A stretch of 64,000 nt of DNA from Vibrio quintilis (lineage in GTDB: Bacteria; Pseudomonadota; Gammaproteobacteria; Enterobacterales; Vibrionaceae). Position numbers and translations under genes: made by a program. Under the pieces are notes generated by a model. It was given only the letters and a program-made list of their open reading frames with translations, had not been told where the DNA came from and did no database searches. The stretch is taken from NCBI RefSeq assembly GCF_024529975.1, contig NZ_AP024897.1:1240001-1304000 (forward strand), written 5' to 3'. Shown in pieces: positions 1 to 64,000 of the stretch; the stretch's first letter is position 1; every line of letters begins with the position of its first letter.

Positions 1-1
1 G

Positions 2-244
2 ATTTACTTTGTGTTGGATACCACCTCTGACAGCCCCTTATATGCAGGGACAGAAGGGTGGTTGTTTTATGTGCTGGAGTTTATGAATGCGATCTATTTT
101 AGTGTGGTGACATTTACAACGCTTGGATATGGAGATATTTCACCGGTAGGCATTGCCCGCTTCGTGGCTGCATTAGAAGCCTTTATTGGTAGTTTTATGA
201 TGGCGTTGTTTGTGGTGGTTTTTGTGAAAAAAATGACCCGATAA
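2..244 (+). CDS. Ion channel family protein, C-terminal part (gene starts before the window)
   Basis: The frame is open to the left edge, so only the last 80 or so residues are visible. They contain the potassium selectivity filter TLGYGD, preceded by a pore-helix-like stretch (IYFSVVTFTT) and followed by a second membrane helix (AFIGSFMMALFVVVFVKK). This is the pore-loop plus TM2 half of a two-helix ion channel unit of the bacterial Ion_trans_2 type, so the protein probably conducts K+ across the inner membrane. Any ligand-binding or N-terminal membrane domains lie outside the window. The protein ends directly after TM2 with a short basic tail, so there is no cytoplasmic RCK domain at this end. 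Confidence 0.8.
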   Translation: MYFVLDTTSDSPLYAGTEGWLFYVLEFMNAIYFSVVTFTTLGYGDISPVGIARFVAALEAFIGSFMMALFVVVFVKKMTR

Positions 245-270
245 AACACCCGGATATCAGGCAAAACAAT

Positions 271-299
271 ACACCAGAATCAGCGGCTGATTCTGGTGT
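271..299 (-). terminator. Hairpin terminator after smpB
   Basis: A perfect 13-bp stem (ACACCAGAATCAG / CTGATTCTGGTGT) with a CGG loop lies between the convergent ion channel gene and smpB. Read on the minus strand it is followed by a T-rich run (ATTGTTTTG), so it suits smpB best. It may also stop the plus-strand transcript. Confidence 0.75.
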
Positions 300-335
300 A
301 TGCCGGTAAGAACGTTTTACTGATGTGATTGCTGA

Positions 336-821
336 CTAACGCAATCCGCTTTTCATCACACGGGATTTTTCACGCTGCCAGTCGCGTTCTTTTACATCGG
401 CCCGTTTATCATGGAGTTTCTTACCTTTAGCGACGCCTATTTTCAGCTTCGCCCATGAGCGGGACCAATACAGCGATAATGCTGTCAGCGTCATGCCTTC
501 ACGATTTACCCGGCCAAACAAATTGTCCAGCTCCCGGCGTGACATCAGTAATTTTCTGACACGGACCGGGTCAGCGACAACATGCGTTGAAGCCTGTTGC
601 AGTGGCGTGATAGTCATGCCGGAAACATATGCTTCTCCGTCACGCAGGAAGACGTAGCTTTCTGCAATGTTTGCTTTTCCCTGGCGAAGTGCTTTCACTT
701 CCCAGCCCTGAAGAGCCAGACCTGCTTCAATTTCATCTTCGATGAAATACTCATGTCTCGCTCTTTTATTCTGAGCAATCGTATTGCTCCCTGATTTTGT
801 GTTTGATTTTTTCTTTGCCAT
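336..821 (-). CDS. smpB: SsrA-binding protein SmpB
   Basis: SmpB binds tmRNA and brings it to stalled ribosomes for trans-translation. The 161-residue product has the usual family length, with a basic N-terminus ([11 protein letters not shown]), the conserved core motif [20 protein letters not shown] around residues 26–45, and the basic C-terminal tail ([18 protein letters not shown]) that folds into a helix in the mRNA channel. The gene stands alone on the minus strand, divergent from ratA. In Vibrio genomes the tmRNA gene ssrA often lies just beyond smpB. No ssrA was seen in the short stretch left of the gene, so it must lie outside the window or elsewhere. Confidence 0.97.
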
Positions 822-956
822 AGTGGGCGTATTATACGGGTTGGTTTTTACTTAGGAAATCCTTTTATTTGCGTTAGACCGGAATAAAAGTAAAATTAGC
901 TTCAATCAATTCAATCGCTGGCATTTTATGACAGCAGACTGAACACAGGAGAATCA

Positions 957-1388
957 ATGAAGCAGGTGAGTCGTTCGGCTTTGGTCTCTTTCAGCGCTGA
1001 ACAGATGTTTAATTTAGTCAATGATGTCATGCGTTATCCGGAATTCTTACCCGGTTGTTCTGGTGCGAAGGTGATAGAAGCGACCGAAGAAACAATGGTC
1101 GCTTCGGTCGATGTCGCGAAAGCGGGTATCCGCAAAACCTTCACGACATCAAATCAGATGAAGTATGGCGAATTTATTTTACTGGATTTGGTTGAAGGTC
1201 CGTTTAAGACATTGCGGGGTGCATGGCATTTTACGCCATTAGATGAGTTAGCCTGCAAAGTTGAGTTGAAGCTGGAATTTGAATTTTCCAGCAAGATGAT
1301 TGAAATGGCCTTTGGCCGGGTTTTTCATGAGTTAACCAATAATATGGTCAATGCATTCACGCATCGGGCAAAGCAGGTGTATGTATGA
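957..1388 (+). CDS. ratA: RatA family START/polyketide-cyclase-like protein
   Basis: The 143-residue product matches the RatA/YfjG (CoQ10-binding START-like) family from its first residues ([18 protein letters not shown]) through the conserved stretch around residues 20–35 ([16 protein letters not shown]). In E. coli RatA was reported to interfere with 70S ribosome assembly, and homologues of the fold bind ubiquinone. The actual role in Vibrio is not shown by the sequence. A purine-rich site (CACAGGAGAATCA) precedes the ATG. The gene overlaps ratB by four bases (ATGA), so the two are translationally coupled. Confidence 0.93.
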
Positions 1389-1738
1389 CAGAAACAGCGT
1401 CCGGAATGATTCATGTTGAAGTTGTTTATGCGTTACCACATGAGCAGCGTGTGATGTCTCTGGTTGTCGATCAGGCAACTACTGTAGAGGAAATCATTCT
1501 TCAGTCAGGCATCCTGGCTATTTATCCTGAAATTGATTTAAGTAAAAACAAAGTGGGTGTATTCAGCCGGAATGTTAAGCTGGATACGACTGTCAGAGAT
1601 CAGGACAGAATCGAGATTTATCGTCCGTTAGTTGCTGATCCAAAAGAAATTCGCCGGAAACGGGCAGAGCAGGCGAAAGCTACCGGTCATGCTGATCCGG
1701 TCACGGGTGGTAAGCCAAATCAGCTCAGAAAGGGCTGA
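1385..1738 (+). CDS. ratB: RatB/RnfH family ubiquitin-like protein
   Basis: This 117-residue protein belongs to the RnfH (RatB, UPF0125) family with a beta-grasp, ubiquitin-like fold. The motif [18 protein letters not shown] near the N-terminus and the ending of the core ([20 protein letters not shown], residues about 79–98) are characteristic. The basic tail after residue 95 is typical. Its function is not firmly established; it co-occurs with ratA, which it overlaps by four bases. A strong terminator follows. Confidence 0.93.
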
Positions 1739-1764
1739 AAGATTCAAAAAATAATGGCACAGAT

Positions 1765-1790
1765 AAAAAGTCCGCAGGTGCGGACTTTTT
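1765..1790. terminator. Bidirectional Rho-independent terminator between ratB and bamE
   Basis: The stem AAAAAGTCCG / CGGACTTTTT with loop CAGGTG has A and T runs on both sides. It can therefore terminate ratB on the plus strand and bamE on the minus strand. Confidence 0.92.
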
Positions 1791-1823
1791 ACTGGTTGTT
1801 TAAATTGAAGTCAGGCCCTGAAA

Positions 1824-2186
1824 TTAATGCAGGCCTTCAAAGAAATTATCACCGTTGGAGAAATCGCCAGCAATCTTAATCAAGCCACCATCTTTATCGA
1901 AATCCACAATCAGGTTTTTCTGCACAGGATCCTGATGACCTGCTACATGATGATAAATGTAATACCAGGTATCCGGATACCCACTTTCAACCAACATTGG
2001 CGAACCAAGAACATAACGAACCTGTTCCTTCGTCATACCAAACTTCAGACGGTTGACTGCTTGTTGTTCGACATAATTTCCCTGATTAATATCGATCCGG
2101 TAAACAAGCATATCGGAGATGGATGAACAACCGGCTAATAGTGATACTGCCAGCGGTAAAATCAAAAGGCTCTTCTTTAAATGCAT
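1824..2186 (-). CDS. bamE: Outer membrane assembly lipoprotein BamE (SmpA)
   Basis: BamE is a small lipoprotein of the BAM complex that inserts beta-barrel proteins into the outer membrane. The 120-residue product has a lipoprotein signal peptide ending in the lipobox LLAGC (Cys20). The family motif follows ([20 protein letters not shown], residues about 44–63), then a tryptophan/tyrosine-rich strand (DTWYYIYHH). Length and motif order agree with the SmpA/OmlA fold. The gene is convergent with ratB, sharing a terminator, and sits downstream of recN as in other Vibrio. Confidence 0.95.
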
Positions 2187-2236
2187 AGGTTGCTAACTTA
2201 TAAATCTATCTATATTTCAACAGTAGTGATAATAAC

Positions 2237-2278
2237 AAGCTCAGAACAGAAGTAAAAGATTCTCTGTGTTCTGAGCTT
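2237..2278 (-). terminator. Hairpin between recN and bamE
   Basis: A 12-bp inverted repeat (AAGCTCAGAACA / TGTTCTGAGCTT) lies downstream of recN. The T tract is weak, so termination efficiency is uncertain. Confidence 0.5.
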
Positions 2279-2374
2279 ATTCTGACTGCGATTTCTAAGT
2301 TTGGTTGCACTTATCTCAAAAGAAGTCTTTGTTAATGTGCGCCAGTTAACGAATTTATATGCCAGCGCATCAAT

Positions 2375-4039
2375 TTAAGCCGCAATTAAGAGTTCTTTCG
2401 CATTGGCTAATGTGGTTTCTGTGATCTGACTACCGCCTAACAGGCGGGCAAGTTCTTCGATACGCTGGTGATGATCGAGTGTCATCATCTGCGTTTCTGT
2501 TTTTCCGCCTTTACTTTGTTTGGCAACAAACAACTGCTGATGACCACATCCGGCAACCTGCGGCAGGTGAGTGACACACAACACCTGGGTTGATGTACCT
2601 AACTGACGCAGCATCTTGCCGACAACCGCTGCTGTTGGCCCGCTGATACCGACATCCACTTCATCGAAGATCAGGCTTGGGGTTTCTACTTTCTGTGCGG
2701 TAATGACCTGAATTGCCAGTGAGATTCTGGAAAGTTCACCGCCCGATGCAACTTTTGAGATAGGTTGAAGTGGCTGACCGGGGTTGGTCGATACTTCAAA
2801 CGTGATGTGATCAAAGCCAAGGGGAGACGGATGATTTTCGTCATAGCTGACTTCAATATGAAAACGGGCCTTCTCCATGCTGAGTTCATGCATACTCTGG
2901 CTGATCAGTTTATCTAACTCTTTGGCATAGCGGCAACGGGATTGATGAAGCTTTTCTGCCTGAGCAGTAAATGACTGATATTTCTGATTGACGGCTGCTT
3001 CTATTTCCTGAAGCCTTTCATCTGAACAGTCAAGCTGGTTACGCTGTTGCAACAGCGCTTGATGATGTTGATATAATTCTTCCGGCAAAACATGATGTTT
3101 GCGCGCCAGCGACATAACTTTGGAATAACGCTCTTCAATATAGGCCAGCTGTGCCGGGTCAACGTCAATGTTATCCAGGTATTGACGAAGTTCACTGTTC
3201 ATCTCTTCCAGCTGTATCATGGCTTCAGCCAGCATGGCAGGCAGTTCCACCAGTTTTTCATCCAGCTCCGAGAGCTGAATTAAGTTATTGTTGACACTTT
3301 GCAGCAGGCTGACCGCATTGACTTCATCGCTCTCATACAAGCAATCAATTGCCTGCTGGCAGTTTGTGACCAGTTCGCCACTGTTGGTTAAGCGTTTGTG
3401 CTCCAGTTCCAGTTCAGTGAATTCTTCTTCACCCAGAGCCAGTTCATCCAGCTCTTTGATTTGGTAATCGAGTAATTGTAACTGAGCCTGATTTTGCTGG
3501 GTATTCGCTTTTAACTGCTCCAGTTCATTTCTGGCCTGACGCCAGTTTTGGTAGGTTGTCCGGGTCTTTTTCAGACGATCATGATGCCCGGCGTACTGGT
3601 CCAGCATGATGAGCTGATGTTCATTTTTCATCAGGTGCTGATGGGCGTGCTGGCCGTGGATATTAATCAGATGCTGACCCAGGTTTTTAAGTTGGGAAAC
3701 CGGCACCGGGTTGCCGTTGATGAAAGCGCGGGAACGGCCTTCTTTGGTGATGGTCCGCCGGAGAATACATTCATTGTTGTCCAGCAGATCATTATCTTCC
3801 AGCCAGCGGCTTGCATGAATGTTGTCATCAAGAATGAAAGCGGCACTGACATCGGCTTTGTCTTCACCGGGGCGGACCATGCCAGCTTCAGCCCGGCCTC
3901 CGAGACATAATCCAAGCGCATCGATTGCGATCGATTTACCTGCGCCTGTTTCTCCTGTGATGGTGGTCATCCCCTGAGACAGTTCAAGTTGTAACGATTT
4001 AACGATAGCAAAGTTATTTACACTTAAGTGAGCCAACAT
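2375..4039 (-). CDS. recN: DNA repair protein RecN
   Basis: RecN is an SMC-like ATPase that acts on DNA double-strand breaks as part of the SOS response. The product of about 554 residues begins [20 protein letters not shown]. It has a Walker A site ([10 protein letters not shown], about residue 30), a long central coiled coil, an ABC signature ([12 protein letters not shown]) and a Walker B ([13 protein letters not shown]). The reading frame is open eight codons further upstream to a TTG, but the ATG at 4039 is preferred: it matches the conserved family start and has an AGGTG site upstream. Two LexA boxes lie 26 bp upstream, so SOS control is clear. Confidence 0.96.
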
Positions 4040-4064
4040 TTTCACACCTGTATGTTTTACCAAT

Positions 4065-4104
4065 ACTGTATAAAGAAACAGTATATACTGTTTCTTTATA
4101 CAGT
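4065..4104 (-). promoter_or_regulatory. Paired LexA (SOS) boxes upstream of recN in a 40-bp perfect palindrome
   Basis: Two 16-bp LexA boxes of the form CTGT-N8-ACAG are present, at 4066–4081 (CTGTATAAAGAAACAG) and 4088–4103 (CTGTTTCTTTATACAG). They are exact reverse complements of each other. With the central TATATA spacer they form a perfect 40-bp palindrome from 4065 to 4104. The site sits between nadK and recN and ends 26 bp before the recN ATG, where it would block RNA polymerase. Confidence 0.93.
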
Positions 4105-4150
4105 AAAGTCATTCGGTGTTTTAATTTTAATCAATCTTGCCGGTTCTTTT

Positions 4151-5035
4151 TCAGAACAACTTGCTGGACCAGCCGAGTTTTTTACGTAACACGTGGTAAT
4201 AGTTATAGTTTTCCGGGTGAATCAGATGCAGTGTCTGCGGGCTTCTGTAGATATGAACTTCATCACCGGGAGTGACAGGCAGAGACACCTGACCGTCACA
4301 GCTGATTTCCTGCGTACCTCTGTTATCCGGTGAAAGCTGAAGCTTGATATGACAGTGGCTGTCAACGACCAGTGGCCTTGCCGACAGGGTATGCGGAAAC
4401 ATCGGAACCAGTGAGATTGCGTTCAGGTTGGGTGACATAATCGGGCCGCCGCCAGAGAGCGAATAAGCGGTTGAACCGGTTGGCGTGGAGATGATCAGGC
4501 CGTCAGAGCGTTGGGAAAAAGCCAGCAGATTATCAATATGCACTTCAAATTCTATCATGTGGGCAATTTTTCCGGGGTGCAGTACAGCTTCGTTCAGGGC
4601 TGAGTTCCTGCTTTTGACCTGGCCATGGCGGTGGATTTCAGTTTCAAGCAGAAAGCGCTGTTCCTCGAGATATTTTCCTTCTAACACTTCGAGCAGCCGG
4701 TCGTGAAAATCATCAGGGCTCAGGTCGGTCAGGAATCCGAGATTGCCGCGATTCACGCCGATCACTTTGATGTCAAAGCGGGATAAAACCCGGGCTGCTC
4801 CTAACATGTTGCCGTCTCCGCCAACCACTATCGCCAAATCAGCATCTTTACCGAGTTTGACCAGTGGTTGAAAGCAGGACTGAGGAATATCGGCAAGAAT
4901 CGTCTGAAGGCGATCGTCAATGAAAACTGAGTATCCCAGCTCTGTCAGCCAAAGATACAGCTCCCGGTGGGTCTGAATTGCGACCTGATCCCGGGGTTTA
5001 CCAACGATAGCAATCACATTGAACGATTTTTTCAT
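4151..5035 (-). CDS. nadK: NAD kinase
   Basis: NadK phosphorylates NAD to NADP with ATP or polyphosphate in the cytoplasm. The 294-residue product carries the diagnostic GGDG site ([16 protein letters not shown], about residues 69–84), the motif [10 protein letters not shown], and the substrate-binding stretch [20 protein letters not shown] (about residues 178–197). Length is typical. The start ATG has GGAAAC eight or so bases upstream. It lies upstream of recN on the same strand and is divergent from grpE; this neighbourhood is conserved in gammaproteobacteria. Confidence 0.97.
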
Positions 5036-5056
5036 AATGTTTCCATACGAATTAGG

Positions 5057-5084
5057 CTTGAATCGGAAATCTTCATCCCCATAA
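5057..5084 (+). promoter_or_regulatory. Sigma-32 (RpoH) heat-shock promoter of grpE
   Basis: The -35 element CTTGAAT (5057–5063) and the -10 element CCCCATAA (5077–5084) are separated by 13 bp. They match the RpoH consensus CTTGAAA / CCCCATNT well. The promoter points at grpE, about 85 bp downstream. Confidence 0.85.
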
Positions 5085-5169
5085 TAAAGGCAAGTTATAC
5101 TTTTGTACGAATTTTTAATGTATTGAATGTTCAGGCATCAATACAGGATCATGAAACTCTGGAGATATC

Positions 5170-5784
5170 ATGAGCAACGAAGAGAATAAAGTCAAAGAAG
5201 AAGATTTGCAGCAGGAGCCGGTAGCGCAGGATCAAACCGAGGCTGAAGTCATCGGTGGTGAAGCTGATATCGAGTGGAATGAGAGCGAAGCACCAGAGGC
5301 TGAAGAGCAGGAATCTAAAATCGCTCAGCTGGAAGCTGCGCTTCTTGCCAGTGAAACCAAACTAAAAGAGCAGCAGGATGCCGTTTTGCGCTCGAAAGCA
5401 GAAGTTGAAAACATGCGTCGCCGGAGCGAGCAGGAAATTGAGAAAGCGCGTAAATATGCACTGGGTCGTTTTGCTGAAGAGTTGCTGCCGGTTGTCGATA
5501 ATCTGGAACGTGCCATTCAGGCGGCGGATGCGGAACATGAAACAGTGAAACCTCTGCTTGAAGGGATTGAACTGACCTATAAAACGTTTGTTGACACGAT
5601 TGGTAAGTTTGGCCTGAAGCCGATTAATCCTGAAGGCGAACAGTTCAACCCTGAGTTACATCAGGCGATGTCAATTCAGGAAAGTGCTGATCATGAGCCG
5701 AACACAGTGATGTTTGTGATGCAGAAGGGCTATGAGCTGAATGGTCGCGTGATTCGTCCGGCGATGGTCATGGTCTCCAAGTAA
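5170..5784 (+). CDS. grpE: Nucleotide exchange factor GrpE
   Basis: GrpE releases ADP from DnaK and is a thermosensor of the chaperone cycle. The 204-residue product has an acidic disordered N-terminus (residues 1–45), a long dimerising coiled coil with the motif [20 protein letters not shown] (about 75–94), and the C-terminal beta domain with LHQAMS and [14 protein letters not shown]. The start is preceded by CTGGAGATATC. A sigma-32-type promoter lies upstream and a strong terminator follows, so the gene is a single heat-shock unit separate from dnaK. Confidence 0.97.
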
Positions 5785-5804
5785 CCGGACTTGCAGCCGC
5801 TTTT

Positions 5805-5836
5805 AAAGAGCCCCGCGTTTTGTGCGGGGCTCTTTT
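5805..5836. terminator. Strong terminator after grpE, probably bidirectional
   Basis: A 12-bp GC-rich stem (AAAGAGCCCCGC / GCGGGGCTCTTT) with loop GTTTTGT is followed by a T run on the plus strand and, via the upstream TTTTAAAG, by a modest T run on the minus strand. It separates grpE from the convergent lipid-enzyme operon. Confidence 0.9.
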
Positions 5837-5857
5837 GATCAGGCACCTGACCGGTCT

Positions 5858-6511
5858 TTACTCATCCGGTTCTTCAGTCTGAGTAATACAGTGCTCAGCC
5901 AGTGCCTGATAGGTTTCTGTCATGGTCTTAACGAAGTCACCGGCACTTTCGAACCGGCAAAGCGGTTCACCGATAACAACATCACAGTTAAACGGTACCA
6001 GTCTGGCCGTGCCTTTAGGAAGCGTTCGCCCCAGTCCACGCATGACGACAGGAATGACCCGGCAATCCTGACGGGCCTGAGATAAATGATAAATCCCTTT
6101 TTTAATCTGGCCAGTTTCTTCTGGCTTGCCGCGGCTGCCCTCCGGAAAAATAATCAGAATATGACCTTTATCAAGTGCCTGGTGGCATGCTGAAAAGATG
6201 TTGTCTCTGTCAGCTTTTTTCACCGAGCGACGGATGGGAATAATCCCGATGATATTCAGGGATAGCCACGCAATCACAGGGTTTGCCAGAAAGTAGTCGG
6301 CCGCTGCAACCGGCCGGACTTTATGTACCATTCGCAGCGGAAAGAGTGCCAGTAAAACCAATGTATCCAGATGGCTGTTATGATTGGCAGCAATAATCGC
6401 CGGACCTTTCTCCGGCAGATGTCGGCGTTGAATGATATTCAGCCCCAGTCCGATAAAAACCAGTGGTTTAATGATCAGCAGGACAAACAGTATTTTGAAC
6501 AGATATGGCAT
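5858..6511 (-). CDS. PlsC-family 1-acyl-glycerol-3-phosphate acyltransferase-like protein
   Basis: The 217-residue product has a hydrophobic N-terminal membrane segment (about residues 5–25) and the PlsC acyltransferase blocks. These are the catalytic NHxxxxD (NHNSHLD, about residues 44–50), block II around FSACHQALD, block III FPEGSRGKPEE (about 123–133) and a proline-rich block IV (VIPVVMRGL). Such enzymes transfer an acyl chain to lysophosphatidate or a related acceptor at the inner membrane. It is the last gene of a three-gene minus-strand operon with a CdsA-like and a CDP-alcohol phosphotransferase-like gene. The acyl acceptor therefore may be something other than that of the main PlsC; this is inference. 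Confidence 0.85.
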   Translation of the reverse strand: MPYLFKILFVLLIIKPLVFIGLGLNIIQRRHLPEKGPAIIAANHNSHLDTLVLLALFPLRMVHKVRPVAAADYFLANPVIAWLSLNIIGIIPIRRSVKKADRDNIFSACHQALDKGHILIIFPEGSRGKPEETGQIKKGIYHLSQARQDCRVIPVVMRGLGRTLPKGTARLVPFNCDVVIGEPLCRFESAGDFVKTMTETYQALAEHCITQTEEPDE

Positions 6512-6519
6512 TTCCGGCC

Positions 6520-7467
6520 TCAGTAATGAAGATAATAAATGTAATGAAAAAACAGCGGTGCGGTAAACATCAGGCTGTCTATCCGGTCAAGAATACCACC
6601 ATGTCCGGGAATTAACCGGCCGGTGTCCTTAATCTGTAAATCTCGTTTAACCGATGAAATGACCAAATCGCCGATAAAGCCACTTAGTGCAATAATCACC
6701 CCTGCGCCCAGCCCCTGAACGGAGGTCAGCGGAGTCAGATAAGGGGCGGCAAAGAAAGCAATCGTGGAAATAGTCAACACGCCACCAATAAAGCCTTGCC
6801 AGGTTTTATTCGGACTGACTTTCGGCACAATTTTATGTTTGCCGAAGCATTTCCCCCAGACATACTGACAAACATCATTGAACTGGGTAAAAACCAGCAG
6901 AAAGAGCAGCACTCCCATAGAACCAGCATCCGGATTCTTGCCGGGCAGGACAAGCAGGTATGCCATATGGCTTATACAAAAGACCGTCAGCATGAGTGCC
7001 CAGTGAATCACGCCGGCAGAGCGGATAAAACCTTTGGTGTCGCCTGTCAGCACCATCACCATTGGCAAATACAAAAAGATGTAGACCGGGATAAAAATGA
7101 TGAACATCCCGTACCACCCGGTTGCCAGCCAATAATACTGGAACGGGATGGCAAGATAAGCCCAGAAGATAACCCTGCGGTCAGCCATTCGGGTCGGAAC
7201 AATTGAAAGAAACTCTTTCAAAGCCATAAAGCTGAGGAAACCGACAAAAAATAAGGTGTAATGCGTTGGTAATGCCAGAGCAAAGCAAACAATCCCAATC
7301 ATCCACCACCATGAGCGGATACGCAGCTTTAGCTCCAGATAATCCCGGTCAGGATAGCGGCGGGATAACCAGAAACAGATGAGTGAACCAAAGATTAATA
7401 CCGAAAAAATGGCACCGATGAGATAAAGAGAATGCGCCGGAATATTAATCATGGTGTGCACGCTCAC
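6520..7467 (-). CDS. CdsA-family phosphatidate cytidylyltransferase-like membrane protein
   Basis: This polytopic protein of 315 residues (or 310 from the ATG at 7452) has about eight hydrophobic segments. It carries the CdsA signature near its C-terminus: SPNKTWQGFIGG, then GDLVISSVKRDLQIKDTG and PGHGGILDRIDSL. CdsA enzymes make CDP-diacylglycerol from phosphatidate and CTP. The gene overlaps the upstream CDP-alcohol phosphotransferase gene by 23 bp (8 bp from the internal ATG) and ends 8 bp before the acyltransferase. The order resembles that of E. coli ynbA–ynbB. It is probably a paralogue of a housekeeping cdsA elsewhere, but that cannot be checked here. Confidence 0.85.
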   Translation of the reverse strand: MSVHTMINIPAHSLYLIGAIFSVLIFGSLICFWLSRRYPDRDYLELKLRIRSWWWMIGIVCFALALPTHYTLFFVGFLSFMALKEFLSIVPTRMADRRVIFWAYLAIPFQYYWLATGWYGMFIIFIPVYIFLYLPMVMVLTGDTKGFIRSAGVIHWALMLTVFCISHMAYLLVLPGKNPDAGSMGVLLFLLVFTQFNDVCQYVWGKCFGKHKIVPKVSPNKTWQGFIGGVLTISTIAFFAAPYLTPLTSVQGLGAGVIIALSGFIGDLVISSVKRDLQIKDTGRLIPGHGGILDRIDSLMFTAPLFFHYIYYLHY

Positions 7468-8134
7468 TGATATCTGCCTGACGTTGTTTAGTGCGATAAA
7501 TTCCGGCTGTTCTGCGCCATATTGTGATCAGGCATCCGCTCAACATGATCGCAAGTGCTGCATCCATGGTGTAATCAAAGAACGCTGGCAACCAGTTTGT
7601 GAGGCGGTGAACCATGAGCAGTAACAGGACTCCGGTCAGTAATGCCATCCGGTGCTGTTTTGCCATTGGTCCGCGGAAATCTGCCGGACATTGCATACTG
7701 ACACCCAGAACTCTGATATAAGCAGTCATCACTGCCAGCAGTGCACATCCCCATGCCAGTGTCATTCCTGCCGGAGACTGAGTCGTCAATCCGGCTGCCA
7801 GAATAAACACCGGGTCTGCAACCCGGTCCGGTATATCGTTATAGAGTTCTCCTGCCGGTGTTTTCTTTCCGCCTTCAACAGCAACCATGCCATCAAACAG
7901 GTTACACAGCAGGCGAAGCTGAATGCAGCCAGCGGCAGCCATTAATAACAGAGGGGCTGACCAGTAATGATAAACGGCGAGTATGGCAAATCCGGCTATT
8001 GCGAATGCGATACTTGCCAGAGAAATTTGATTGGGTGTGATATTTTTCTGGCTGAGCCAGACTGCAATTTTACGGGAAACAGCGGTATTCCGGACAGCAA
8101 GCGGTCTGCGGTTGTCCTCCGGTTGATGTTGCAT
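7445..8134 (-). CDS. CDP-alcohol phosphatidyltransferase-like membrane protein with a divergent active site
   Basis: The 229-residue membrane protein resembles the CDP-alcohol phosphotransferase family, which moves a phospho-lipid group from CDP-diacylglycerol to an alcohol. The expected motif DxxDGxxAR(x8)GxxxDxxxD is only partly kept. The region reads NLFDGMVAVEGGKK, then GELYNDIPDRVAD. The first Asp is Asn, the Arg after Ala is Val, and the later Asp residues are shifted in spacing. YnbA-type members show similar divergence, so the enzyme may be active on an unusual substrate. It is the first gene of the operon and overlaps the CdsA-like gene. Confidence 0.75.
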   Translation of the reverse strand: MQHQPEDNRRPLAVRNTAVSRKIAVWLSQKNITPNQISLASIAFAIAGFAILAVYHYWSAPLLLMAAAGCIQLRLLCNLFDGMVAVEGGKKTPAGELYNDIPDRVADPVFILAAGLTTQSPAGMTLAWGCALLAVMTAYIRVLGVSMQCPADFRGPMAKQHRMALLTGVLLLLMVHRLTNWLPAFFDYTMDAALAIMLSGCLITIWRRTAGIYRTKQRQADISERAHHD

Positions 8135-8235
8135 AAAGCCTCAGTAGATCAATAAAAAACAGAGTATTTGATGTTATATGACCCGGGTGTATATATCCAG
8201 ACTTGTATATTATGTCCGCTTAATATGTGAAAAGT

Positions 8236-8259
8236 GACAGAGTGGGGCTCCACTCTGTC
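8236..8259 (-). terminator. Terminator of the TRAP transporter operon
   Basis: A perfect 10-bp stem (GACAGAGTGG / CCACTCTGTC) with loop GGCT lies 20 bp past the TRAP permease gene. On the minus strand it is followed by ACTTTTCAC, a short T run. Confidence 0.75.
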
Positions 8260-8278
8260 TGAACTGAAGGGAAGTTAT

Positions 8279-10183
8279 TTATAAACGACTGCCTGCTGTG
8301 ACCTGTGTGCGGCTCTTTTTCCACTCAAATATAACCCAGCACAAAATCACCGCCATGCTGACAATCCGGTATGGATTCGGCAGCAGCAGGGTAGTGACTG
8401 CAAGTAGCAGAAACAGCAATTGCTGAATTTTAGACAACCGGTTGAACAGATAACCTTCGATGCCTCCGGCAAAAGCGACAATCAGCGCGATACAGGCCAG
8501 GATTGATTCAATAAAGGCGAATACCGATTCCTGCTGCGTCCAGATTAAACCGGAAAATGCCATCATCGCCGGGATTAAAAAGAATCCCTGTGCCAGTTTA
8601 AATGCCTGTACGGCAGAGCGCATCGGTGATGCATTGGCAATACCCGCTCCGGCAAAAGCAGCCAGCGCAATTGGTGGTGTGACGTTGGAAGTCTGAGACA
8701 GCCAGAAGACAATCATGTGTGCGGTCAGCATCGGAATGCCTAAATCCATCAGGGCCGGTACGGCCATCACTGATAACACGATATAAGCGGCTGTCACCGG
8801 CAATCCCATGCCCAGAATGACCGCAGCAATTGCAATAAACAGCAGTGCTGACCACAGATGGCCGCCGGAGAGTGACGTCAGAAACTGGGTAAACTGCAGC
8901 CCGATACCGGTTTGACCCACAACACCAACCACAATACCGGCCGTGGCACAGGCGATAGAAATCGGCAGGGCAAGAATCGCACCTTCTTTCATTCCTTCAA
9001 TGATCTGACTGAATTTAATGCGGGTATTTTTTCCGGCCATCGCAGCGACCAGCACGGCCACACATCCGGCGATACCGACCAGGATCGGAGAATAACTCAT
9101 CACCAGCAGGATAGTAATCAATACCAGTGGCAGCAGGAAGTGCCAGCCTTGTTTGATGATTTTGCCGATTTTTTCTGTTTCAGTCATTCCCTGCAGGTTG
9201 AGTTTGCAGGCCATCAAATGGACGTATAACAGCGTACAGCCAAAGTAAAGAATTGCGGGGGCAATCGACACCAGAATGATTTCGCTGTAAGGAATACCGG
9301 TGAACTGAGCCATCACAAAGGCGCCGGCGCCCATAACCGGCGGCATGATTTGCCCGCCTGTTGAAGCGGCCGCTTCAATTCCGGCAGCCTGTTCACCGCG
9401 ATAGCCAAGTTTTTTCATCATCGGAATCGTCAGGGAGCCGGTTGTTACTGTGTTGGCAATCGCAGAGCCGGAAATCGACCCCAGTGCAGCGGAAGCCAGT
9501 ACGCTGGCTTTGGCCGGGCCGCCTCTGGATTTACCGGCAATGGCAAAAGCACTGTCGATAAAGAATTGTCCGGCGCCGGTAACCTGTAAGAATGCCCCGA
9601 AAAGCACAAAGATAAATACAACACCGGCAGCAATTGCCAGTGGTGCGCCAAAGACGCCGTTGGTGGAATAGATATGAAAACGGACCATTTCTTCCAGCGA
9701 AAAGCCTTTACTGGCGATTGAGCCGGGCAAGGCATCTCCAAACAGTGCATAGACCAGAAAGATGACGGCAACGGCGACCATAACCATGCCGACACAGCGG
9801 CGGGTTGCCTCAAGCAGAAGCAACATCATCAATATGCCGGCAATCTGATCCTGCATTTGCAGACCATCAAGCAGGAAGCTGATATCGTCATAATCGAAGG
9901 TGATAATTTGGCTGGCAGCCCAGCAGGTTGCACAGACCAGCAGGATATCAATCCCTCTGGCAACAAAATACCTGAGCGGCGGATGATCGGGTCTTGCCAG
10001 CGGGAAAGCGAGAAAAATCAGGACCAATACCCAGCTCAGGTGAGCCGGACGAAATATTGTGGCAGAGAGACTGGCCGTGATGCCCTGCCAGATCTGAAAG
10101 ATTGTCAGCAGCACAGCAATCGTACTCACCACATAAGTGAGCAGGTTCGCCATCTTCTCCTGAGCGGAAGTGATTTGTGTCAT
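8279..10183 (-). CDS. TRAP transporter fused permease, TAXI type (DctQM fusion)
   Basis: The 634-residue inner membrane protein combines the small (DctQ-like, about the first 130 residues) and large (DctM-like) TRAP subunits in one chain, as is usual for transporters that use TAXI binding proteins. Conserved DctM features include GGQIMPPVMGAGAFVMAQFT (about residues 275–294) and GMGLPVTAAYIVLSVMAVPA (about residues 450–470). It uses an ion gradient to import an organic acid; the substrate cannot be read from the sequence. It lies downstream of the TAXI binding protein on the same strand, separated by 121 bp that contain a hairpin. Confidence 0.93.
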   Translation of the reverse strand: MTQITSAQEKMANLLTYVVSTIAVLLTIFQIWQGITASLSATIFRPAHLSWVLVLIFLAFPLARPDHPPLRYFVARGIDILLVCATCWAASQIITFDYDDISFLLDGLQMQDQIAGILMMLLLLEATRRCVGMVMVAVAVIFLVYALFGDALPGSIASKGFSLEEMVRFHIYSTNGVFGAPLAIAAGVVFIFVLFGAFLQVTGAGQFFIDSAFAIAGKSRGGPAKASVLASAALGSISGSAIANTVTTGSLTIPMMKKLGYRGEQAAGIEAAASTGGQIMPPVMGAGAFVMAQFTGIPYSEIILVSIAPAILYFGCTLLYVHLMACKLNLQGMTETEKIGKIIKQGWHFLLPLVLITILLVMSYSPILVGIAGCVAVLVAAMAGKNTRIKFSQIIEGMKEGAILALPISIACATAGIVVGVVGQTGIGLQFTQFLTSLSGGHLWSALLFIAIAAVILGMGLPVTAAYIVLSVMAVPALMDLGIPMLTAHMIVFWLSQTSNVTPPIALAAFAGAGIANASPMRSAVQAFKLAQGFFLIPAMMAFSGLIWTQQESVFAFIESILACIALIVAFAGGIEGYLFNRLSKIQQLLFLLLAVTTLLLPNPYRIVSMAVILCWVIFEWKKSRTQVTAGSRL

Positions 10184-10221
10184 AAACAGTATTCTCTCTT
10201 CATTGAAAAACGGAGCAGCAG

Positions 10222-10260
10222 CGACAATACCTTATGGGGGTAACCTCACAGGTATTGTCG
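10222..10260 (-). other. Intercistronic stem-loop between the TAXI binding protein and permease genes
   Basis: An 11-bp perfect stem (CGACAATACCT / AGGTATTGTCG) has a 17-nt loop and no T tract on the minus strand, so it is not a classical terminator. Such stems often protect the 3' end of the upstream mRNA segment. Here that would allow more binding protein than permease to be made. Confidence 0.55.
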
Positions 10261-10304
10261 CAGCCGTAGATCGTTATGAATCTCCGGAGCGGAGAGATAA
10301 ACGC

Positions 10305-11234
10305 TTACTGGTGATGTTCTTTGTAGTATTGCTGTGCGCCAGGATGAAGCGGAACGCCGCTGAGACGGGTCATGTTGTCGACGGTCATAAATTTAGCGAC
10401 ACCAATGGCCTGACGTATTTTACCGATATTTTCGAAAGCAATTTTTGTCAGCTTATATGCCATTTCCTTGTCCATTTTTTTATTAACGACAAGTACGTTC
10501 CAGACCGCCGGGGCGGTAAATGCCGGTACGTTTTTATAGCTGCCCTGTGGTGCTTTTAACGGCTGGTAGGATGGATTTGCCGCCTGAATCTTCTTCAGAT
10601 CCTGTTCAGAAAAAGACAAAATCCGGATATTGCGGGTCAGAGCCAGCTCTGTGATTGCACCAACCCCCAGACTGCCGACAATCACACCGGCATCAATCTG
10701 GCCATTGGCAATAGCACTGGTGGTTGCGGTGTAATTCAGTGACTGCGGGCGGATATCTTTTTCAGAAATGCCCAATGCGTTCAGAATATTGACAGAGCTG
10801 ACCCGGGTACCGGAGCCCGGTGCACCTAAAGAGACTTTCTTTCCTTTTAAGTCTTCAACAGTGTGGATGTTCGAGTCAGCCGGAACGATAAACTGCACAA
10901 CATTCGGATAGAGTGCAAACAGAACTTCTGTCGGCATTTGACGCGGGAAAGGTTTATTGCCGTCCCAGGCTTTTTGAGCCACATTGCCCATCGCAATACC
11001 AACCAGCTGTTTTTTAGTGGCAACTTTGATGATGTTTTCAACTGATGCGGCAGTCACCTCTGCCCGCATATTAAATCCCGGAATATTGTCACTCCAGATT
11101 TTAGCCAGCGTTCCTCCCAGCGGATAATAGGTACCGCTCTGACTTCCTGTGCCTATGGTGTAATTTGCTGCAACTGCCGGGATTGCCATTCCCAGCCCCA
11201 GAATGAAAAGTATTTTTTTTACGGCCTTGTACAT
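10305..11234 (-). CDS. TAXI family TRAP transporter solute-binding protein
   Basis: This periplasmic binding protein of about 309 residues delivers substrate to the adjacent fused TRAP permease. It has a Sec signal peptide (MYKAVKKILFILGLGMAIPA, cleaved after AVA) and the family start of the mature protein, NYTIGTGSQSGTYYPLGGTL. The motif SLGAPGSGTRVSSVNIL (about residues 132–148) is also typical of TAXI proteins. The ATG at 11234 is preferred over one nine codons upstream, because AGGGAG lies just before it and the signal peptide then begins normally. Ligand is unknown; glutamate-like acids are known for some relatives. Confidence 0.93.
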   Translation of the reverse strand: MYKAVKKILFILGLGMAIPAVAANYTIGTGSQSGTYYPLGGTLAKIWSDNIPGFNMRAEVTAASVENIIKVATKKQLVGIAMGNVAQKAWDGNKPFPRQMPTEVLFALYPNVVQFIVPADSNIHTVEDLKGKKVSLGAPGSGTRVSSVNILNALGISEKDIRPQSLNYTATTSAIANGQIDAGVIVGSLGVGAITELALTRNIRILSFSEQDLKKIQAANPSYQPLKAPQGSYKNVPAFTAPAVWNVLVVNKKMDKEMAYKLTKIAFENIGKIRQAIGVAKFMTVDNMTRLSGVPLHPGAQQYYKEHHQ

Positions 11235-11721
11235 AAGATACTCCCTGGTCCTTTTTATCATTCACGACGCTGTGATGACCCGTCCTGTCAGAGGTTTATT
11301 GCAATCCGGTTTGAATGATTTCCGGTGTTTCGGGTTGGTTAAACCGGATCTCCTTTCATTCATTTTCGGGTCGCTGAGTGAATGAGTTATAGCTTAAATG
11401 TATGATTTATATGGTTTATTTTTGTGAGGGTCTTCATTATAGTCGTTGTGCCTGAAAATGACCAGTGTTAGAAAGTTTCGAAACGATGTGGAATTGACAA
11501 TATGAGAGCTGGTTAAAAAACATGCATATCAATGTCAGATATTCATTGAATGTCGATTTTTTTTATTTTTTCCCTTGAAAAGGTTTTTTCCGCCCTTATC
11601 TATGGGGCATAGAGAAAGCAAACTTTGCTTTTAGTAGCAGGAACAGGTTGAAATCCTGTTCTTTGTCCCCATATTTCGGGATATTGCAAAACGACAACAG
11701 AATTTATTCGGAGATAGCCTG
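11235..11721. promoter_or_regulatory. Divergent intergenic region and dnaK 5' leader, with a probable sigma-32 promoter
   Basis: A heat-shock-like promoter is visible at 11574–11600: -35 CTTGAAA (11574–11580), 12-bp spacer, -10 CCCTTATC (11593–11600). The spacer is one base short of the best fit. Transcription from it would give a leader of over 100 nt with two small hairpins, AAAGCAAA/TTTGCTTT near 11617–11633 and GAACAGG/CCTGTTC near 11641–11661. The dnaK start is preceded by CGGAGATAGCCTG. The left part must also hold the promoter of the TAXI operon, but no clear element was identified. Confidence 0.65.
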
Positions 11722-13635
11722 ATGGGTAAAATCATTGGTATTGACTTAGGTACTACAAACTCTTGTGTTGCTGTACTGGATGGTGATGCACCTCGTGTAA
11801 TTGAGAACGCTGAAGGTGAACGTACGACGCCTTCTGTAATTGCGTATACAGATGGTGAAACACTGGTTGGGCAACCTGCAAAACGTCAAGCAGTTACCAA
11901 CCCGGAAAACACGCTATTTGCTATTAAGCGTCTTATTGGCCGTCGTTTTGAAGACGAAGAAGTTCAGCGTGATATTTCTATCATGCCTTACAAAATCGCG
12001 AAAGCCGATAATGGTGATGCGTGGGTTGAAGTCAAAGGTGACAAGCTGGCTGCACCACAGGTTTCTGCTGAAGTCCTTAAGAAAATGAAGAAGACAGCAG
12101 AAGACTTCTTAGGTGAAGAAGTGACTGGTGCAGTGATCACTGTTCCTGCTTACTTTAATGACGCACAACGTCAGGCAACTAAAGATGCTGGTCGTATTGC
12201 AGGTCTTGAAGTAAAACGTATTATCAACGAACCTACAGCTGCTGCACTGGCTTATGGCCTGGATAAAAACGGTGGCGACCGTGTAATTGCTGTGTACGAC
12301 CTTGGTGGTGGTACATTTGATATCTCAATTATCGAAATTGATGATGTTGAAGGTGAAAAAACATTCGAAGTACTTGCAACGAATGGTGACACGCATTTAG
12401 GTGGTGAAGATTTCGATAACCGCATGATCAACTATCTGGTTGATGAGTTCAATAAAGAACAGGGTATTAACCTGAAGAATGACCCGCTGGCAATGCAGCG
12501 CCTGAAAGAAGCTGCTGAGAAAGCAAAAATTGAACTGTCTTCTGCACAACAGACTGACGTGAATCTGCCATACATTACTGCAGATGCGACTGGTCCGAAG
12601 CACATGAACATCAAAGTGACACGTGCGAAGCTGGAGTCACTGGTTGAAGATCTGGTTCAACGTTCTCTTGAACCAATGAAAGTTGCACTGGCTGACTCTG
12701 ATCTGTCTGTGAATGAAGTCACTGACGTAATTCTGGTAGGTGGTCAGACCCGTATGCCAATGGTTCAGCAAAAAGTTGCTGAGTTCTTCGGCAAAGAAGC
12801 CCGTAAAGATGTGAACCCGGATGAAGCAGTTGCTGTTGGTGCTGCGGTACAGGGTGGTGTTCTGGCTGGTGACGTGAAAGACGTCTTACTGCTGGATGTA
12901 ACGCCGCTGTCTCTGGGTATTGAAACCATGGGCGGTGTGATGACCAAACTGATTGAGAAAAACACCACGATTCCAACCAAAGCGAATCAGGTTTTCTCAA
13001 CCGCAGAAGATAACCAGAGTGCCGTAACAATTCATGTTCTGCAGGGTGAACGTAAGCAAGCGACTTATAACAAATCTCTTGGTCAGTTCAACCTTGAAGG
13101 CATTCAGGCTGCACCACGCGGCATGCCACAAATTGAAGTGACATTTGACCTTGATGCGGATGGAATCCTGCATGTTTCTGCGAAAGATAAGCAGACAGGT
13201 AAAGAGCAGAACATCACGATTCAGGCTTCTGGTGGTCTGAGTGATGACGATATCGAGAAAATGGTTCAGGAAGCGGAAGCAAACAAAGAAGCGGATAAGA
13301 AGTTTGAAGAATTAGCTTCTGCCCGTAACCAGGCTGACCAGATGGTTCACGCAACGCGTAAACAAATTGAAGAAGCTGGTGATGCACTTCCTGCGGATGA
13401 GAAAGAGAAGATTGAAGCGGCAATCAGTGACGTTGAAACTGCAAAACGCGGTGAAGACAAAGCAGAAATTGACGCGAAGATACAGGCGCTGATGACTGCT
13501 TCTCAAAAACTGATGGAGATTGCACAGCAACAGGCTCAGGCACAACAGGGTGAAGGTGGTGCAGAGCAACAGCAATCTGCTGACGATGACGTCGTTGATG
13601 CCGAGTTTGAAGAAGTGAACGATGAGAAAAAGTAA
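11722..13635 (+). CDS. dnaK: Chaperone protein DnaK (Hsp70)
   Basis: DnaK is the ATP-dependent Hsp70 chaperone that works with DnaJ and GrpE. The 637-residue product has full family length. It begins [20 protein letters not shown], carries the phosphate-binding motif [14 protein letters not shown] (about residues 190–203), the interdomain linker [18 protein letters not shown] (about 389–406), a substrate-binding beta domain and a helical lid. The C-terminus ends EEVNDEKK, where E. coli DnaK ends with an acidic EEVKDKK-type tail. Codon choice is strongly biased, as expected for an abundant protein. Confidence 0.99.
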
Positions 13636-13684
13636 TCGGTGAACCCATAGTTTACGGATAACTTTCAGACCTTTTTCTGGGATG

Positions 13685-13723
13685 ATACGGGCGTTTGGGG
13701 GAACTCTTACGCCCGTATGTTTG
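13685..13723 (+). other. Stem-loop between dnaK and dnaJ
   Basis: The 10-bp stem ATACGGGCGT / ACGCCCGTAT with a 14-nt loop is followed by GTTTGTAAC, a weak T tract. It may terminate part of the dnaK transcripts and so lower dnaJ relative to dnaK. Confidence 0.55.
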
Positions 13724-13856
13724 TAACTTATTTGTCGATTTAGGTCATGTTTTATCGGGTTGAATCAGCCCTGAAGCTGATGTGGAACATGAGCTATATC
13801 GATACCCCTTCAGGCGGCGAGTGAGTCGTTTGTTGTAATAACTGGTGACAAAGAAC

Positions 13857-15005
13857 ATGTCAAAACGTGATTTTTACGAAGTGTTGGGCGTGAGCCGTGA
13901 TGCTTCAGAGCGCGATGTAAAAAAAGCCTATAAGCGTCTGGCGATGAAGTATCACCCGGATCGGAATCCGGATGATGATAGCGCCGCCGAAAAATTCAAA
14001 GAAGTAAAAGAAGCGTATGAGGTGTTAACTGATCCTCAGAAAAAAGCAGCTTACGACCAGTATGGCCATGCAGCATTCGAACAGGGTGGTGGTTTTGGCG
14101 GCGGTGGCGGCTTTGGCGGCGGCAGTGCTGACTTCGGCGACATCTTTGGTGATGTTTTTGGTGATATTTTCGGTGGTGGTCGCCGTGGTGGTGGTCAGGC
14201 AAGAGCGCAGCGTGGTGCTGACCTTCGCTACAATATGGAACTGACACTGGAAGAAGCGGTTCGCGGTTGTTCGCGTGAAATCGAAGTCCCGACACTGGTT
14301 CACTGTGACAGCTGTAATGGTTCAGGTGCGAAGAAAGGTACATCCGCAGAAACTTGCCCGACCTGTCATGGTCATGGTCAGGTTCAGATGCGTCAGGGCT
14401 TCTTTGCCGTTCAGCAAACGTGTCCCACCTGTCATGGTAAGGGCAAGATTATTAAAGATCCTTGCCGGGAATGTCATGGTCAGGGCCGGAAACAGAAGAG
14501 CAAAACTCTGAATGTGAAAATTCCGGCAGGTGTGGATACCGGAGATCGCATCCGCTTATCCGGTGAAGGTGAAGCCGGGGAAATGGGCGCACCAGCCGGT
14601 GATTTATATGTTCAGGTTCATGTGAAAGAGCACCATATCTTCGAGCGGGAAGGGAACAATCTGTATTGTGAAGTCCCGGTCAGCTTCAGTATGGCAGCCC
14701 TTGGTGGTGAGGTTGAAGTGCCAACACTGGACGGACGGGTTAACCTCAAGGTGCCTGAAGAAACGCAAACCGGCAGAATGTTCCGGATGCGCGGAAAAGG
14801 TGTCAAAGGTGTTCGCGGTGGCGGTATTGGCGATTTAATTGTCAGACTGGTTGTTGAAACACCGGTTAACCTGAGTGCGCATCAAAAAGAATTGCTGCGT
14901 GAATTTGAAGATTCCTGTGGCGGTGAAGCGGCAAGCAAGCATAAACCCAAATCTGAGGGCTTCTTCAGTGGTGTAAAAAAGTTCTTTGATGATTTGACCA
15001 GTTAA
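13857..15005 (+). CDS. dnaJ: Chaperone protein DnaJ (Hsp40)
   Basis: DnaJ stimulates the DnaK ATPase and presents unfolded substrates. The product of 382 residues has the J domain with HPD at residues 33–35 and a Gly/Phe-rich linker (about 75–115). Four CxxCxGxG-type zinc motifs follow ([32 protein letters not shown]), then the C-terminal substrate domains. The start at 13857 ([11 protein letters not shown]) is chosen because it matches the family and has GGTGA eight bases upstream. The frame is open four codons further to a GTG. Confidence 0.98.
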
Positions 15006-15031
15006 GTCGCTTGTTTTAACCAGAATGACTG

Positions 15032-15061
15032 AAAAAGATCTGCTCCGGCAGGTCTTTTTTT
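15032..15061 (+). terminator. Terminator after dnaJ
   Basis: The stem AAAAAGATCTGC / GCAGGTCTTTTT (one G–T pair) with loop TCCG is followed by a long T run. Confidence 0.9.
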
Positions 15062-15219
15062 ATGCGCTGCGATTCTTCAGTAAGCGACATGGTCAAAGCG
15101 ATATGATCAAGCTACATTGCTTCGTTTTGAATGTGTCTCGCAATCTCTCATACTATCTTCATCCTTTTCGTTGAACGGCACGATTTAAAATATTCCCGGA
15201 TAGAGGCAAGGAATATTTT

Positions 15220-15738
15220 ATGAATCGGATAATATGTGGTTTCTCCCTGCTGGAGGTTATGCTGACGATCACACTGTTCAGCGTGTTACTGGCAATTGCC
15301 GTTCCGCAGTATCACTCCCGGATGATGACTGAAGAAATAAAAAATGCTGTCAGTGAAGCTGAAGGCATTATTTTGTCGGCGAAATCCTTAGCACTTTCTG
15401 CCGGTAAACCTTTATGGATTGATATCCGTACTTCTGAAACAGGGAATAAACGCCGGATATGGCGGGTGATATTACATCGCAATAAACAGTTTTCACCACA
15501 GGATATTATCCGGGAGATCACCGGATCCTATTATCCGGATGTTGTTCTGATGTCCGGACTTACCACGCAACAAATCAGAATTGATCACCTGACGGGCCGG
15601 CCGGGAGCCAACGGTTATCTTCAGTTTTTTCTGCGTCAGTCTCCGGAGCAAATGGTCAAAGTCTTGATTTCATATGGTGCCGGACGTGTACGTACCTGTG
15701 GTGTCGGGGAGGTGCATTATGGTTTTTCTGCGTGTTAA
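15220..15738 (+). CDS. Type IV pilus minor pilin, FimT/GspH-like
   Basis: The 172-residue protein starts with a short leader and a class III prepilin site, G/FSLLEVMLTITLFSVLLAIA, with Glu at position 5 after the cleavage point. The hydrophobic helix is followed by a GspH/FimT-like globular domain. Minor pilins of this kind prime type IV pilus assembly in the inner membrane. It is the first of four overlapping plus-strand pilin genes located after dnaJ, the same place as the minor pilin cluster of V. cholerae. AAGGAAT precedes the ATG. Confidence 0.85.
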   Translation: MNRIICGFSLLEVMLTITLFSVLLAIAVPQYHSRMMTEEIKNAVSEAEGIILSAKSLALSAGKPLWIDIRTSETGNKRRIWRVILHRNKQFSPQDIIREITGSYYPDVVLMSGLTTQQIRIDHLTGRPGANGYLQFFLRQSPEQMVKVLISYGAGRVRTCGVGEVHYGFSAC

Positions 15739-16354
15739 GCCCGTATCGGGGATGACGTTGCCGGAGGTGATTGTGACCCTGTTCCTCAGTAGTTTACTGA
15801 TTCTGTCTCTGGCGCAAATCGTGGCAACTCAACTGAAGAATACACAACGCCTGAGCCGCCGGGTTTATTTACAGCGACAACTGGTGACTGTGCTTCAGAT
15901 GATCAGAAATGACATGCGGCGTGCCGGGTACAACATCAATACCGGCAACAGTGCTGTATTCCGTCAGGCAGACCATGTCGTTTCTGTTTCTGCCGGGGCG
16001 GATCAAATCGGTTATGTTTACCGGCTTTCATCTTCAGGTGCCGGACAGTTCAGACAGGTCGTTTATAAATTGTCGTCATCGGAGCCGGTGTCCCGCTTGC
16101 TGCTTTGTGAGAAGTACTCGGCATCGCCTGTAACGATGGCTGAGGTGGCACAGTCAGACCGGCAGTCCCCCTGTTTCTCAGTTTTTGATCCGAAGCGGAT
16201 ACAGGTTGATGAATTTCATATATCAGCCAGCTCAGTGCGGAAAATGAAAACAGAATATCAACAGGTCTCGGTCTTACTGGGTGTCTCTTTAGTCCGTATG
16301 CCATCGATCCATGAATCGGTTGGTTTTTCGCTGACGGAGAGGAACGCATTGTGA
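15719..16354 (+). CDS. Type IV pilus minor pilin, PilW-like
   Basis: The 211-residue product has an N-terminal prepilin motif G/MTLPEVIVTLFLSSLLILSL with Glu5. A pilin globular domain follows, including a conserved-looking RNDMRRAGYN segment (about residues 60–70) found in PilW proteins. The start at 15719 is chosen because GGGGAGGTG lies just upstream and because it places the cleavage site eleven residues into the protein. The frame is open 15 codons further inside the preceding gene. It overlaps the FimT-like gene by 20 bp and the next gene by four (GTGA). Confidence 0.85.
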   Translation: MVFLRVKPVSGMTLPEVIVTLFLSSLLILSLAQIVATQLKNTQRLSRRVYLQRQLVTVLQMIRNDMRRAGYNINTGNSAVFRQADHVVSVSAGADQIGYVYRLSSSGAGQFRQVVYKLSSSEPVSRLLLCEKYSASPVTMAEVAQSDRQSPCFSVFDPKRIQVDEFHISASSVRKMKTEYQQVSVLLGVSLVRMPSIHESVGFSLTERNAL

Positions 16355-17598
16355 GAAAGTGGCATGTTCCGGCAGGCGTTCCGGAGAAATCCGATGGTTT
16401 TGTGACTTTGCTGGTTGTTATGGCGATTATGGCTGTTGCGCTGATGCTGATGATGCGGCCTTATCAGCGGGTAAAGCAGCATGCTTCTGAGATCCAACAT
16501 CAAATTCACAGGGCTCAGTCCTTCTGGCGGGCGGAAGGTGAGCTTGCCTGTTTATGGCGTCAGATTGTGTTATCTCATGGCTTGATTACTGATGGTGAAT
16601 CCTGTCTTGAATCCGGAGATTCCCTGACCGTTTCGGGCCAGCGGGTTCGTCTCATTCGGGTACAGAATCAGGATGTGAGCCTTGAGCAACGTTTCCGGCT
16701 GCCATTGCCGGCATCTTCTGGTGTGATTAAATCGTCTTCCCGGCTGATCATGACAGAGCCCGCCCGTTTTATGCCAGATCCGGGAGAAATGGATGCGGAG
16801 CATCACTGGCCTTGTGTGGTTTTGCGCTACCGGGATAGTTTTCAGGCGCCGTCTGTATCGACATATCACCCACAAGATTTGTCACAAAAGCCCTATCGGG
16901 ACTTTCCGGAATCAGGGGAACAGTTATGCCAGGCAAATCACCGGACGCTGGATGGAGACCAATCCCATGCGGGGCAGGATTATCAGCATGATTCAACGCT
17001 CAATCCTTTCAAAGACTTATTTGGCATTCCCCGGAAAGAATGGGAGAAGATCGCAAATAAAAGTCACCATGTGCCTTCAGCTCATCCGGTAGTCTGGAAT
17101 GAACACTGTGCCCGGCAGATTTTGCGTGACATTCAGCAGGGTGATCTGATTGTGTGGATCGATGGCGGATGTTTTCTGTCAGATGATGATATCTTCCGGA
17201 TTAACCAGGCAATTCAAATGACGTTTGCTGAGGATGGCATCATTCTGGTAATTCGTGACGGCGCTCTGGCGGTGAACAGTGATCGGCATTTCCGCGGCAC
17301 GATGATTCAGTTGATGACGCCGTCTCATCAATCCATGAAATTCACCGGATGGCCAGACAGTCCTTTGTATGAATCTCTGCAACCTGTGATAGCAAGATAT
17401 AATATGCCGCTCACTCAGCTCAGTTATTTTCAGTCCGGCAGCTTTTTCCCGTTGGGTGGTTTATATCTTGATACGCCCGCCCGGTATGCAGTTATTGATG
17501 GTGTTCTGGATACCCGCTATGCCCGTGATCTGATGCTCCGGCCTTTGAGCCTGATCAAACCCGTGGCCTGGATGTCGGGAAGCTGGTATGTGGAATAA
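16351..17598 (+). CDS. Type IV pilus minor pilin, PilX-like, large
   Basis: The 415-residue product begins with a basic leader and a hydrophobic helix (SDGFVTLLVVMAIMAVALML). The Gly/Phe processing site is present, but the residue at +5 is Leu rather than Glu. PilX/GspK-type pilins can differ at this position, and in GspK-type tip pilins that suits assembly at the filament tip. The protein is about twice the length of common PilX proteins, so the large C-terminal domain (residues about 40–415) may be exposed at the tip. No known domain was recognised in it. The start codon is GTG, overlapping the upstream stop. Confidence 0.7.
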   Translation: MRKWHVPAGVPEKSDGFVTLLVVMAIMAVALMLMMRPYQRVKQHASEIQHQIHRAQSFWRAEGELACLWRQIVLSHGLITDGESCLESGDSLTVSGQRVRLIRVQNQDVSLEQRFRLPLPASSGVIKSSSRLIMTEPARFMPDPGEMDAEHHWPCVVLRYRDSFQAPSVSTYHPQDLSQKPYRDFPESGEQLCQANHRTLDGDQSHAGQDYQHDSTLNPFKDLFGIPRKEWEKIANKSHHVPSAHPVVWNEHCARQILRDIQQGDLIVWIDGGCFLSDDDIFRINQAIQMTFAEDGIILVIRDGALAVNSDRHFRGTMIQLMTPSHQSMKFTGWPDSPLYESLQPVIARYNMPLTQLSYFQSGSFFPLGGLYLDTPARYAVIDGVLDTRYARDLMLRPLSLIKPVAWMSGSWYVE

Positions 17599-17947
17599 GC
17601 TTAATGGCTTTGGACTGATTGAAGTGATGGTTGCTTTCTTGATTACCAGTGTCGGCATTGTCGGAATATTTCAGGTCCGGCAACTGATTATTTTTCAGGA
17701 TGATGAAATCAGTCATAGGACGCATGCACTCGCAATTGCCCGGACTTGTCTTGAAGACATTCATGCTGGCAGGCCGGCTGAGGAGGCTGAAGCGGCAAAC
17801 GTTGCTGATGAACGGTACCAGGTGGTCATTGTTGAACAGCCGGCAGACCAGATGGATGGACTTTGGTTGGTTCTTGTCACCGTTTCATGGGACGATCTCA
17901 GGGGAAAAACACATCAGATAAGCCTTTCCAGCCGGATTGTACACTAA
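17588..17947 (+). CDS. Type IV pilus minor pilin, PilV-like
   Basis: This short protein of 119 residues has the PilV-type prepilin motif G/FGLIEVMVAFLITSVGIVGI with Glu5. It continues QVRQLIIFQDDEISHRTHAL, where PilV proteins carry a conserved segment (…AxxLARNxLE), here AIARTCLEDIHAG. It overlaps the PilX-like gene by 11 bp and closes the operon. Together the four proteins would form the priming and tip complex of a type IV pilus. Confidence 0.85.
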   Translation: MWNKLNGFGLIEVMVAFLITSVGIVGIFQVRQLIIFQDDEISHRTHALAIARTCLEDIHAGRPAEEAEAANVADERYQVVIVEQPADQMDGLWLVLVTVSWDDLRGKTHQISLSSRIVH

Positions 17948-17980
17948 GGTCTGTTGACCTTTCGGGTTCATTTTTGCAGC
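17946..17980 (+). terminator. Weak hairpin after the pilin operon
   Basis: The 6-bp stem AAGGTC / GACCTT with loop TGTT is followed at some distance by CATTTTTG. It is only a weak candidate terminator. Confidence 0.35.
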
Positions 17981-17987
17981 AATTTTT

Positions 17988-18836
17988 TCAGTCTTCCGGG
18001 TATAGATATTTTGCGTGAAATTCCAGATGCTGACCGATAAAACTCTGGATGAAGTAATAGCTGTGATCATAACCGGGATGGCTCCGGTAGTGAAAATTGG
18101 GGTGCTGTTTGTTTATCACAGCCAATAAGTCCTCTGGCTTCAACTGCTCCTCAAGGAAAGGATCGGCTTCGCCCTGATCAATCAGAACCGGCACGGTACA
18201 GGCACGGGTTTTGAACAATTCAACGGCATCATAGTCCAGCCACAAGCCGCGGTTTTCACCAAGATAAGCCCGGAATGCCTTTTGCCCCCACGGACATGCA
18301 CCAGGATGACATATCGGACTGAATGCAGAGACAGAGCGGTAGTCGTCACTATGTTTAATGCCGATGGTCAGCGCCCCATGCCCGCCCATGCTGTGACCGG
18401 AGATTGAACGCACGGATGTCACCGGAAAGTGTGTTTCTATCAGTTTGGGCAGCTCTTTGACGACATAGGAATACATCGAATAGTGTTGATCCCACGGCAG
18501 GCGGACGGCATCCAGATAAAAACCGGCCCCGTGGCCTAAATCATATTGACCTTGTGGATCATCCGGCACCTGCTCACCCCGCGGGCTGGTATCTGGTGCA
18601 ACAATCGCGATACCGCATTCAGCTGCTTTTTTGAATGCACCGGCTTTCTGCATAAAATTTTCATCGGTACAGGTCAGTCCGGAAAGCCAGTACAGTACCG
18701 GCACCGGGTTCTGCTGAGATGCGCCGGGCGGTAAAAAAATTGCGAAACGCATGGTGCAATTCAGTGTTGAGGATGTATGGGTATATTGTTTTTGCCATCC
18801 GCCAAAGACTTTTGACTGACTGACTTGTTCTAACAT
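17988..18836 (-). CDS. fghA: S-formylglutathione hydrolase
   Basis: FghA hydrolyses S-formylglutathione to formate and glutathione, the second step of glutathione-dependent formaldehyde detoxification. The product of 282 residues is an esterase-D-type alpha/beta hydrolase with the nucleophile elbow SGHSMGGHGAL (about residues 145–155), oxyanion region YWLSGLTCTDENF and the C-terminal catalytic His in PGYDHSYYFI. The ATG at 18836 is chosen because AGGAG lies just before it; the frame is open two codons upstream to a GTG. It follows adhC on the same strand with an 88-bp gap, so the pathway is encoded together. Confidence 0.95.
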   Translation of the reverse strand: MLEQVSQSKVFGGWQKQYTHTSSTLNCTMRFAIFLPPGASQQNPVPVLYWLSGLTCTDENFMQKAGAFKKAAECGIAIVAPDTSPRGEQVPDDPQGQYDLGHGAGFYLDAVRLPWDQHYSMYSYVVKELPKLIETHFPVTSVRSISGHSMGGHGALTIGIKHSDDYRSVSAFSPICHPGACPWGQKAFRAYLGENRGLWLDYDAVELFKTRACTVPVLIDQGEADPFLEEQLKPEDLLAVINKQHPNFHYRSHPGYDHSYYFIQSFIGQHLEFHAKYLYPED

Positions 18837-18924
18837 GGTCACTCCTTGTGTCCTGCTGCCTGTTGTGACAGCAGGAAAACGAACTCATAAAAAGCTTTTT
18901 GTCTGCGGTGATTCTGATTTGATA

Positions 18925-20076
<1,152 letters not shown>

Positions 20077-20172
20077 TTATGTTTTACTGCGTAAAACTGA
20101 GTATAGTTCTTTTCTTATATTTGATAATGGCGTAAAAAAGATAATAACTTTTACAAATGAGTAATAATCAAT

Positions 20173-21057
20173 ATGGCAAACTGGGAAGGTGTGGCTGAGT
20201 TTATTGCCGTTGCTGAAGCTGAAAGCTTTACGCTGGCTGCTGCAAGGTTATCAACCTCTGTGGCGAATATCAGCCGCAGGGTTGCTGCGCTGGAGTCCCG
20301 GCTGGCAGTCCGGTTGTTGCAGCGGACAACCCGGCAGGTGTCACTGACAGAAGCGGGGCAGATTTATTATCAGCAGTGTAAACCGTTGGTGGAAGGGCTG
20401 GAACAGGCAGAGCTGAGTGTCACAAGAATGCAGCAGGTTCCGGCCGGACGTCTCCGGGTGACGGTGCCTGTAACATATGGGGAAAGAATCATTGCCCCGA
20501 TTATGCAGGATTTTCTGGAACAGTATCCTCAGCTGGAGCTTGAACTGAACCTGACCAATCAACGTTTAGATCTGATTGAGCAGGGGATTGATCTGGCAAT
20601 CCGGCTGGGTGTTTTAGCAGATTCCAGTCTGAAAGCACGCAAGTTATGCTCCCGGAAACTATATGTTTGTGCCAGCCCTGCGTACCTGGAAAAGTATGGT
20701 GCACCCCACACGCTTAAGGAGCTGGCGGGGCATCAGTGTTTACTTGGCACGAATGATTACTGGCGATTCAAAGACAACCACATGCTCCGGTCACCGGGGA
20801 TTCACGGCACTCTGCGCTGTAACAGCGGGGTCGTTCTGCTGAGTGCGGCACTTCGGGGAATGGGATTGATTCAGCTGCCGGACTACTATGTCTCTTCTGC
20901 TTTAACATCCGGTGAATTGATCGAAGTATTAAGCGTTTACCGGGATGATCGGGAAGGCGTCTGGGCGCTTTATCCGCAGAACCGCTATTTGTCACCCAAA
21001 GTCCGCTTGCTGATTGATTACTTATATAGTCGCTTACAGCCAGCGCAGGCTTTATAA
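20173..21057 (+). CDS. LysR-type transcriptional regulator, probable regulator of adhC–fghA
   Basis: The 294-residue protein has a LysR winged HTH at the N-terminus (EFIAVAEAESFTLAAARLST, then SVANISRRVAALESRLAVRL). A periplasmic-binding-like effector domain follows (about residues 90–290). It is divergent from adhC with a 111-bp shared intergenic region, the standard LysR layout. Control of formaldehyde detoxification is therefore the simplest inference, though the inducer is unknown. The stop codon overlaps the tadA start (TAATG). Confidence 0.9.
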   Translation: MANWEGVAEFIAVAEAESFTLAAARLSTSVANISRRVAALESRLAVRLLQRTTRQVSLTEAGQIYYQQCKPLVEGLEQAELSVTRMQQVPAGRLRVTVPVTYGERIIAPIMQDFLEQYPQLELELNLTNQRLDLIEQGIDLAIRLGVLADSSLKARKLCSRKLYVCASPAYLEKYGAPHTLKELAGHQCLLGTNDYWRFKDNHMLRSPGIHGTLRCNSGVVLLSAALRGMGLIQLPDYYVSSALTSGELIEVLSVYRDDREGVWALYPQNRYLSPKVRLLIDYLYSRLQPAQAL

Positions 21058-21605
21058 TGGCGGCCGGATCACATAGAGAAAGAGTCACGGTTTTGGAACA
21101 AGAGCAATCTGTATTTTCTGCGCAGGACGAATGCTTTATGCGCCGGGCGATTGAGCTGGCTGCTTTGGCTGAAAATGAAGGTGAAGTACCTGTGGGTGCG
21201 GTACTGGTGAAAGACGGGCAGATTATTGCAGAGGGGTGGAATCAGTCTGTGGGTTCCCATGATGCGACGGCACACGCTGAAATTCAGGTGTTAAGAAAAG
21301 CAGGCCATGCGCTGGAGAATTATCGTCTGCCGGGAACAACGCTTTATGTCACGCTGGAACCCTGCCCGATGTGTGCCGGTGCCTTACTTCACAGCCGGGT
21401 TCAGCGAATTGTATATGGTGCATCGGATCTGAAGACCGGTGCGGCAGGCACCGTGATGAATTTATTTGAAGGTGAGGGCGTCTATCATTACGCAGTGATT
21501 GAAAAAGGGCTGCTTGAATCAGACTGCCGACAACAGTTACAGCAGTTTTTTAAGCGCCGGCGTAAAGAAATAAAAGCACAAAAGAAAAATCGTTCAGAGT
21601 CATAG
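21057..21605 (+). CDS. tadA: tRNA-specific adenosine deaminase TadA
   Basis: TadA deaminates A34 to inosine in the anticodon of tRNA-Arg. The product has the zinc-binding deaminase signature HAEIQVLRKAG and the partner motif PCPMCAGALLHSRV, plus GVYHYAVIEKGLLESDC in the C-terminal part. The first 20 or so residues are not conserved in the family and the ribosome site at 21057 is weak, so the true start may lie somewhat downstream. The gene directly follows and overlaps the LysR stop. Confidence 0.95.
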   Translation: MAAGSHRERVTVLEQEQSVFSAQDECFMRRAIELAALAENEGEVPVGAVLVKDGQIIAEGWNQSVGSHDATAHAEIQVLRKAGHALENYRLPGTTLYVTLEPCPMCAGALLHSRVQRIVYGASDLKTGAAGTVMNLFEGEGVYHYAVIEKGLLESDCRQQLQQFFKRRRKEIKAQKKNRSES

Positions 21606-22022
21606 CAACGCTTACCAACGATACTTCTGCAAGCCGGGGTAGTTTTATTTCTGAGAATCAATATAACCCGGGATAATATATTCCCGGAATGAAAGGGCTT
21701 CAGGGTGACAGATGATTGATAAACGTCCGGTGGCGGTCGAAAACCTTATTTTTGTTATTCGCCAGTTTTCTTTTACGGCGGACTGTTGAGGTGATTCTCC
21801 ACAGATGTTTTGATTGTATACGTCTTTTTAGCATAAACAGAATCCTCCTGTGTTCCTTATCTGAATCACGCAGACATATGTCTGACTCAAAGCAGGAACC
21901 TTTTGTAATTGGGCTTATTGTTCACGTGTTTTATGACCGGAAGATGAATCCGGAAATTCCGGACTCATCTTTTATTTATGGACAAAATGGGAAAAAATCA
22001 AGAGATAACGGGCAGATTGGTA
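21606..22022. other. Intergenic region between convergent tadA and mltF; possible small RNA
   Basis: No convincing protein gene was seen. It holds a hairpin CCGGGA / TCCCGG near 21668–21687 and a perfect palindrome CAGACATATGTCTG near 21871–21884. A terminator-like hairpin follows at 21941–21971 (arms AAGATGA / TCATCTT around TCCGG / CCGGA, then a T-rich run on the plus strand). The terminator sits 336 bp after tadA, so it may end a separate short transcript. Confidence 0.4.
21941..21977 (+). terminator. Terminator-like hairpin downstream of tadA
   Basis: Arms AAGATGA and TCATCTT enclose TCCGG / CCGGA with one mismatch, followed by TTATTTATG on the plus strand. Confidence 0.6.
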
Positions 22023-23786
22023 TTAATTTTTTTCTGGCTTAGTCACAGGCAATGCCTGTTTTTCTTCTGTCTGATTATCTTTGCTGTTCAACTGACTGTG
22101 GTCAGACTGAGCTTCCGGCGCTGCTTTCTGCGGTCTTGCTGCCGCCTTTTCTGCGGCAGGTTGTGCCTGAACAGGTTCATTCTGAACGGGTTGCTTGCTG
22201 GAAGCAGAACCGTCCGTTGTCGGTTTTTTGACCGTTTCTGTAACCTCTTGCGGTTCTGTCGATGACTTGGGAGTGCCAGCCTGCTCAGCGATTGGCGGCG
22301 CCGGAATGACGGCTAAATCATCGATCTCAGTTTCTTCACCATTCTCACCTGCAGCAATGGCATTCGAGTCCAGATGCCCAATCAGGCTTTGATAGTAGCG
22401 GCGAATATTCTCGACATAGGTCAGCGCTTCATTCCCTCTGGCGTAACCGTAACGGGTCTTGCTGAAATATTTTCTTTTTCTGAGCAGCGGCAGTCTGTCT
22501 TTAACATCACTCCAGGCATCGGGATCGCCGCCCTGAGAACGGGTCAGACGACGGGCGTCCATCATGTGTCCGAAGCCCATATTGTATGATGCCAGCGCGA
22601 ACCATATTTTTTCATGGACCGGAATAGAATCCGGAATCCGGTTGACCAGTTTTCGCAGATATTTGACGCCACCTTTAATCGATTGTTCTGCATTCAGGCG
22701 GTTTTTTATACCGACGGATTTGGCTGTAGGTAAGGTCAGCATCATCATGCCCCGCACGCCGGTCGGTGATTTAGCTCTCGGATTCCAGTGGGATTCCTGA
22801 TAAGCCAGGGCCGCTACCAGACGCCAGTCAAACTCTTCCGCATATTTTTTAAACATCGGCGACCATTTTGGCAGGCGGTTATCAATGGCTCTGAGAAATG
22901 CCCGTGTATCCACGTAGTCAAACGTACCGACATGGCCGATATACTTCTCTTCCAGTGAAGAAATCAGTCCGGCCTGTTTCTGTTTACCGAAGAATTCAAT
23001 CATCAGCGCATACAGACTTTCATCATCGGAACGGCGGATAAACCAGGAAACCGGCTGATCATCAGTCACTTCAAATGCGGTCGCCAGCTCCGGATAAACC
23101 CGCTGGGCCAGAGAAATCTCAATCGAATCGGCGATGGTAAAAGCAAGCGACCCCTCCGATACCTGTTTCAATAAATCATGAATATCTGAATTGGCTTCCA
23201 CCTGATAGCGTAAATCCGGATTTTTTTCCTTCAGCTGGCGCAGGGTTTGTTCAAAGTGAGAATCATCGACAACGCTGAGCAGGTATTTTTGTGGCTCCGT
23301 GGCGTCAGGATCGTTTTGTTTGCGGATGATTTGTTTGAGATTACGTGGTTTCCATTGTCCCTGACGATATACGACCTGCTGGCTGACATAATAATAAACC
23401 GGACCGGGGCGGAACTGGCTAATCCGCTCTTTGGTCTGACTTTGCCCGGCAGCAATCATGTCAATTTCTCCCCGCTTGAGCGCAGGAAACAGTGATGAAA
23501 TCCGGTAGACGGGTTTGACCTCGAGCTTTACACCTAACTCACTGGCAAATTCCCTGACCAGTTCATAGTCCAGCCCGGAAGGGCCGTCCGGGCCGATAAA
23601 ATAGGACAACCCATTATTCACGGTACCGACGCGAAGTACGCCTCTTTGCTTGATTTGATCCAGTTCACTTTTGGGTTTTGAATCGATCTGACAGCCACTC
23701 AACAGGGCAACGCAGGTAAACCACAGGATGATCAACCGAGTGGTATGGCGGAAAAATCGGGTCATGGACGGCTTGTCTTTTTTCAT
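22023..23786 (-). CDS. mltF: Membrane-bound lytic murein transglycosylase F
   Basis: MltF cleaves peptidoglycan glycan strands at the outer membrane. The 587-residue product has a signal peptide with a lipobox-like LLSGC at about residue 32. A periplasmic solute-binding-like domain follows (residues about 45–270; KQRGVLRVGTVNN at its start). The lysozyme-like SLT domain has catalytic Glu in QESHWNPRAKSPTGVRGMM and ASYNMGFGHMMDARRL. After residue about 475 there is an extra hydrophilic tail of over 100 residues rich in Glu, Pro, Ala and Gln, which the E. coli enzyme lacks. The gene is convergent with tadA. Confidence 0.95.
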   Translation of the reverse strand: MKKDKPSMTRFFRHTTRLIILWFTCVALLSGCQIDSKPKSELDQIKQRGVLRVGTVNNGLSYFIGPDGPSGLDYELVREFASELGVKLEVKPVYRISSLFPALKRGEIDMIAAGQSQTKERISQFRPGPVYYYVSQQVVYRQGQWKPRNLKQIIRKQNDPDATEPQKYLLSVVDDSHFEQTLRQLKEKNPDLRYQVEANSDIHDLLKQVSEGSLAFTIADSIEISLAQRVYPELATAFEVTDDQPVSWFIRRSDDESLYALMIEFFGKQKQAGLISSLEEKYIGHVGTFDYVDTRAFLRAIDNRLPKWSPMFKKYAEEFDWRLVAALAYQESHWNPRAKSPTGVRGMMMLTLPTAKSVGIKNRLNAEQSIKGGVKYLRKLVNRIPDSIPVHEKIWFALASYNMGFGHMMDARRLTRSQGGDPDAWSDVKDRLPLLRKRKYFSKTRYGYARGNEALTYVENIRRYYQSLIGHLDSNAIAAGENGEETEIDDLAVIPAPPIAEQAGTPKSSTEPQEVTETVKKPTTDGSASSKQPVQNEPVQAQPAAEKAAARPQKAAPEAQSDHSQLNSKDNQTEEKQALPVTKPEKN

Positions 23787-24126
23787 AAATCTATCTTAAA
23801 ACATTTCGTCCTTTATATCAGAGCCCCGGTGAATGGCAACTTTTGATTGCCGGAATCTTTGGGTAAATCGCCTGAATCACAAAATAAACGGCATTAAATT
23901 TGAGACCCGGACAACCCGGGAGCGGTCTCGACAGATGATTTGATGGTATAAACTGTAAAAAAATGACGCAAACGGTTGCGTTGGTTGTTACATCACAGAA
24001 CTAATTCATTTATAATGCGCTCGCATCACAGAGGTGAAATTGGTGTAAATTGAGTGAAACTATAGTTAATTCACTGAATTTATTCCAATTTTATTACTCA
24101 ACCAACTGCAACAGAGACTTAAGCAT
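23787..24126 (+). promoter_or_regulatory. purL regulatory region with PurR operator and promoter
   Basis: A PurR box ACGCAAACGGTTGCGT, close to the consensus and nearly palindromic, lies at 23966–23981. Just downstream is a sigma-70 promoter with -35 TTACAT (23988–23993), 17-bp spacer and -10 TATAAT (24011–24016). PurR bound there would touch the polymerase site, giving repression by purines. The transcript would have a leader of about 100 nt. The left end must carry the mltF promoter on the minus strand; none was pinpointed. Confidence 0.88.
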
Positions 24127-27100
24127 ATGAGAATTTTCCGTGGTTCCCCGGCACTTTCTGAATTTCGGGTAAGTAAGCTTCTTGAACAATGTCGTGAACA
24201 TCATTTGCCTGTCACCGGTATTTATGCTGAATTTATGCACTTTGCTGACCTGACAGCCAGCCTGGATGATCAGGATGTTGATAAGTTAGAAAAACTACTG
24301 ACTTATGGCCCGACGATTGAAGAGCATCAGCCGGAAGGCTTATTGCTTTTAGTCACACCCCGCCCCGGAACAATTTCTCCATGGTCTTCCAAGTCGACTG
24401 ATATCGCGCATAACTGCGGTCTGGATAAGGTCAAACGTCTTGAGCGCGGAACGGCCTATTATATTGAATCTTCAGCGGAGCTGAACGAAGCACAGTTAAA
24501 TCTGCTGAACGGATTGCTCCATGATCGGATGATGGAAACGGTCTTTGCCGAAATGAATCAGGCAGCAGCACTGTTTACCGTTGCAGAACCGGCACCGATG
24601 ACAGCGGTCGATATTCTGGGTGGCGGCCGTCAGGCGCTGGAATCGGCAAACACAGCATTGGGGCTGGCACTGGCAGATGATGAAATTGATTATCTGGTTG
24701 AGAGCTTTACCCGGCTGGGTCGTAATCCGAATGATATTGAACTGATGATGTTTGCCCAGGCAAACTCTGAGCACTGCCGTCATAAAATATTTAATGCGGA
24801 CTGGACGATCGATGGCGTGCGTCAGGATAAATCATTGTTCAAAATGATTAAGAATACCTTTGAAACCACGCCGGATTACGTGTTGTCTGCTTACAAAGAT
24901 AATGCCGCCGTGATGACAGGTTCACCTGCCGGTCGTTTCTTCCCGGATTCCGCGGACAGCCAGTATCGTTATCATGTGGAAGATGCACATATTCTGATGA
25001 AAGTTGAAACCCACAACCACCCGACAGCCATTTCTCCGTGGCCGGGCGCATCAACCGGAAGTGGTGGTGAAATCCGTGACGAAGGTGCGACCGGGATTGG
25101 CGGCAAGCCAAAAGCCGGGCTGGTTGGTTTTACAGTATCGAACCTGCGTATTCCTCATTTTGAACAGCCATGGGAAACCGACTTTGGCAAACCGGGACGG
25201 ATTGTGAATGCGCTGGATATTATGCTGGAAGGTCCGTTAGGTGGTGCTGCATTTAATAATGAATTCGGCCGGCCGAATTTGCTTGGCTATTTCAGGACTT
25301 ATGAAGAGAAAGTTCATTCTCATGCCGGTGATGAAGTGCGTGGTTATCACAAACCTATCATGATTGCCGGTGGTATGGGGAACATCCGCGAAGAACATAT
25401 TCAGAAAGGTGAAATTCCGGTCGGTGCCAAACTGATTGTTTTAGGTGGCCCGGCAATGAATATTGGTCTGGGTGGCGGTGCGGCGTCTTCCATGGCGTCC
25501 GGTCAGTCTGCTGAAGATCTGGATTTTGCTTCTGTACAGCGTGAGAACCCGGAGATGGAACGTCGCTGTCAGGAAGTCATTGACCGCTGCTGGCAGCTTG
25601 GTGAACATAACCCGATTGCCTTTATTCACGATGTCGGCGCGGGTGGTATTTCAAATGCATTGCCTGAGCTGGTAAACGATGGAGACCGTGGCGGCCGCTT
25701 CCAGCTGCGTGATGTCCCGAATGATGAGCCGGGAATGAGCCCGCTTGAGATTTGGTGTAATGAGTCTCAGGAGCGTTATGTGCTGGCGGTTGCGCCGGAA
25801 AATATGGCTACTTTTGATGCTATCTGTCAGCGTGAACGGGCACCGTATGCCGTGGTTGGTGAAGCAACGGAAGAACATCACCTGACGCTGGATGATGCGC
25901 ATTTTGACAATACGCCCATCGATATGCCAATGGATATCCTGCTGGGTAAGCCACCGAAAATGCACCGCGATGCCACGACTCAGAAAGTGAATGGTGTTGA
26001 ACTGGATCGCAGCGGTATTGAACTCAATGAAGCTGTTGACCGCGTGTTGCGTTTGCCGGCAGTGGCGGAAAAAACATTCCTGATCACCATTGGTGACCGG
26101 ACTGTTACCGGCCTGGTTGCCCGTGATCAGATGGTTGGTCCGTGGCAGGTGCCGGTCGCAAACTGTGCAGTGACTGCTGCCAGCTTTGATACCTATCATG
26201 GTGAAGCGATGTCGATGGGTGAGCGGACGCCGGTTGCGTTGCTTGATTTTGCTGCATCGGCACGTTTAGCTGTTGCTGAGTCACTGACCAATATTGCTGC
26301 AACAGATATTGGCGATCTGAAACATATCAAACTGTCTGCAAACTGGATGTCTCCGGCCGGTCACCCGGGTGAAGATGCGGGTTTGTATGAAGCCGTGAAA
26401 GCCGTTGGTGAAGAGTTATGTCCGGCGCTTGGTCTGACAATTCCTGTGGGTAAAGACTCGATGTCGATGAAGACCCGCTGGGAAGAACAGGGTGAACAGA
26501 AAGAAGTCACTTCGCCGTTGTCTCTGATTATTACTGCTTTTGCCCGTGTGGAAGATATCCGTAAAACTGTGACACCTCAGCTCCGCACGGACAGGGGAGA
26601 AACCAGCCTGATTGCGATTGACCTCGGCAATGGTCAGAACCGCCTTGGTGCGACAGCACTGGCGCAGGTTTATAAACAGTTAGGTGACAAGCCGGCGGAC
26701 GTTGACAGCGCTGAACAGCTGAAAGGTTTCTTTAATGCGATTCAGATGCTGGTCCGTGATGACCATCTGATTGCTTATCACGATAAAGGTGATGGCGGCT
26801 TGTTTGTCACACTGGCGGAAATGGCATTTGCCGGACACTGTGGTCTGAATGTTGATATTACTGCTCTGGGTGAAGATGCTCTGGCTGCGTTGTTTAACGA
26901 AGAGCTGGGTGCTGTGATTCAGGTGCGCAATGACGATATGGATACCGTACTGGTGGCGCTGGCTGCGAATGGTCTGGGTGACTGTTCTCACGTGATCGGA
27001 CAGGTGGAAGCCTCTGATCAGCTGGTGATTCGTCAGGGTGAAACAACGCTGTTATCCCGTTCCCGCACAGAGTTACGTACTGTCTGGGCGGAAACCACCT

Positions 27101-28020
27101 ATCAGATGCAGGCGCTGAGAGATAATCCTGAGTGTGCCCGACAGGAATTTGAAGCGAAGAAAAATGACGCGGATCCGGGGCTGAATGTCAGCCTGAGCTT
27201 TGATGTTCAGGAAGATATCGCCGCACCGTTCATTGCCAAAGGTGCGAAACCTCAGGTGGCTGTTTTGCGTGAGCAGGGGGTCAACTCGCATGTTGAAATG
27301 GCCGCTGCCTTTGACCGTGCCGGGTTTGATGCAGTTGACGTGCATATGAGTGATATTTTATCCGGCCGGACAGTGCTGGATGGTTTCAATGGTCTGGTTG
27401 CCTGTGGCGGCTTCTCTTACGGGGATGTACTGGGTGCCGGTGAAGGCTGGGCAAAATCGATTTTGTTCAATGAGCAGGCCCGGGCGCAGTTTGCAGCCTT
27501 CTTTGAGCGGCAGAGTACTTTCTCTCTCGGGGTCTGTAATGGCTGTCAGATGTTATCGAATCTGAAAGAGATGATTCCGGGGGCTGACTTGTGGCCGCGC
27601 TTTGTACGCAATGAATCAGAGCGTTTTGAAGCCCGTTTCAGTCTGGTGGAAGTTCAGCCGTCTGATTCGGTATTCTTCAACGGCATGGCCGGTTCACGGA
27701 TGCCGATTGCGGTATCACACGGTGAAGGCCGGATGGAAGTCAGAGATGCAGCGCATTTGGATGCGATTGAACAGTCCGGTATTGTTGCGGTACGTTATGT
27801 TGATCATCAGGGACAACCCACGCAACAGTATCCGAATAACCCGAATGGTTCACCAAATGCCGTGACCGGCCTGACCACAGCGGACGGCAGAGTCACGATT
27901 ATGATGCCTCACCCTGAGCGTGTTTTCCGCACAGTTGCCAACTCATGGCATCCGGATGACTGGGGTGAAAACAGTGCCTGGATGCGGATGTTCCAAAATG
28001 CCCGCAAGCATATTGGTTAA
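24127..28020 (+). CDS. purL: Phosphoribosylformylglycinamidine synthase
   Basis: PurL converts FGAR and glutamine to FGAM in the fourth step of purine synthesis. The 1297-residue single chain is the large gammaproteobacterial form. It comprises an N-terminal PurS-like domain, two AIRS-type synthetase halves (with [16 protein letters not shown] and [20 protein letters not shown]) and a C-terminal class I glutamine amidotransferase domain. In that last domain the nucleophile Cys lies in [11 protein letters not shown] and the His/Glu pair in [11 protein letters not shown] PurR box controls it and a terminator follows, so it is a single gene unit. Confidence 0.98.
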
Positions 28021-28052
28021 TCTGAATACCTGATTAATTCATAATATCTCTG

Positions 28053-28087
28053 AAAATCCCTTGTCATATTGATGAGGGATTTTTTTA
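28053..28087 (+). terminator. Terminator after purL
   Basis: Arms AAAATCCCT (28053–28061) and AGGGATTTT (28075–28083) are followed by a T run. Confidence 0.88.
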
Positions 28088-28253
28088 TGCTTCTGAATTT
28101 TTGAAACATCTTTTTGAAAATTTTGACATGAAGCATTACAGCCGGTATATTTATATGCAATCTATTGTTTATATTATGAATTGACGTATGTCTGCTGTGA
28201 CATACGCTTTGGTGTATCAGATATTTCCTCTCCCAAATGAAGGTTATTCTTCC

Positions 28254-30365
28254 ATGTTTAAAACAAAAGCGTTTGTATTTCTTCCCGGGCTGTTAACGGC
28301 TTCGGTGATGTTTGCTGTCAGCCAAAACTCGGTTGCAGCCGAACAGTTCTTTGGTGTTTCTCCTGATGGTACTTCAATGCGTGATATTACACCGGAAGTT
28401 CCCACTTTGGCCTATGATGATCATCATGTGGTTTTAACCTGGCATAAACCCGCTGATTATCAAAAGATTGTTGATTATAAAGTGTATCAAAATGGCAAAA
28501 TGATTGGTTTCGCCAGTGAAAACAATCAAACTTATTCACCGGCGGTTGAATATATCGATGCCTTCTTTAAAGCAGATAAAGAGAGGTTTCACCAGCACCC
28601 CGTTTATCTGAATTTTAAAGTGAATAACCTGATGCCGAAGACCCGCTATCAGTTTAATCTCCGGGCTGTTTATGCGGATGATTCTGAATCATCGCTCAGT
28701 AAAACCCTCAGTTTTACGACAGCACCAGCTTTTGGCAAGGTGGTGAATGTACTGGATTATGGGGCCGTCGGAGATGGTTCAACCATCAATACACAAGCCA
28801 TTCAGAAAGCGATTGATGACTGTACCCGCAGTTCAGCCAGTGCTTATGGCTGTAAGGTAGTGATTCCGGCTTCCGGTGCAAATAAAAGCCACCCGGTTTT
28901 TGTTTCCGGTGCGCTGTTCCTCAAAAGTAATATGACACTGGAAATTCAGAAAGGGGCAACCTTAAAAGGATCCCCCCGTGCTGAAGATTATCCGCTGAGT
29001 CAGGGATATCAGCTCTACAGTTACCGGACAAATCCGACAGATTCGCGCCGTCCGCCTTCTTTGTTAAATGCGTTATCCGCTGATCACCGCAACGGGTCCG
29101 TTAATGAACAGGTTGGCTATGATGCCCGCAGACATCAGTTTGAAAACATTCGGGTTACCGGTGGCGGTATTCTGGATGGTAATGGCTGGCAACATACAGC
29201 GAAAGGAACGGCCGATGAAGCCGGCAATGAGCTGACTTATTATATTGAAGGCAACCGTAAGAAAGTCTTCTCCTACGGAATACTGGCTGACAGTCAGATG
29301 CTTGCTGCCTGGCGTGAGCAGAATTCCGGCTGGAAAACAAAAGATGATTTGTATGACCTGATCAAAGAATCCTATGGTGGCTTTAACGGCCAGACCAGTA
29401 AAGATCTGTATGCGAACCGTCGTTCAAGTCTGGCAACATTGCGCGGTGTTTCCCATGCTTATGTCGGTGAACTGGAAATCCGCAACCCGGCTTATCATAC
29501 GATTATGTTCCTTGAAAGCGATCATATGACTTTTGCTTATAACTATGTCGAAACTTATGACATCAACAATGCAGATGGCGTTGAGTTTGGCAACAGTGCT
29601 CATGCCGCGGTGTTCAGTAACTTTATGAATACCGGCGATGATGTCGTGAACTTTGCGGCCGGACAGGGTGCGGATTATGAAGAAGGTTACTCTGATGCCA
29701 AACCGGTCGAAAAAATCTGGATCTTTAATAACTATCTGCGTGAAGGTCATGGTGCGATTGCCATTGGCAGTCATACCGGCGCATGGATTCAGGATCTGCT
29801 GGCTGAAGACAATGTGCTGTTTCTGACCAATTACGGATTCAGGATGAAAAGTACCACAGCCACTGGTGGCGGAGCGCGCCGGGTCGTATTCCGTGACAAT
29901 GCGATGAAAGATATCGGCACCCATAACCGTTATAAAATGAATGGCGTGAAGATTAAAAATCATGGTCAGATTGGCAGCCCGTTCGTGATGACTCTGGCTT
30001 ACTCTATGGGTGACAATGTGTTTAAGGATGCCCGGAAACCTGCTCAGTTCAAACATATCCGGATTATTAATAACACACTGGACAATGTATCATCAAAAAG
30101 TGGTGCCCCTTTGATTAAAGTCGATGGATTTGATAGTTCGAAGTCTGATTCCTCTTATCCGGAAAGTTTCCACGAAGATGTGATTGTCTCAAATCTGAAA
30201 GCGAAACATGTGGTGGCGACGCAGATTGATCACCTGAAAGACGCCACCTTTGAGAATGTGGCGGTGACAGACTGGGATAGTCAACATAAACTTCTGTGGA
30301 ATATGACCCATTCTGAAAATATTCACTTTTCTCATGTCAAACCTGCGCATAAAGATATTGAATAA
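28254..30365 (+). CDS. Secreted GH28 exo-polygalacturonase with an N-terminal fibronectin type III-like domain
   Basis: The product of 703 residues has a Sec signal peptide (MFKTKAFVFLPGLLTASVMF, cleaved after VAA), an FN3-like domain (about residues 45–150) and a glycoside hydrolase 28 beta-helix. The catalytic blocks of GH28 are all visible: NADGVEFG, NTGDDVVNF, EGHGAIAIGSH and FRMKST. This layout matches PehX-type exo-poly-alpha-galacturonosidases, which release digalacturonate from pectate. The start at 28254 is preferred because it begins a clean signal peptide; the frame is open 22 codons upstream. It stands alone between two terminators, with no other pectin genes nearby. Confidence 0.92.
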   Translation: MFKTKAFVFLPGLLTASVMFAVSQNSVAAEQFFGVSPDGTSMRDITPEVPTLAYDDHHVVLTWHKPADYQKIVDYKVYQNGKMIGFASENNQTYSPAVEYIDAFFKADKERFHQHPVYLNFKVNNLMPKTRYQFNLRAVYADDSESSLSKTLSFTTAPAFGKVVNVLDYGAVGDGSTINTQAIQKAIDDCTRSSASAYGCKVVIPASGANKSHPVFVSGALFLKSNMTLEIQKGATLKGSPRAEDYPLSQGYQLYSYRTNPTDSRRPPSLLNALSADHRNGSVNEQVGYDARRHQFENIRVTGGGILDGNGWQHTAKGTADEAGNELTYYIEGNRKKVFSYGILADSQMLAAWREQNSGWKTKDDLYDLIKESYGGFNGQTSKDLYANRRSSLATLRGVSHAYVGELEIRNPAYHTIMFLESDHMTFAYNYVETYDINNADGVEFGNSAHAAVFSNFMNTGDDVVNFAAGQGADYEEGYSDAKPVEKIWIFNNYLREGHGAIAIGSHTGAWIQDLLAEDNVLFLTNYGFRMKSTTATGGGARRVVFRDNAMKDIGTHNRYKMNGVKIKNHGQIGSPFVMTLAYSMGDNVFKDARKPAQFKHIRIINNTLDNVSSKSGAPLIKVDGFDSSKSDSSYPESFHEDVIVSNLKAKHVVATQIDHLKDATFENVAVTDWDSQHKLLWNMTHSENIHFSHVKPAHKDIE

Positions 30366-30376
30366 CCAGCAGGAAC

Positions 30377-30409
30377 AAAAAAGCTGTTGATTTGATCAAC
30401 AGCTTTTTT
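30377..30409 (+). terminator. Terminator after the polygalacturonase gene
   Basis: The 9-bp core stem GCTGTTGAT / ATCAACAGC with loop TTG is flanked by six A and six T residues, so it can also work in the opposite direction for the DUF4250/yaeP unit. Confidence 0.93.
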
Positions 30410-30470
30410 GGGATCTGATTTTTCCTCATCTGAGCAGACATGTCTGAACAGACGTACTCAATGACAGTAC

Positions 30471-30662
30471 TTAACGGAATTGGCCGGCTTCAGGTAAAAA
30501 ATCAAATCCGGCCGTGGCAAGACGTTTGATCAGCGCTTCTTTATCAATATCGAAATATGAGACCAGCTGGTCCAGATCACCATTAAAATCATCCCGGAGT
30601 TTGGTATTGACCAGGCTGAATAACAAAATGGGATCCATGTTCTGAAAATTGGTCAGATTCAT
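30471..30662 (-). CDS. DUF4250 domain protein
   Basis: This 63-residue cytoplasmic protein matches the small DUF4250 family, recognisable by [18 protein letters not shown] near the start and a helical [20 protein letters not shown] segment. The latter resembles a helix-turn-helix-like or helical pair. Function is unknown. The start overlaps the yaeP stop by four bases (ATGA), so the two are co-translated. Confidence 0.85.
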
Positions 30663-30868
30663 GATTTATCCTCATGATCTGAAATGAGCAGGTTTGCAGC
30701 AGCAAATGCCGCTTTTTCTCTGACGCCTGCGGGTAGTTCAGCATCGGAAGCAATCTCATTCAATGTCCGTACCACGCAACTGATTGCCTGAGGTATATAA
30801 CCCTGGTCACCACTGCCTATTTGTGCGTATAACTCTTTGATCAGGTCGCAACATTCGTAAACTTTCAT
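30659..30868 (-). CDS. yaeP: YaeP family protein (UPF0253)
   Basis: The product of 69 residues matches YaeP, with [30 protein letters not shown] and [16 protein letters not shown] in the expected order. Function is unknown. The ATG at 30868 is chosen from the family start and an upstream AAAGG; the frame is open eleven codons further. It is the first gene of a two-gene unit with the DUF4250 gene. Confidence 0.9.
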
Positions 30869-31030
30869 CACTAATACCTTTGAAATGATAACTGCTCTCA
30901 ATACTACATGTCTGGTGATTGAAACTCAAAACATCAGCGATGAAAAATGCTGTCCGGTATCGGGATGATTTCGGGATGACTTTTCAGGTGAACATGCTAT
31001 TTTATTATTCTGATTGCATAACTTCTGTTT

Positions 31031-31060
31031 GTATACCCAAATGACCTCAAGATGCAGAAT
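31031..31060. repeat. Partial Vibrio-type palindromic repeat
   Basis: The stretch starts GTATACCCAAATGACCT and continues CAAGATGCAG. It shares its first arm with the complete unit at 37965–38012 but lacks the second arm. It sits in the 306-bp gap before the SnoaL-like gene. Such units are recalled as common in Vibrio intergenic DNA. Confidence 0.6.
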
Positions 31061-31174
31061 TCAGCGCTTCATCAACAGGCTCAGTTCAGGGAAAACAACC
31101 GAAGAAATGATGACGCCTTTCGAGGTTGTTTGACGCGTATATAAGTGCCCTTTAACCGGATGAAAGGAATAATC

Positions 31175-32089
31175 ATGGCAGACATATGGATATGGACAAA
31201 GAAGACGGGATTTTGTTGTATCTGTGCTTATACGCTGTTTATTTTATTTGCCTGCGCATCTGTTCCGCCTGAATCACATCTGTCCCATCAAGCACCGGTG
31301 AATGTTTCTGAGAATCATCAGGCTCTGCTCCGGAGCCGGGATCACCAGCTGGCGGCGAATAAACGGTTAGTGTATGACATGTGGCGAACGCTGGTGGATG
31401 CGCATGATGTCCGGGCTGCGAGAAAGTACTTAGGCCGGGATTATATTCAGCATAATCCGGTCATCGCTTCCGGGCGCAGCGCTACCCTGTCATTTTTTTC
31501 CGCTTTAGGGCAACCTCAGCCGGTGTTGCCGCGGGTCAAAGCTGAGCTGATAGCCATTGTCGCTGAGAAAGATTTGGTGGCTTTTGTTCAGGCAGACCGG
31601 CAGCAATATCCCCATCCTTATACCACAACCTGGTTTGACTTATTCAGGATAAGAAATAACCGGATTGTTGAGCACTGGGATCACGGTAAACTTCCTATGG
31701 GAATGACGCCGGCACCTTACGCCCCGGTGAAGGAAAATACAGAACCAGAGAAAGTTCCGGAGAGTGATGACAGGCAACTGGCGGCTAATAAACAGCGTAT
31801 ACTGGCACTCCGGCATGCCGGGAAACGTGCGGCATTTTTTGCTAAAAACTGTATTCGCCATACACCGGCATTGTTAAAACATGCGGCAGGTTCAGAGATA
31901 AAAGTCAGACCGCTGGTCAATATGGTTGCAGAAGGTGACTTAGTTGTTGTGGCGGGCAAAGCTGCTTATGAAGACGGGAAAGGTCATCCTTATTCCACCA
32001 CCTGGTTTGAAATGTACCGTCTTTCTGACGGGAAGATCACTGAATTCTGGAATACGGCGAGATTGCCGGTGCTGCTGGTAGCGAATTGA
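31175..32089 (+). CDS. Envelope protein with two SnoaL-like domains
   Basis: The product of 304 residues has an N-terminal hydrophobic segment ending near FACAS, which could be a lipoprotein signal although the lipobox is poor (Phe at -2). Two copies of a SnoaL/NTF2-like unit follow. Copy 1 runs from LAANKRLVYDMWRTLVDA to TTTWFDLFRIRNNRIVEHWD. Copy 2 runs from LAANKQRILALRHAG to STTWFEMYRLSDGKITEFWN. Copy 2 is shorter at its start. SnoaL-like folds serve as enzymes or binding proteins; no specific role can be inferred. The start at 31175 has AAAGGAA upstream. Confidence 0.75.
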   Translation: MADIWIWTKKTGFCCICAYTLFILFACASVPPESHLSHQAPVNVSENHQALLRSRDHQLAANKRLVYDMWRTLVDAHDVRAARKYLGRDYIQHNPVIASGRSATLSFFSALGQPQPVLPRVKAELIAIVAEKDLVAFVQADRQQYPHPYTTTWFDLFRIRNNRIVEHWDHGKLPMGMTPAPYAPVKENTEPEKVPESDDRQLAANKQRILALRHAGKRAAFFAKNCIRHTPALLKHAAGSEIKVRPLVNMVAEGDLVVVAGKAAYEDGKGHPYSTTWFEMYRLSDGKITEFWNTARLPVLLVAN

Positions 32090-32156
32090 TGAGGTCGTTG
32101 ACGGGGGGCACGATGGATGCCGTCATTTGCCGGTAAACAAGTCTGAATATCAATAA

Positions 32157-32187
32157 AAAGGGATGGTTAAACGCATCCCATCCCTTT
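32157..32187 (-). terminator. Terminator after proS
   Basis: The 10-bp stem AAAGGGATGG / CCATCCCTTT is followed on the minus strand by TTTATTG, giving a T run directly after the stem. Confidence 0.85.
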
Positions 32188-32224
32188 CCTTTGTTATGTC
32201 ATCACTCGGTTATATTTTGACCGG

Positions 32225-33946
32225 TTATGCTTTGCTCAGCTGCTGCTGTACAAATGCAACGATATCATCGATGGCGACAGGTGATTTTTCTCCGCTGCGA
32301 CGGTTTTTATATTCGAAGTTGCCTTCGTCCATGCTGCGGTCACCAATGATGATCGTATGAGGAACGCCGATCAGTTCCATGTCTGAGAACATCACGCCCG
32401 GACGTTCTTTCCGGTCATCAAACAGGACATCCACACCCAGTGCTTTCAGTTCATTGTACAGCTTCTCAGCCTCCTGCTGAACCCGCTCTGATTTATGCAT
32501 GTTCATTGGTACAATTGCGACTTCAAACGGTGCAATTGCATCCGGCCAGATAATGCCGTATTTATCGTTGTTCTGCTCGATTGCAGCCGCAACCACGCGG
32601 GTACAGCCAATGCCGTAACAGCCCATTTCCATCACAACGCTTTTGCCATCCGGACCAAGCACGGTCGCTTTCATCGACTCGGAGTAGTTTTTACCCAGCT
32701 GGAAAATGTGTCCGACTTCGATACCGCGTTTCAGCAGCAGCGTGCCCTGACCACACGGACTTGGATCACCTTCAACCACATTGCGCAGATCTTCAACCTG
32801 ACCCAATTGCGCATCACGATCCCAGTTAATGCCGAAGTAGTGCTTGCCATCAATGTTCGCACCCGCTCCGAAATCACTCATTACCGCAACACTGCGATCA
32901 ACAATAAACGGTACTTCCAGGTTGACTGGCCCCAGAGAACCCGGACCTGCACCGATCAGCGCGCGAATTTCTTCTTCACCGGCAAATTCCAGTGGTGCTG
33001 CGACCTGCGGCAGGTTTTCTGCCTTCACTTCATTGAGTTCGTGGTCGCCACGGATAATCAACGCAATCAACGGCGCTTCAACTTCATCAGAAGCTTTCAC
33101 AAACAGTGTCTTCACGGTTTTTTCAATCGCCAGATCGAATTGCTCAACCAGCTCGGCAATGGTTTTGGCATCCGGTGTATCCACCAATGTCATTTCCTGT
33201 GAAGGCGCAGCACGTTCTGTCGCCGGAGCCTGTGCTTCTGCTTTTTCGATGTTGGCGGCATAATCAGATTCGGTTGAGAATGCAATCAGGTCTTCTCCGC
33301 TTTCTGCCAGCACGTGGAATTCCTGAGAACCACTGCCGCCGATTGCGCCGGAGTCAGCCAGTACCGGGCGGAAATCAAGCCCCATACGTGAGAAAATATT
33401 ACAGTAAGCCGTGTGCATGTCCTGATAGGTGGCTTCCAGACTTTCCCGGTCAATATGGAACGAGTAAGCATCTTTCATGATGAACTCACGTGAGCGCATC
33501 ACACCGAAACGCGGGCGGACTTCATCGCGGAATTTGGTTTGAATCTGATACAGATTCAGCGGCAACTGTTTGTAGGATTTTACTTCATTACGCACCATGT
33601 CTGTGATGACTTCTTCATGCGTCGGTCCCAGTACAAACGGTCGGTTATGCCGGTCGGCAATCCGCAACAGTTCGGGGCCGAATTTATCCCAGCGGCCGGT
33701 TTCCTGCCACAGTTCAGAAGGCTGAACCACGGGCATCATGGTTTCTACAGCACCGGCGTTGTTCATTTCTTCACGAACAATTTTTTCGACTTTCTGCAAT
33801 ACACGCAGACCGGTTGGCAGCCAGGTATAAAGTCCTGAAGCCAGTTTACGAATCATACCGGCCCGTAACATGAGCTGGTGACTGACGATTTCTGCGTCGT
33901 TTGGCGTCTCCTTCAGCGTTGAAAGAAGGTATTTACTGGTGCGCAT
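32225..33946 (-). CDS. proS: Prolyl-tRNA synthetase
   Basis: ProS charges tRNA-Pro. The 573-residue product is the long bacterial form. It has class II motif 1 near [20 protein letters not shown], motif 2 ([19 protein letters not shown]), the INS/YbaK-like editing domain (about residues 225–400; [14 protein letters not shown]) and motif 3 with [20 protein letters not shown]-terminal anticodon-binding domain follows. It begins [20 protein letters not shown] as expected. It is a single gene with its own terminator. Confidence 0.98.
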
Positions 33947-34098
33947 TTATGGTATCCGTTCATCTGGTTAGACATGGTTTATCCGGCTCTCTGGCCGGGT
34001 AAACGTTGAATTTAGCGGGTAATAATAGCAGCCATTATGCTTTGTCAAAAGTATTCTGTAGTGAAATTTCTGTGCAGGAATCGTTTCCGGGGGGAGTT

Positions 34099-34806
34099 TC
34101 AGCCACTGGTGACCGGAGAAAGGGAGGTGACAATGATTTCACTATCCTGTGCAGTAAACCGGACGTTGAGATCAAACAAATGGACTGCATATTCCTTTTT
34201 ATCTGTCTTTCCTTTTTTATAGGCCGGACGCGGATCCTGTGCCAGGACTTCCTGAATCACGCTGCGCAGATGCGGCCCATCCGGGCGGGAAGCCAGTAAA
34301 GCCTCTGCCTGCGGAGAGAAAAACACCGCCGCCAGATGCGGTTCTTCCGCCGCATAGCCGCCGGTGGCTTGTCCGATGGCATCGGAATAAGGCAGATAAG
34401 GTTTGATGTCTATGACTGGTGTACCGTGGACGATATCAACATTTCCCAGTTCGATATACTGTTGCCGCCCTTCCTGAGTGACACCTTTGAACTCAACCGC
34501 CGACATGCCGATACTGTTTGGCCGGAAAGTTGAACGCGATGCAAACACGCCGATTCGCTCATTGCCGCCCAGTCTGGGCGGGCGAACCGTCGGTTTCCAT
34601 CCGGCTGCCTGGTTTTGGTCAAATAAAAACAGGATCCACAAATGGCTGAACTGTTCAAGCCCGCGTACCGCTTCCGGGCAGTTGGCATCACCCTGCAGTT
34701 CAATCCGGGCAGTCGCCGAGGGCACCAGTTTCGGCTGCCTTGGTACCGCGAATTTTTCTTTGTACGGACTGTGAATTCGTCCGATGATTTCGGGGGAATC
34801 GTGCAT
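34099..34806 (-). CDS. trmO: tRNA (N6-threonylcarbamoyladenosine(37)-N6)-methyltransferase TrmO
   Basis: TrmO (TsaA/YaeB) methylates t6A37 in certain tRNAs with SAM. The 235-residue product begins MHDSPEIIGRIHSPYKEKFA and contains RLGGNERIGVFASRSTFRPN (about residues 81–100) and DIKPYLPYSDA, typical of the family. A helical C-terminal extension follows. The frame is open far upstream (to 35199), but that part is the out-of-frame shadow of yaiI and has no family similarity. The start at 34806, 16 bp after yaiI, is therefore firm. Confidence 0.95.
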   Translation of the reverse strand: MHDSPEIIGRIHSPYKEKFAVPRQPKLVPSATARIELQGDANCPEAVRGLEQFSHLWILFLFDQNQAAGWKPTVRPPRLGGNERIGVFASRSTFRPNSIGMSAVEFKGVTQEGRQQYIELGNVDIVHGTPVIDIKPYLPYSDAIGQATGGYAAEEPHLAAVFFSPQAEALLASRPDGPHLRSVIQEVLAQDPRPAYKKGKTDKKEYAVHLFDLNVRFTAQDSEIIVTSLSPVTSG

Positions 34807-34822
34807 CAAATCAGCCTGATGT

Positions 34823-35290
34823 TTATTTGCGGGATTGTGCTGAAGCCGCCTGACGGGCCAGAATCCGGTCAAAATGGCTGGCGAATTCACGCCGGTCGGT
34901 TTGCGACAGTGCGGCCGGTCCGCCGGTCTGTACGCCACTGGCACGCATGGTTTCCATAAAATCACGGATGTTGAGCCGTGATTTGATATTGTCCTGAGTA
35001 AACAGTTCGCCCCGTGGGCTGAGTGCCATCGCGTTTTTTTCCAGGACTTCACTGGCGAGTGGAATATCGGAAGTAATGACCAGATCACCGGCTTCCACAC
35101 GCCGGACAATCTCGTTATCTGCGATATCAAAGCCTGCCTGCACCTGCATAAAATGCAGATTATTCCGCCGGGGCAGGGGAATGACATGATTTGCGACAAA
35201 AGTAAATGTCAGGCCGGTTCTTTCCGCTGCGCGAACGATGACTTCCCGGATAACTTTCGGGCAGGCATCGGCATCTATCCAGATATTCAT
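34823..35290 (-). CDS. yaiI: YaiI/YqxD family protein (UPF0178)
   Basis: The 155-residue protein matches the DUF188/UPF0178 family from its start ([20 protein letters not shown]). It also carries [23 protein letters not shown] residues at about 60–78 and [19 protein letters not shown] near 115. The fold is PIN-domain-like, with conserved Asp residues (Asp6, Asp8, Asp75), so a nuclease role is possible but unproven. It overlaps the upstream small gene by four bases (ATGA) and precedes trmO. Confidence 0.92.
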
Positions 35291-35583
35291 GATGTTTGCT
35301 CCTGTTGTGCGGCATCTCTGGCTTCCAGCAGAGTCAGGCGTTTGGTCAGCTCAGCGACCTGTTTTTCCAGCAGTTCAATCCGCTCTTTGTCTGACAGGGT
35401 TTTGATTGCCACTTTCGGAATCCGCTGAGTTGATTTCCAGCTTTTGATCGTAGCAACGATGACCGGAATCGGCACTTTGGTTGCCAGTCTGCTTTTGACC
35501 AGCGCGACCGTCGGCTCTTTGCCTTCTGCGGTCAGCGCTTCAATCACAGTGGTCAGTTCCTGTGAAATATCTTTCGTCTGCAT
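35287..35583 (-). CDS. Small protein with HTH-like N-terminus and C-terminal coiled coil
   Basis: The 98-residue product has an N-terminal helical segment ([20 protein letters not shown], then [13 protein letters not shown]). It resembles the DNA-binding N-terminus of KfrA-type plasmid regulators, a resemblance noted by eye only. A heptad-rich coiled coil follows ([20 protein letters not shown], about residues 64–83). It is the first gene of the operon with yaiI and trmO. DNA binding and oligomerisation are plausible; the role is unknown. Confidence 0.7.
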
Positions 35584-35661
35584 AGGTTATCCCCGGTTTC
35601 GTTTCACTGGCCATTGTATGCTGTAAGTTCAGGAAACCATAGTTTTGAAATAGACCGTTTT

Positions 35662-35687
35662 AAAAAAAACCTGAAGCAATGCTTCAG
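35662..35687 (-). terminator. Terminator of the DUF3549 gene, overlapping its stop codon
   Basis: On the minus strand the stem CTGAAGC / GCTTCAG is followed by GTTTTTTTTA. The 3' arm region includes the end of the coding sequence. Confidence 0.88.
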
Positions 35688-36724
35688 TGACCTTTGGTGT
35701 TTTGCTGTAGTGCTGTCATGGCAGATTCCAGTTCAGCCGAAGCCGTTGAATGGAGCAGAGGCAACAGAATAATCCGCAGCTCAGGCAGCATCACCAGATC
35801 GGCAAATAACTGATTGAACAGTGACTGATTGCCAGTTTGTGCCAGACGAATCAAAAATTTCTCCGCAGCTTTCGGCTCAGCCAGTGCCTGCCAGCATCTG
35901 CCGCCAATCGCGATGAGTAATTCCTGATGGCAGAGTTCCGGCAATGCCAGAACCTGTTGAACCACATCACAGAGCTGATGATCCGGTGCACCGGCAAGTG
36001 CTCTGAGATAGGCTGCCAGCAGGAAAATATCAGGTGTGGACTGCTGCATTTCTGTATGGACGATTTCCTGAATACGATCAGCCAGCCGGGATTGCAGTGG
36101 GGTATGTTCCAGCGCGCCGAGTAACGCATAGCGGGGTTGCGCTGGCAGATGTTTCAGCGCTTTGATCAGATGAACGACGTTCTGTTCCTGTGTGATACGG
36201 GCGCAGATATCAGTGATTCCCTGAAGACCAACGCTGTGCCACTGGTCCCATTCGGTTTCCCCTTTAAAATAGCTTTGGGCATGCTCGTAATACTGACTGG
36301 CAGGCAGATCGAGCATTGCCCGGACCTGACTGTGAAAGACCGCCATTTTGTCTTCCGGCGGCGTATAGGTATAAGGATTATTCGCCAGTTTTTCCTGTTG
36401 CTCATCAGACAGGGACTGATTCAGCCGTGTGCCCATCGCTTCCAGAATGTAACGGATAAACTGACCGATATCCGAGGGCTTGATTAACCCGCGCTCATCA
36501 AGCTGAAACCGTAAAAACCAGATCCACGGTTGTTTGAGTTCATTCCAGTAGACAATGGCAAATTTTGCCTCGCGTTGGACCGGGTAAGGCCACGGGCGTT
36601 GTCCGCGCTCAATCTGCTCAAAATCAGACAGTGGAATGGGTTGGATCCGGCGGCCAAGTTCGGTGATCTGAAATTCGCACTGGCTCTGTTTCAGTAAATC
36701 GGTCAGGGTATGTATTGTCTTCAT
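35684..36724 (-). CDS. DUF3549 family protein
   Basis: The 346-residue protein begins MKTIHTLTDLLKQSQCEFQI and has a conserved N-terminal region with QRPWPYPVQREAKFAIVYWN (about residues 42–61) and PWIWFLRFQLDERGLI. These are recalled as typical of DUF3549, a gammaproteobacterial family of unknown function. The C-terminal two thirds appear all-helical and repeat-like. The ATG at 36724 is chosen over a TTG three codons upstream. It is divergent from yqcC–truC. Confidence 0.8.
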   Translation of the reverse strand: MKTIHTLTDLLKQSQCEFQITELGRRIQPIPLSDFEQIERGQRPWPYPVQREAKFAIVYWNELKQPWIWFLRFQLDERGLIKPSDIGQFIRYILEAMGTRLNQSLSDEQQEKLANNPYTYTPPEDKMAVFHSQVRAMLDLPASQYYEHAQSYFKGETEWDQWHSVGLQGITDICARITQEQNVVHLIKALKHLPAQPRYALLGALEHTPLQSRLADRIQEIVHTEMQQSTPDIFLLAAYLRALAGAPDHQLCDVVQQVLALPELCHQELLIAIGGRCWQALAEPKAAEKFLIRLAQTGNQSLFNQLFADLVMLPELRIILLPLLHSTASAELESAMTALQQNTKGH

Positions 36725-36805
36725 GATTATCAACTATTGACGAATGCTCCTCAATAAATGGTATCCTGTGCGCCGTTTTCAAGTCCGGATCTCAATAAAC
36801 ACGTT

Positions 36806-37126
36806 ATGCAAGACCATCATTCGATCACATTGCTGCTTAATGCGCTGGAACAACAGCTCCGGCAACAGCAGTTATGGCAAAATGAGCCTCCGGCTCAGCG
36901 CGCTTTGGCCAGTCAACAGCCGTTTGCTATTGATACGTTGTTACCCCACGCGTGGCTACAGTGGCTGTTTTTACCTCAAATGCGCCGGCGGATCGCTTCG
37001 GGGATTGCTTTGCCGAAGGGATTTGAGATGACACCTTACTTTGAAGAAGTATGGCAGGGTCAGTCAGAGCGACAGCCTTTACTGGCGGTGTTAAAACAGA
37101 TCGAATCGGAGTGTGGGCATGCTTGA
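36806..37126 (+). CDS. yqcC: YqcC family protein (DUF446)
   Basis: The product of 106 residues matches YqcC: HHSITLLLNALEQQLRQQQL at the start, the hydrophobic HAWLQWLFLPQMRRRI (about residues 49–64) and a C-terminal LPKGFEMTPYFEEVW segment. Its function is unknown. It is usually found next to truC, as here, and overlaps truC by eight bases. The start at 36806 follows the family; the frame is open 16 codons upstream. Confidence 0.9.
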   Translation: MQDHHSITLLLNALEQQLRQQQLWQNEPPAQRALASQQPFAIDTLLPHAWLQWLFLPQMRRRIASGIALPKGFEMTPYFEEVWQGQSERQPLLAVLKQIESECGHA

Positions 37127-37883
37127 GATTTTATACCGGGATGAATATCTGATTGCTGTCAATAAACCCGCAGGAATGCTGGTACACCGTTCATGGCTGG
37201 ATAAGCACGAGACGCAGTTTGTGATGCAGACACTGCGTGATCAGATTGGTCAGCATGTTTTTCCGCTGCACCGGCTGGATCGCCCGACATCTGGCGTGCT
37301 GTTGTTTGCGCTCTCCGGTGAGATTGCTTCAAAAGCCGCACCACTGTTTGCCGGCCATGAAATAGAGAAAACTTACCATGCCATCATCCGGGGCTGGATT
37401 GAACAGGCGGATGTGCTGGATTACCCGTTAAAAGAAGAGCAGGACAAAATCGCAGATAAATTCGCGCGCGACGATAAAGAACCCCAACCGGCAGTAACAG
37501 CTTACCGACCGCTGGCAACCGTGGAAGTCCCGTATTCAACCGGGCGTTTCCCCACCAGCCGTTATTGTTTGCTGGAAATGAAGCCCAAAACCGGCCGTAA
37601 ACATCAGCTGCGGCGGCATATGCATCATCTGAGTCATCCGATCATTGGTGATACCACCCATGGCGACGGGCGGCATAATCGTCTGTTCCGGGATCATTAC
37701 GATTGTCACCGCCTGCTGCTGCATGCTTCTTCACTCCGGTTTGTTCATCCTTTTTCCGGTCAGGAAATCATGATTCATGCGCCGCTGGATGATATCTGGC
37801 AACGCCTGATTCAGGTATTTGACTGGCAGGCAGCACTGAATTCTGATGACTCCGTTTTGGCAGAAAAACAACACTGTTCTTAA
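37119..37883 (+). CDS. truC: tRNA pseudouridine(65) synthase TruC
   Basis: TruC makes pseudouridine 65 in tRNA. The product of 254 residues belongs to the RluA-type family, with the catalytic Asp in HRLDRPTSGVLLFAL (about residues 49–63) and the C-terminal MKPKTGRKHQLRRHMHHLSH motif. The ATG at 37119 fits the family start (MLEILYRDEYLIAVNKPAGM) and has CGGAG upstream. It overlaps yqcC, so both are co-translated. Confidence 0.95.
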   Translation: MLEILYRDEYLIAVNKPAGMLVHRSWLDKHETQFVMQTLRDQIGQHVFPLHRLDRPTSGVLLFALSGEIASKAAPLFAGHEIEKTYHAIIRGWIEQADVLDYPLKEEQDKIADKFARDDKEPQPAVTAYRPLATVEVPYSTGRFPTSRYCLLEMKPKTGRKHQLRRHMHHLSHPIIGDTTHGDGRHNRLFRDHYDCHRLLLHASSLRFVHPFSGQEIMIHAPLDDIWQRLIQVFDWQAALNSDDSVLAEKQHCS

Positions 37884-37964
37884 TTTTCCCCCTGATATTT
37901 TTATCATTCAATTCCCGGTAGCTCCAAAGCATACTGAACTCATCAATATGCTTTCTTTTTACAT

Positions 37965-38012
37965 GTATACCCAAATGACCTGAACACTGCATCTTCAGGT
38001 TGCTTGGGTATA
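37965..38012. repeat. Vibrio-type palindromic intergenic repeat
   Basis: The arms GTATACCCAAATGACCTGAA and TTCAGGTTGCTTGGGTATA form an imperfect hairpin around CACTGCATC. The unit is recalled as a widespread intergenic element in Vibrio. It lies between truC and the vgrG region and may mark an insertion boundary. Confidence 0.7.
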
Positions 38013-38043
38013 ACTAATTCATTAACAAAGAGATCCCTGCCAC

Positions 38044-38115
38044 AAATACACCGGGCAAGATCTTGCTCAGCGGGCAACTTTTTGCTCACGCCTGAGCAAG
38101 ATCTTGCCTGTATTT
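38044..38115. repeat. Long inverted repeat containing two GCAAGATCTTGC palindromes
   Basis: Outer arms AAATACA / TGTATTT and inner arms GGCAAGATCTTGCTCAG (38054–38070) / CTGAGCAAGATCTTGCC (38092–38108) give about 24 paired bases around a 21-nt loop. Each inner arm contains the 12-bp palindrome GCAAGATCTTGC (38055–38066 and 38096–38107), 41 bp apart centre to centre. This is about four helical turns. It could be a paired operator or a stable RNA hairpin. Confidence 0.65.
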
Positions 38116-38161
38116 ATATTTCTGTTATCCCAAATTATTGATATGTGTACATATGCATTCG

Positions 38162-38177
38162 TGGCATGAATAATGCC
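38162..38177 (+). promoter_or_regulatory. Possible sigma-54 promoter upstream of vgrG
   Basis: The sequence TGGCATGAATAATGCC keeps the invariant GG and GC at the right spacing of the sigma-54 consensus TGGCACG-N4-TTGCA. It lies about 180 bp before vgrG. Type VI hcp/vgrG units in V. cholerae use sigma-54 with VasH, so the idea is plausible, but the -12 half is imperfect. Confidence 0.45.
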
Positions 38178-38357
38178 CTGAAATATGCAGAGCATTGATT
38201 TGGTGAATGTTTCATTGCAATGAAAACCGGGATGGTGCTTTGCATTTCATCGGTGGTACTGGAACATCGTATTTTGCGGTTTTTTTACCTGAATTCAGGT
38301 GGTTTTCAGCGGTAATACAGCTTTTTCTATTTTAAAAATATAAAGCAGGAACAGAAC

Positions 38358-40424
38358 ATGAGAACGTTAAACTTTCGGTTAGCTATTGATGGCGTCAATG
38401 ATGATTCTTTAGTGGTGCGTGAATTTCACGGGAATGAGTTTATTTCTGACGGGACTGACGAGAAGAATCAAACCGTTTTTGGTTACCGGTATCAGATTGA
38501 ACTGGCAAGCAGGAACAGTGGCTTAACGGCCAGACAAATCGTTGATAGTCCGGCTTTACTGGAAGTGATTCGTGATGGTCAGGTTGTCAGAAGGATTCAC
38601 GGTATCATCCGCACCTTTGTGAAAGGTGATACGGGATTTAATCACACTTTTTATTCTGTCACGCTGGTGCCATCGCTGGAACGTTTATCCCTGAGACAAA
38701 ATAGCCGTATCTTTCAGCAGCAGGATGTGCAGGAAATTTTGACCACACTGCTTGATGAAATGGGTATCGCCGATTACGCCTTTTCTGTCCGGCGGACACT
38801 GGCACAACGTGAATTTTGTGTGCAATACAGGGAAACGGATGCTGCATTTTTCCACCGCTTAGCCGCAGAAGAAGGGTTGATGTACTTTTTTGTCCATGAA
38901 GACACAAAGCATACTCTGGTGATGACTGATAACGCGGAAGGGTTTATGAAGCCCGGATTCACTGTGCCGTACAATGTGGTGTCCGGCGGTGCAGGTGATG
39001 CCCCGTATATTTCCGCCATGAAACTGAGCCGGCAGTCTGAAGTCAGTTCAATTCACCTTCAGGACTACAGTTTTAAGAAGCCTGATTATCGCTTTGCCCA
39101 ACAGCTGGATGGTAAAGCGATGGACTATCAACTGCAAACCTATGAACACTTTGACCATCCGGGACGGTTTAAAGATGATAGCAATGGCAAAGCATTCACT
39201 GAGATCCGGCTGGAATATCTGAGAAGAGAAGCACAGACCGTATCCGGAAGCAGTGACGAAGCCCGTTTGCAACCCGGCCACCGGTTTGAAGTGGAAGATC
39301 ATGTGGATGACGCAATGAACCGTTTATGGCTGGCGGTTGCGGTGAGCCATCGGGGAACCCAGCCTCAGGCTTTGGAAGAAGAAGGCAGCGACGGTGCAAC
39401 GACCTACAGCAATCAGTTTCAATTGATTCCCGGAGATCTGGTATGGCGGGCCAGGCCGCAGCCCAAACCGCAGGTGGATGGTCCCTGTATGGCGAAGGTG
39501 GTTGGTCCGGACGGCGAAGAAATATACTGTGATGAACATGGCCGGGTGAAGCTTCATTTCCCGTGGGATCGGGAAAGTGAGATGAATGACCAGAGTTCCT
39601 GCTGGGTGCGGGTGTCTCAGGGCTGGGCCGGAGGGCAATACGGGATGATGGCGATTCCCCGGATTGGTCATGAAGTGATTGTCTCTTTTTTGAATGGCGA
39701 CCCGGATCAGCCGATAGTGACCGGAAGAACCTATCACGCATCGAACACGCCACCTTATACCTTGCCGGAAGCGAAAACCAAAACTGTGTGGCGCAGTGAC
39801 AGCCATCAGGGAGAAGGGTTTAACGAACTGAGTTTTGAAGATCAGGCGGATAAAGAGCTGATTTATCTTCATGCACAAAAAGACCATAAAATCAAAGTGT
39901 TGCATGATAAAAATCAAGAAGTGGATCATGATGAAACCCATCAGATTGGTCATGATCATCAGTTAACCATTGGTAATGACCGGACTAAAAATGTCGGCAA
40001 TAACGAATCGTCCAGCATCAAGGTGAATCAGACCCATCAGGTCGGCCAGGATCGCAGCGTTGAGGTCGGGCAGGATGAAACCCATTACGTCAAAAGAAAT
40101 CAGGTCTGGACCGTGGATGGCAAACAGGATGTCACGGTCACGAAAGAACAAACGATCACCGTGAAAGAAAATCAGACGGAGACTTTCCAGAAAAATCAGA
40201 CGGTGTCGGTGACAAAAGATCAGATGCAAATCGTCAGCGGTGCACTGACTCATCAAACCACCGGCGCGGTGATCCACACTTCGGACGCAAGCATTACACT
40301 GCAATGTGGCAACAGCAGCGTTGAAATCACGCCTGACAGTATCACACTGCAAACCGGTGCTTCGTCAATCAAACTGGACAACACCGGCATTTTCCAGAAT
40401 GGTACCAAAATCAAACTGAATTAG
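38358..40424 (+). CDS. vgrG: Type VI secretion tip protein VgrG
   Basis: VgrG forms the spike of the T6SS puncturing device. The 688-residue product has the gp27-like N-terminal region (SLVVREFHGNEFISDG, then QREFCVQYRETDAAFFHRLA at about 152–171) and a gp5 OB-like region (AKVVGPDGEEIYCDEHGRVK, GQYGMMAIPRIGHEVIVSFL, GDPDQPIVTGRTYH). A C-terminal beta-prism of short repeats follows (about residues 515–620, VDHDETHQIGHDHQ style). It ends soon after the prism, so there is no C-terminal effector domain. The cargo should be the Rhs protein encoded two genes on. It ends with TAG. Confidence 0.95.
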   Translation: MRTLNFRLAIDGVNDDSLVVREFHGNEFISDGTDEKNQTVFGYRYQIELASRNSGLTARQIVDSPALLEVIRDGQVVRRIHGIIRTFVKGDTGFNHTFYSVTLVPSLERLSLRQNSRIFQQQDVQEILTTLLDEMGIADYAFSVRRTLAQREFCVQYRETDAAFFHRLAAEEGLMYFFVHEDTKHTLVMTDNAEGFMKPGFTVPYNVVSGGAGDAPYISAMKLSRQSEVSSIHLQDYSFKKPDYRFAQQLDGKAMDYQLQTYEHFDHPGRFKDDSNGKAFTEIRLEYLRREAQTVSGSSDEARLQPGHRFEVEDHVDDAMNRLWLAVAVSHRGTQPQALEEEGSDGATTYSNQFQLIPGDLVWRARPQPKPQVDGPCMAKVVGPDGEEIYCDEHGRVKLHFPWDRESEMNDQSSCWVRVSQGWAGGQYGMMAIPRIGHEVIVSFLNGDPDQPIVTGRTYHASNTPPYTLPEAKTKTVWRSDSHQGEGFNELSFEDQADKELIYLHAQKDHKIKVLHDKNQEVDHDETHQIGHDHQLTIGNDRTKNVGNNESSSIKVNQTHQVGQDRSVEVGQDETHYVKRNQVWTVDGKQDVTVTKEQTITVKENQTETFQKNQTVSVTKDQMQIVSGALTHQTTGAVIHTSDASITLQCGNSSVEITPDSITLQTGASSIKLDNTGIFQNGTKIKLN

Positions 40425-40435
40425 GAAGGTGCTTT

Positions 40436-41782
40436 ATGTCTCAGTTAATGCAACAAAAAATCAGTGAGCTGGATATGGCGCTGACTGAGTTTACCATGCA
40501 GCCGGAGAAGCGGATTTTACTGCTCCATGCAACGGATAACGACTTTAAGGTAGCCTATCAATTTTTATCGATGCGGGCAGCATATAAAATAGAGTCTGTT
40601 GATGTCATTGTCCTGGCAGATTCGCCGTTTACAGAAGCTGAGCAGTATGCCAATCAGGCGGTGGTTGCGTTATGCCAGGCTTATGATCGCCTCAAGCCTT
40701 TATTACCTATCGGGGATCCTGAATTTCCGGATGAGCCATCGTTACCTGACTGGCAGCCGGAATTTATTGCTGATGACGGGGAAACCGGTATCGCGCGTTT
40801 CAACCGGCTAACACAGGAATTGACGCACCTTTACGGAGATTACTTCGATAAGCTGATGCTTTTCTTTATTCCGCCAACCGTTGCTTCTGCGGATGAATGG
40901 GTCTTATGTATGACCGCGCTGGCAGAACAGCTCACCAATAAAATCCGTCTGGGCCTGATTGACAACCTCACCCCTTTTTCACCGCTCCGGCAGGTACTGG
41001 ATTTGCCGGATTCATCCATTGAGCAGGTCTGTTTTCAGGGGCAAAGCTACGACATGATGCTCGGGGTTCTTGATGAGCTGGCGCAACAGGATGAGCTGGT
41101 AGATTACCGGCGTTATCTGACCCAAACCTTTCAGTATCAGTCGCAGCAGGCACCGGAAAAAGCATTACAGGCGGCGCAGTCCGCATTACAGATTGCACAG
41201 CAACAGCAACTGAAAGAAGCGCAGGTGGTGGCACTGACGGCGCTCTATGCCACCTGTGTCAGCCTGCAGGATTATGAGCAGGCGCAGCAGCATACCCGGC
41301 AGGCATTATCTGTCGCGCAAACGGTGACAACCGAAGAACTGCCAGCCCGGGACCAGCTGGAAGCCATGGCTTATATCAATCTGGCAACGGCTGAGTTTCT
41401 CAGCTGCCGTTATGACCCGAGTGCTGCAAGCTATCTTGCTGCCGCGCAATTATTTCAGCATCAGGAAAACTGGATGATGTCGTATGAGAGCCTGCGGATG
41501 CGGGTGCTTTGCCTGACGCGGCTGAAACAGTATGACAAAGCATGGGAATCCGGTGCGGATGCGCTGGTTGCGGTATACCAAACACCTGAAGATTTATGGC
41601 AGAGCGGTACGTTGGCTTATCTGGGTAAAAATATGCAGCAGATCAGCCCCCGGCAGCCAAAAGACGAACAGCAAATTTTTTCAGCACATATGGCAGAACT
41701 GCTGGGAGAGCAGTGGCAGCAACTGACTGATGCGATCGATATGCCGGATTTGCCACCACAACAAGAAGGGAGTATCGCCTGA
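40436..41782 (+). CDS. TPR-repeat protein, probable adaptor for VgrG–Rhs loading
   Basis: The 448-residue cytoplasmic protein (no signal peptide) has an N-terminal domain (about 1–225) with PEKRILLLHATDNDFKVAYQ and LMLFFIPPTVASADEWVLCM. Several TPR-like helical pairs follow (about 235–400; KALQAAQSALQIAQQQQLKE, DYEQAQQHTRQALSVAQ, AMAYINLATAEFLSCRYDPS). It is not a DUF4123 or DUF1795/EagR adaptor as far as motifs show. It sits 11 bp after vgrG and its stop overlaps the rhs start (TGATG), so equal, coupled synthesis is expected. A chaperone or adaptor role is inferred from position. Confidence 0.65.
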   Translation: MSQLMQQKISELDMALTEFTMQPEKRILLLHATDNDFKVAYQFLSMRAAYKIESVDVIVLADSPFTEAEQYANQAVVALCQAYDRLKPLLPIGDPEFPDEPSLPDWQPEFIADDGETGIARFNRLTQELTHLYGDYFDKLMLFFIPPTVASADEWVLCMTALAEQLTNKIRLGLIDNLTPFSPLRQVLDLPDSSIEQVCFQGQSYDMMLGVLDELAQQDELVDYRRYLTQTFQYQSQQAPEKALQAAQSALQIAQQQQLKEAQVVALTALYATCVSLQDYEQAQQHTRQALSVAQTVTTEELPARDQLEAMAYINLATAEFLSCRYDPSAASYLAAAQLFQHQENWMMSYESLRMRVLCLTRLKQYDKAWESGADALVAVYQTPEDLWQSGTLAYLGKNMQQISPRQPKDEQQIFSAHMAELLGEQWQQLTDAIDMPDLPPQQEGSIA

Positions 41783-44700
41783 TGGAAACCCTCAATCATC
41801 TGACGCCGGAACAGCTTGAGTTACAGGCAAAGCAATTGTTGAATGAACAACTGAAGCAGCAATTACAGCCCGGAGACCAGCCGATACACGAAGCATTGTT
41901 GAATCCTGTCTATCATCAGGCGTTTGCTCAGGCCTTTGTCAGTGCCAGTCTGAAAACACCAGGGGTTCAAACGATCTCTGAACCTTTACAACGTTATTTA
42001 TCTCAGAGTGTATTAGCGCCGCAGGTACAGCAATTTAATGCAAAAGTGGCCGCAGCTTTAGCGGCTCAGGCACAAACTCCGGCGCAACTGGCACAGCAAC
42101 TGCTGGCTCCGGATGTACTGGCGATTGATGAAGATGATCCGAAACTGGCTGCCTCTGAAGCGTCAGATGAGGCGGTGGGGGATATGACTGAGGCGACCGC
42201 AGCTGAGACGGACAATCAATCCGTTGCTGAGATAAAACAGCAAACCGCTGCTGAATCTGATTTATCAGAGAGGGAGCCGGTTGCTGAATCCTCATCTGTT
42301 GAGACACAGCAACATAAAGCCACTTCTCAATCAGAAACGGCAGCCGTTGCTGAGCATCCTGCACAGACTGAGAATTCATCATCAACCGGACAGCGTGCAT
42401 CGCAAACTGACAGTTCAGCTCAAACACAAAAGAATACTGCGCAGGGCACCACGACACAGGCTGGCAGTACACCGGCGGCAGAATCCACATCATCCGCTTC
42501 GCCGGTCACCGAAGCTCCGCAACAGGCGCAGGTAACTACTGCGCCGGAAAACCGCGGACAAACGATTAATCAGATAAAATCCGGGGAAATGGAGACAGGC
42601 AGTCCGCTGGCGAACCAGGCTCTTGCCGCTTTGGGTGGGGCGATGCAGGAGCTGGAGAATGCCGGGACCGCGCTGGGGAAAGTGACCGGTGCACTCGGGC
42701 TGGCTTCAGCTGGCAGCCCCAGCGTGAAACACTTTGACCCGGTGATGGGTGTGGATGTTCATCTACTCGATTGCCCTCAGCCAACACCAATACCGGCTCC
42801 CTATATTGCGATGGTATTTGATTCCGGAGAATATATGGCTGAAGCGGCACAGGCCTGCTCAGCCGTTGGTTTGGGTGGCGTGGCAAAAGTGGCGGGTATG
42901 CTGGGTGGCTCCATTTATATAAATCAGTTTCATAAAGGCATGGCGTCAAGTGAAATGAAAAATATGCCACATACGCCATGGCATAACCCGGGAACCTTTA
43001 ATGAAGGGGAAATCTTTATGGGTTCCTCTTCGGTGCTGACCGAAGGTGAACCGTTCAGCTATCAGGCGTTGCCGGGGCTGGACTGTAGCATGGTCGGTAT
43101 TCCGACACCCGGCCGGGGAGATAAACCGAAAAAAACGCTGGCAATGGTGCTGCCGACCAGTATGCAATTGCCGTTACCACAACCCATGCCGGTGATCGTG
43201 GGTGGTGCGCCAACCATTTCAATGACGGCACTGGCGATGAAAGGCGTGATGAAAGGTGCCGGAGCGATTGGTAAAAAAGTGGCGAAGAAAGCCGGTGGGG
43301 CCGGAAAAAAACTTGGGGCTGCGGTCAAAAAATGGCAGAAAAAAAGCCGGGTGTGGAAAGCGATTAGCGGTAAATGTCATAAGGCTGCCGATAAGGTTTT
43401 CGATCAGAAATTACTGAAAAAATGTGACAATTTCCGGGAAGGTGTACACAACGCAATCTGTACCCTGACCGGTCACCCGATTGATGTGATTGCCGGTTAT
43501 GTGACAACGGAACAGCAAACTGATATCTCACTGCCGGGGCCAATGCCGTTTGTCTGGCAGCGCTGTTATTACTCAGACAGTAGTTATCAGGGGCAATTGG
43601 GTTACGGTTGGCACCATAGTTACGACTATGCACTGCTCGATAATCACACTGACTATCTGTTGATTCAGTTACCTGATGGCCGCGCCTGCGGTACATTGCG
43701 GCCAAAACCGGGTAAACCGAGCCTGATGCCCGATATCCGGATGCATTTGTGTGTTGATAAACAAGGCACTTATTATCTTCAGGATTATTACGGCACGCAA
43801 TATTACTTCGCGCAGGGATCCTTTTATGACGAAGAAAACTCCGGCCGGCGTTTCCCGTTATCCTGCATTCAGGACAGTCACCACAATCAGATTCGCTTCT
43901 GTTACCACGAGCATAATGGCCATCTGTATGCGATTTTTGACAGTGCCGGCCGGCGGCTGAATGTTTCCACCGATAAATATGGCCGGGTTACCGGGATTGG
44001 GCTGGATGATGGCCGCAACTCACATCCACTGGTGAGTTACGTGTATCAGGATCTGGATTTGGTACAGGTGCTGGACGCGAAGCATCAGCCGTTCAGTTAT
44101 CAGTATCAGAACCACCTGCTGGTCAAAGAAACTAACCGGGTTGGCACAACTTATCACTTCCGCTGGGATGATGTCAGCAAGGGGGTGAAAGCCCGGGCGA
44201 TCGCGACCTGGGGACGCAGTGAATCTTATCCGGAGCCCTTTTATGTCCGGGAACTGCACTACGATGATGACAAGCGTATTACCACAGTGACTGATGGGCG
44301 GGAAACCAGCATGGTTTACCACTGGCATCCGGTGCTGCCGGTGGTCAGTCAGGAAGTCGATCCGCTGGGTCACTCTACCCGTTATACCTTTGATGATTAC
44401 CATAATCTGATCGGTACCACCGATGCGATGGGGTATCGCACTGCGTCTGAATACGATATTGCGAACCGGTTGATCTCAGAGACGGATGCCAAAGGCAATC
44501 AGACGGAATACATCTATCCGGAGCCTGGGGAAGATGCGCTGATTGATGGCCGGGTGATTGAAATTCATCAGGGGAAAAGCACCACCATCTTCAGCTACAA
44601 CCCTCAGGGTGCAATGATTTGTCGCAAAAGTGACAGTGAATGGATTGAGCTGGACTACCATACTACCGGGCAGTTGCAGTCTGCGGTCAATAAAACTGCC

Positions 44701-47109
44701 GGGATTCAGCTGCTGAAATATGATTATGATGAGCATGGACTGCTTCGCACGGTATATGACAGTGACAATCAGCCAACTCGTTACGAATACAACCTGAGCG
44801 GGCTGGTGACTAAAGTCAGCAGTGCCTGCTTTGGAGAAACTGTGTTGCAGTATGACGCCTGTGGCAACCTGACGGAACGTCAGCATCAGAGCATGGCCGC
44901 AGAGCAGTTTGTCTATAATGCTGAAGGGCAGGTGAGCCGATATCAGGATGCCAGTGGCGCGGTGACTGAACTCGACTATCAGGGGTTGCCGTTTATCTGC
45001 TGTCGCACCCATGCCGATGGCCATGAACTGCATTATGAATACGACAGTGAGCTGAACCTGACGGCGCTGGTGAATGAAAACCGTGAGCGTTACGAGCTGC
45101 ATTACGATGAGAAGGAGCGGCTGATTCAGGAAAAGGCGTTCGATGGCAGTACCGTCAGCTATCAGTATGCGCCGAACGATTTTCTGACCCGGCGTCAGGA
45201 AGGTGAACTGGGCTGGCAGCAGCATATCCGCGACCCGCTGGGCCGGTTAGAGAAAATCCTGTATCAGGACGGCGACTGTAGTCAGTTCAGTTATGATGAG
45301 CAGGGACGTTTGACTGAAGCTGGCAATAATCATCATATTACCCAATTTGAATATAACGACCAACACCAGTTAACGGCGCAAATTCAGGACGGTCAGCGAA
45401 TTGCGTATGAGACCCAGCCAACCCATCACAGCCTGACCCTGCCCAATGGCCAGTGCCTGACGTATCACATTAGTGCCGGGCATAAACTCAGCCATATCAG
45501 TATCGATGGCAACGTGCTGTCCCGCTACGACTATGATGAGAAAGGGTTTGAGATTAAACAAAGTCTGGGCGCGATGACTCTGTTGCAGTCCTATGACCCT
45601 TATGGGCGACTGATTGAACAACGGGGAGAACATGCGCATCAGCCACAGCCGCTAACACGGCGTGGTTATGCTTATGATAAAGCCGGACGGGTGGCACAGA
45701 TTCAGCGTCAGTTCGGTGGGCTACAAACCTTTGATTATGATAACCGGGGCCGGTTGCAACAAACCACGACCGGGGAGCAGCATCAGCAATATCGGTTTGA
45801 TGCAGCAGGAAATCTGTTCCATGACGATCCGGCAGCAGACAATGGTCGTCAGCCGGTTTACACCCTGCACTTCAACAGCGGCAAAACTGATGGCGCAGCG
45901 TCGTATGTCCGGCATAATCAGCTGACCCGCAATGGGGAGCGGCATTGCCAATATGATGAATATGGGAATCGTATTCTCGAATCTTATGGCAATGGCACCT
46001 CACAGACCCGTTATTTCTATAACACGCAAAATCAGCTGACGGTGTTACAGAAAACCGTCGCCAGTCACACCACGCTGGTGATGAACTTTACTTATGATGC
46101 GCTGGGGCGGCGTTGCGCGAAATTCGTCACTGAGTATCACAATAATCAGCCGGTCAGACAGACCCGAACCAGTTTTCTGTGGGATGGTGATGTGTTGCTG
46201 GCGGAGCAGCAGAGCGAAACCGATCTGTTACAGGGAGAAGAGTTACCGCCGGTTTCATTTGCGCAACCGGATGTGGTGTATATTCACCGGCCAAACAGTT
46301 TTGAACCCCTGATGCAGCTGCGCCCGCCCGCAGCAGAAGACCTGCCTGAAGATGATATTCTTCCGCCGCCGCAGTTCAGTGTCTATTATTACCTCAACGA
46401 CCATCTGGGCACGCCACAGGAACTGCTGGATAAACGGGGCAATATTGTCTGGCAGGCACTGACCAGCCCGTACGGCATGCTGGAGAAGCTGAAAGAAAAT
46501 AAAGTCTCCAACCCGATTCGGCTACCCGGTCAGTATGCGGACGAAGAATCCGGGTTGCACTACAACCGGTTCCGCTATTATCATCCACAGGATGGGTGTT
46601 ACCTCAACAGAGATCCGATCGGTTTATTGGGTGGGCTGAATCTGTATGATTATCCACGGGATCCGGTCAACTGGGGGGATCCGCTGGGGCTTGCAAAATT
46701 ATTTGAACTTGGCACATACGGTAGTTTGAATGGTGGTTCAAATGTTGGTGATGGATTACAAGCTCACGAGATGATTAGGCATGAATTCTTAAAACAACAA
46801 GGCTTAGCTGGAGAATCAAGATTATCAGGAAATCCTTCTATAGCTTTAGATTTAGATCACCATACCAGAGGTATTGGCAAAGATACCAGAAAGATTGGGG
46901 GAGTCCATTTCCATGAACAGCAAATTCGTGCTGAGAAAGGACTTGGTCCTAATGATTTTCTTCCAACAATCAAAGGCGAACTGGATATTACATCTGAAGC
47001 TATGAGAAGAACAGGAATCCCTGAAGATAAAATATCTCTTCTTAGAAAAGATGCAGTTGAATTTTATAATGATAGAGTTGAAGTTTCGAAGAAAAAATTG
47101 AAATGTTAG
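41782..47109 (+). CDS. Rhs-family T6SS effector with PAAR-like region and C-terminal putative HNH/Endo VII-type nuclease toxin
   Basis: The 1775-residue protein has, in order: a helical N-terminus (1–100); a Gln/Thr/Ser/Ala-rich linker (about 110–270); a PAAR-like region from DPVMGVDVH (about 317) to VIVGGAPTISM (about 470); a basic stretch (KKVAKKAGGAGKKLGAAVKK); and a DUF6531-type start (HPIDVIAGYVTTEQQTDISL, about 566). A long YD-repeat cage follows, closed by YNRFRYYHPQDG, DPIGLLGGLNLYDY and DPLGLAK (about 1639). The last 136 residues (from 46699) are the variable toxin. They show LQAHEMIRHEFL, NPSIALDLDHH and GVHFHEQQ, a His/Asn pattern resembling HNH/Endo VII toxins. Base composition drops to AT-rich exactly there, a sign of module exchange. 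Confidence 0.85.
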   Translation: METLNHLTPEQLELQAKQLLNEQLKQQLQPGDQPIHEALLNPVYHQAFAQAFVSASLKTPGVQTISEPLQRYLSQSVLAPQVQQFNAKVAAALAAQAQTPAQLAQQLLAPDVLAIDEDDPKLAASEASDEAVGDMTEATAAETDNQSVAEIKQQTAAESDLSEREPVAESSSVETQQHKATSQSETAAVAEHPAQTENSSSTGQRASQTDSSAQTQKNTAQGTTTQAGSTPAAESTSSASPVTEAPQQAQVTTAPENRGQTINQIKSGEMETGSPLANQALAALGGAMQELENAGTALGKVTGALGLASAGSPSVKHFDPVMGVDVHLLDCPQPTPIPAPYIAMVFDSGEYMAEAAQACSAVGLGGVAKVAGMLGGSIYINQFHKGMASSEMKNMPHTPWHNPGTFNEGEIFMGSSSVLTEGEPFSYQALPGLDCSMVGIPTPGRGDKPKKTLAMVLPTSMQLPLPQPMPVIVGGAPTISMTALAMKGVMKGAGAIGKKVAKKAGGAGKKLGAAVKKWQKKSRVWKAISGKCHKAADKVFDQKLLKKCDNFREGVHNAICTLTGHPIDVIAGYVTTEQQTDISLPGPMPFVWQRCYYSDSSYQGQLGYGWHHSYDYALLDNHTDYLLIQLPDGRACGTLRPKPGKPSLMPDIRMHLCVDKQGTYYLQDYYGTQYYFAQGSFYDEENSGRRFPLSCIQDSHHNQIRFCYHEHNGHLYAIFDSAGRRLNVSTDKYGRVTGIGLDDGRNSHPLVSYVYQDLDLVQVLDAKHQPFSYQYQNHLLVKETNRVGTTYHFRWDDVSKGVKARAIATWGRSESYPEPFYVRELHYDDDKRITTVTDGRETSMVYHWHPVLPVVSQEVDPLGHSTRYTFDDYHNLIGTTDAMGYRTASEYDIANRLISETDAKGNQTEYIYPEPGEDALIDGRVIEIHQGKSTTIFSYNPQGAMICRKSDSEWIELDYHTTGQLQSAVNKTAGIQLLKYDYDEHGLLRTVYDSDNQPTRYEYNLSGLVTKVSSACFGETVLQYDACGNLTERQHQSMAAEQFVYNAEGQVSRYQDASGAVTELDYQGLPFICCRTHADGHELHYEYDSELNLTALVNENRERYELHYDEKERLIQEKAFDGSTVSYQYAPNDFLTRRQEGELGWQQHIRDPLGRLEKILYQDGDCSQFSYDEQGRLTEAGNNHHITQFEYNDQHQLTAQIQDGQRIAYETQPTHHSLTLPNGQCLTYHISAGHKLSHISIDGNVLSRYDYDEKGFEIKQSLGAMTLLQSYDPYGRLIEQRGEHAHQPQPLTRRGYAYDKAGRVAQIQRQFGGLQTFDYDNRGRLQQTTTGEQHQQYRFDAAGNLFHDDPAADNGRQPVYTLHFNSGKTDGAASYVRHNQLTRNGERHCQYDEYGNRILESYGNGTSQTRYFYNTQNQLTVLQKTVASHTTLVMNFTYDALGRRCAKFVTEYHNNQPVRQTRTSFLWDGDVLLAEQQSETDLLQGEELPPVSFAQPDVVYIHRPNSFEPLMQLRPPAAEDLPEDDILPPPQFSVYYYLNDHLGTPQELLDKRGNIVWQALTSPYGMLEKLKENKVSNPIRLPGQYADEESGLHYNRFRYYHPQDGCYLNRDPIGLLGGLNLYDYPRDPVNWGDPLGLAKLFELGTYGSLNGGSNVGDGLQAHEMIRHEFLKQQGLAGESRLSGNPSIALDLDHHTRGIGKDTRKIGGVHFHEQQIRAEKGLGPNDFLPTIKGELDITSEAMRRTGIPEDKISLLRKDAVEFYNDRVEVSKKKLKC

Positions 47110-47119
47110 GGGGTATAAA

Positions 47120-47722
47120 ATGAGCATTGTTTTCAAAATTAATAAAGTAACAGATGATTATAAAGGAATAACATTTGGCGGTAGTGAATATACTCAAAAA
47201 GGTTGGCCAAAAAATCCTAATGGAGAGAGTCTCGAATTACTATGCTCTATAGATAGTAATATGGTTAATCAGAATTTGAGTGAAGATTTGTTTCCCCATG
47301 ATACATATATATATGTGTATTCAACTTATAATGAAGGATATTTTTTAGATGATATTACTTATTTTGGTGATGCAGAAGAGTTGGAATATTTAAAACAAGG
47401 GTATACTAAAGTTGTTGTTACAAAAGAAGCTCATACAATTGGAAATGAAGCAAAATCAGTGAATGTTGACATAGATAAGTTCGAAATAGATGATGACTCA
47501 TTTCCTGCTTTTTCTTTTTTATCAAAACATTTACCGAAAGGTTTGTCTGGTATTGAAGGGCTGCTCAATGATTATTATTTTGTTGGTCAGTTCTACTCAT
47601 CAGATATACCTATAAAAAATGGTGGAGTTTTAGGGTTATCCGATGCTAATGGCTATCTTTTTTTGAGAAAAGAGTTTGAAGAAGGAGAAGATAGCGGACT
47701 TTTTTTTGTTCAAACAGCTTAA
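47120..47722 (+). CDS. Probable immunity protein for the Rhs toxin (DUF1963-like)
   Basis: The 200-residue acidic protein lies ten bases after the rhs gene and shares its AT-rich composition. It lacks a signal peptide, as fits neutralising a cytoplasmic nuclease. ITFGGSEYTQKGWPKNPNGE and LELLCSIDS near the start resemble the GG-x-P…G-x-x-L…QI pattern of DUF1963/YwqG-like proteins, which occur as immunity proteins. The likeness was judged by eye. Position immediately after a polymorphic toxin tail is the main evidence. GGGGGTATAAA precedes the ATG. Confidence 0.7.
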   Translation: MSIVFKINKVTDDYKGITFGGSEYTQKGWPKNPNGESLELLCSIDSNMVNQNLSEDLFPHDTYIYVYSTYNEGYFLDDITYFGDAEELEYLKQGYTKVVVTKEAHTIGNEAKSVNVDIDKFEIDDDSFPAFSFLSKHLPKGLSGIEGLLNDYYFVGQFYSSDIPIKNGGVLGLSDANGYLFLRKEFEEGEDSGLFFVQTA

Positions 47723-47904
47723 TCCTCCACAGCGAGACTGTTCATTATTTTGTGTCATGCCCATTTTTATAAATCCAGATATTGAGTGTGAGTCGGGCTG
47801 GGAAATGGATGCTCAACAGAGACATCGTCAGATTCCTGTTTTGTACCGGATGCGAGTTATTATCGACCACAAAATAGTCTCGCCAAATGTGAGTGTTTAC
47901 AGCG

Positions 47905-48792
47905 TCAAAACCACCTCTGCAAATATCCAACAAACTCAGAAACCCTGGGTGCGATATGCTTTCTCCCCGCATAGAAGGCATATAACACCAGATCTTCCGG
48001 TTCTGCTTCGGTGGGGATGATTTCCAGCTGGCCGGTTTCAATCTCCTGCTGGCAGGAGAGCTGCGGTAATATGGCAAATCCGAGCCCGGCGATGGCTGCG
48101 GATTTCGCAATGTGGCCGCTGTTCACTTTCAATGAGGTATTCACATGCTGGCGGATTGGGTGTTGGTTTTTATGTTTGAAAATCCACGGGCAGCCTTCCA
48201 GCGCAGTCAGGCTACTGATGCAGGGAAGACGGGTGAAATCGTGCAAATGAAAAGGTTTACCGCAGCGGGCGATTAACTGTGGTGATGCGACGACGACACT
48301 GTTTAAACGAAATATTTCTCTGGCGATCCAGCCGCTGTCTGTCAGCGAACCACGCTGATATTGCAGGATGACATCAAAGCCATCGAGCAGGGTTTCTCTG
48401 GCGCTGACACTGGTTTCGCAGCTGAGCGAGATACCCGGATGACTGACACAGAATGAGGTGATGGCATTGGCCAGTTCAGGAATATCCGGAACCAGAATTT
48501 TCAGCTGACCTGACAGCGCCTGAGATTGTGTACTGACGTCTTCCAGTGCATCGTGAAGCGCAGTGAATAACCGTTTCGTTGCCGTATACAGTTGTTCGCC
48601 ACTGCCGGTTGGCGACACCCGGCGGGTGGTTCGTTCCAGTAAGCGTGTTCCCAGCTTTTCTTCCAGTAACGCCACATGACGGCTGACATTCGATGTTGGC
48701 AGTACCAGCTGTTCTGCGGCTTGCTTAAAACTCTGATGTTCGTAGACACTGTGAAAGCTTTTCAGCCAGAGTGGGTCAATCTGGTCAATCAT
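47905..48792 (-). CDS. LysR-type transcriptional regulator next to an MFS transporter
   Basis: The 295-residue protein has a LysR HTH (FHSVYEHQSFKQAAEQLVLP, TSNVSRHVALLEEKLGTRLL) and a C-terminal effector domain (about 90–290). It is divergent from the MFS gene with a 156-bp shared region, so it probably regulates that gene and perhaps the VOC gene. The inducer is unknown. The codon use is that of the core genome, unlike the preceding immunity gene. The 182-bp gap to the immunity gene holds no recognisable gene. Confidence 0.9.
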   Translation of the reverse strand: MIDQIDPLWLKSFHSVYEHQSFKQAAEQLVLPTSNVSRHVALLEEKLGTRLLERTTRRVSPTGSGEQLYTATKRLFTALHDALEDVSTQSQALSGQLKILVPDIPELANAITSFCVSHPGISLSCETSVSARETLLDGFDVILQYQRGSLTDSGWIAREIFRLNSVVVASPQLIARCGKPFHLHDFTRLPCISSLTALEGCPWIFKHKNQHPIRQHVNTSLKVNSGHIAKSAAIAGLGFAILPQLSCQQEIETGQLEIIPTEAEPEDLVLYAFYAGRKHIAPRVSEFVGYLQRWF

Positions 48793-48948
48793 TTTATTTT
48801 TATTATCCTGTTTTATTGGATAATGAAACCTGAATCAGCCACTTTATCTCTGAATGTGGGTTTATACAATGTGCTTTTCACTGTTTCCGTTTACTTTTCC
48901 TGCTTAATTTTTCCGGTATAGCGGGGATCTCATCCGATAAGGACACTT

Positions 48949-50211
48949 ATGTTAAACCCGCTTCATTTGATAAAAACAAAATGTCATGGTGCCGTCTGCC
49001 TCTGTTTCATGGCTCAGTTTCTGGCCGCGCTTGATGCACTGATAATTGTGCCGTTGAGTGCCGACATCGTGCTGGATGCCGGGGTGCCAGCTGCACGGGC
49101 CGGTTATCTGACCACGGCTTATTCACTGGCTGCCGCTGCTGCCGGGTTGATTTTGAACGTTTCTCAGGATAAACGGCGGGAAAAACGCAGAATACTGCTT
49201 TATCTTGCAGGGATCTCAGTGGCAACTCTCAGCCTTTCATTGGTAAATCATTTTGGTTTGATGCTGGTGATGCGCATGGTGGCTGGTTTCTTTGGCGGCG
49301 GGCTGACTTTAGTCAATCTGAACTATGTGCTGATGCTATCGACGGATCAAAACAAGAAACAGCAGACGGCGACTGTACTGAGTGCCTTTCCGCTGGCACT
49401 GGCCGTGGGTGTGCCGGGGTTGCTGTTTGTTGCGGCTGATCACTGGCGTTCCGGTTTTGTCTGCCTTGGTTTGATGCTCGCTGGTCTGTTGATGTGTGTC
49501 TGGCGGGGATTACCGTCTTCATCTGCGACGGAGAAGGCCCGGAAACAGAGGAAAGAGTGCGGTAAAGAACGTGAAGAGACATTAGTGACTCAGGCACCAC
49601 CGCTGAATGACGGCCTGCTATGGCTTTCTGTCGGGGTTATTTTTGCTGCAATACTGAGTACTTTTATGGTGTCAACCCAGTATCCGGTGATGCTACAGGT
49701 GAATTTTGGTGTTTCGGAACATCTGCTGAGCGGATGCTATATTCTGAGTGGTGCATGTTCTTTTCTGACTGTGCAGCTATATGGCAGGGTTTCGGCTGCA
49801 AATTTTCCGGCACACCGGGTGATTTGGTTGCTTTCTGTGCTGATGATGGTTGCAACCTGGGCCGGATTTTATGCATCCGGACCGCAGATCGCAGCGAGCG
49901 GTTTTGTGATTTTTGTTGTGGTCAGTGCCTCGCGGACACTGATACTGATGACGGAAGTGATCAGTACTTTACCGCTCCGGGAGCGGATGAAAATGATGGG
50001 TCTGCAAAATTTACTTCAGCATCTGGCGGTGGGGATTGGCGGGGCGCTGGGGAGTTTACTGATCGTCACACTGGCCGGGCAGCGGTTAGATTTTACCGGT
50101 ATGCTGCAGGTTGGGTTGCCATTCATGTTGTGTTCACCGCTGTTATGGCAGTTGAGATCCCGAATGTTATGCAGATCTGAAGAAGCCGTGAACAGAAAAG
50201 AAGCAAGCTGA
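48949..50211 (+). CDS. MFS transporter
   Basis: The 420-residue inner membrane protein has about twelve hydrophobic segments in two halves split by a charged loop (about residues 183–215). The motif NVSQDKRREKRRILLYLAGI at the second/third helix junction corresponds to the MFS loop motif A, though it is degenerate. Drug/H+ antiporters have similar layout; the substrate is unknown. It is divergent from a LysR gene and followed 40 bp later by a VOC gene. Confidence 0.88.
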   Translation: MLNPLHLIKTKCHGAVCLCFMAQFLAALDALIIVPLSADIVLDAGVPAARAGYLTTAYSLAAAAAGLILNVSQDKRREKRRILLYLAGISVATLSLSLVNHFGLMLVMRMVAGFFGGGLTLVNLNYVLMLSTDQNKKQQTATVLSAFPLALAVGVPGLLFVAADHWRSGFVCLGLMLAGLLMCVWRGLPSSSATEKARKQRKECGKEREETLVTQAPPLNDGLLWLSVGVIFAAILSTFMVSTQYPVMLQVNFGVSEHLLSGCYILSGACSFLTVQLYGRVSAANFPAHRVIWLLSVLMMVATWAGFYASGPQIAASGFVIFVVVSASRTLILMTEVISTLPLRERMKMMGLQNLLQHLAVGIGGALGSLLIVTLAGQRLDFTGMLQVGLPFMLCSPLLWQLRSRMLCRSEEAVNRKEAS

Positions 50212-50251
50212 TAAACGAAGATGATATCTTAACCAATCAGGAGGAAAAACA

Positions 50252-50689
50252 ATGAAAATCAGCCGATTGGATCATTTGGTACTGACCGTGAGAGATATTC
50301 CGGCGACCGTTGATTTTTATTCCCGGGTGCTGGGAATGGAGGTGGTGACCTTTGCCCAGGGACGAACCGCTCTCATCTTTGGACAGCAAAAAATCAACCT
50401 GCATCAGTCAGGGCGTGAATTTGAGCCCAAAGCCGGATGTGTGATGCCGGGAAGTACTGATCTCTGTTTTATTCTCGAACAATCGCTCGCACATGCGGTT
50501 GAAGTTCTGGAAAAACATGGCGTGCCGTTAATTGACGGGCCGGTTGAACGGACCGGCGCGGTGGGGAAAATCCGTTCTGTGTATTTCAGAGACCCGGATC
50601 AAAACCTGATCGAAGTCTCTGAATATCTGAGTCAGTCGGGTTCAGCGCCTGAAGATTTACGCCCGTCAGGTGAGTTTGAATGGCCTTAA
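50252..50689 (+). CDS. VOC family (glyoxalase/bleomycin resistance-like) protein
   Basis: The 145-residue protein has one full VOC domain. It begins MKISRLDHLVLTVRDIPATV with a first metal-ligand His, then INLHQSG, and the late Glu in DPDQNLIEVSEYL. Such proteins act as metal-dependent lyases, dioxygenases or resistance proteins. GGAGGAAAAAC gives a strong ribosome site. Its placement behind the MFS gene suggests a joint role in handling one small molecule. Confidence 0.88.
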   Translation: MKISRLDHLVLTVRDIPATVDFYSRVLGMEVVTFAQGRTALIFGQQKINLHQSGREFEPKAGCVMPGSTDLCFILEQSLAHAVEVLEKHGVPLIDGPVERTGAVGKIRSVYFRDPDQNLIEVSEYLSQSGSAPEDLRPSGEFEWP

Positions 50690-50724
50690 CAGGCAGCATC
50701 CGGCTGGTCCGGATGCTGCCTGTT
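50688..50724. terminator. Long hairpin between the convergent VOC and dxs genes
   Basis: A perfect 16-bp stem (AACAGGCAGCATCCGG / CCGGATGCTGCCTGTT) with loop CTGGT begins inside the VOC stop codon. No clear T run follows on either strand, so it may act more as an RNA stabiliser or bidirectional block. Confidence 0.65.
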
Positions 50725-50753
50725 GGTGAAGGTAAATAATTGATTAAATCCAG

Positions 50754-52619
50754 CTATTTGTTCAGATAAGCGGTGACTGAATCGACAATCCCGGCGGCGT
50801 CCAGCCCCAGTTCTGCATGGAGTTCTTCCTGCGTTCCCTGAGCGACAAACTGATCCGGCAGGCCAAGATTGAGGACCGGCAGAATACATTTTTCCTGCAT
50901 CAGGAACTCGATGACACCCGCACCGGCACCACCGGCGATGACATTCTCTTCGACAGTGACCAGCACATCATGCGTTGCAGCCAGATTGCGAATCAAATCT
51001 TCATCCAGTGGTTTCACAAAGCGCATATCGGCAACAGTGGCATTGAGTGTTTCAGCCGCTTTCAGTACGTTGGGCAGTAGTGTACCGAAGCTGAGAATTG
51101 CCACCTTGTCACCGCTGCGAACCTGCCGTCCCCGGCCGATCTCCAGCGCGGTGAACTCAGCCTGAATCTCTGCGCCGCAGCCTTTACCGCGCGGATAACG
51201 GATGGCGGCTGGCCCCTGATGAAGATGGCCGGTATACAGCATCTGGCGACATTCATTCTCATCACTTGGTGCCATAATCGTCATGTTCGGAATACAGCGC
51301 AGAAAGCTTAAATCAAAAGCGCCCTGATGGGTCTGACCGTCTGCACCGACTAATCCGGCCCGGTCAATCGCGAACATCACCGGTAAGTCCATAATTGCCA
51401 CATCATGAATCAGCTGATCATAGCCGCGTTGTAAGAAGGTTGAATAAATGGCAACGATCGGATGTTGTCCGCCAATCGCCATACCGGTTGCCAGTGTGAC
51501 TGCGTGTTGTTCCGCGATCGCTACATCAAAGTATTGTTCCGGATACTCTTTGGAAAAGCGGACCATCCCGGAGCCTTCGCGCATGGCCGGGGTGATCGCC
51601 ATCAGTTTTGGATCTTCTGCAGCCATGTCACACAGGAAATCACCAAAGACTTTCGAGAAAGTCGGCTCCGGTGAACTGACTTTAGGCAGCGATGTTTCAT
51701 CCGGGTTGAATTTTGGCACGCCATGATAACCAATCGGATCTTTTTCAGCCGGTTCGTAACCTTTACCTTTTTTGGTCATGATGTGCAGAAATTGCGGCCC
51801 TTTCAGTTCCCGCATGTTTTTCAGGGTTTTGACCAGTTCCACTACATCGTGACCATCAACCGGACCAATATAGTTAAAGCCAAGTTCTTCAAACAGTGTG
51901 CCGGGAACCACCATGCCTTTGAGGTGTTCTTCGGTTTTTTTCGCCAGCCGCTGAATCGGCGGGATACCGGAAAGCACTTTTTTACCGCCTTCACGGATAG
52001 AAGTGTATAAATGGCCGGAAAGCAGCTGAGCTAAGTGATTATTCAGCGCGCCGACATTTTCCGAAATCGACATTTCGTTATCGTTGAGTACCACCAGCAT
52101 ATCAGGATGCAGATCGCCGGCATGGTTCATCGCTTCAAACGCCATACCCGCAGTAATCGCTCCATCACCGATCACGCTGACCACTTTTCTGGATTGATTT
52201 TCCCGCTCAGCACTGATGGCCATCCCTAAACCTGCGCTGATTGATGTGGAAGAATGCCCGACAGACAAGGTGTCATACTCACTTTCTTCACGCCACGGGA
52301 AGGGATGAAGCCCGTCTTTCTGCCGGATGCTGGACATTTGATCCCGCCGTCCGGTCAGAATTTTATGCGGATACGCCTGATGGCCGACATCCCAGATCAG
52401 TTGATCAAATGGCGTGTTATAAACGTAATGCAGGGCGACGGTGAGTTCAACCGTGCCCAGACCGGAGGCCAGATGCCCGCTCGACTGGCTGACAGAAGTG
52501 AGCAGGTAAGTTCTGAGTTCTTCACATAGCTTCGGCAGCATATCTTTCGGGAGCTGTCGCAGCTCATCCGGAGTATTTGCTAATGCCAGTGTCGGATATT
52601 TTGAAATATCAAGAGTCAT
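50754..52619 (-). CDS. dxs: 1-deoxy-D-xylulose-5-phosphate synthase
   Basis: DXS condenses pyruvate and glyceraldehyde-3-phosphate with TPP, the first step of the MEP isoprenoid pathway. The product of 621 residues begins [20 protein letters not shown]. It has the TPP/Mg site [20 protein letters not shown] (about residues 152–171) and [15 protein letters not shown]. The pyrimidine domain carries [15 protein letters not shown], and a C-terminal transketolase domain follows. The start at 52619 follows the family and leaves a 22-bp gap after ispA; the frame is open 15 codons upstream. It is the last gene of xseB–ispA–dxs. Confidence 0.97.
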
Positions 52620-52641
52620 AGGTGACGCGCTTATCGTGTAA

Positions 52642-53526
52642 TTAATTTTTGCGCTCGATGACATATCGGGCGAATTTTTCTAATAAATCTGTGTTGTAAG
52701 GTATCTCTGCTAAAGCCTGAATGGCTTCATCAAATAATGCAAAAGCTTTTTGTTGTGCGCCGTCCAGTCCCAGCAGAGCAGGGTATGTGCTTTTGTTAAG
52801 TTTATCATCAGAGCCTTGTGGTTTTCCAAGAGTTTGTGTATCACTGATGATATCCAGAATGTCATCCTGCACCTGGAATGCCAGGCCGACGGCACTGGCG
52901 TATTGTTTCAGCATCGGCAGTATTTCATGACCGGCCGGCCCGGCTGCAAGTGCACCAAGCTGTACTGCGCAAGTGATCAGAGCGCCTGTTTTGTGCCGGT
53001 GAATCGTTTCGAGTTCATCCAGACCCACAGCCCTGTTTTCAGCGCTGAGATCCAGTGCCTGTCCGATGCACATACCAGACGCGCCGGATGCCTGAGCCAG
53101 CATCTGAATCATGTGGATTCGGTTCGGTTCTGCATCCGGAGACAAATCACCCTCTGATAAAATGGAGAATGCCAGGGTTTGAAGTGCATCTCCGGTTAAA
53201 ATGGCAGTGGCTTCATCAAACTTTACATGGCAGGTTGGATGACCGCGCCGCAGGCTGTCGTTGTCCATTGCCGGTAAATCATCATGAATCAGAGAATAAG
53301 CATGAATACATTCAATCGCGCAAGCCGGCGTATCGAGATGTGCCGTAGCGCTGCCAAGCATTTCACCTGTTGCGTAGACAAGAAACGGTCTGGCCCGTTT
53401 ACCACCAAGCAACAGCCCGTACCGCATTGCCTGAATCAGCGATTGATTCTGGTGCGGTAAGCGTTCGAGCCACTGGTTTAACTGCTGATTGTTTCGTTTC
53501 TGGTATGTGTTTAAGGTGTCTATCAT
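52642..53526 (-). CDS. ispA: Farnesyl diphosphate synthase / (2E,6E)-geranylgeranyl-type prenyl synthase IspA
   Basis: IspA makes farnesyl diphosphate from IPP and DMAPP. The product of 294 residues carries both aspartate-rich motifs, [17 protein letters not shown] (about residues 81–97) and [11 protein letters not shown] (about 217–227), and the early [15 protein letters not shown]. The ATG at 53526 is chosen because it fits the usual length and lies 19 bp after xseB. The frame is open 19 codons upstream into xseB. Confidence 0.96.
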
Positions 53527-53545
53527 ATATCTGGTTGTCACCGGT

Positions 53546-53800
53546 TTAGCTGTCGGCGTTATCGCCTGAGCCGGAAAAGTCATCTAACGGGGCGGTATCA
53601 CTGTCATTAAGTAATATTTTAACACGTTGTTCTGCTTCAGAAAGTTTTGCCTGTCCTGCCCGGGTCAGTGCAATGCCTCTTTCAAATGTTTTCAAAGCAT
53701 CTTCCAGTGGTAAATCACCGCCTTCAAGCTGGCTGACGAGTGTTTGCAGCTCTTCGATGGTGGCTTCGTAGGACATATTTTCAGGTTTCTTATTAGCCAT
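53546..53800 (-). CDS. xseB: Exodeoxyribonuclease VII small subunit
   Basis: XseB is the small helical subunit of exonuclease VII. The product of 84 residues has the typical MSYEATIEELQTLVSQLEGG segment and DLPLEDALKTFERGIALTR, then QAKLSEAEQRVKIL. The start at 53800 (MANKKPENMS) fits the family; the frame is open 20 codons further. It is the first gene of the minus-strand operon with ispA and dxs, divergent from pomA. Confidence 0.95.
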   Translation of the reverse strand: MANKKPENMSYEATIEELQTLVSQLEGGDLPLEDALKTFERGIALTRAGQAKLSEAEQRVKILLNDSDTAPLDDFSGSGDNADS

Positions 53801-54151
53801 GTCTGTTCCGGTCTTTATCGCGATGTGTGGAAAGTTACCCCAGGCCGAAGGGATGGTCAAATAGAACCCGTCCGAATTTAAATCTGCAAAGATAAAAATT
53901 TTCCAGGTTCACGGAATCCGGGGCTCGTATTTGATATCTATTCTGTCGGATTCATTCATGAAATCCTTGAACACCCCTGCTACGCTCTAAGAAACAGATT
54001 TACATGAGATAATTTTTCAGTTGTATTTTTAACGGTCGTTTCAGTATAAACTGACGAGGTTCTTCAATAATTTTATTAAAGATTTGATGAAATTGCCGAT
54101 ATTTGAGTCAGAGAACTCTCAAAAAGTGAATGGTAGCATGAGGAGTGCTTC
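53801..54151 (+). promoter_or_regulatory. xseB–pomA intergenic region with a sigma-28 (FliA) promoter
   Basis: At 54078–54103 the sequence reads TAAAGATT, a 10-bp spacer, then GCCGATAT. This closely follows the flagellar sigma-28 consensus TAAAGTTT-N11-GCCGATAA with one base fewer in the spacer. It lies about 50 bp before the pomA GTG, which has AGGAGTG upstream. This fits late-class control of the motor genes. The remainder must hold the xseB promoter on the minus strand; none was clearly seen. Confidence 0.78.
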
Positions 54152-54916
54152 GTGGATTTAGCAACACTGATTGGCCTGGTTGGCGGCTTGGGTTTTGTCG
54201 TCATGGCGATGATTTTGGGTGGCGGACTGATGATGTTTGTCGATGTCACCTCTGTTTTGATTGTTATCGGCGGTTCATTTTGCGTCGTGATGATGAAGTT
54301 TACTCTGGGGCAGTTTTTTGGTGCCGCTAAAATTGCAGTGAAGGCATTCATGTTTAAAGTGGATGAGCCTGAGGAATTAATTGCCAGAATCGTTGAAATG
54401 GCAGATGCTGCGCGTAAAGGCGGATTTCTTGCTTTGGAAGAGATGGAAATCACTAACAGTTTCATGCAAAAAGGCATTGATTTGCTGGTGGATGGCCATG
54501 ATGCTGACGTGGTTCGTGCTGCGTTGCAAAAAGATATTCTTCTGACAGAAGAGCGGCATGAGTCTGGCGCAAGTGTGTTTAAGGCTTTTGCTGATGTGAC
54601 TCCGGCGATGGGAATGATCGGGACACTGGTTGGTCTGGTTGCGATGTTGTCAAACATGGATGACCCGAAATCTATCGGGCCGGCGATGGCGGTTGCGTTG
54701 TTGACAACGTTATATGGTGCAATTCTGGCGAACATGGTGTTTTTCCCGATTGCGGATAAATTGTCGCTGCGTCGCGGACAGGAAACGTTGAATCGCCGTT
54801 TGATTATGGACGGTGTACTGGCCATTCAGGACGGACAAAACCCTCGGGTGATTGACAGCTATCTGAAGAATTACCTCAGTGAAGGTAAGCGGATGATTGA
54901 CGTTGACAATGAATAA
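54152..54916 (+). CDS. pomA: Flagellar motor stator protein PomA (sodium-driven)
   Basis: PomA with PomB forms the sodium-conducting stator that drives the polar flagellum. The 254-residue product has four membrane segments (about residues 5–25, 33–50, 150–170 and 180–200), the large cytoplasmic loop (about 55–145) that contacts FliG, and MDLATLIGLVGG at the start. The TM3 region DVTPAMGMIGTLVGLVAML is typical. The start codon is GTG. A sigma-28-type promoter precedes it, and pomB follows 17 bp later. Confidence 0.97.
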   Translation: MDLATLIGLVGGLGFVVMAMILGGGLMMFVDVTSVLIVIGGSFCVVMMKFTLGQFFGAAKIAVKAFMFKVDEPEELIARIVEMADAARKGGFLALEEMEITNSFMQKGIDLLVDGHDADVVRAALQKDILLTEERHESGASVFKAFADVTPAMGMIGTLVGLVAMLSNMDDPKSIGPAMAVALLTTLYGAILANMVFFPIADKLSLRRGQETLNRRLIMDGVLAIQDGQNPRVIDSYLKNYLSEGKRMIDVDNE

Positions 54917-54933
54917 TTCCGGAGAATGACGTA

Positions 54934-55899
54934 ATGGATGAAGAAGAGAATTGTAAATGTCCGCCCCCCGGTGCACCTGCCTGGATGACGACGTTTTCCG
55001 ATTTGATGTCGCTGTTGATGTGCTTTTTCGTATTGCTGCTTTCATTTTCCGAGATGGATGTTCTGAAGTTCAAACAGATCGCAGGGTCGATGAAGTTTGC
55101 GTTTGGTGTGCAGAACCGGCTGGAAGTGAAAGATATTCCGAAAGGAACCAGCGTGATTGCTCAGGAATTCCGTCCGGGCCGGCCGGAGCCGACTCCGATT
55201 GACGTGATCATGCAGCAAACGATAGATATCACCCAGCAAACACTTGAATTTCAGGAAGGTGATGAAGACTAGGCGGGTGGTACGCAACGGGAAGCCGGTG
55301 ATTTGACCGGAGGACAGTCTCCGGAGGATTCTACCAAAGACAATCAGAACGAAGAATCGATTGAGGAGCGTCAGCAGGAATCCGTTTCTACCGTTGATGA
55401 AATGGAAGTGGTTTCTGAAAATATTAAGCAGGCACTTTCCCGTGAGATTGAGCAGGGTGCGATTGAAGTTGAGAATTTAGGTCAGGAGATCGTTATCCGG
55501 ATTCGTGAAAAAGGCGCATTCCCGAAAGATTCAGCATTCCTGCAACCGAAATTCAGACCGCTGGTCAGACAGATTGCAGAGTTGGTGAAAGATGTACCGG
55601 GTGTTGTCCGGATTTCCGGCCATACTGATAATCAGCCGCTTGATTCAGAACTGTATCGTTCAAACTGGGATCTTTCCGCGCAGCGTGCGGTTTCTGTTGC
55701 TCAGGAAATGGAGAAAGTTCCTGACTTTGATCACGGGCGGCTTGAAGTGCGGGGCATGGCGGATACGCAGCCTGTTGCTTCCAACGATACTGCGTTAGGC
55801 CGGTCGGAAAACCGTCGTGTGGAAATCAGTATCTTGCAGGGTAAACCTTTGTATAGTGATGAAGTGAAGGCTGTCACGCCGGATCAGACGAATCAGTAA
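54934..55899 (+). pseudogene. pomB: Flagellar motor stator protein PomB, interrupted by an in-frame TAG at codon 113
   Basis: Read through one TAG (55270–55272), the frame encodes 321 codons, the normal PomB length. Before the stop are the cytoplasmic N-terminus, the single TM with the ion-binding Asp (TFSDLMSLLMCFFVLLLSF; Asp at about residue 24) and the plug/linker region to EFQEGDED. After the stop the same frame continues AGGTQREAGDLTGGQSP and then the OmpA-like peptidoglycan-binding domain (ISGHTDNQPLDSELYRSNWD, GRSENRRVEISIL). From memory, V. cholerae PomB has an ordinary residue at this point (ESDRAGG). An AGG or CGG-type codon changed to TAG would explain it. There is no frameshift. 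As it stands the truncated product (112 aa) lacks the anchor domain, so polar motility should fail unless the stop is suppressed or is a sequencing error. Confidence 0.85.
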
Positions 55900-55926
55900 T
55901 CCATTCCAATCCCATATGGTGATATT

Positions 55927-55961
55927 AAAGGCAGGCTGTCAGAGCCTGCCTTTTGTTTTTT
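55927..55961 (+). terminator. Terminator after pomB
   Basis: The 10-bp stem AAAGGCAGGC / GCCTGCCTTT with loop TGTCAGA is followed by a long T run. Confidence 0.92.
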
Positions 55962-56108
55962 CTGCACCAGTGTTTTTCCTGTCAGGGTTTCCTCATTTCC
56001 CTCATCTCATGTATAATCTTGCGCCTTCATCAATGAGTGTTTGCTGTACTTCAGATGAAAGTACCCCAGACGTATGTGTAAGTTTTTATCCGGATTGCGA
56101 AGTATCTT

Positions 56109-57563
56109 ATGAAATTTATTGTTAAACCTCATCCTGAAATCTTTGTGAAAAGTGAATCAGTCCGTAAACGTTTTACGAAAATTCTTGAGTGTAATATTCG
56201 CAATATCGTAAAGAGCCGGACAGAATCTGTTGCTGTTTATAATCGTCGTGATCACATTGAGGTGACGGCTGTTTCCGATCAGTATTATCAGGAAGTGGTG
56301 GAAATTCTTACGCATACGCCGGGCATTCACCATGTCCTGGAAGTCGAGCAATCGGAATTCACCGATTTACATGACATTTATCAGCAGGTCTTAGCGCATC
56401 ACCGTCACAATATCGAAAATAAGACATTTGTGGTTCGGGCTAAGCGACGTGGTAAGCATGACTTTACCTCAATTGAACTGGAACGCTATGTTGGCGGTGG
56501 CCTGAATCAGGCTGTTGAAAGTGCTAAGGTTAAGCTGAACAAACCTGATATCACCATTAAGGTTGAAATTGCAGATGATAAGCTGAACCTGATTATTGCC
56601 AGACATAAAGGGTTAGGTGGCTTTCCTCTGGGAACACAGGAAGATGTGTTGAGCCTGATTTCCGGCGGGTTTGATTCCGGGGTTTCCAGCTATCTGCATA
56701 TCAAACGTGGCTCAAAAGTTCATTACTGCTTCTTCAATCTGGGTGGGCCGGCACACGAAATCGGCGTGAAACAGGTCGCCTCTTATCTGTGGAATAAATA
56801 TGGTTCATCGGCAAAAGTCCGGTTTATTTCGGTCGACTTTGAACCGGTTGTGGCCGAAATTCTGGAAAAAGTCGATGACGGTCAGATGGGCGTGGTGCTT
56901 AAGCGGATGTTTATGCGGGCTGCGGGCATGATTGCAGAACGTTTTGGTATTCAGGCGTTAGTCACCGGAGAAGCGTTAGGCCAGGTATCCAGCCAGACAC
57001 TAACCAATTTGCGTCATATTGATGGTGTAACAGATCGGTTGATTTTGCGTCCGCTGATTAACTGGGACAAAGAAGATATCATCAATCTGGCCAGAGATAT
57101 TGGCACAGAAGATTTTGCCAAAACCATGCCGGAATACTGTGGTGTGATTTCCAGAAAGCCGACGGTCAAAGCGGTAAAAGAAAAGCTGGAAGCGGAAGAA
57201 GATAATTTTGACTTCTCCATTCTGGACGATGTGGTACATCAGGCGCGTCAGATGGATATCCGTGATATCGAAAAAGAAAGTCAGCAGGAAGTACCGGATA
57301 TTGAGCTGGTCGATGCGGTGAATGAGCATGCGGTAGTGCTCGATATCCGCAGTCCGGATGAAGAAGACGAGCATCCGCTGGAGATTGATGGTGTCGAAGT
57401 TCGTCACTTACCTTTCTATAAACTGGCAACTCAGTTTGGCGATTTAGATCAGTCTAAAACTTATCTGCTTTATTGTGCTCGTGGTGTGATGAGTCGTTTG
57501 CAGGCGCTTTATCTGAAAGAGCAGGGGTTCGATAACGTGAAAGTTTACCGGCCAACTGCGTAA
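56109..57563 (+). CDS. thiI: tRNA 4-thiouridine synthase / sulfurtransferase ThiI
   Basis: ThiI makes 4-thiouridine 8 in tRNA and supplies sulfur for thiazole synthesis. The 484-residue product has the N-terminal ferredoxin-like and THUMP domains (about 1–165), the PP-loop [12 protein letters not shown] (about 184–195) and a C-terminal rhodanese domain. In the rhodanese domain the catalytic Cys lies in [12 protein letters not shown] (about residue 458). The start [20 protein letters not shown] matches the family. Confidence 0.97.
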
Positions 57564-57607
57564 GTTTATCCCCGGTTTATATACCGTTTGATTAAAGCAA
57601 TAGATTG

Positions 57608-57630
57608 AGCAGCCTTCGGGCTGCTTTTTT
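57608..57630 (+). terminator. Terminator after thiI
   Basis: The stem AGCAGCC / GGCTGCT with a stable TTCG tetraloop is followed by a T run. Confidence 0.92.
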
Positions 57631-57746
57631 GTGTTCAACGGATTTTGTGTTCAGCGGATTGTTTGTATGATTTTTCATCAATAAATATAGTGTCAACAGG
57701 TTTGAATTCAATGAGAGGAAAAACAGGTTTTCAGGGTGGGCAAATA

Positions 57747-57947
57747 CAAAAACGCACCGCCATAAAGGCGGTGCAAACATTTGACAGACAGGTCAAAATT
57801 TAATACAGGAAGTATGTTTCTATAACATATTCGTTACAAAAACGGTGGTAAATACCACCAGACTCGAAATACGAGCTTGCAAACACAACATCGCAACACA
57901 AAGTCTAATGATTCACAAGGGAATCAAGCCGTTAAGACTTGTTTGCG
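57747..57947 (-). ncRNA. gcvB: Small regulatory RNA GcvB
   Basis: The minus strand between thiI and gcvA encodes GcvB, the Hfq-dependent repressor of amino acid and peptide uptake mRNAs. The G/U-rich seed region is clear (GTGTTGCGATGTTGTGTTTG, plus-strand 57880–57900). So are the conserved ACTTCCTGTA and CCTGTCTGTC blocks near the 3' end and the terminator hairpin GCACCGCC / GGCGGTGC (57754–57774) with a T run. Arms AAGTCT / AGACTT and TGATTC / GAATCA make the 5' stem. The promoter has -35 TTGTGA (57977–57982), 17-bp spacer, and -10 TATATT (57954–57959). Length is about 200 nt, like the E. coli RNA. It is divergent from gcvA, the usual place. Confidence 0.9.
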
Positions 57948-57991
57948 GGGCAGAATATAGAATTTTTCTGGAGGTCTCACAACGGACAAAT

Positions 57992-58019
57992 TATAATGCT
58001 TCGCATTAAAAAAACTAAT
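57992..58019 (+). promoter_or_regulatory. gcvA promoter -10 element and possible GcvA operator
   Basis: A TATAAT box lies at 57992–57997, facing gcvA and overlapping the region of the gcvB promoter on the other strand. A CTAAT motif, the known GcvA recognition core, is at 58015–58019, just after the expected start of transcription. This placement would allow autorepression. Confidence 0.55.
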
Positions 58020-58040
58020 CCGTAATTTTAGGACGAAAGT

Positions 58041-58964
58041 GTGAATAAAAAATTACCACCACTAAATTCATTACGTGTTTTTGAATCGGCTGCACGTCAC
58101 TTAAGTTTTACCAAGGCTGCTGAAGAATTGTTTGTGACCCAGGCTGCAGTGAGCCATCAAATCAAATCACTAGAAGAGTTTCTTGGGATTAAGCTTTTTA
58201 TCAGAAGAAATCGCTCTTTATTACTAACAGATGAAGGACAAAATTATTTTTTCGATATCAAAGATGTTTTTACCTTTATTCAGGATGCGACGAATAAATT
58301 GCTGGAACGGAGTGAAAAAGGCGCTTTAACCATTAGTTTGCCTCCCAGTTTTGCTATTCAATGGCTGGTGCCGCGTTTGGCGGACTTTAACCGGCAGCAG
58401 CCTGATATTGATGTTCGGATAAAAGCAGTTGATAAGTATGAAGGGTCATTGCTTGATGATGTCGATGTTGCTATTTATTACGGCAAAGGGCTTTGGCCCG
58501 GCCTGAGGGCTGATAAGTTGTATCAGGAGTTTTTAATACCGCTGTGTGCCCCGTCTTTAATCCATGAAGGTTATGCGTTTCAGTCACTGAATGATCTGCA
58601 GCACCACACGCTATTACATGACGAATCCCGCAAAGACTGGCAACAGTTTACAAGGGAAAACGGGTTAGAACTTGAAAATGTGAATTATGGCCCTATTTTC
58701 AGTCATTCAACCATGGTTTTACAGGCAGCGGCGCTGGGGCAGGGGATTGCTCTGGGAAATAACGTTCTGGCGCAACCAGAAGTTGATGCTGGGCGTTTGG
58801 TGGCACCATTTGATAAAGTATTAATGACGGACAATGCTTTCTATCTGGTTTGCCATGAAACTCAGGCACATACCGGACGGATAGCGACATTCCGTAACTG
58901 GATGCTCAACCGGGCAAGACAGGAACAAGAGGTAATATTAGATGAAGGAATCGCAGTTGATTAG
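58041..58964 (+). CDS. gcvA: Glycine cleavage system transcriptional regulator GcvA
   Basis: GcvA is the LysR-type regulator of the glycine cleavage operon and activator of gcvB. The 307-residue product starts at a GTG and has the characteristic N-terminus LPPLNSLRVFESAARHLSFT, the HTH VTQAAVSHQIKSLEEFLGIK and a C-terminal effector domain. It is divergent from GcvB. Its end overlaps the following alpha/beta hydrolase gene by 23 bp, which suggests one transcript running to rlmM. Confidence 0.96.
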   Translation: MNKKLPPLNSLRVFESAARHLSFTKAAEELFVTQAAVSHQIKSLEEFLGIKLFIRRNRSLLLTDEGQNYFFDIKDVFTFIQDATNKLLERSEKGALTISLPPSFAIQWLVPRLADFNRQQPDIDVRIKAVDKYEGSLLDDVDVAIYYGKGLWPGLRADKLYQEFLIPLCAPSLIHEGYAFQSLNDLQHHTLLHDESRKDWQQFTRENGLELENVNYGPIFSHSTMVLQAAALGQGIALGNNVLAQPEVDAGRLVAPFDKVLMTDNAFYLVCHETQAHTGRIATFRNWMLNRARQEQEVILDEGIAVD

Positions 58965-59565
58965 TGGTCATGACGGGCCGGTTTTCATTTTTGCCCACGG
59001 TGCAGGTGCCGGGATGATGCATCCGTTTATGGAGACCATGACCCGGCATCTGGTCCGGCATGGCATCCGGGTGGTCAGGTTTAATTTTCCTTATATGATT
59101 CGTCAGCAGCAGGAAGAGAAGAAGTTTCCGCCGGATCGCGCTCCTAAGCTGCTTGAAGCATTTGAGCAGATGATTGAGGCCCATGGGCAGCAGGGGGTGG
59201 TTATTGGTGGTAAGTCGATGGGCGGGCGTATGGCCAGCCTGCTGGCTGATCATCCGTCTGTTAAAGGGGTTGCGTGTCTTGGTTTTCCATTTCATCCGCC
59301 GGGTAAACCGGAAAAAATGAAAGGAGAACATCTGGCCGATTGTCCGGTGCCTTGTTTAATTCTGCAGGGAGAGCGGGATACATTTGGTAAACGGGAAGAA
59401 GTGGAACAGATGAATTTCAGTCAGCAGGTTCGGCTGGAGTTTATTCCTGATGGCGATCATAGTTTTAAACCCCGTAAGCGCTCCGGTTATACGGAAGAAG
59501 AAAATCTGGCAAATGCAGCGGAGTTGTTAGGCCGGTTTATCCGGGAGGTGATGGATGAAAACTAA
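58942..59565 (+). CDS. Alpha/beta hydrolase family protein (KANL3/Tex30-like)
   Basis: The 207-residue cytoplasmic protein has the hydrolase fold landmarks: FAHGAGAGMMHPFMETM (oxyanion loop), nucleophile elbow GGKSMGGRMAS (Ser about residue 93), acid in LQGERDTFGKREEVEQ, and His in PDGDHSFKPRK. It resembles the small KANL3/Tex30-type dienelactone-hydrolase-like family. Substrate is unknown. It is embedded between gcvA and a DUF423 gene with overlaps on both sides. Confidence 0.85.
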   Translation: MKESQLISGHDGPVFIFAHGAGAGMMHPFMETMTRHLVRHGIRVVRFNFPYMIRQQQEEKKFPPDRAPKLLEAFEQMIEAHGQQGVVIGGKSMGGRMASLLADHPSVKGVACLGFPFHPPGKPEKMKGEHLADCPVPCLILQGERDTFGKREEVEQMNFSQQVRLEFIPDGDHSFKPRKRSGYTEEENLANAAELLGRFIREVMDEN

Positions 59566-59962
59566 AGGGTTGTTCACTTTCGCAGCATGCTCTGGTGCTT
59601 TAAGCGTGATATTGGGGGCATTTGCCGCACATGGGCTGAAATCAGTATTATCTCCCTACTTGCTGGGTGTGTTTGAAACCGGTGTGCATTATCAGTTTAT
59701 TCATACTTTATCGATCTTGTGCTGCGCTATCATGCTTTATCTCTTGCGGAGCGACGATGAAAATAAAGCACGGAAATATTTCTGTCGGGCTGCGATTTGC
59801 TTTATGATCGGCATCTTTTGCTTTAGTGGCAGTTTATATCTGTTAGCGCTGACCGGAGTGAAATGGTTGGGGCCGGTGACGCCTTTTGGTGGATTATGCT
59901 TTATTGTCGGCTGGCTCACCATGATGATGGCTGCGTGGAATATGAAAGAGGTGAGTTCGTGA
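59555..59962 (+). CDS. ygdD: DUF423 family inner membrane protein (YgdD-like)
   Basis: The 135-residue protein has four predicted membrane helices and the family signature [20 protein letters not shown] (about residues 14–33). [20 protein letters not shown] lies near residues 100–120. Function is unknown. The gcvA–ygdD–rlmM order is the same as in E. coli. It overlaps the hydrolase gene by 11 bp and rlmM by four (GTGA). Confidence 0.93.
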
Positions 59963-61050
59963 AGCAGGTTATGCTTTATTGCCGTGCTGGTTTTGAAAAA
60001 GACTGTGCGGGAGAAGTTCAGGAGAAAGCTACAAATATAGAAGTATTTGGCTTTCCGCGTTTAGAAAGAAATTCCGGTTATGTGCTGTTTGAGTGCTATC
60101 AGGACGGTGATGCGGAACGCTTGATTCGTGAACTGGACTTTAACAATCTGATTTTTACCCGGCAGTTTTTTGCGGTTGCCTGCAGTTTTGAGGCGTTGCC
60201 GGAACATGATCGGGTCACACCTTTGCTGAATGAACTGAATGGAATGGAAGGGTTTCCCCGCTGTGGAGATCTGCGTGTTGAAACGCCGGATACCAATGAA
60301 GCGAAATCTCTGCTGAAATTCTGCCGGAAATTTACCGTGCCGCTTCGTCAGGCTTTACGTGGCAAAGGGATACTGTTCCATAAAGAAAATGCCAAAAAGC
60401 CTGTATTGCATGTCTGCTTTGTCAAACCGGGGCATTGTTATCTGGGGTATTCATTCAGTGACAACAACTCGGCTTTTTTTATGGGAATTCCCCGGCTCAA
60501 ATTTCCATCCGATGCACCCAGCCGTTCAACGCTCAAGCTGGAAGAAGCATTTCATGTCTTTATTCCCCGTCCGGAATGGGATGAACGTTTAGCTTCTGGT
60601 ATGTGGGCGGTTGATTTAGGTGCATGTCCCGGCGGCTGGACATATCAGCTGGTAAAGCGCTCGATGTTTGTTCATGCCGTGGATAACGGCATGATGGCAG
60701 ACAGCCTGATGGACACCGGGCAGGTTAAACATCACATGGAAGATGGTTTTAAGTTTGAGCCACTGAAGAAAAACGTCACCTGGCTGGTGTGCGATATGAT
60801 TGAGAAACCCTCCAGAGTCGCGCAGTTAATGGGAGAATGGCTGATTCGCGGCTGGGCGAAGGAAGCGATCTTTAATTTGAAATTACCAATGAAAGGTCGT
60901 TACGAAGAGGTCTCTGAAGATATCGAAAATCTGAAACTGTTTTTTAAGGAGAATCAGATACAGTTTAAGCTTCAGGCAAAACATCTTTATCATGACCGGG
61001 AAGAAATCACGGTTCATGTTCAGATCCTTTCCCGAATTTCTCCTTATTAA
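59959..61050 (+). CDS. rlmM: 23S rRNA 2'-O-ribose methyltransferase RlmM (C2498)
   Basis: RlmM methylates C2498 of 23S rRNA. The product of 363 residues has an N-terminal THUMP-containing half ([20 protein letters not shown]) and a Rossmann methyltransferase domain with [19 protein letters not shown] (SAM site). Later segments VCDMIEKP and [12 protein letters not shown] supply the catalytic K-D-K-E type residues. The GTG at 59959 is chosen because it overlaps the DUF423 stop and matches the family start. The open frame begins 32 codons earlier inside that gene. Confidence 0.96.
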
Positions 61051-61054
61051 TCTG

Positions 61055-61090
61055 TTCAGGGGCTGAGCTGACTCTGCCCCTGAAGCTTCT
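61055..61090 (+). terminator. Hairpin after rlmM
   Basis: The 9-bp stem TTCAGGGGC / GCCCCTGAA with a 12-nt loop is followed by GCTTCTTTCC, a weak T tract. It lies between convergent rlmM and xni. Confidence 0.55.
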
Positions 61091-61099
61091 TTCCCCGGT

Positions 61100-61876
61100 T
61101 TAATGTTCAGGCTGGTGATAACGGATGTCCTGCAGGTTAAAGCCCAGTTGAATGTCTGTTTTGAGTGTTGCGACGGCTTTACATGCAATCGCCAGTTCCC
61201 GGTGTTCTGTCAGCTTTTTCCGGTACTTTTCAGCCAGTGTATCGCAATTGAATGCTTCTTCCATGTTTTTACAATGGGTCAGAATCTCTTTGGCGGCTTT
61301 TGGACCAACTCCGGGGATGCCGGATACCTGGCTGGAACTGATGCCGGCCAGCCCCCAGAAATCTGTCAGCTGAGACGGGCGGACACCAAACTCCCGTTCG
61401 ATAAATGGCGTATCGAGCCAACGGTGCTGAAAATAATCCCGGATTCTGAGTGTCGGCGATAATAACTGGCAGTAACCTTTATCCGTAGAAATGATGGTCA
61501 CCTGCTCTTGTCGGGCGGCAACTTTCATTGCCAGTGTTGCCACCAGATCGTCTGCCTCATCCCCCTCAGAAAGCAGTGAATCGAGGCCCATTTCCCACCA
61601 GGATTGCTGGATTGCATCCAGATTTTGCTTCAGGGGTTCCGGCATCGGTTTACGCTTTTCTTTGTATCCGGGCAGCAGTTTTCCCCGCCAGCCTTTATCT
61701 TCAGAATCATGATCAAAAACAGCAATCATATGCGTGGGTTGTGTTTCCTGAATGATTTTTGAAAGAGTTTTAGTCGTGGTATTGATGGTTCTCCGGATAT
61801 CTTCAGGGTCGGGTTGTGCGGAATGAACACGCCGGATGAGATTGAGTGCATCGATGATGACCAGATGTAATGACAT
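61100..61876 (-). CDS. xni: Flap endonuclease Xni (ExoIX, YgdG)
   Basis: The 258-residue protein is a stand-alone homologue of the 5'-nuclease domain of DNA polymerase I. It has metal-binding Asp residues in DALNLIRRVHSAQ, AVFDHDSEDKGWRGKLLPGY and SEGDEADDLVATLA, and a helix-hairpin-helix (GISSSQVSGIPGVGPKAAKE, about residues 174–193). The family binds one active-site metal and acts on flap DNA. It is convergent with rlmM. Confidence 0.95.
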   Translation of the reverse strand: MSLHLVIIDALNLIRRVHSAQPDPEDIRRTINTTTKTLSKIIQETQPTHMIAVFDHDSEDKGWRGKLLPGYKEKRKPMPEPLKQNLDAIQQSWWEMGLDSLLSEGDEADDLVATLAMKVAARQEQVTIISTDKGYCQLLSPTLRIRDYFQHRWLDTPFIEREFGVRPSQLTDFWGLAGISSSQVSGIPGVGPKAAKEILTHCKNMEEAFNCDTLAEKYRKKLTEHRELAIACKAVATLKTDIQLGFNLQDIRYHQPEH

Positions 61877-61966
61877 GAGCTAAAAATAATAAGGGCAGGG
61901 GCCCTTATTGTAATCAAATCGCACTGTTTTTCAAAGGCGGGAAATTTGCGAAGCATGCAGTTGTTA

Positions 61967-63328
61967 TCAGGTTGAGATTTGGTAACAGGGGTCATAGGCA
62001 TGACCTCCCGGAAGTTTCATCCTATCCTGAGCAACAAAATCTTTCAGTAGCTTATCCATTTTCCGCATCAGTTCCGGCAGGCCATCAATGATGAATGGAC
62101 CAAATTCTTCGATCTCCCGGATACCTTCCGCTTTAACATTCCCGGCAACAATTCCGGAGAAAGCTTTACGCAAATTGGCAGCCAGTGATTCAGGTGCCTG
62201 ATCAAGATGTAAGTCCAGATCCGCCATGGTTTCGTGAGTCGGAATAAATGGCAGCTGAAATTCAGGCGCAACTTTCAGTGACCAGTTAAAGCTGTAGGCA
62301 TCGCCCTGTTCTTTCCGGTATTGACGGACTTCCGGCATTTTCTGGCTCATCACTCTGGCCGCTTCTGCCGGGTCATCAATGATAATCTGATAATGCTTAC
62401 GGGCGGCTTCGCCCAGTGTATCTTTGATAAACTCATCCAGTGAACGGAAATAGTCTTCACTTTCTTTCGGGCCGGTTAACACAATTGGCAGGGGTTGATC
62501 AGCATTCTCCGGATGCATCATGATCCCCAGAATATAGAGCAGCTCTTCAGCCGTGCCCGGCCCGCCCGGGAAAATGATAATGCCGTGTGCCATACGAACA
62601 AACGCTTCAAGGCGTTTTTCAATATCCGGCATGATAATGAGTTCATTGACGATTGGGTTTGGTGGCTCAGCAGCAATAATCGAGGGTTCAGTCAGCCCGA
62701 TATAACGCGCGTTATTATACCTTTGTTTGGCATGGCCAATGGCTGCACCTTTCATCGGGCCTTCCATTGCACCGGGGCCGCAGCCGGTACAAATATTCAT
62801 TTCACGTAGTCCGAGTTCATTCCCCACTTCCCGTGTGTATTGATATTCCGTCGGGTTGATGGAATGCCCGCCCCAGCAGACAACCATATTGGGAACGACG
62901 CCCGGAATTAAAGTCCCGGCATTACGCAGAATACTAAAGACCAGATTGGTAATATGAATCGAATTGGTCATGTTCAGGCGCTGACTTTCGGCAACATGCA
63001 TGTTGACGTACACAATGTCACGTAACACGGAGGAGAGATGCTCCTGAATTCCTTTAATAATTTCCCCATCAACAAAGGCATGGGCCGGCGGGTTTGACAG
63101 CTCCAGCTTGATGCCACGTTCCCTGCGGAGAACGTTAACATCAAAATTCTGGTACTTATCCAGAAGTTCCTTCGAGTTATCGGTGTGGCTGCCTGAGTTG
63201 AGAACAGCCAGCGTGCAGTTACGGTACAATTGATACAAATCGCCACTTGAGGCGGTTTTCTTTAAACGCTCAACCTCAAGTTGCGACAATAAGTTCATAC
63301 TTCCTGTCGGACTAATATGTGTAATCAT
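61967..63328 (-). CDS. ppnN: Pyrimidine/purine nucleotide 5'-monophosphate nucleosidase PpnN
   Basis: PpnN (YgdH) cleaves nucleoside monophosphates to base and ribose-5-phosphate and is stimulated by (p)ppGpp in E. coli. The 453-residue product begins [20 protein letters not shown], has the LOG-family site [20 protein letters not shown] (about residues 252–271), [20 protein letters not shown] and the extra C-terminal domain of the long form. It lies upstream of xni on the same strand. Confidence 0.96.
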
Positions 63329-63547
63329 GAAGGTCTCCTGTTCCCGGAAACTGGATCAGTTCTCTTGGTTATAATGTGTTGTATAACCCGGTTATTACTG
63401 ATGTTTATCTCAGTGACCGGGTATTCGTTTAACTCTATGATTTTCATTACCAATCTAGTTGGGTGTCAGTTTATCCGGAAACTTGTTTACATCAATTATG
63501 AGAGACTCTTCACATGATTGATACAATTGCGGCTAAAAAACGTACAG

Positions 63548-64000
63548 TTATTGCCATGATGTCTGATCGGGGCCTTTATCTTTGATTCTGTAAAGTCGCT
63601 GATAAAGTCGTTCCAGCGTTTCTTCCGGTGAGTCATCTTCCTGAAAAGGGACACAGATACTGCTGATGGTTATTTTCAGCTCCTGATCTTTAAATTTAAA
63701 AGGGATATTCCGGATGTTGTGCTGGATATTCTGGATTAATGAATAACATTCCTGTTCTTCCCGATCCGGGAGAATGATTAAAAACTCTTCACCGGAAATC
63801 CGGGCCACGGTATCTGTGGCTGTTGTTTCTTTCATGATCGCTCTGGCAATAATCTTGAGTGCTTTATCCCCGGCAGGATACCCAAAATGTCTGTTAATTG
63901 ATTTGAAGTTATCAATATCAAACAAAGCGAGCCTTAAAGGATGCCGGGTTCGTATCCAGCGATGATATTCCAGTTCCAGACGATGATGCAGCGCAGTCCG
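63548..64000 (-). CDS. GGDEF domain protein, C-terminal part (gene starts beyond the window)
   Basis: The frame is open to the right edge and reads HHRLELEYHRWIRTRHPLRL, then LALFDIDNFKSINRHFGYPA and ARISGEEFLIILPDREEQE. The active loop is SGEEF instead of GGDEF/GGEEF, with Ser at the first place. The allosteric RxxD site five residues ahead is missing its Arg (TDTV). It may be a diguanylate cyclase with altered feedback control or a degenerate member. The sensory N-terminus is outside the window. The product ends with a short tail after the GGDEF domain. Confidence 0.85.
   Translation of the reverse strand, partial: RTALHHRLELEYHRWIRTRHPLRLALFDIDNFKSINRHFGYPAGDKALKIIARAIMKETTATDTVARISGEEFLIILPDREEQECYSLIQNIQHNIRNIPFKFKDQELKITISSICVPFQEDDSPEETLERLYQRLYRIKDKGPDQTSWQ

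Follow-up and report, generated by a model that had tools for sequence, protein, structure and literature searches.

Probable recent inactivation of the polar stator gene pomB of Vibrio quintilis by a single nonsense codon

The gene pomB of Vibrio quintilis, which encodes a subunit of the polar flagellar stator, carries one amber codon in an otherwise open frame, and it was probably inactivated very recently by this single nonsense substitution, located in the linker that joins the plug to the peptidoglycan-binding domain. A young nonsense mutation is the most likely origin of the stop, with an error of the assembly as its main rival.

The pomB locus

The locus lies in a window of 64,000 nucleotides, which spans positions 1240001-1304000 on contig 1 (4,117,920 bases) of a genome of 5.85 Mb assembled in 3 contigs. 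The relevant features, numbered from the first nucleotide of the window, are:

54077..54102, plus strand: putative sigma-28-like boxes 5' of pomA, TAAAGATT at 54077 and GCCGATAT at 54095
54152..54916, plus strand: pomA, 254 codons, GTG start, intact (NCBIfam NF006527 PomA, 470 bits, the cut-off being 341)
54934..55269, plus strand: pomB codons 1-112, encoding the N-terminus, membrane helix, plug and start of the linker (open reading frame list and profile matches)
55270..55272, plus strand: in-frame TAG at pomB codon 113 (translation; opposite a sense residue in all 29 relatives of the alignment)
55273..55899, plus strand: pomB codons 114-321 and TAA, encoding the remaining linker and the OmpA-like peptidoglycan-binding domain (in an intact frame that is presumably not translated)
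55927..55953, plus strand: terminator-like hairpin with an 11-pair stem, followed by a T-rich tail, 3' of pomB

Translation of positions 54934-55899 gives 321 codons ahead of the terminal stop, 320 of them open and one a stop codon. This bears out the claim of a first-pass annotation that the TAG at 55270-55272 ends PomB after residue 112 in a gene whose frame, length and OmpA-like domain are intact around it. Open reading frames in the pomB frame comprise 112 aa at 54934..55272 and 198 aa at 55303..55899, the open frame behind the TAG counting 208 codons. The 112-aa part matches the family MotB_plug (PF13677) in residues 7-57 with 70.2 bits over a cut-off of 24, the 198-aa part matches OmpA (PF00691), and both match one MotB-family profile, NF006508, in consecutive order (positions 1-112 and 120-300 of 304). 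The OmpA-like domain is encoded in frame behind the stop and does not share a polypeptide with the plug, in agreement with the earlier description of a truncated product that keeps the plug and loses its anchoring domain. Upstream and on the same strand, pomB is adjoined by a pomA of the PomA subfamily, the arrangement that defines a PomA/PomB stator, and the profile score listed above also supports the proposed integrity of PomA. The boxes of the putative promoter are spaced by 10 bases, compared to 11 in the sigma-28 consensus. The hairpin behind pomB is not above chance count, with 2 such sites found in the region and 2.3 expected in shuffles. A plasmid search using the pomB locus gave no match.

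PomB in relatives and the age of the stop

The interruption of pomB is confined to this genome among the sequences compared. A first survey covered 60 relatives, 36 of them congeneric, in addition to the own genome, with loci taken for the best 30 rows, one of them its own. In the alignment of the other 29, a comparison that the first-pass annotation had suggested, PomB is encoded in one frame throughout, and an identical residue stands opposite the stop in 29 of 29. A larger set of 89 loci was gathered for PomA or PomB from relatives in two collections, so that some species occur twice, and a peptide motif served to recognise PomB, leaving out 19 loci without it (L062-L079 and L082, mostly from other genera). 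In all 70 loci with a recognised PomB, sister species included, the protein is encoded in a single frame of 306-343 codons, and where codon 113 was read, the common residue is found in 59 of 60 loci, with L059 differing. On the level of the genus, 205 of 227 genomes (own included) match at 1e-50, and every match listed, except for that of the window itself, shows a frame that is open for at least 306 codons. Seven of the listed matches, with open frames of 317-326 codons and extending to query residue 193-196, count one stop inside the match, which we take as the terminal stop of the gene, as confirmed in one of them (G175, locus L156). The 22 genomes without a match at this threshold may be without this stator. 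A PomB that is naturally made in two parts, which would have offered a different view of the locus, was absent from the 70 recognised loci and from the genus matches listed, and this possibility was therefore rejected.

Among the genus matches listed, the best after the window itself (95%) comes from the sister genome G061, whose PomB is intact. The presumably corresponding protein, P0002, is an intact PomB of 321 aa recorded from Vibrio aerogenes CECT 7868, to which the C-terminal 198 residues of the window PomB are 95% identical. Since the DNA identity around pomB is 84.9% in an alignment of 10.4 kb, we regard the sister and the present genome as different species. At codon 113, the sister carries a residue unlike nearly all others, which is one substitution away from a stop, whereas the common residue is at least two substitutions from TAG. 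The stop thus probably arose within the sub-clade, and, judged from these codons, it appears to be the second of two successive changes at this position.

The pattern of substitution suggests that the stop is young, since dN/dS (Nei-Gojobori, against the sister) stays low on both of its sides, with 0.011 in codons 1-112 (dN 0.008, dS 0.717) and 0.021 in codons 114-321 (dN 0.021, dS 0.988). With seven outgroup sequences, the amino acid differences after the stop are assigned to the window branch in 3 cases and to the sister branch in 1, with 4 unpolarised, compared to 0, 1 and 1 before the stop, an excess on the window branch that is too small to demonstrate relaxed selection. If, as an upper case, all 3 + 4 changes had followed inactivation, 7 changes in 480 nonsynonymous sites (0.015) would stand against half of dS (about 0.49), so that pomB would have been inactive during no more than about 3% of the branch, a rough estimate with dS near saturation. 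The low dN/dS after the stop would equally suit a pomB that was never inactivated, owing to a sequence error or to read-through. With intact orthologues, a single disabling change and no further decay, the gene has the properties of a recent nonsense pseudogene.

A general decay of the genome was considered and rejected, as pomB is the sole clear internal nonsense among the compared open reading frames, which were judged from coordinates. In this comparison, 233 sister ORFs found a match in 284 kb of the genome (48 in the window, 47 in the lateral and 138 in the polar flagellar region), 214 of which are covered to 85% without a stop, leaving 19 flagged. Stops were shown in 13 of these, near the start (first 26%) or in the last residues in 10 cases, which we read from the coordinates as differences in start site or end, and in two short ORFs of 95 and 117 codons (68% and 55% identity), which are probably not real genes; the thirteenth is pomB. 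The remaining six lack coverage only, three at or near the edge of the compared DNA, one over tRNA genes, one due to a start-site difference and one in a fliI-like lateral gene that is broken in the sister and whole here.

The TAG is located in a pentamer of the class that can be produced by deamination of a methylated cytosine. The genome contains C5-methyltransferase genes, one of them adjoining a vsr gene (at C1:188195-190279 of this genome, G000, L192 and L196, vsr lies directly 5' of a methyltransferase gene of 513 aa). The frequencies of CCAGG and CCTGG relative to expectation are 0.55 and 0.49 in the sampled 284 kb, compared to 0.93 and 0.95 for CCCGG and CCGGG. An origin of the stop at a deamination hotspot would nevertheless be a guess on motif grounds, with the methylation-type motif absent at codon 113 of the sister pomB; a literature search on this idea found nothing.

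Alternative explanations of the stop

If the amber codon were suppressed or read through, some full-length PomB would still be made, an explanation that agrees with the intact and constrained frame after the stop and with the purine that follows the TAG, purines in this position being favourable to suppressor tRNAs. Suppression is unlikely because a CUA anticodon is absent among the tRNAs found and release factor 1 is intact. The suppressor tRNA that the first-pass annotation had envisaged elsewhere in the genome did not turn up in any of the 85 tRNA genes found and read with ARAGORN, in a search that scored 150 of 311 candidates and from which a degenerate tRNA could escape. Release factor 1 is encoded at full length (contig position 3257474-3258562), and TAG terminates 25 of 152 ORFs of at least 250 aa in the sampled 284 kb, counted without an overlap filter. 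The same two findings led us to reject a general recoding of TAG, as had been argued before. Since the PomB frames recognised in 70 loci are likewise free of internal stops, we consider read-through very improbable. An even slighter chance is given to the idea that the codon is tolerated as a leaky or reversible switch, which would cut the dose of the polar stator in a dual-flagellate Vibrio relying on its lateral motor; the codon itself shows no sign of such a mechanism.

The least credible of the alternatives is a synthesis of PomB in two separate proteins, with the second translated from an internal start such as the TTG at 55303, where the 198-codon ORF begins, although a protein database contains its product as P0001. 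The relatives with a naturally divided protein that this would call for are missing, with a split in 0 of 70 recognised loci, and the C-terminal fragment, by our reading, starts with a polar linker and contains neither membrane helix nor signal peptide, so that it would miss the periplasm, where the domain works. More weight has to be given to a substitution error of the assembly in a strain whose pomB is intact, which we regard as unlikely but far from negligible. Such an error would account for a constraint after the stop that matches that of a functional gene (dN/dS 0.021), for the full-length pomA and polar motY, for the polar cluster, where the comparison of a 160-kb region with the sister detected no clear internal stop (138 of 146 sister ORFs with a match), and for the absence of clear internal nonsense codons other than that of pomB from the 233 matched ORFs. 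It is opposed by the quality of the assembly, which in its 3 contigs is 100% complete with 0.13% contamination, and by the ORFs compared, in which frequent nonsense errors are not evident. Moreover, the change in pomB is a substitution, whereas errors of long-read sequencing are mostly indels. The two halves of the protein, P0001 and P0121, are each found on 2 contigs, but as the second contig may stem either from an assembly made independently or from a duplicated record, this occurrence speaks neither for nor against an error. From the three options initially offered for the stop, the recent loss thus fits best and a base-call error remains as a contender, while suppression has become unlikely.

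The second flagellar system and comparison with known systems

The consequences of a recent loss of pomB have to be viewed in light of two flagellar systems. The polar system includes FliG (350 aa), FliR (260 aa), FlhA (721 aa), FlhF (486 aa), a full-length MotY of 297 aa and, by reading, several flagellins, and the genome contains a Sel1-repeat protein of 261 aa, with motX itself not pinned down. A lateral cluster at 606-645 kb of the contig encodes its own FliG, FlgH, MotY-like, MotA and MotB-type proteins, and 46 of its 47 matched sister ORFs are intact in this genome. Its MotA and MotB-type proteins are full length, the former matching above its cut-off and the latter scoring 264 bits against LafU and 220 bits against MotB, both under the curated cut-offs. 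The presence of this second system with its own stator implies that cells without the polar stator may still be motile.

In the sister, a lateral gene at C1:629452-630812 (G061, L173 and L174) is split by a frameshift, and its counterpart here is an ORF of 453 aa at C1:643690-645051, which by reading is fliI-like. Together with the stop in pomB, each of the two species would thus have one flagellar system bearing a lesion. Other observations concern the organisation of the flagellar regions. The genes flhB (by reading) and flhA, which are neighbours in most vibrios, are about 54 kb apart (G000 C1:3154625-3208903, L143-L145), in an order that matches the sister. Within the lateral cluster, three similar ORFs of 424-425 aa have signal-like N-termini by reading (G000 C1:625216-629426, L141). 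Elsewhere, at G000 C1:653352-655039 (L142), a tandem array of three ORFs, each of 145 aa, was noted; they share identical first 40 residues at a spacing of 625 bases and resemble what we take to be IS200-type transposases.

The expected products of the locus are PomA and a PomB stub of 112 residues that would retain membrane helix and plug. In V. alginolyticus PomB, motility requires residues 121-315, and it is the OmpA-like domain that attaches the stator to peptidoglycan (PMC9093738). A product ending at residue 112 would lack all of the region 121-315. A stator containing the stub would be expected to stay plugged and unanchored and to generate no torque at the polar flagellum, and with the plug retained, a leak of sodium appears unlikely. 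The lateral motor, which presumably operates independently of the polar stator, could carry movement with its own MotA and MotB-type proteins and might thereby have weakened the selection against a loss of pomB. If real, the stop would add to the natural cases in which a Vibrio with a second flagellar system has lost its polar stator, and it is young enough for the reason why the polar motor became dispensable to be a question worth asking. An erroneous stop would instead call for correction of the record, as databases now list pomB as two proteins (P0001 and P0121). In either case, our understanding of PomB is unchanged, and the locus looks like an ordinary loss, whether of very young age or due to mis-sequencing.

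With respect to PomB of other vibrios, a subunit of the sodium-driven polar stator and member of the MotB family, the window shares the order pomA-pomB and the domains but differs by the TAG at codon 113. Truncated proteins in other vibrios render the case less unusual. A search with the N-terminal part among 542 candidate PomB-like proteins of 62-196 aa gave matches for 538, and among the best 120 of these, which were considered here, many come from short contigs and may be incomplete because the contig ends within the gene. Besides the window's own, P0122, P0125, P0127 and P0128 from this set are located on contigs of at least 3 Mb. The truncated proteins P0122 from V. anguillarum (130 aa), P0164 from V. 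maritimus (137 aa) and P0125, P0127 and P0128 (158 aa each), all encoded on large contigs, resemble our case in that helix and plug are kept and the OmpA domain is lost. In contrast to the in-frame stop of the window, they end by leaving the frame in the linker, due to a frameshift that is either real or an error, four of the five at one place after TG or TGG and the fifth slightly later, as judged from the proteins. Loss of the PomB C-terminus by mutation of the linker, or a sequencing error in this region, thus apparently recurs among vibrios. A run of 5-7 G in linker codons for TGG near codon 126 is found in 6 of 70 PomB loci (L013, L022, L034, L037, L046 and L047, with L022 and L034 apparently from one species in two collections), at the position where the four truncated proteins depart from the frame, and this run could be a hotspot of slippage or sequencing error, perhaps phase-variable. 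The titles and opening lines of abstracts on pomB nonsense, pseudogenes, frameshifts and natural loss of motility in Vibrio contain no report of a natural pomB amber. Close parallels are laboratory motility mutants of V. alginolyticus, such as YM19 with a nonsense codon in flhA or VIO5 with one in motY2 (PMC10956519). As in our case, a single nonsense codon is there held to disable one of two flagellar systems, although these mutants originate from mutagenesis and are affected in genes other than pomB.
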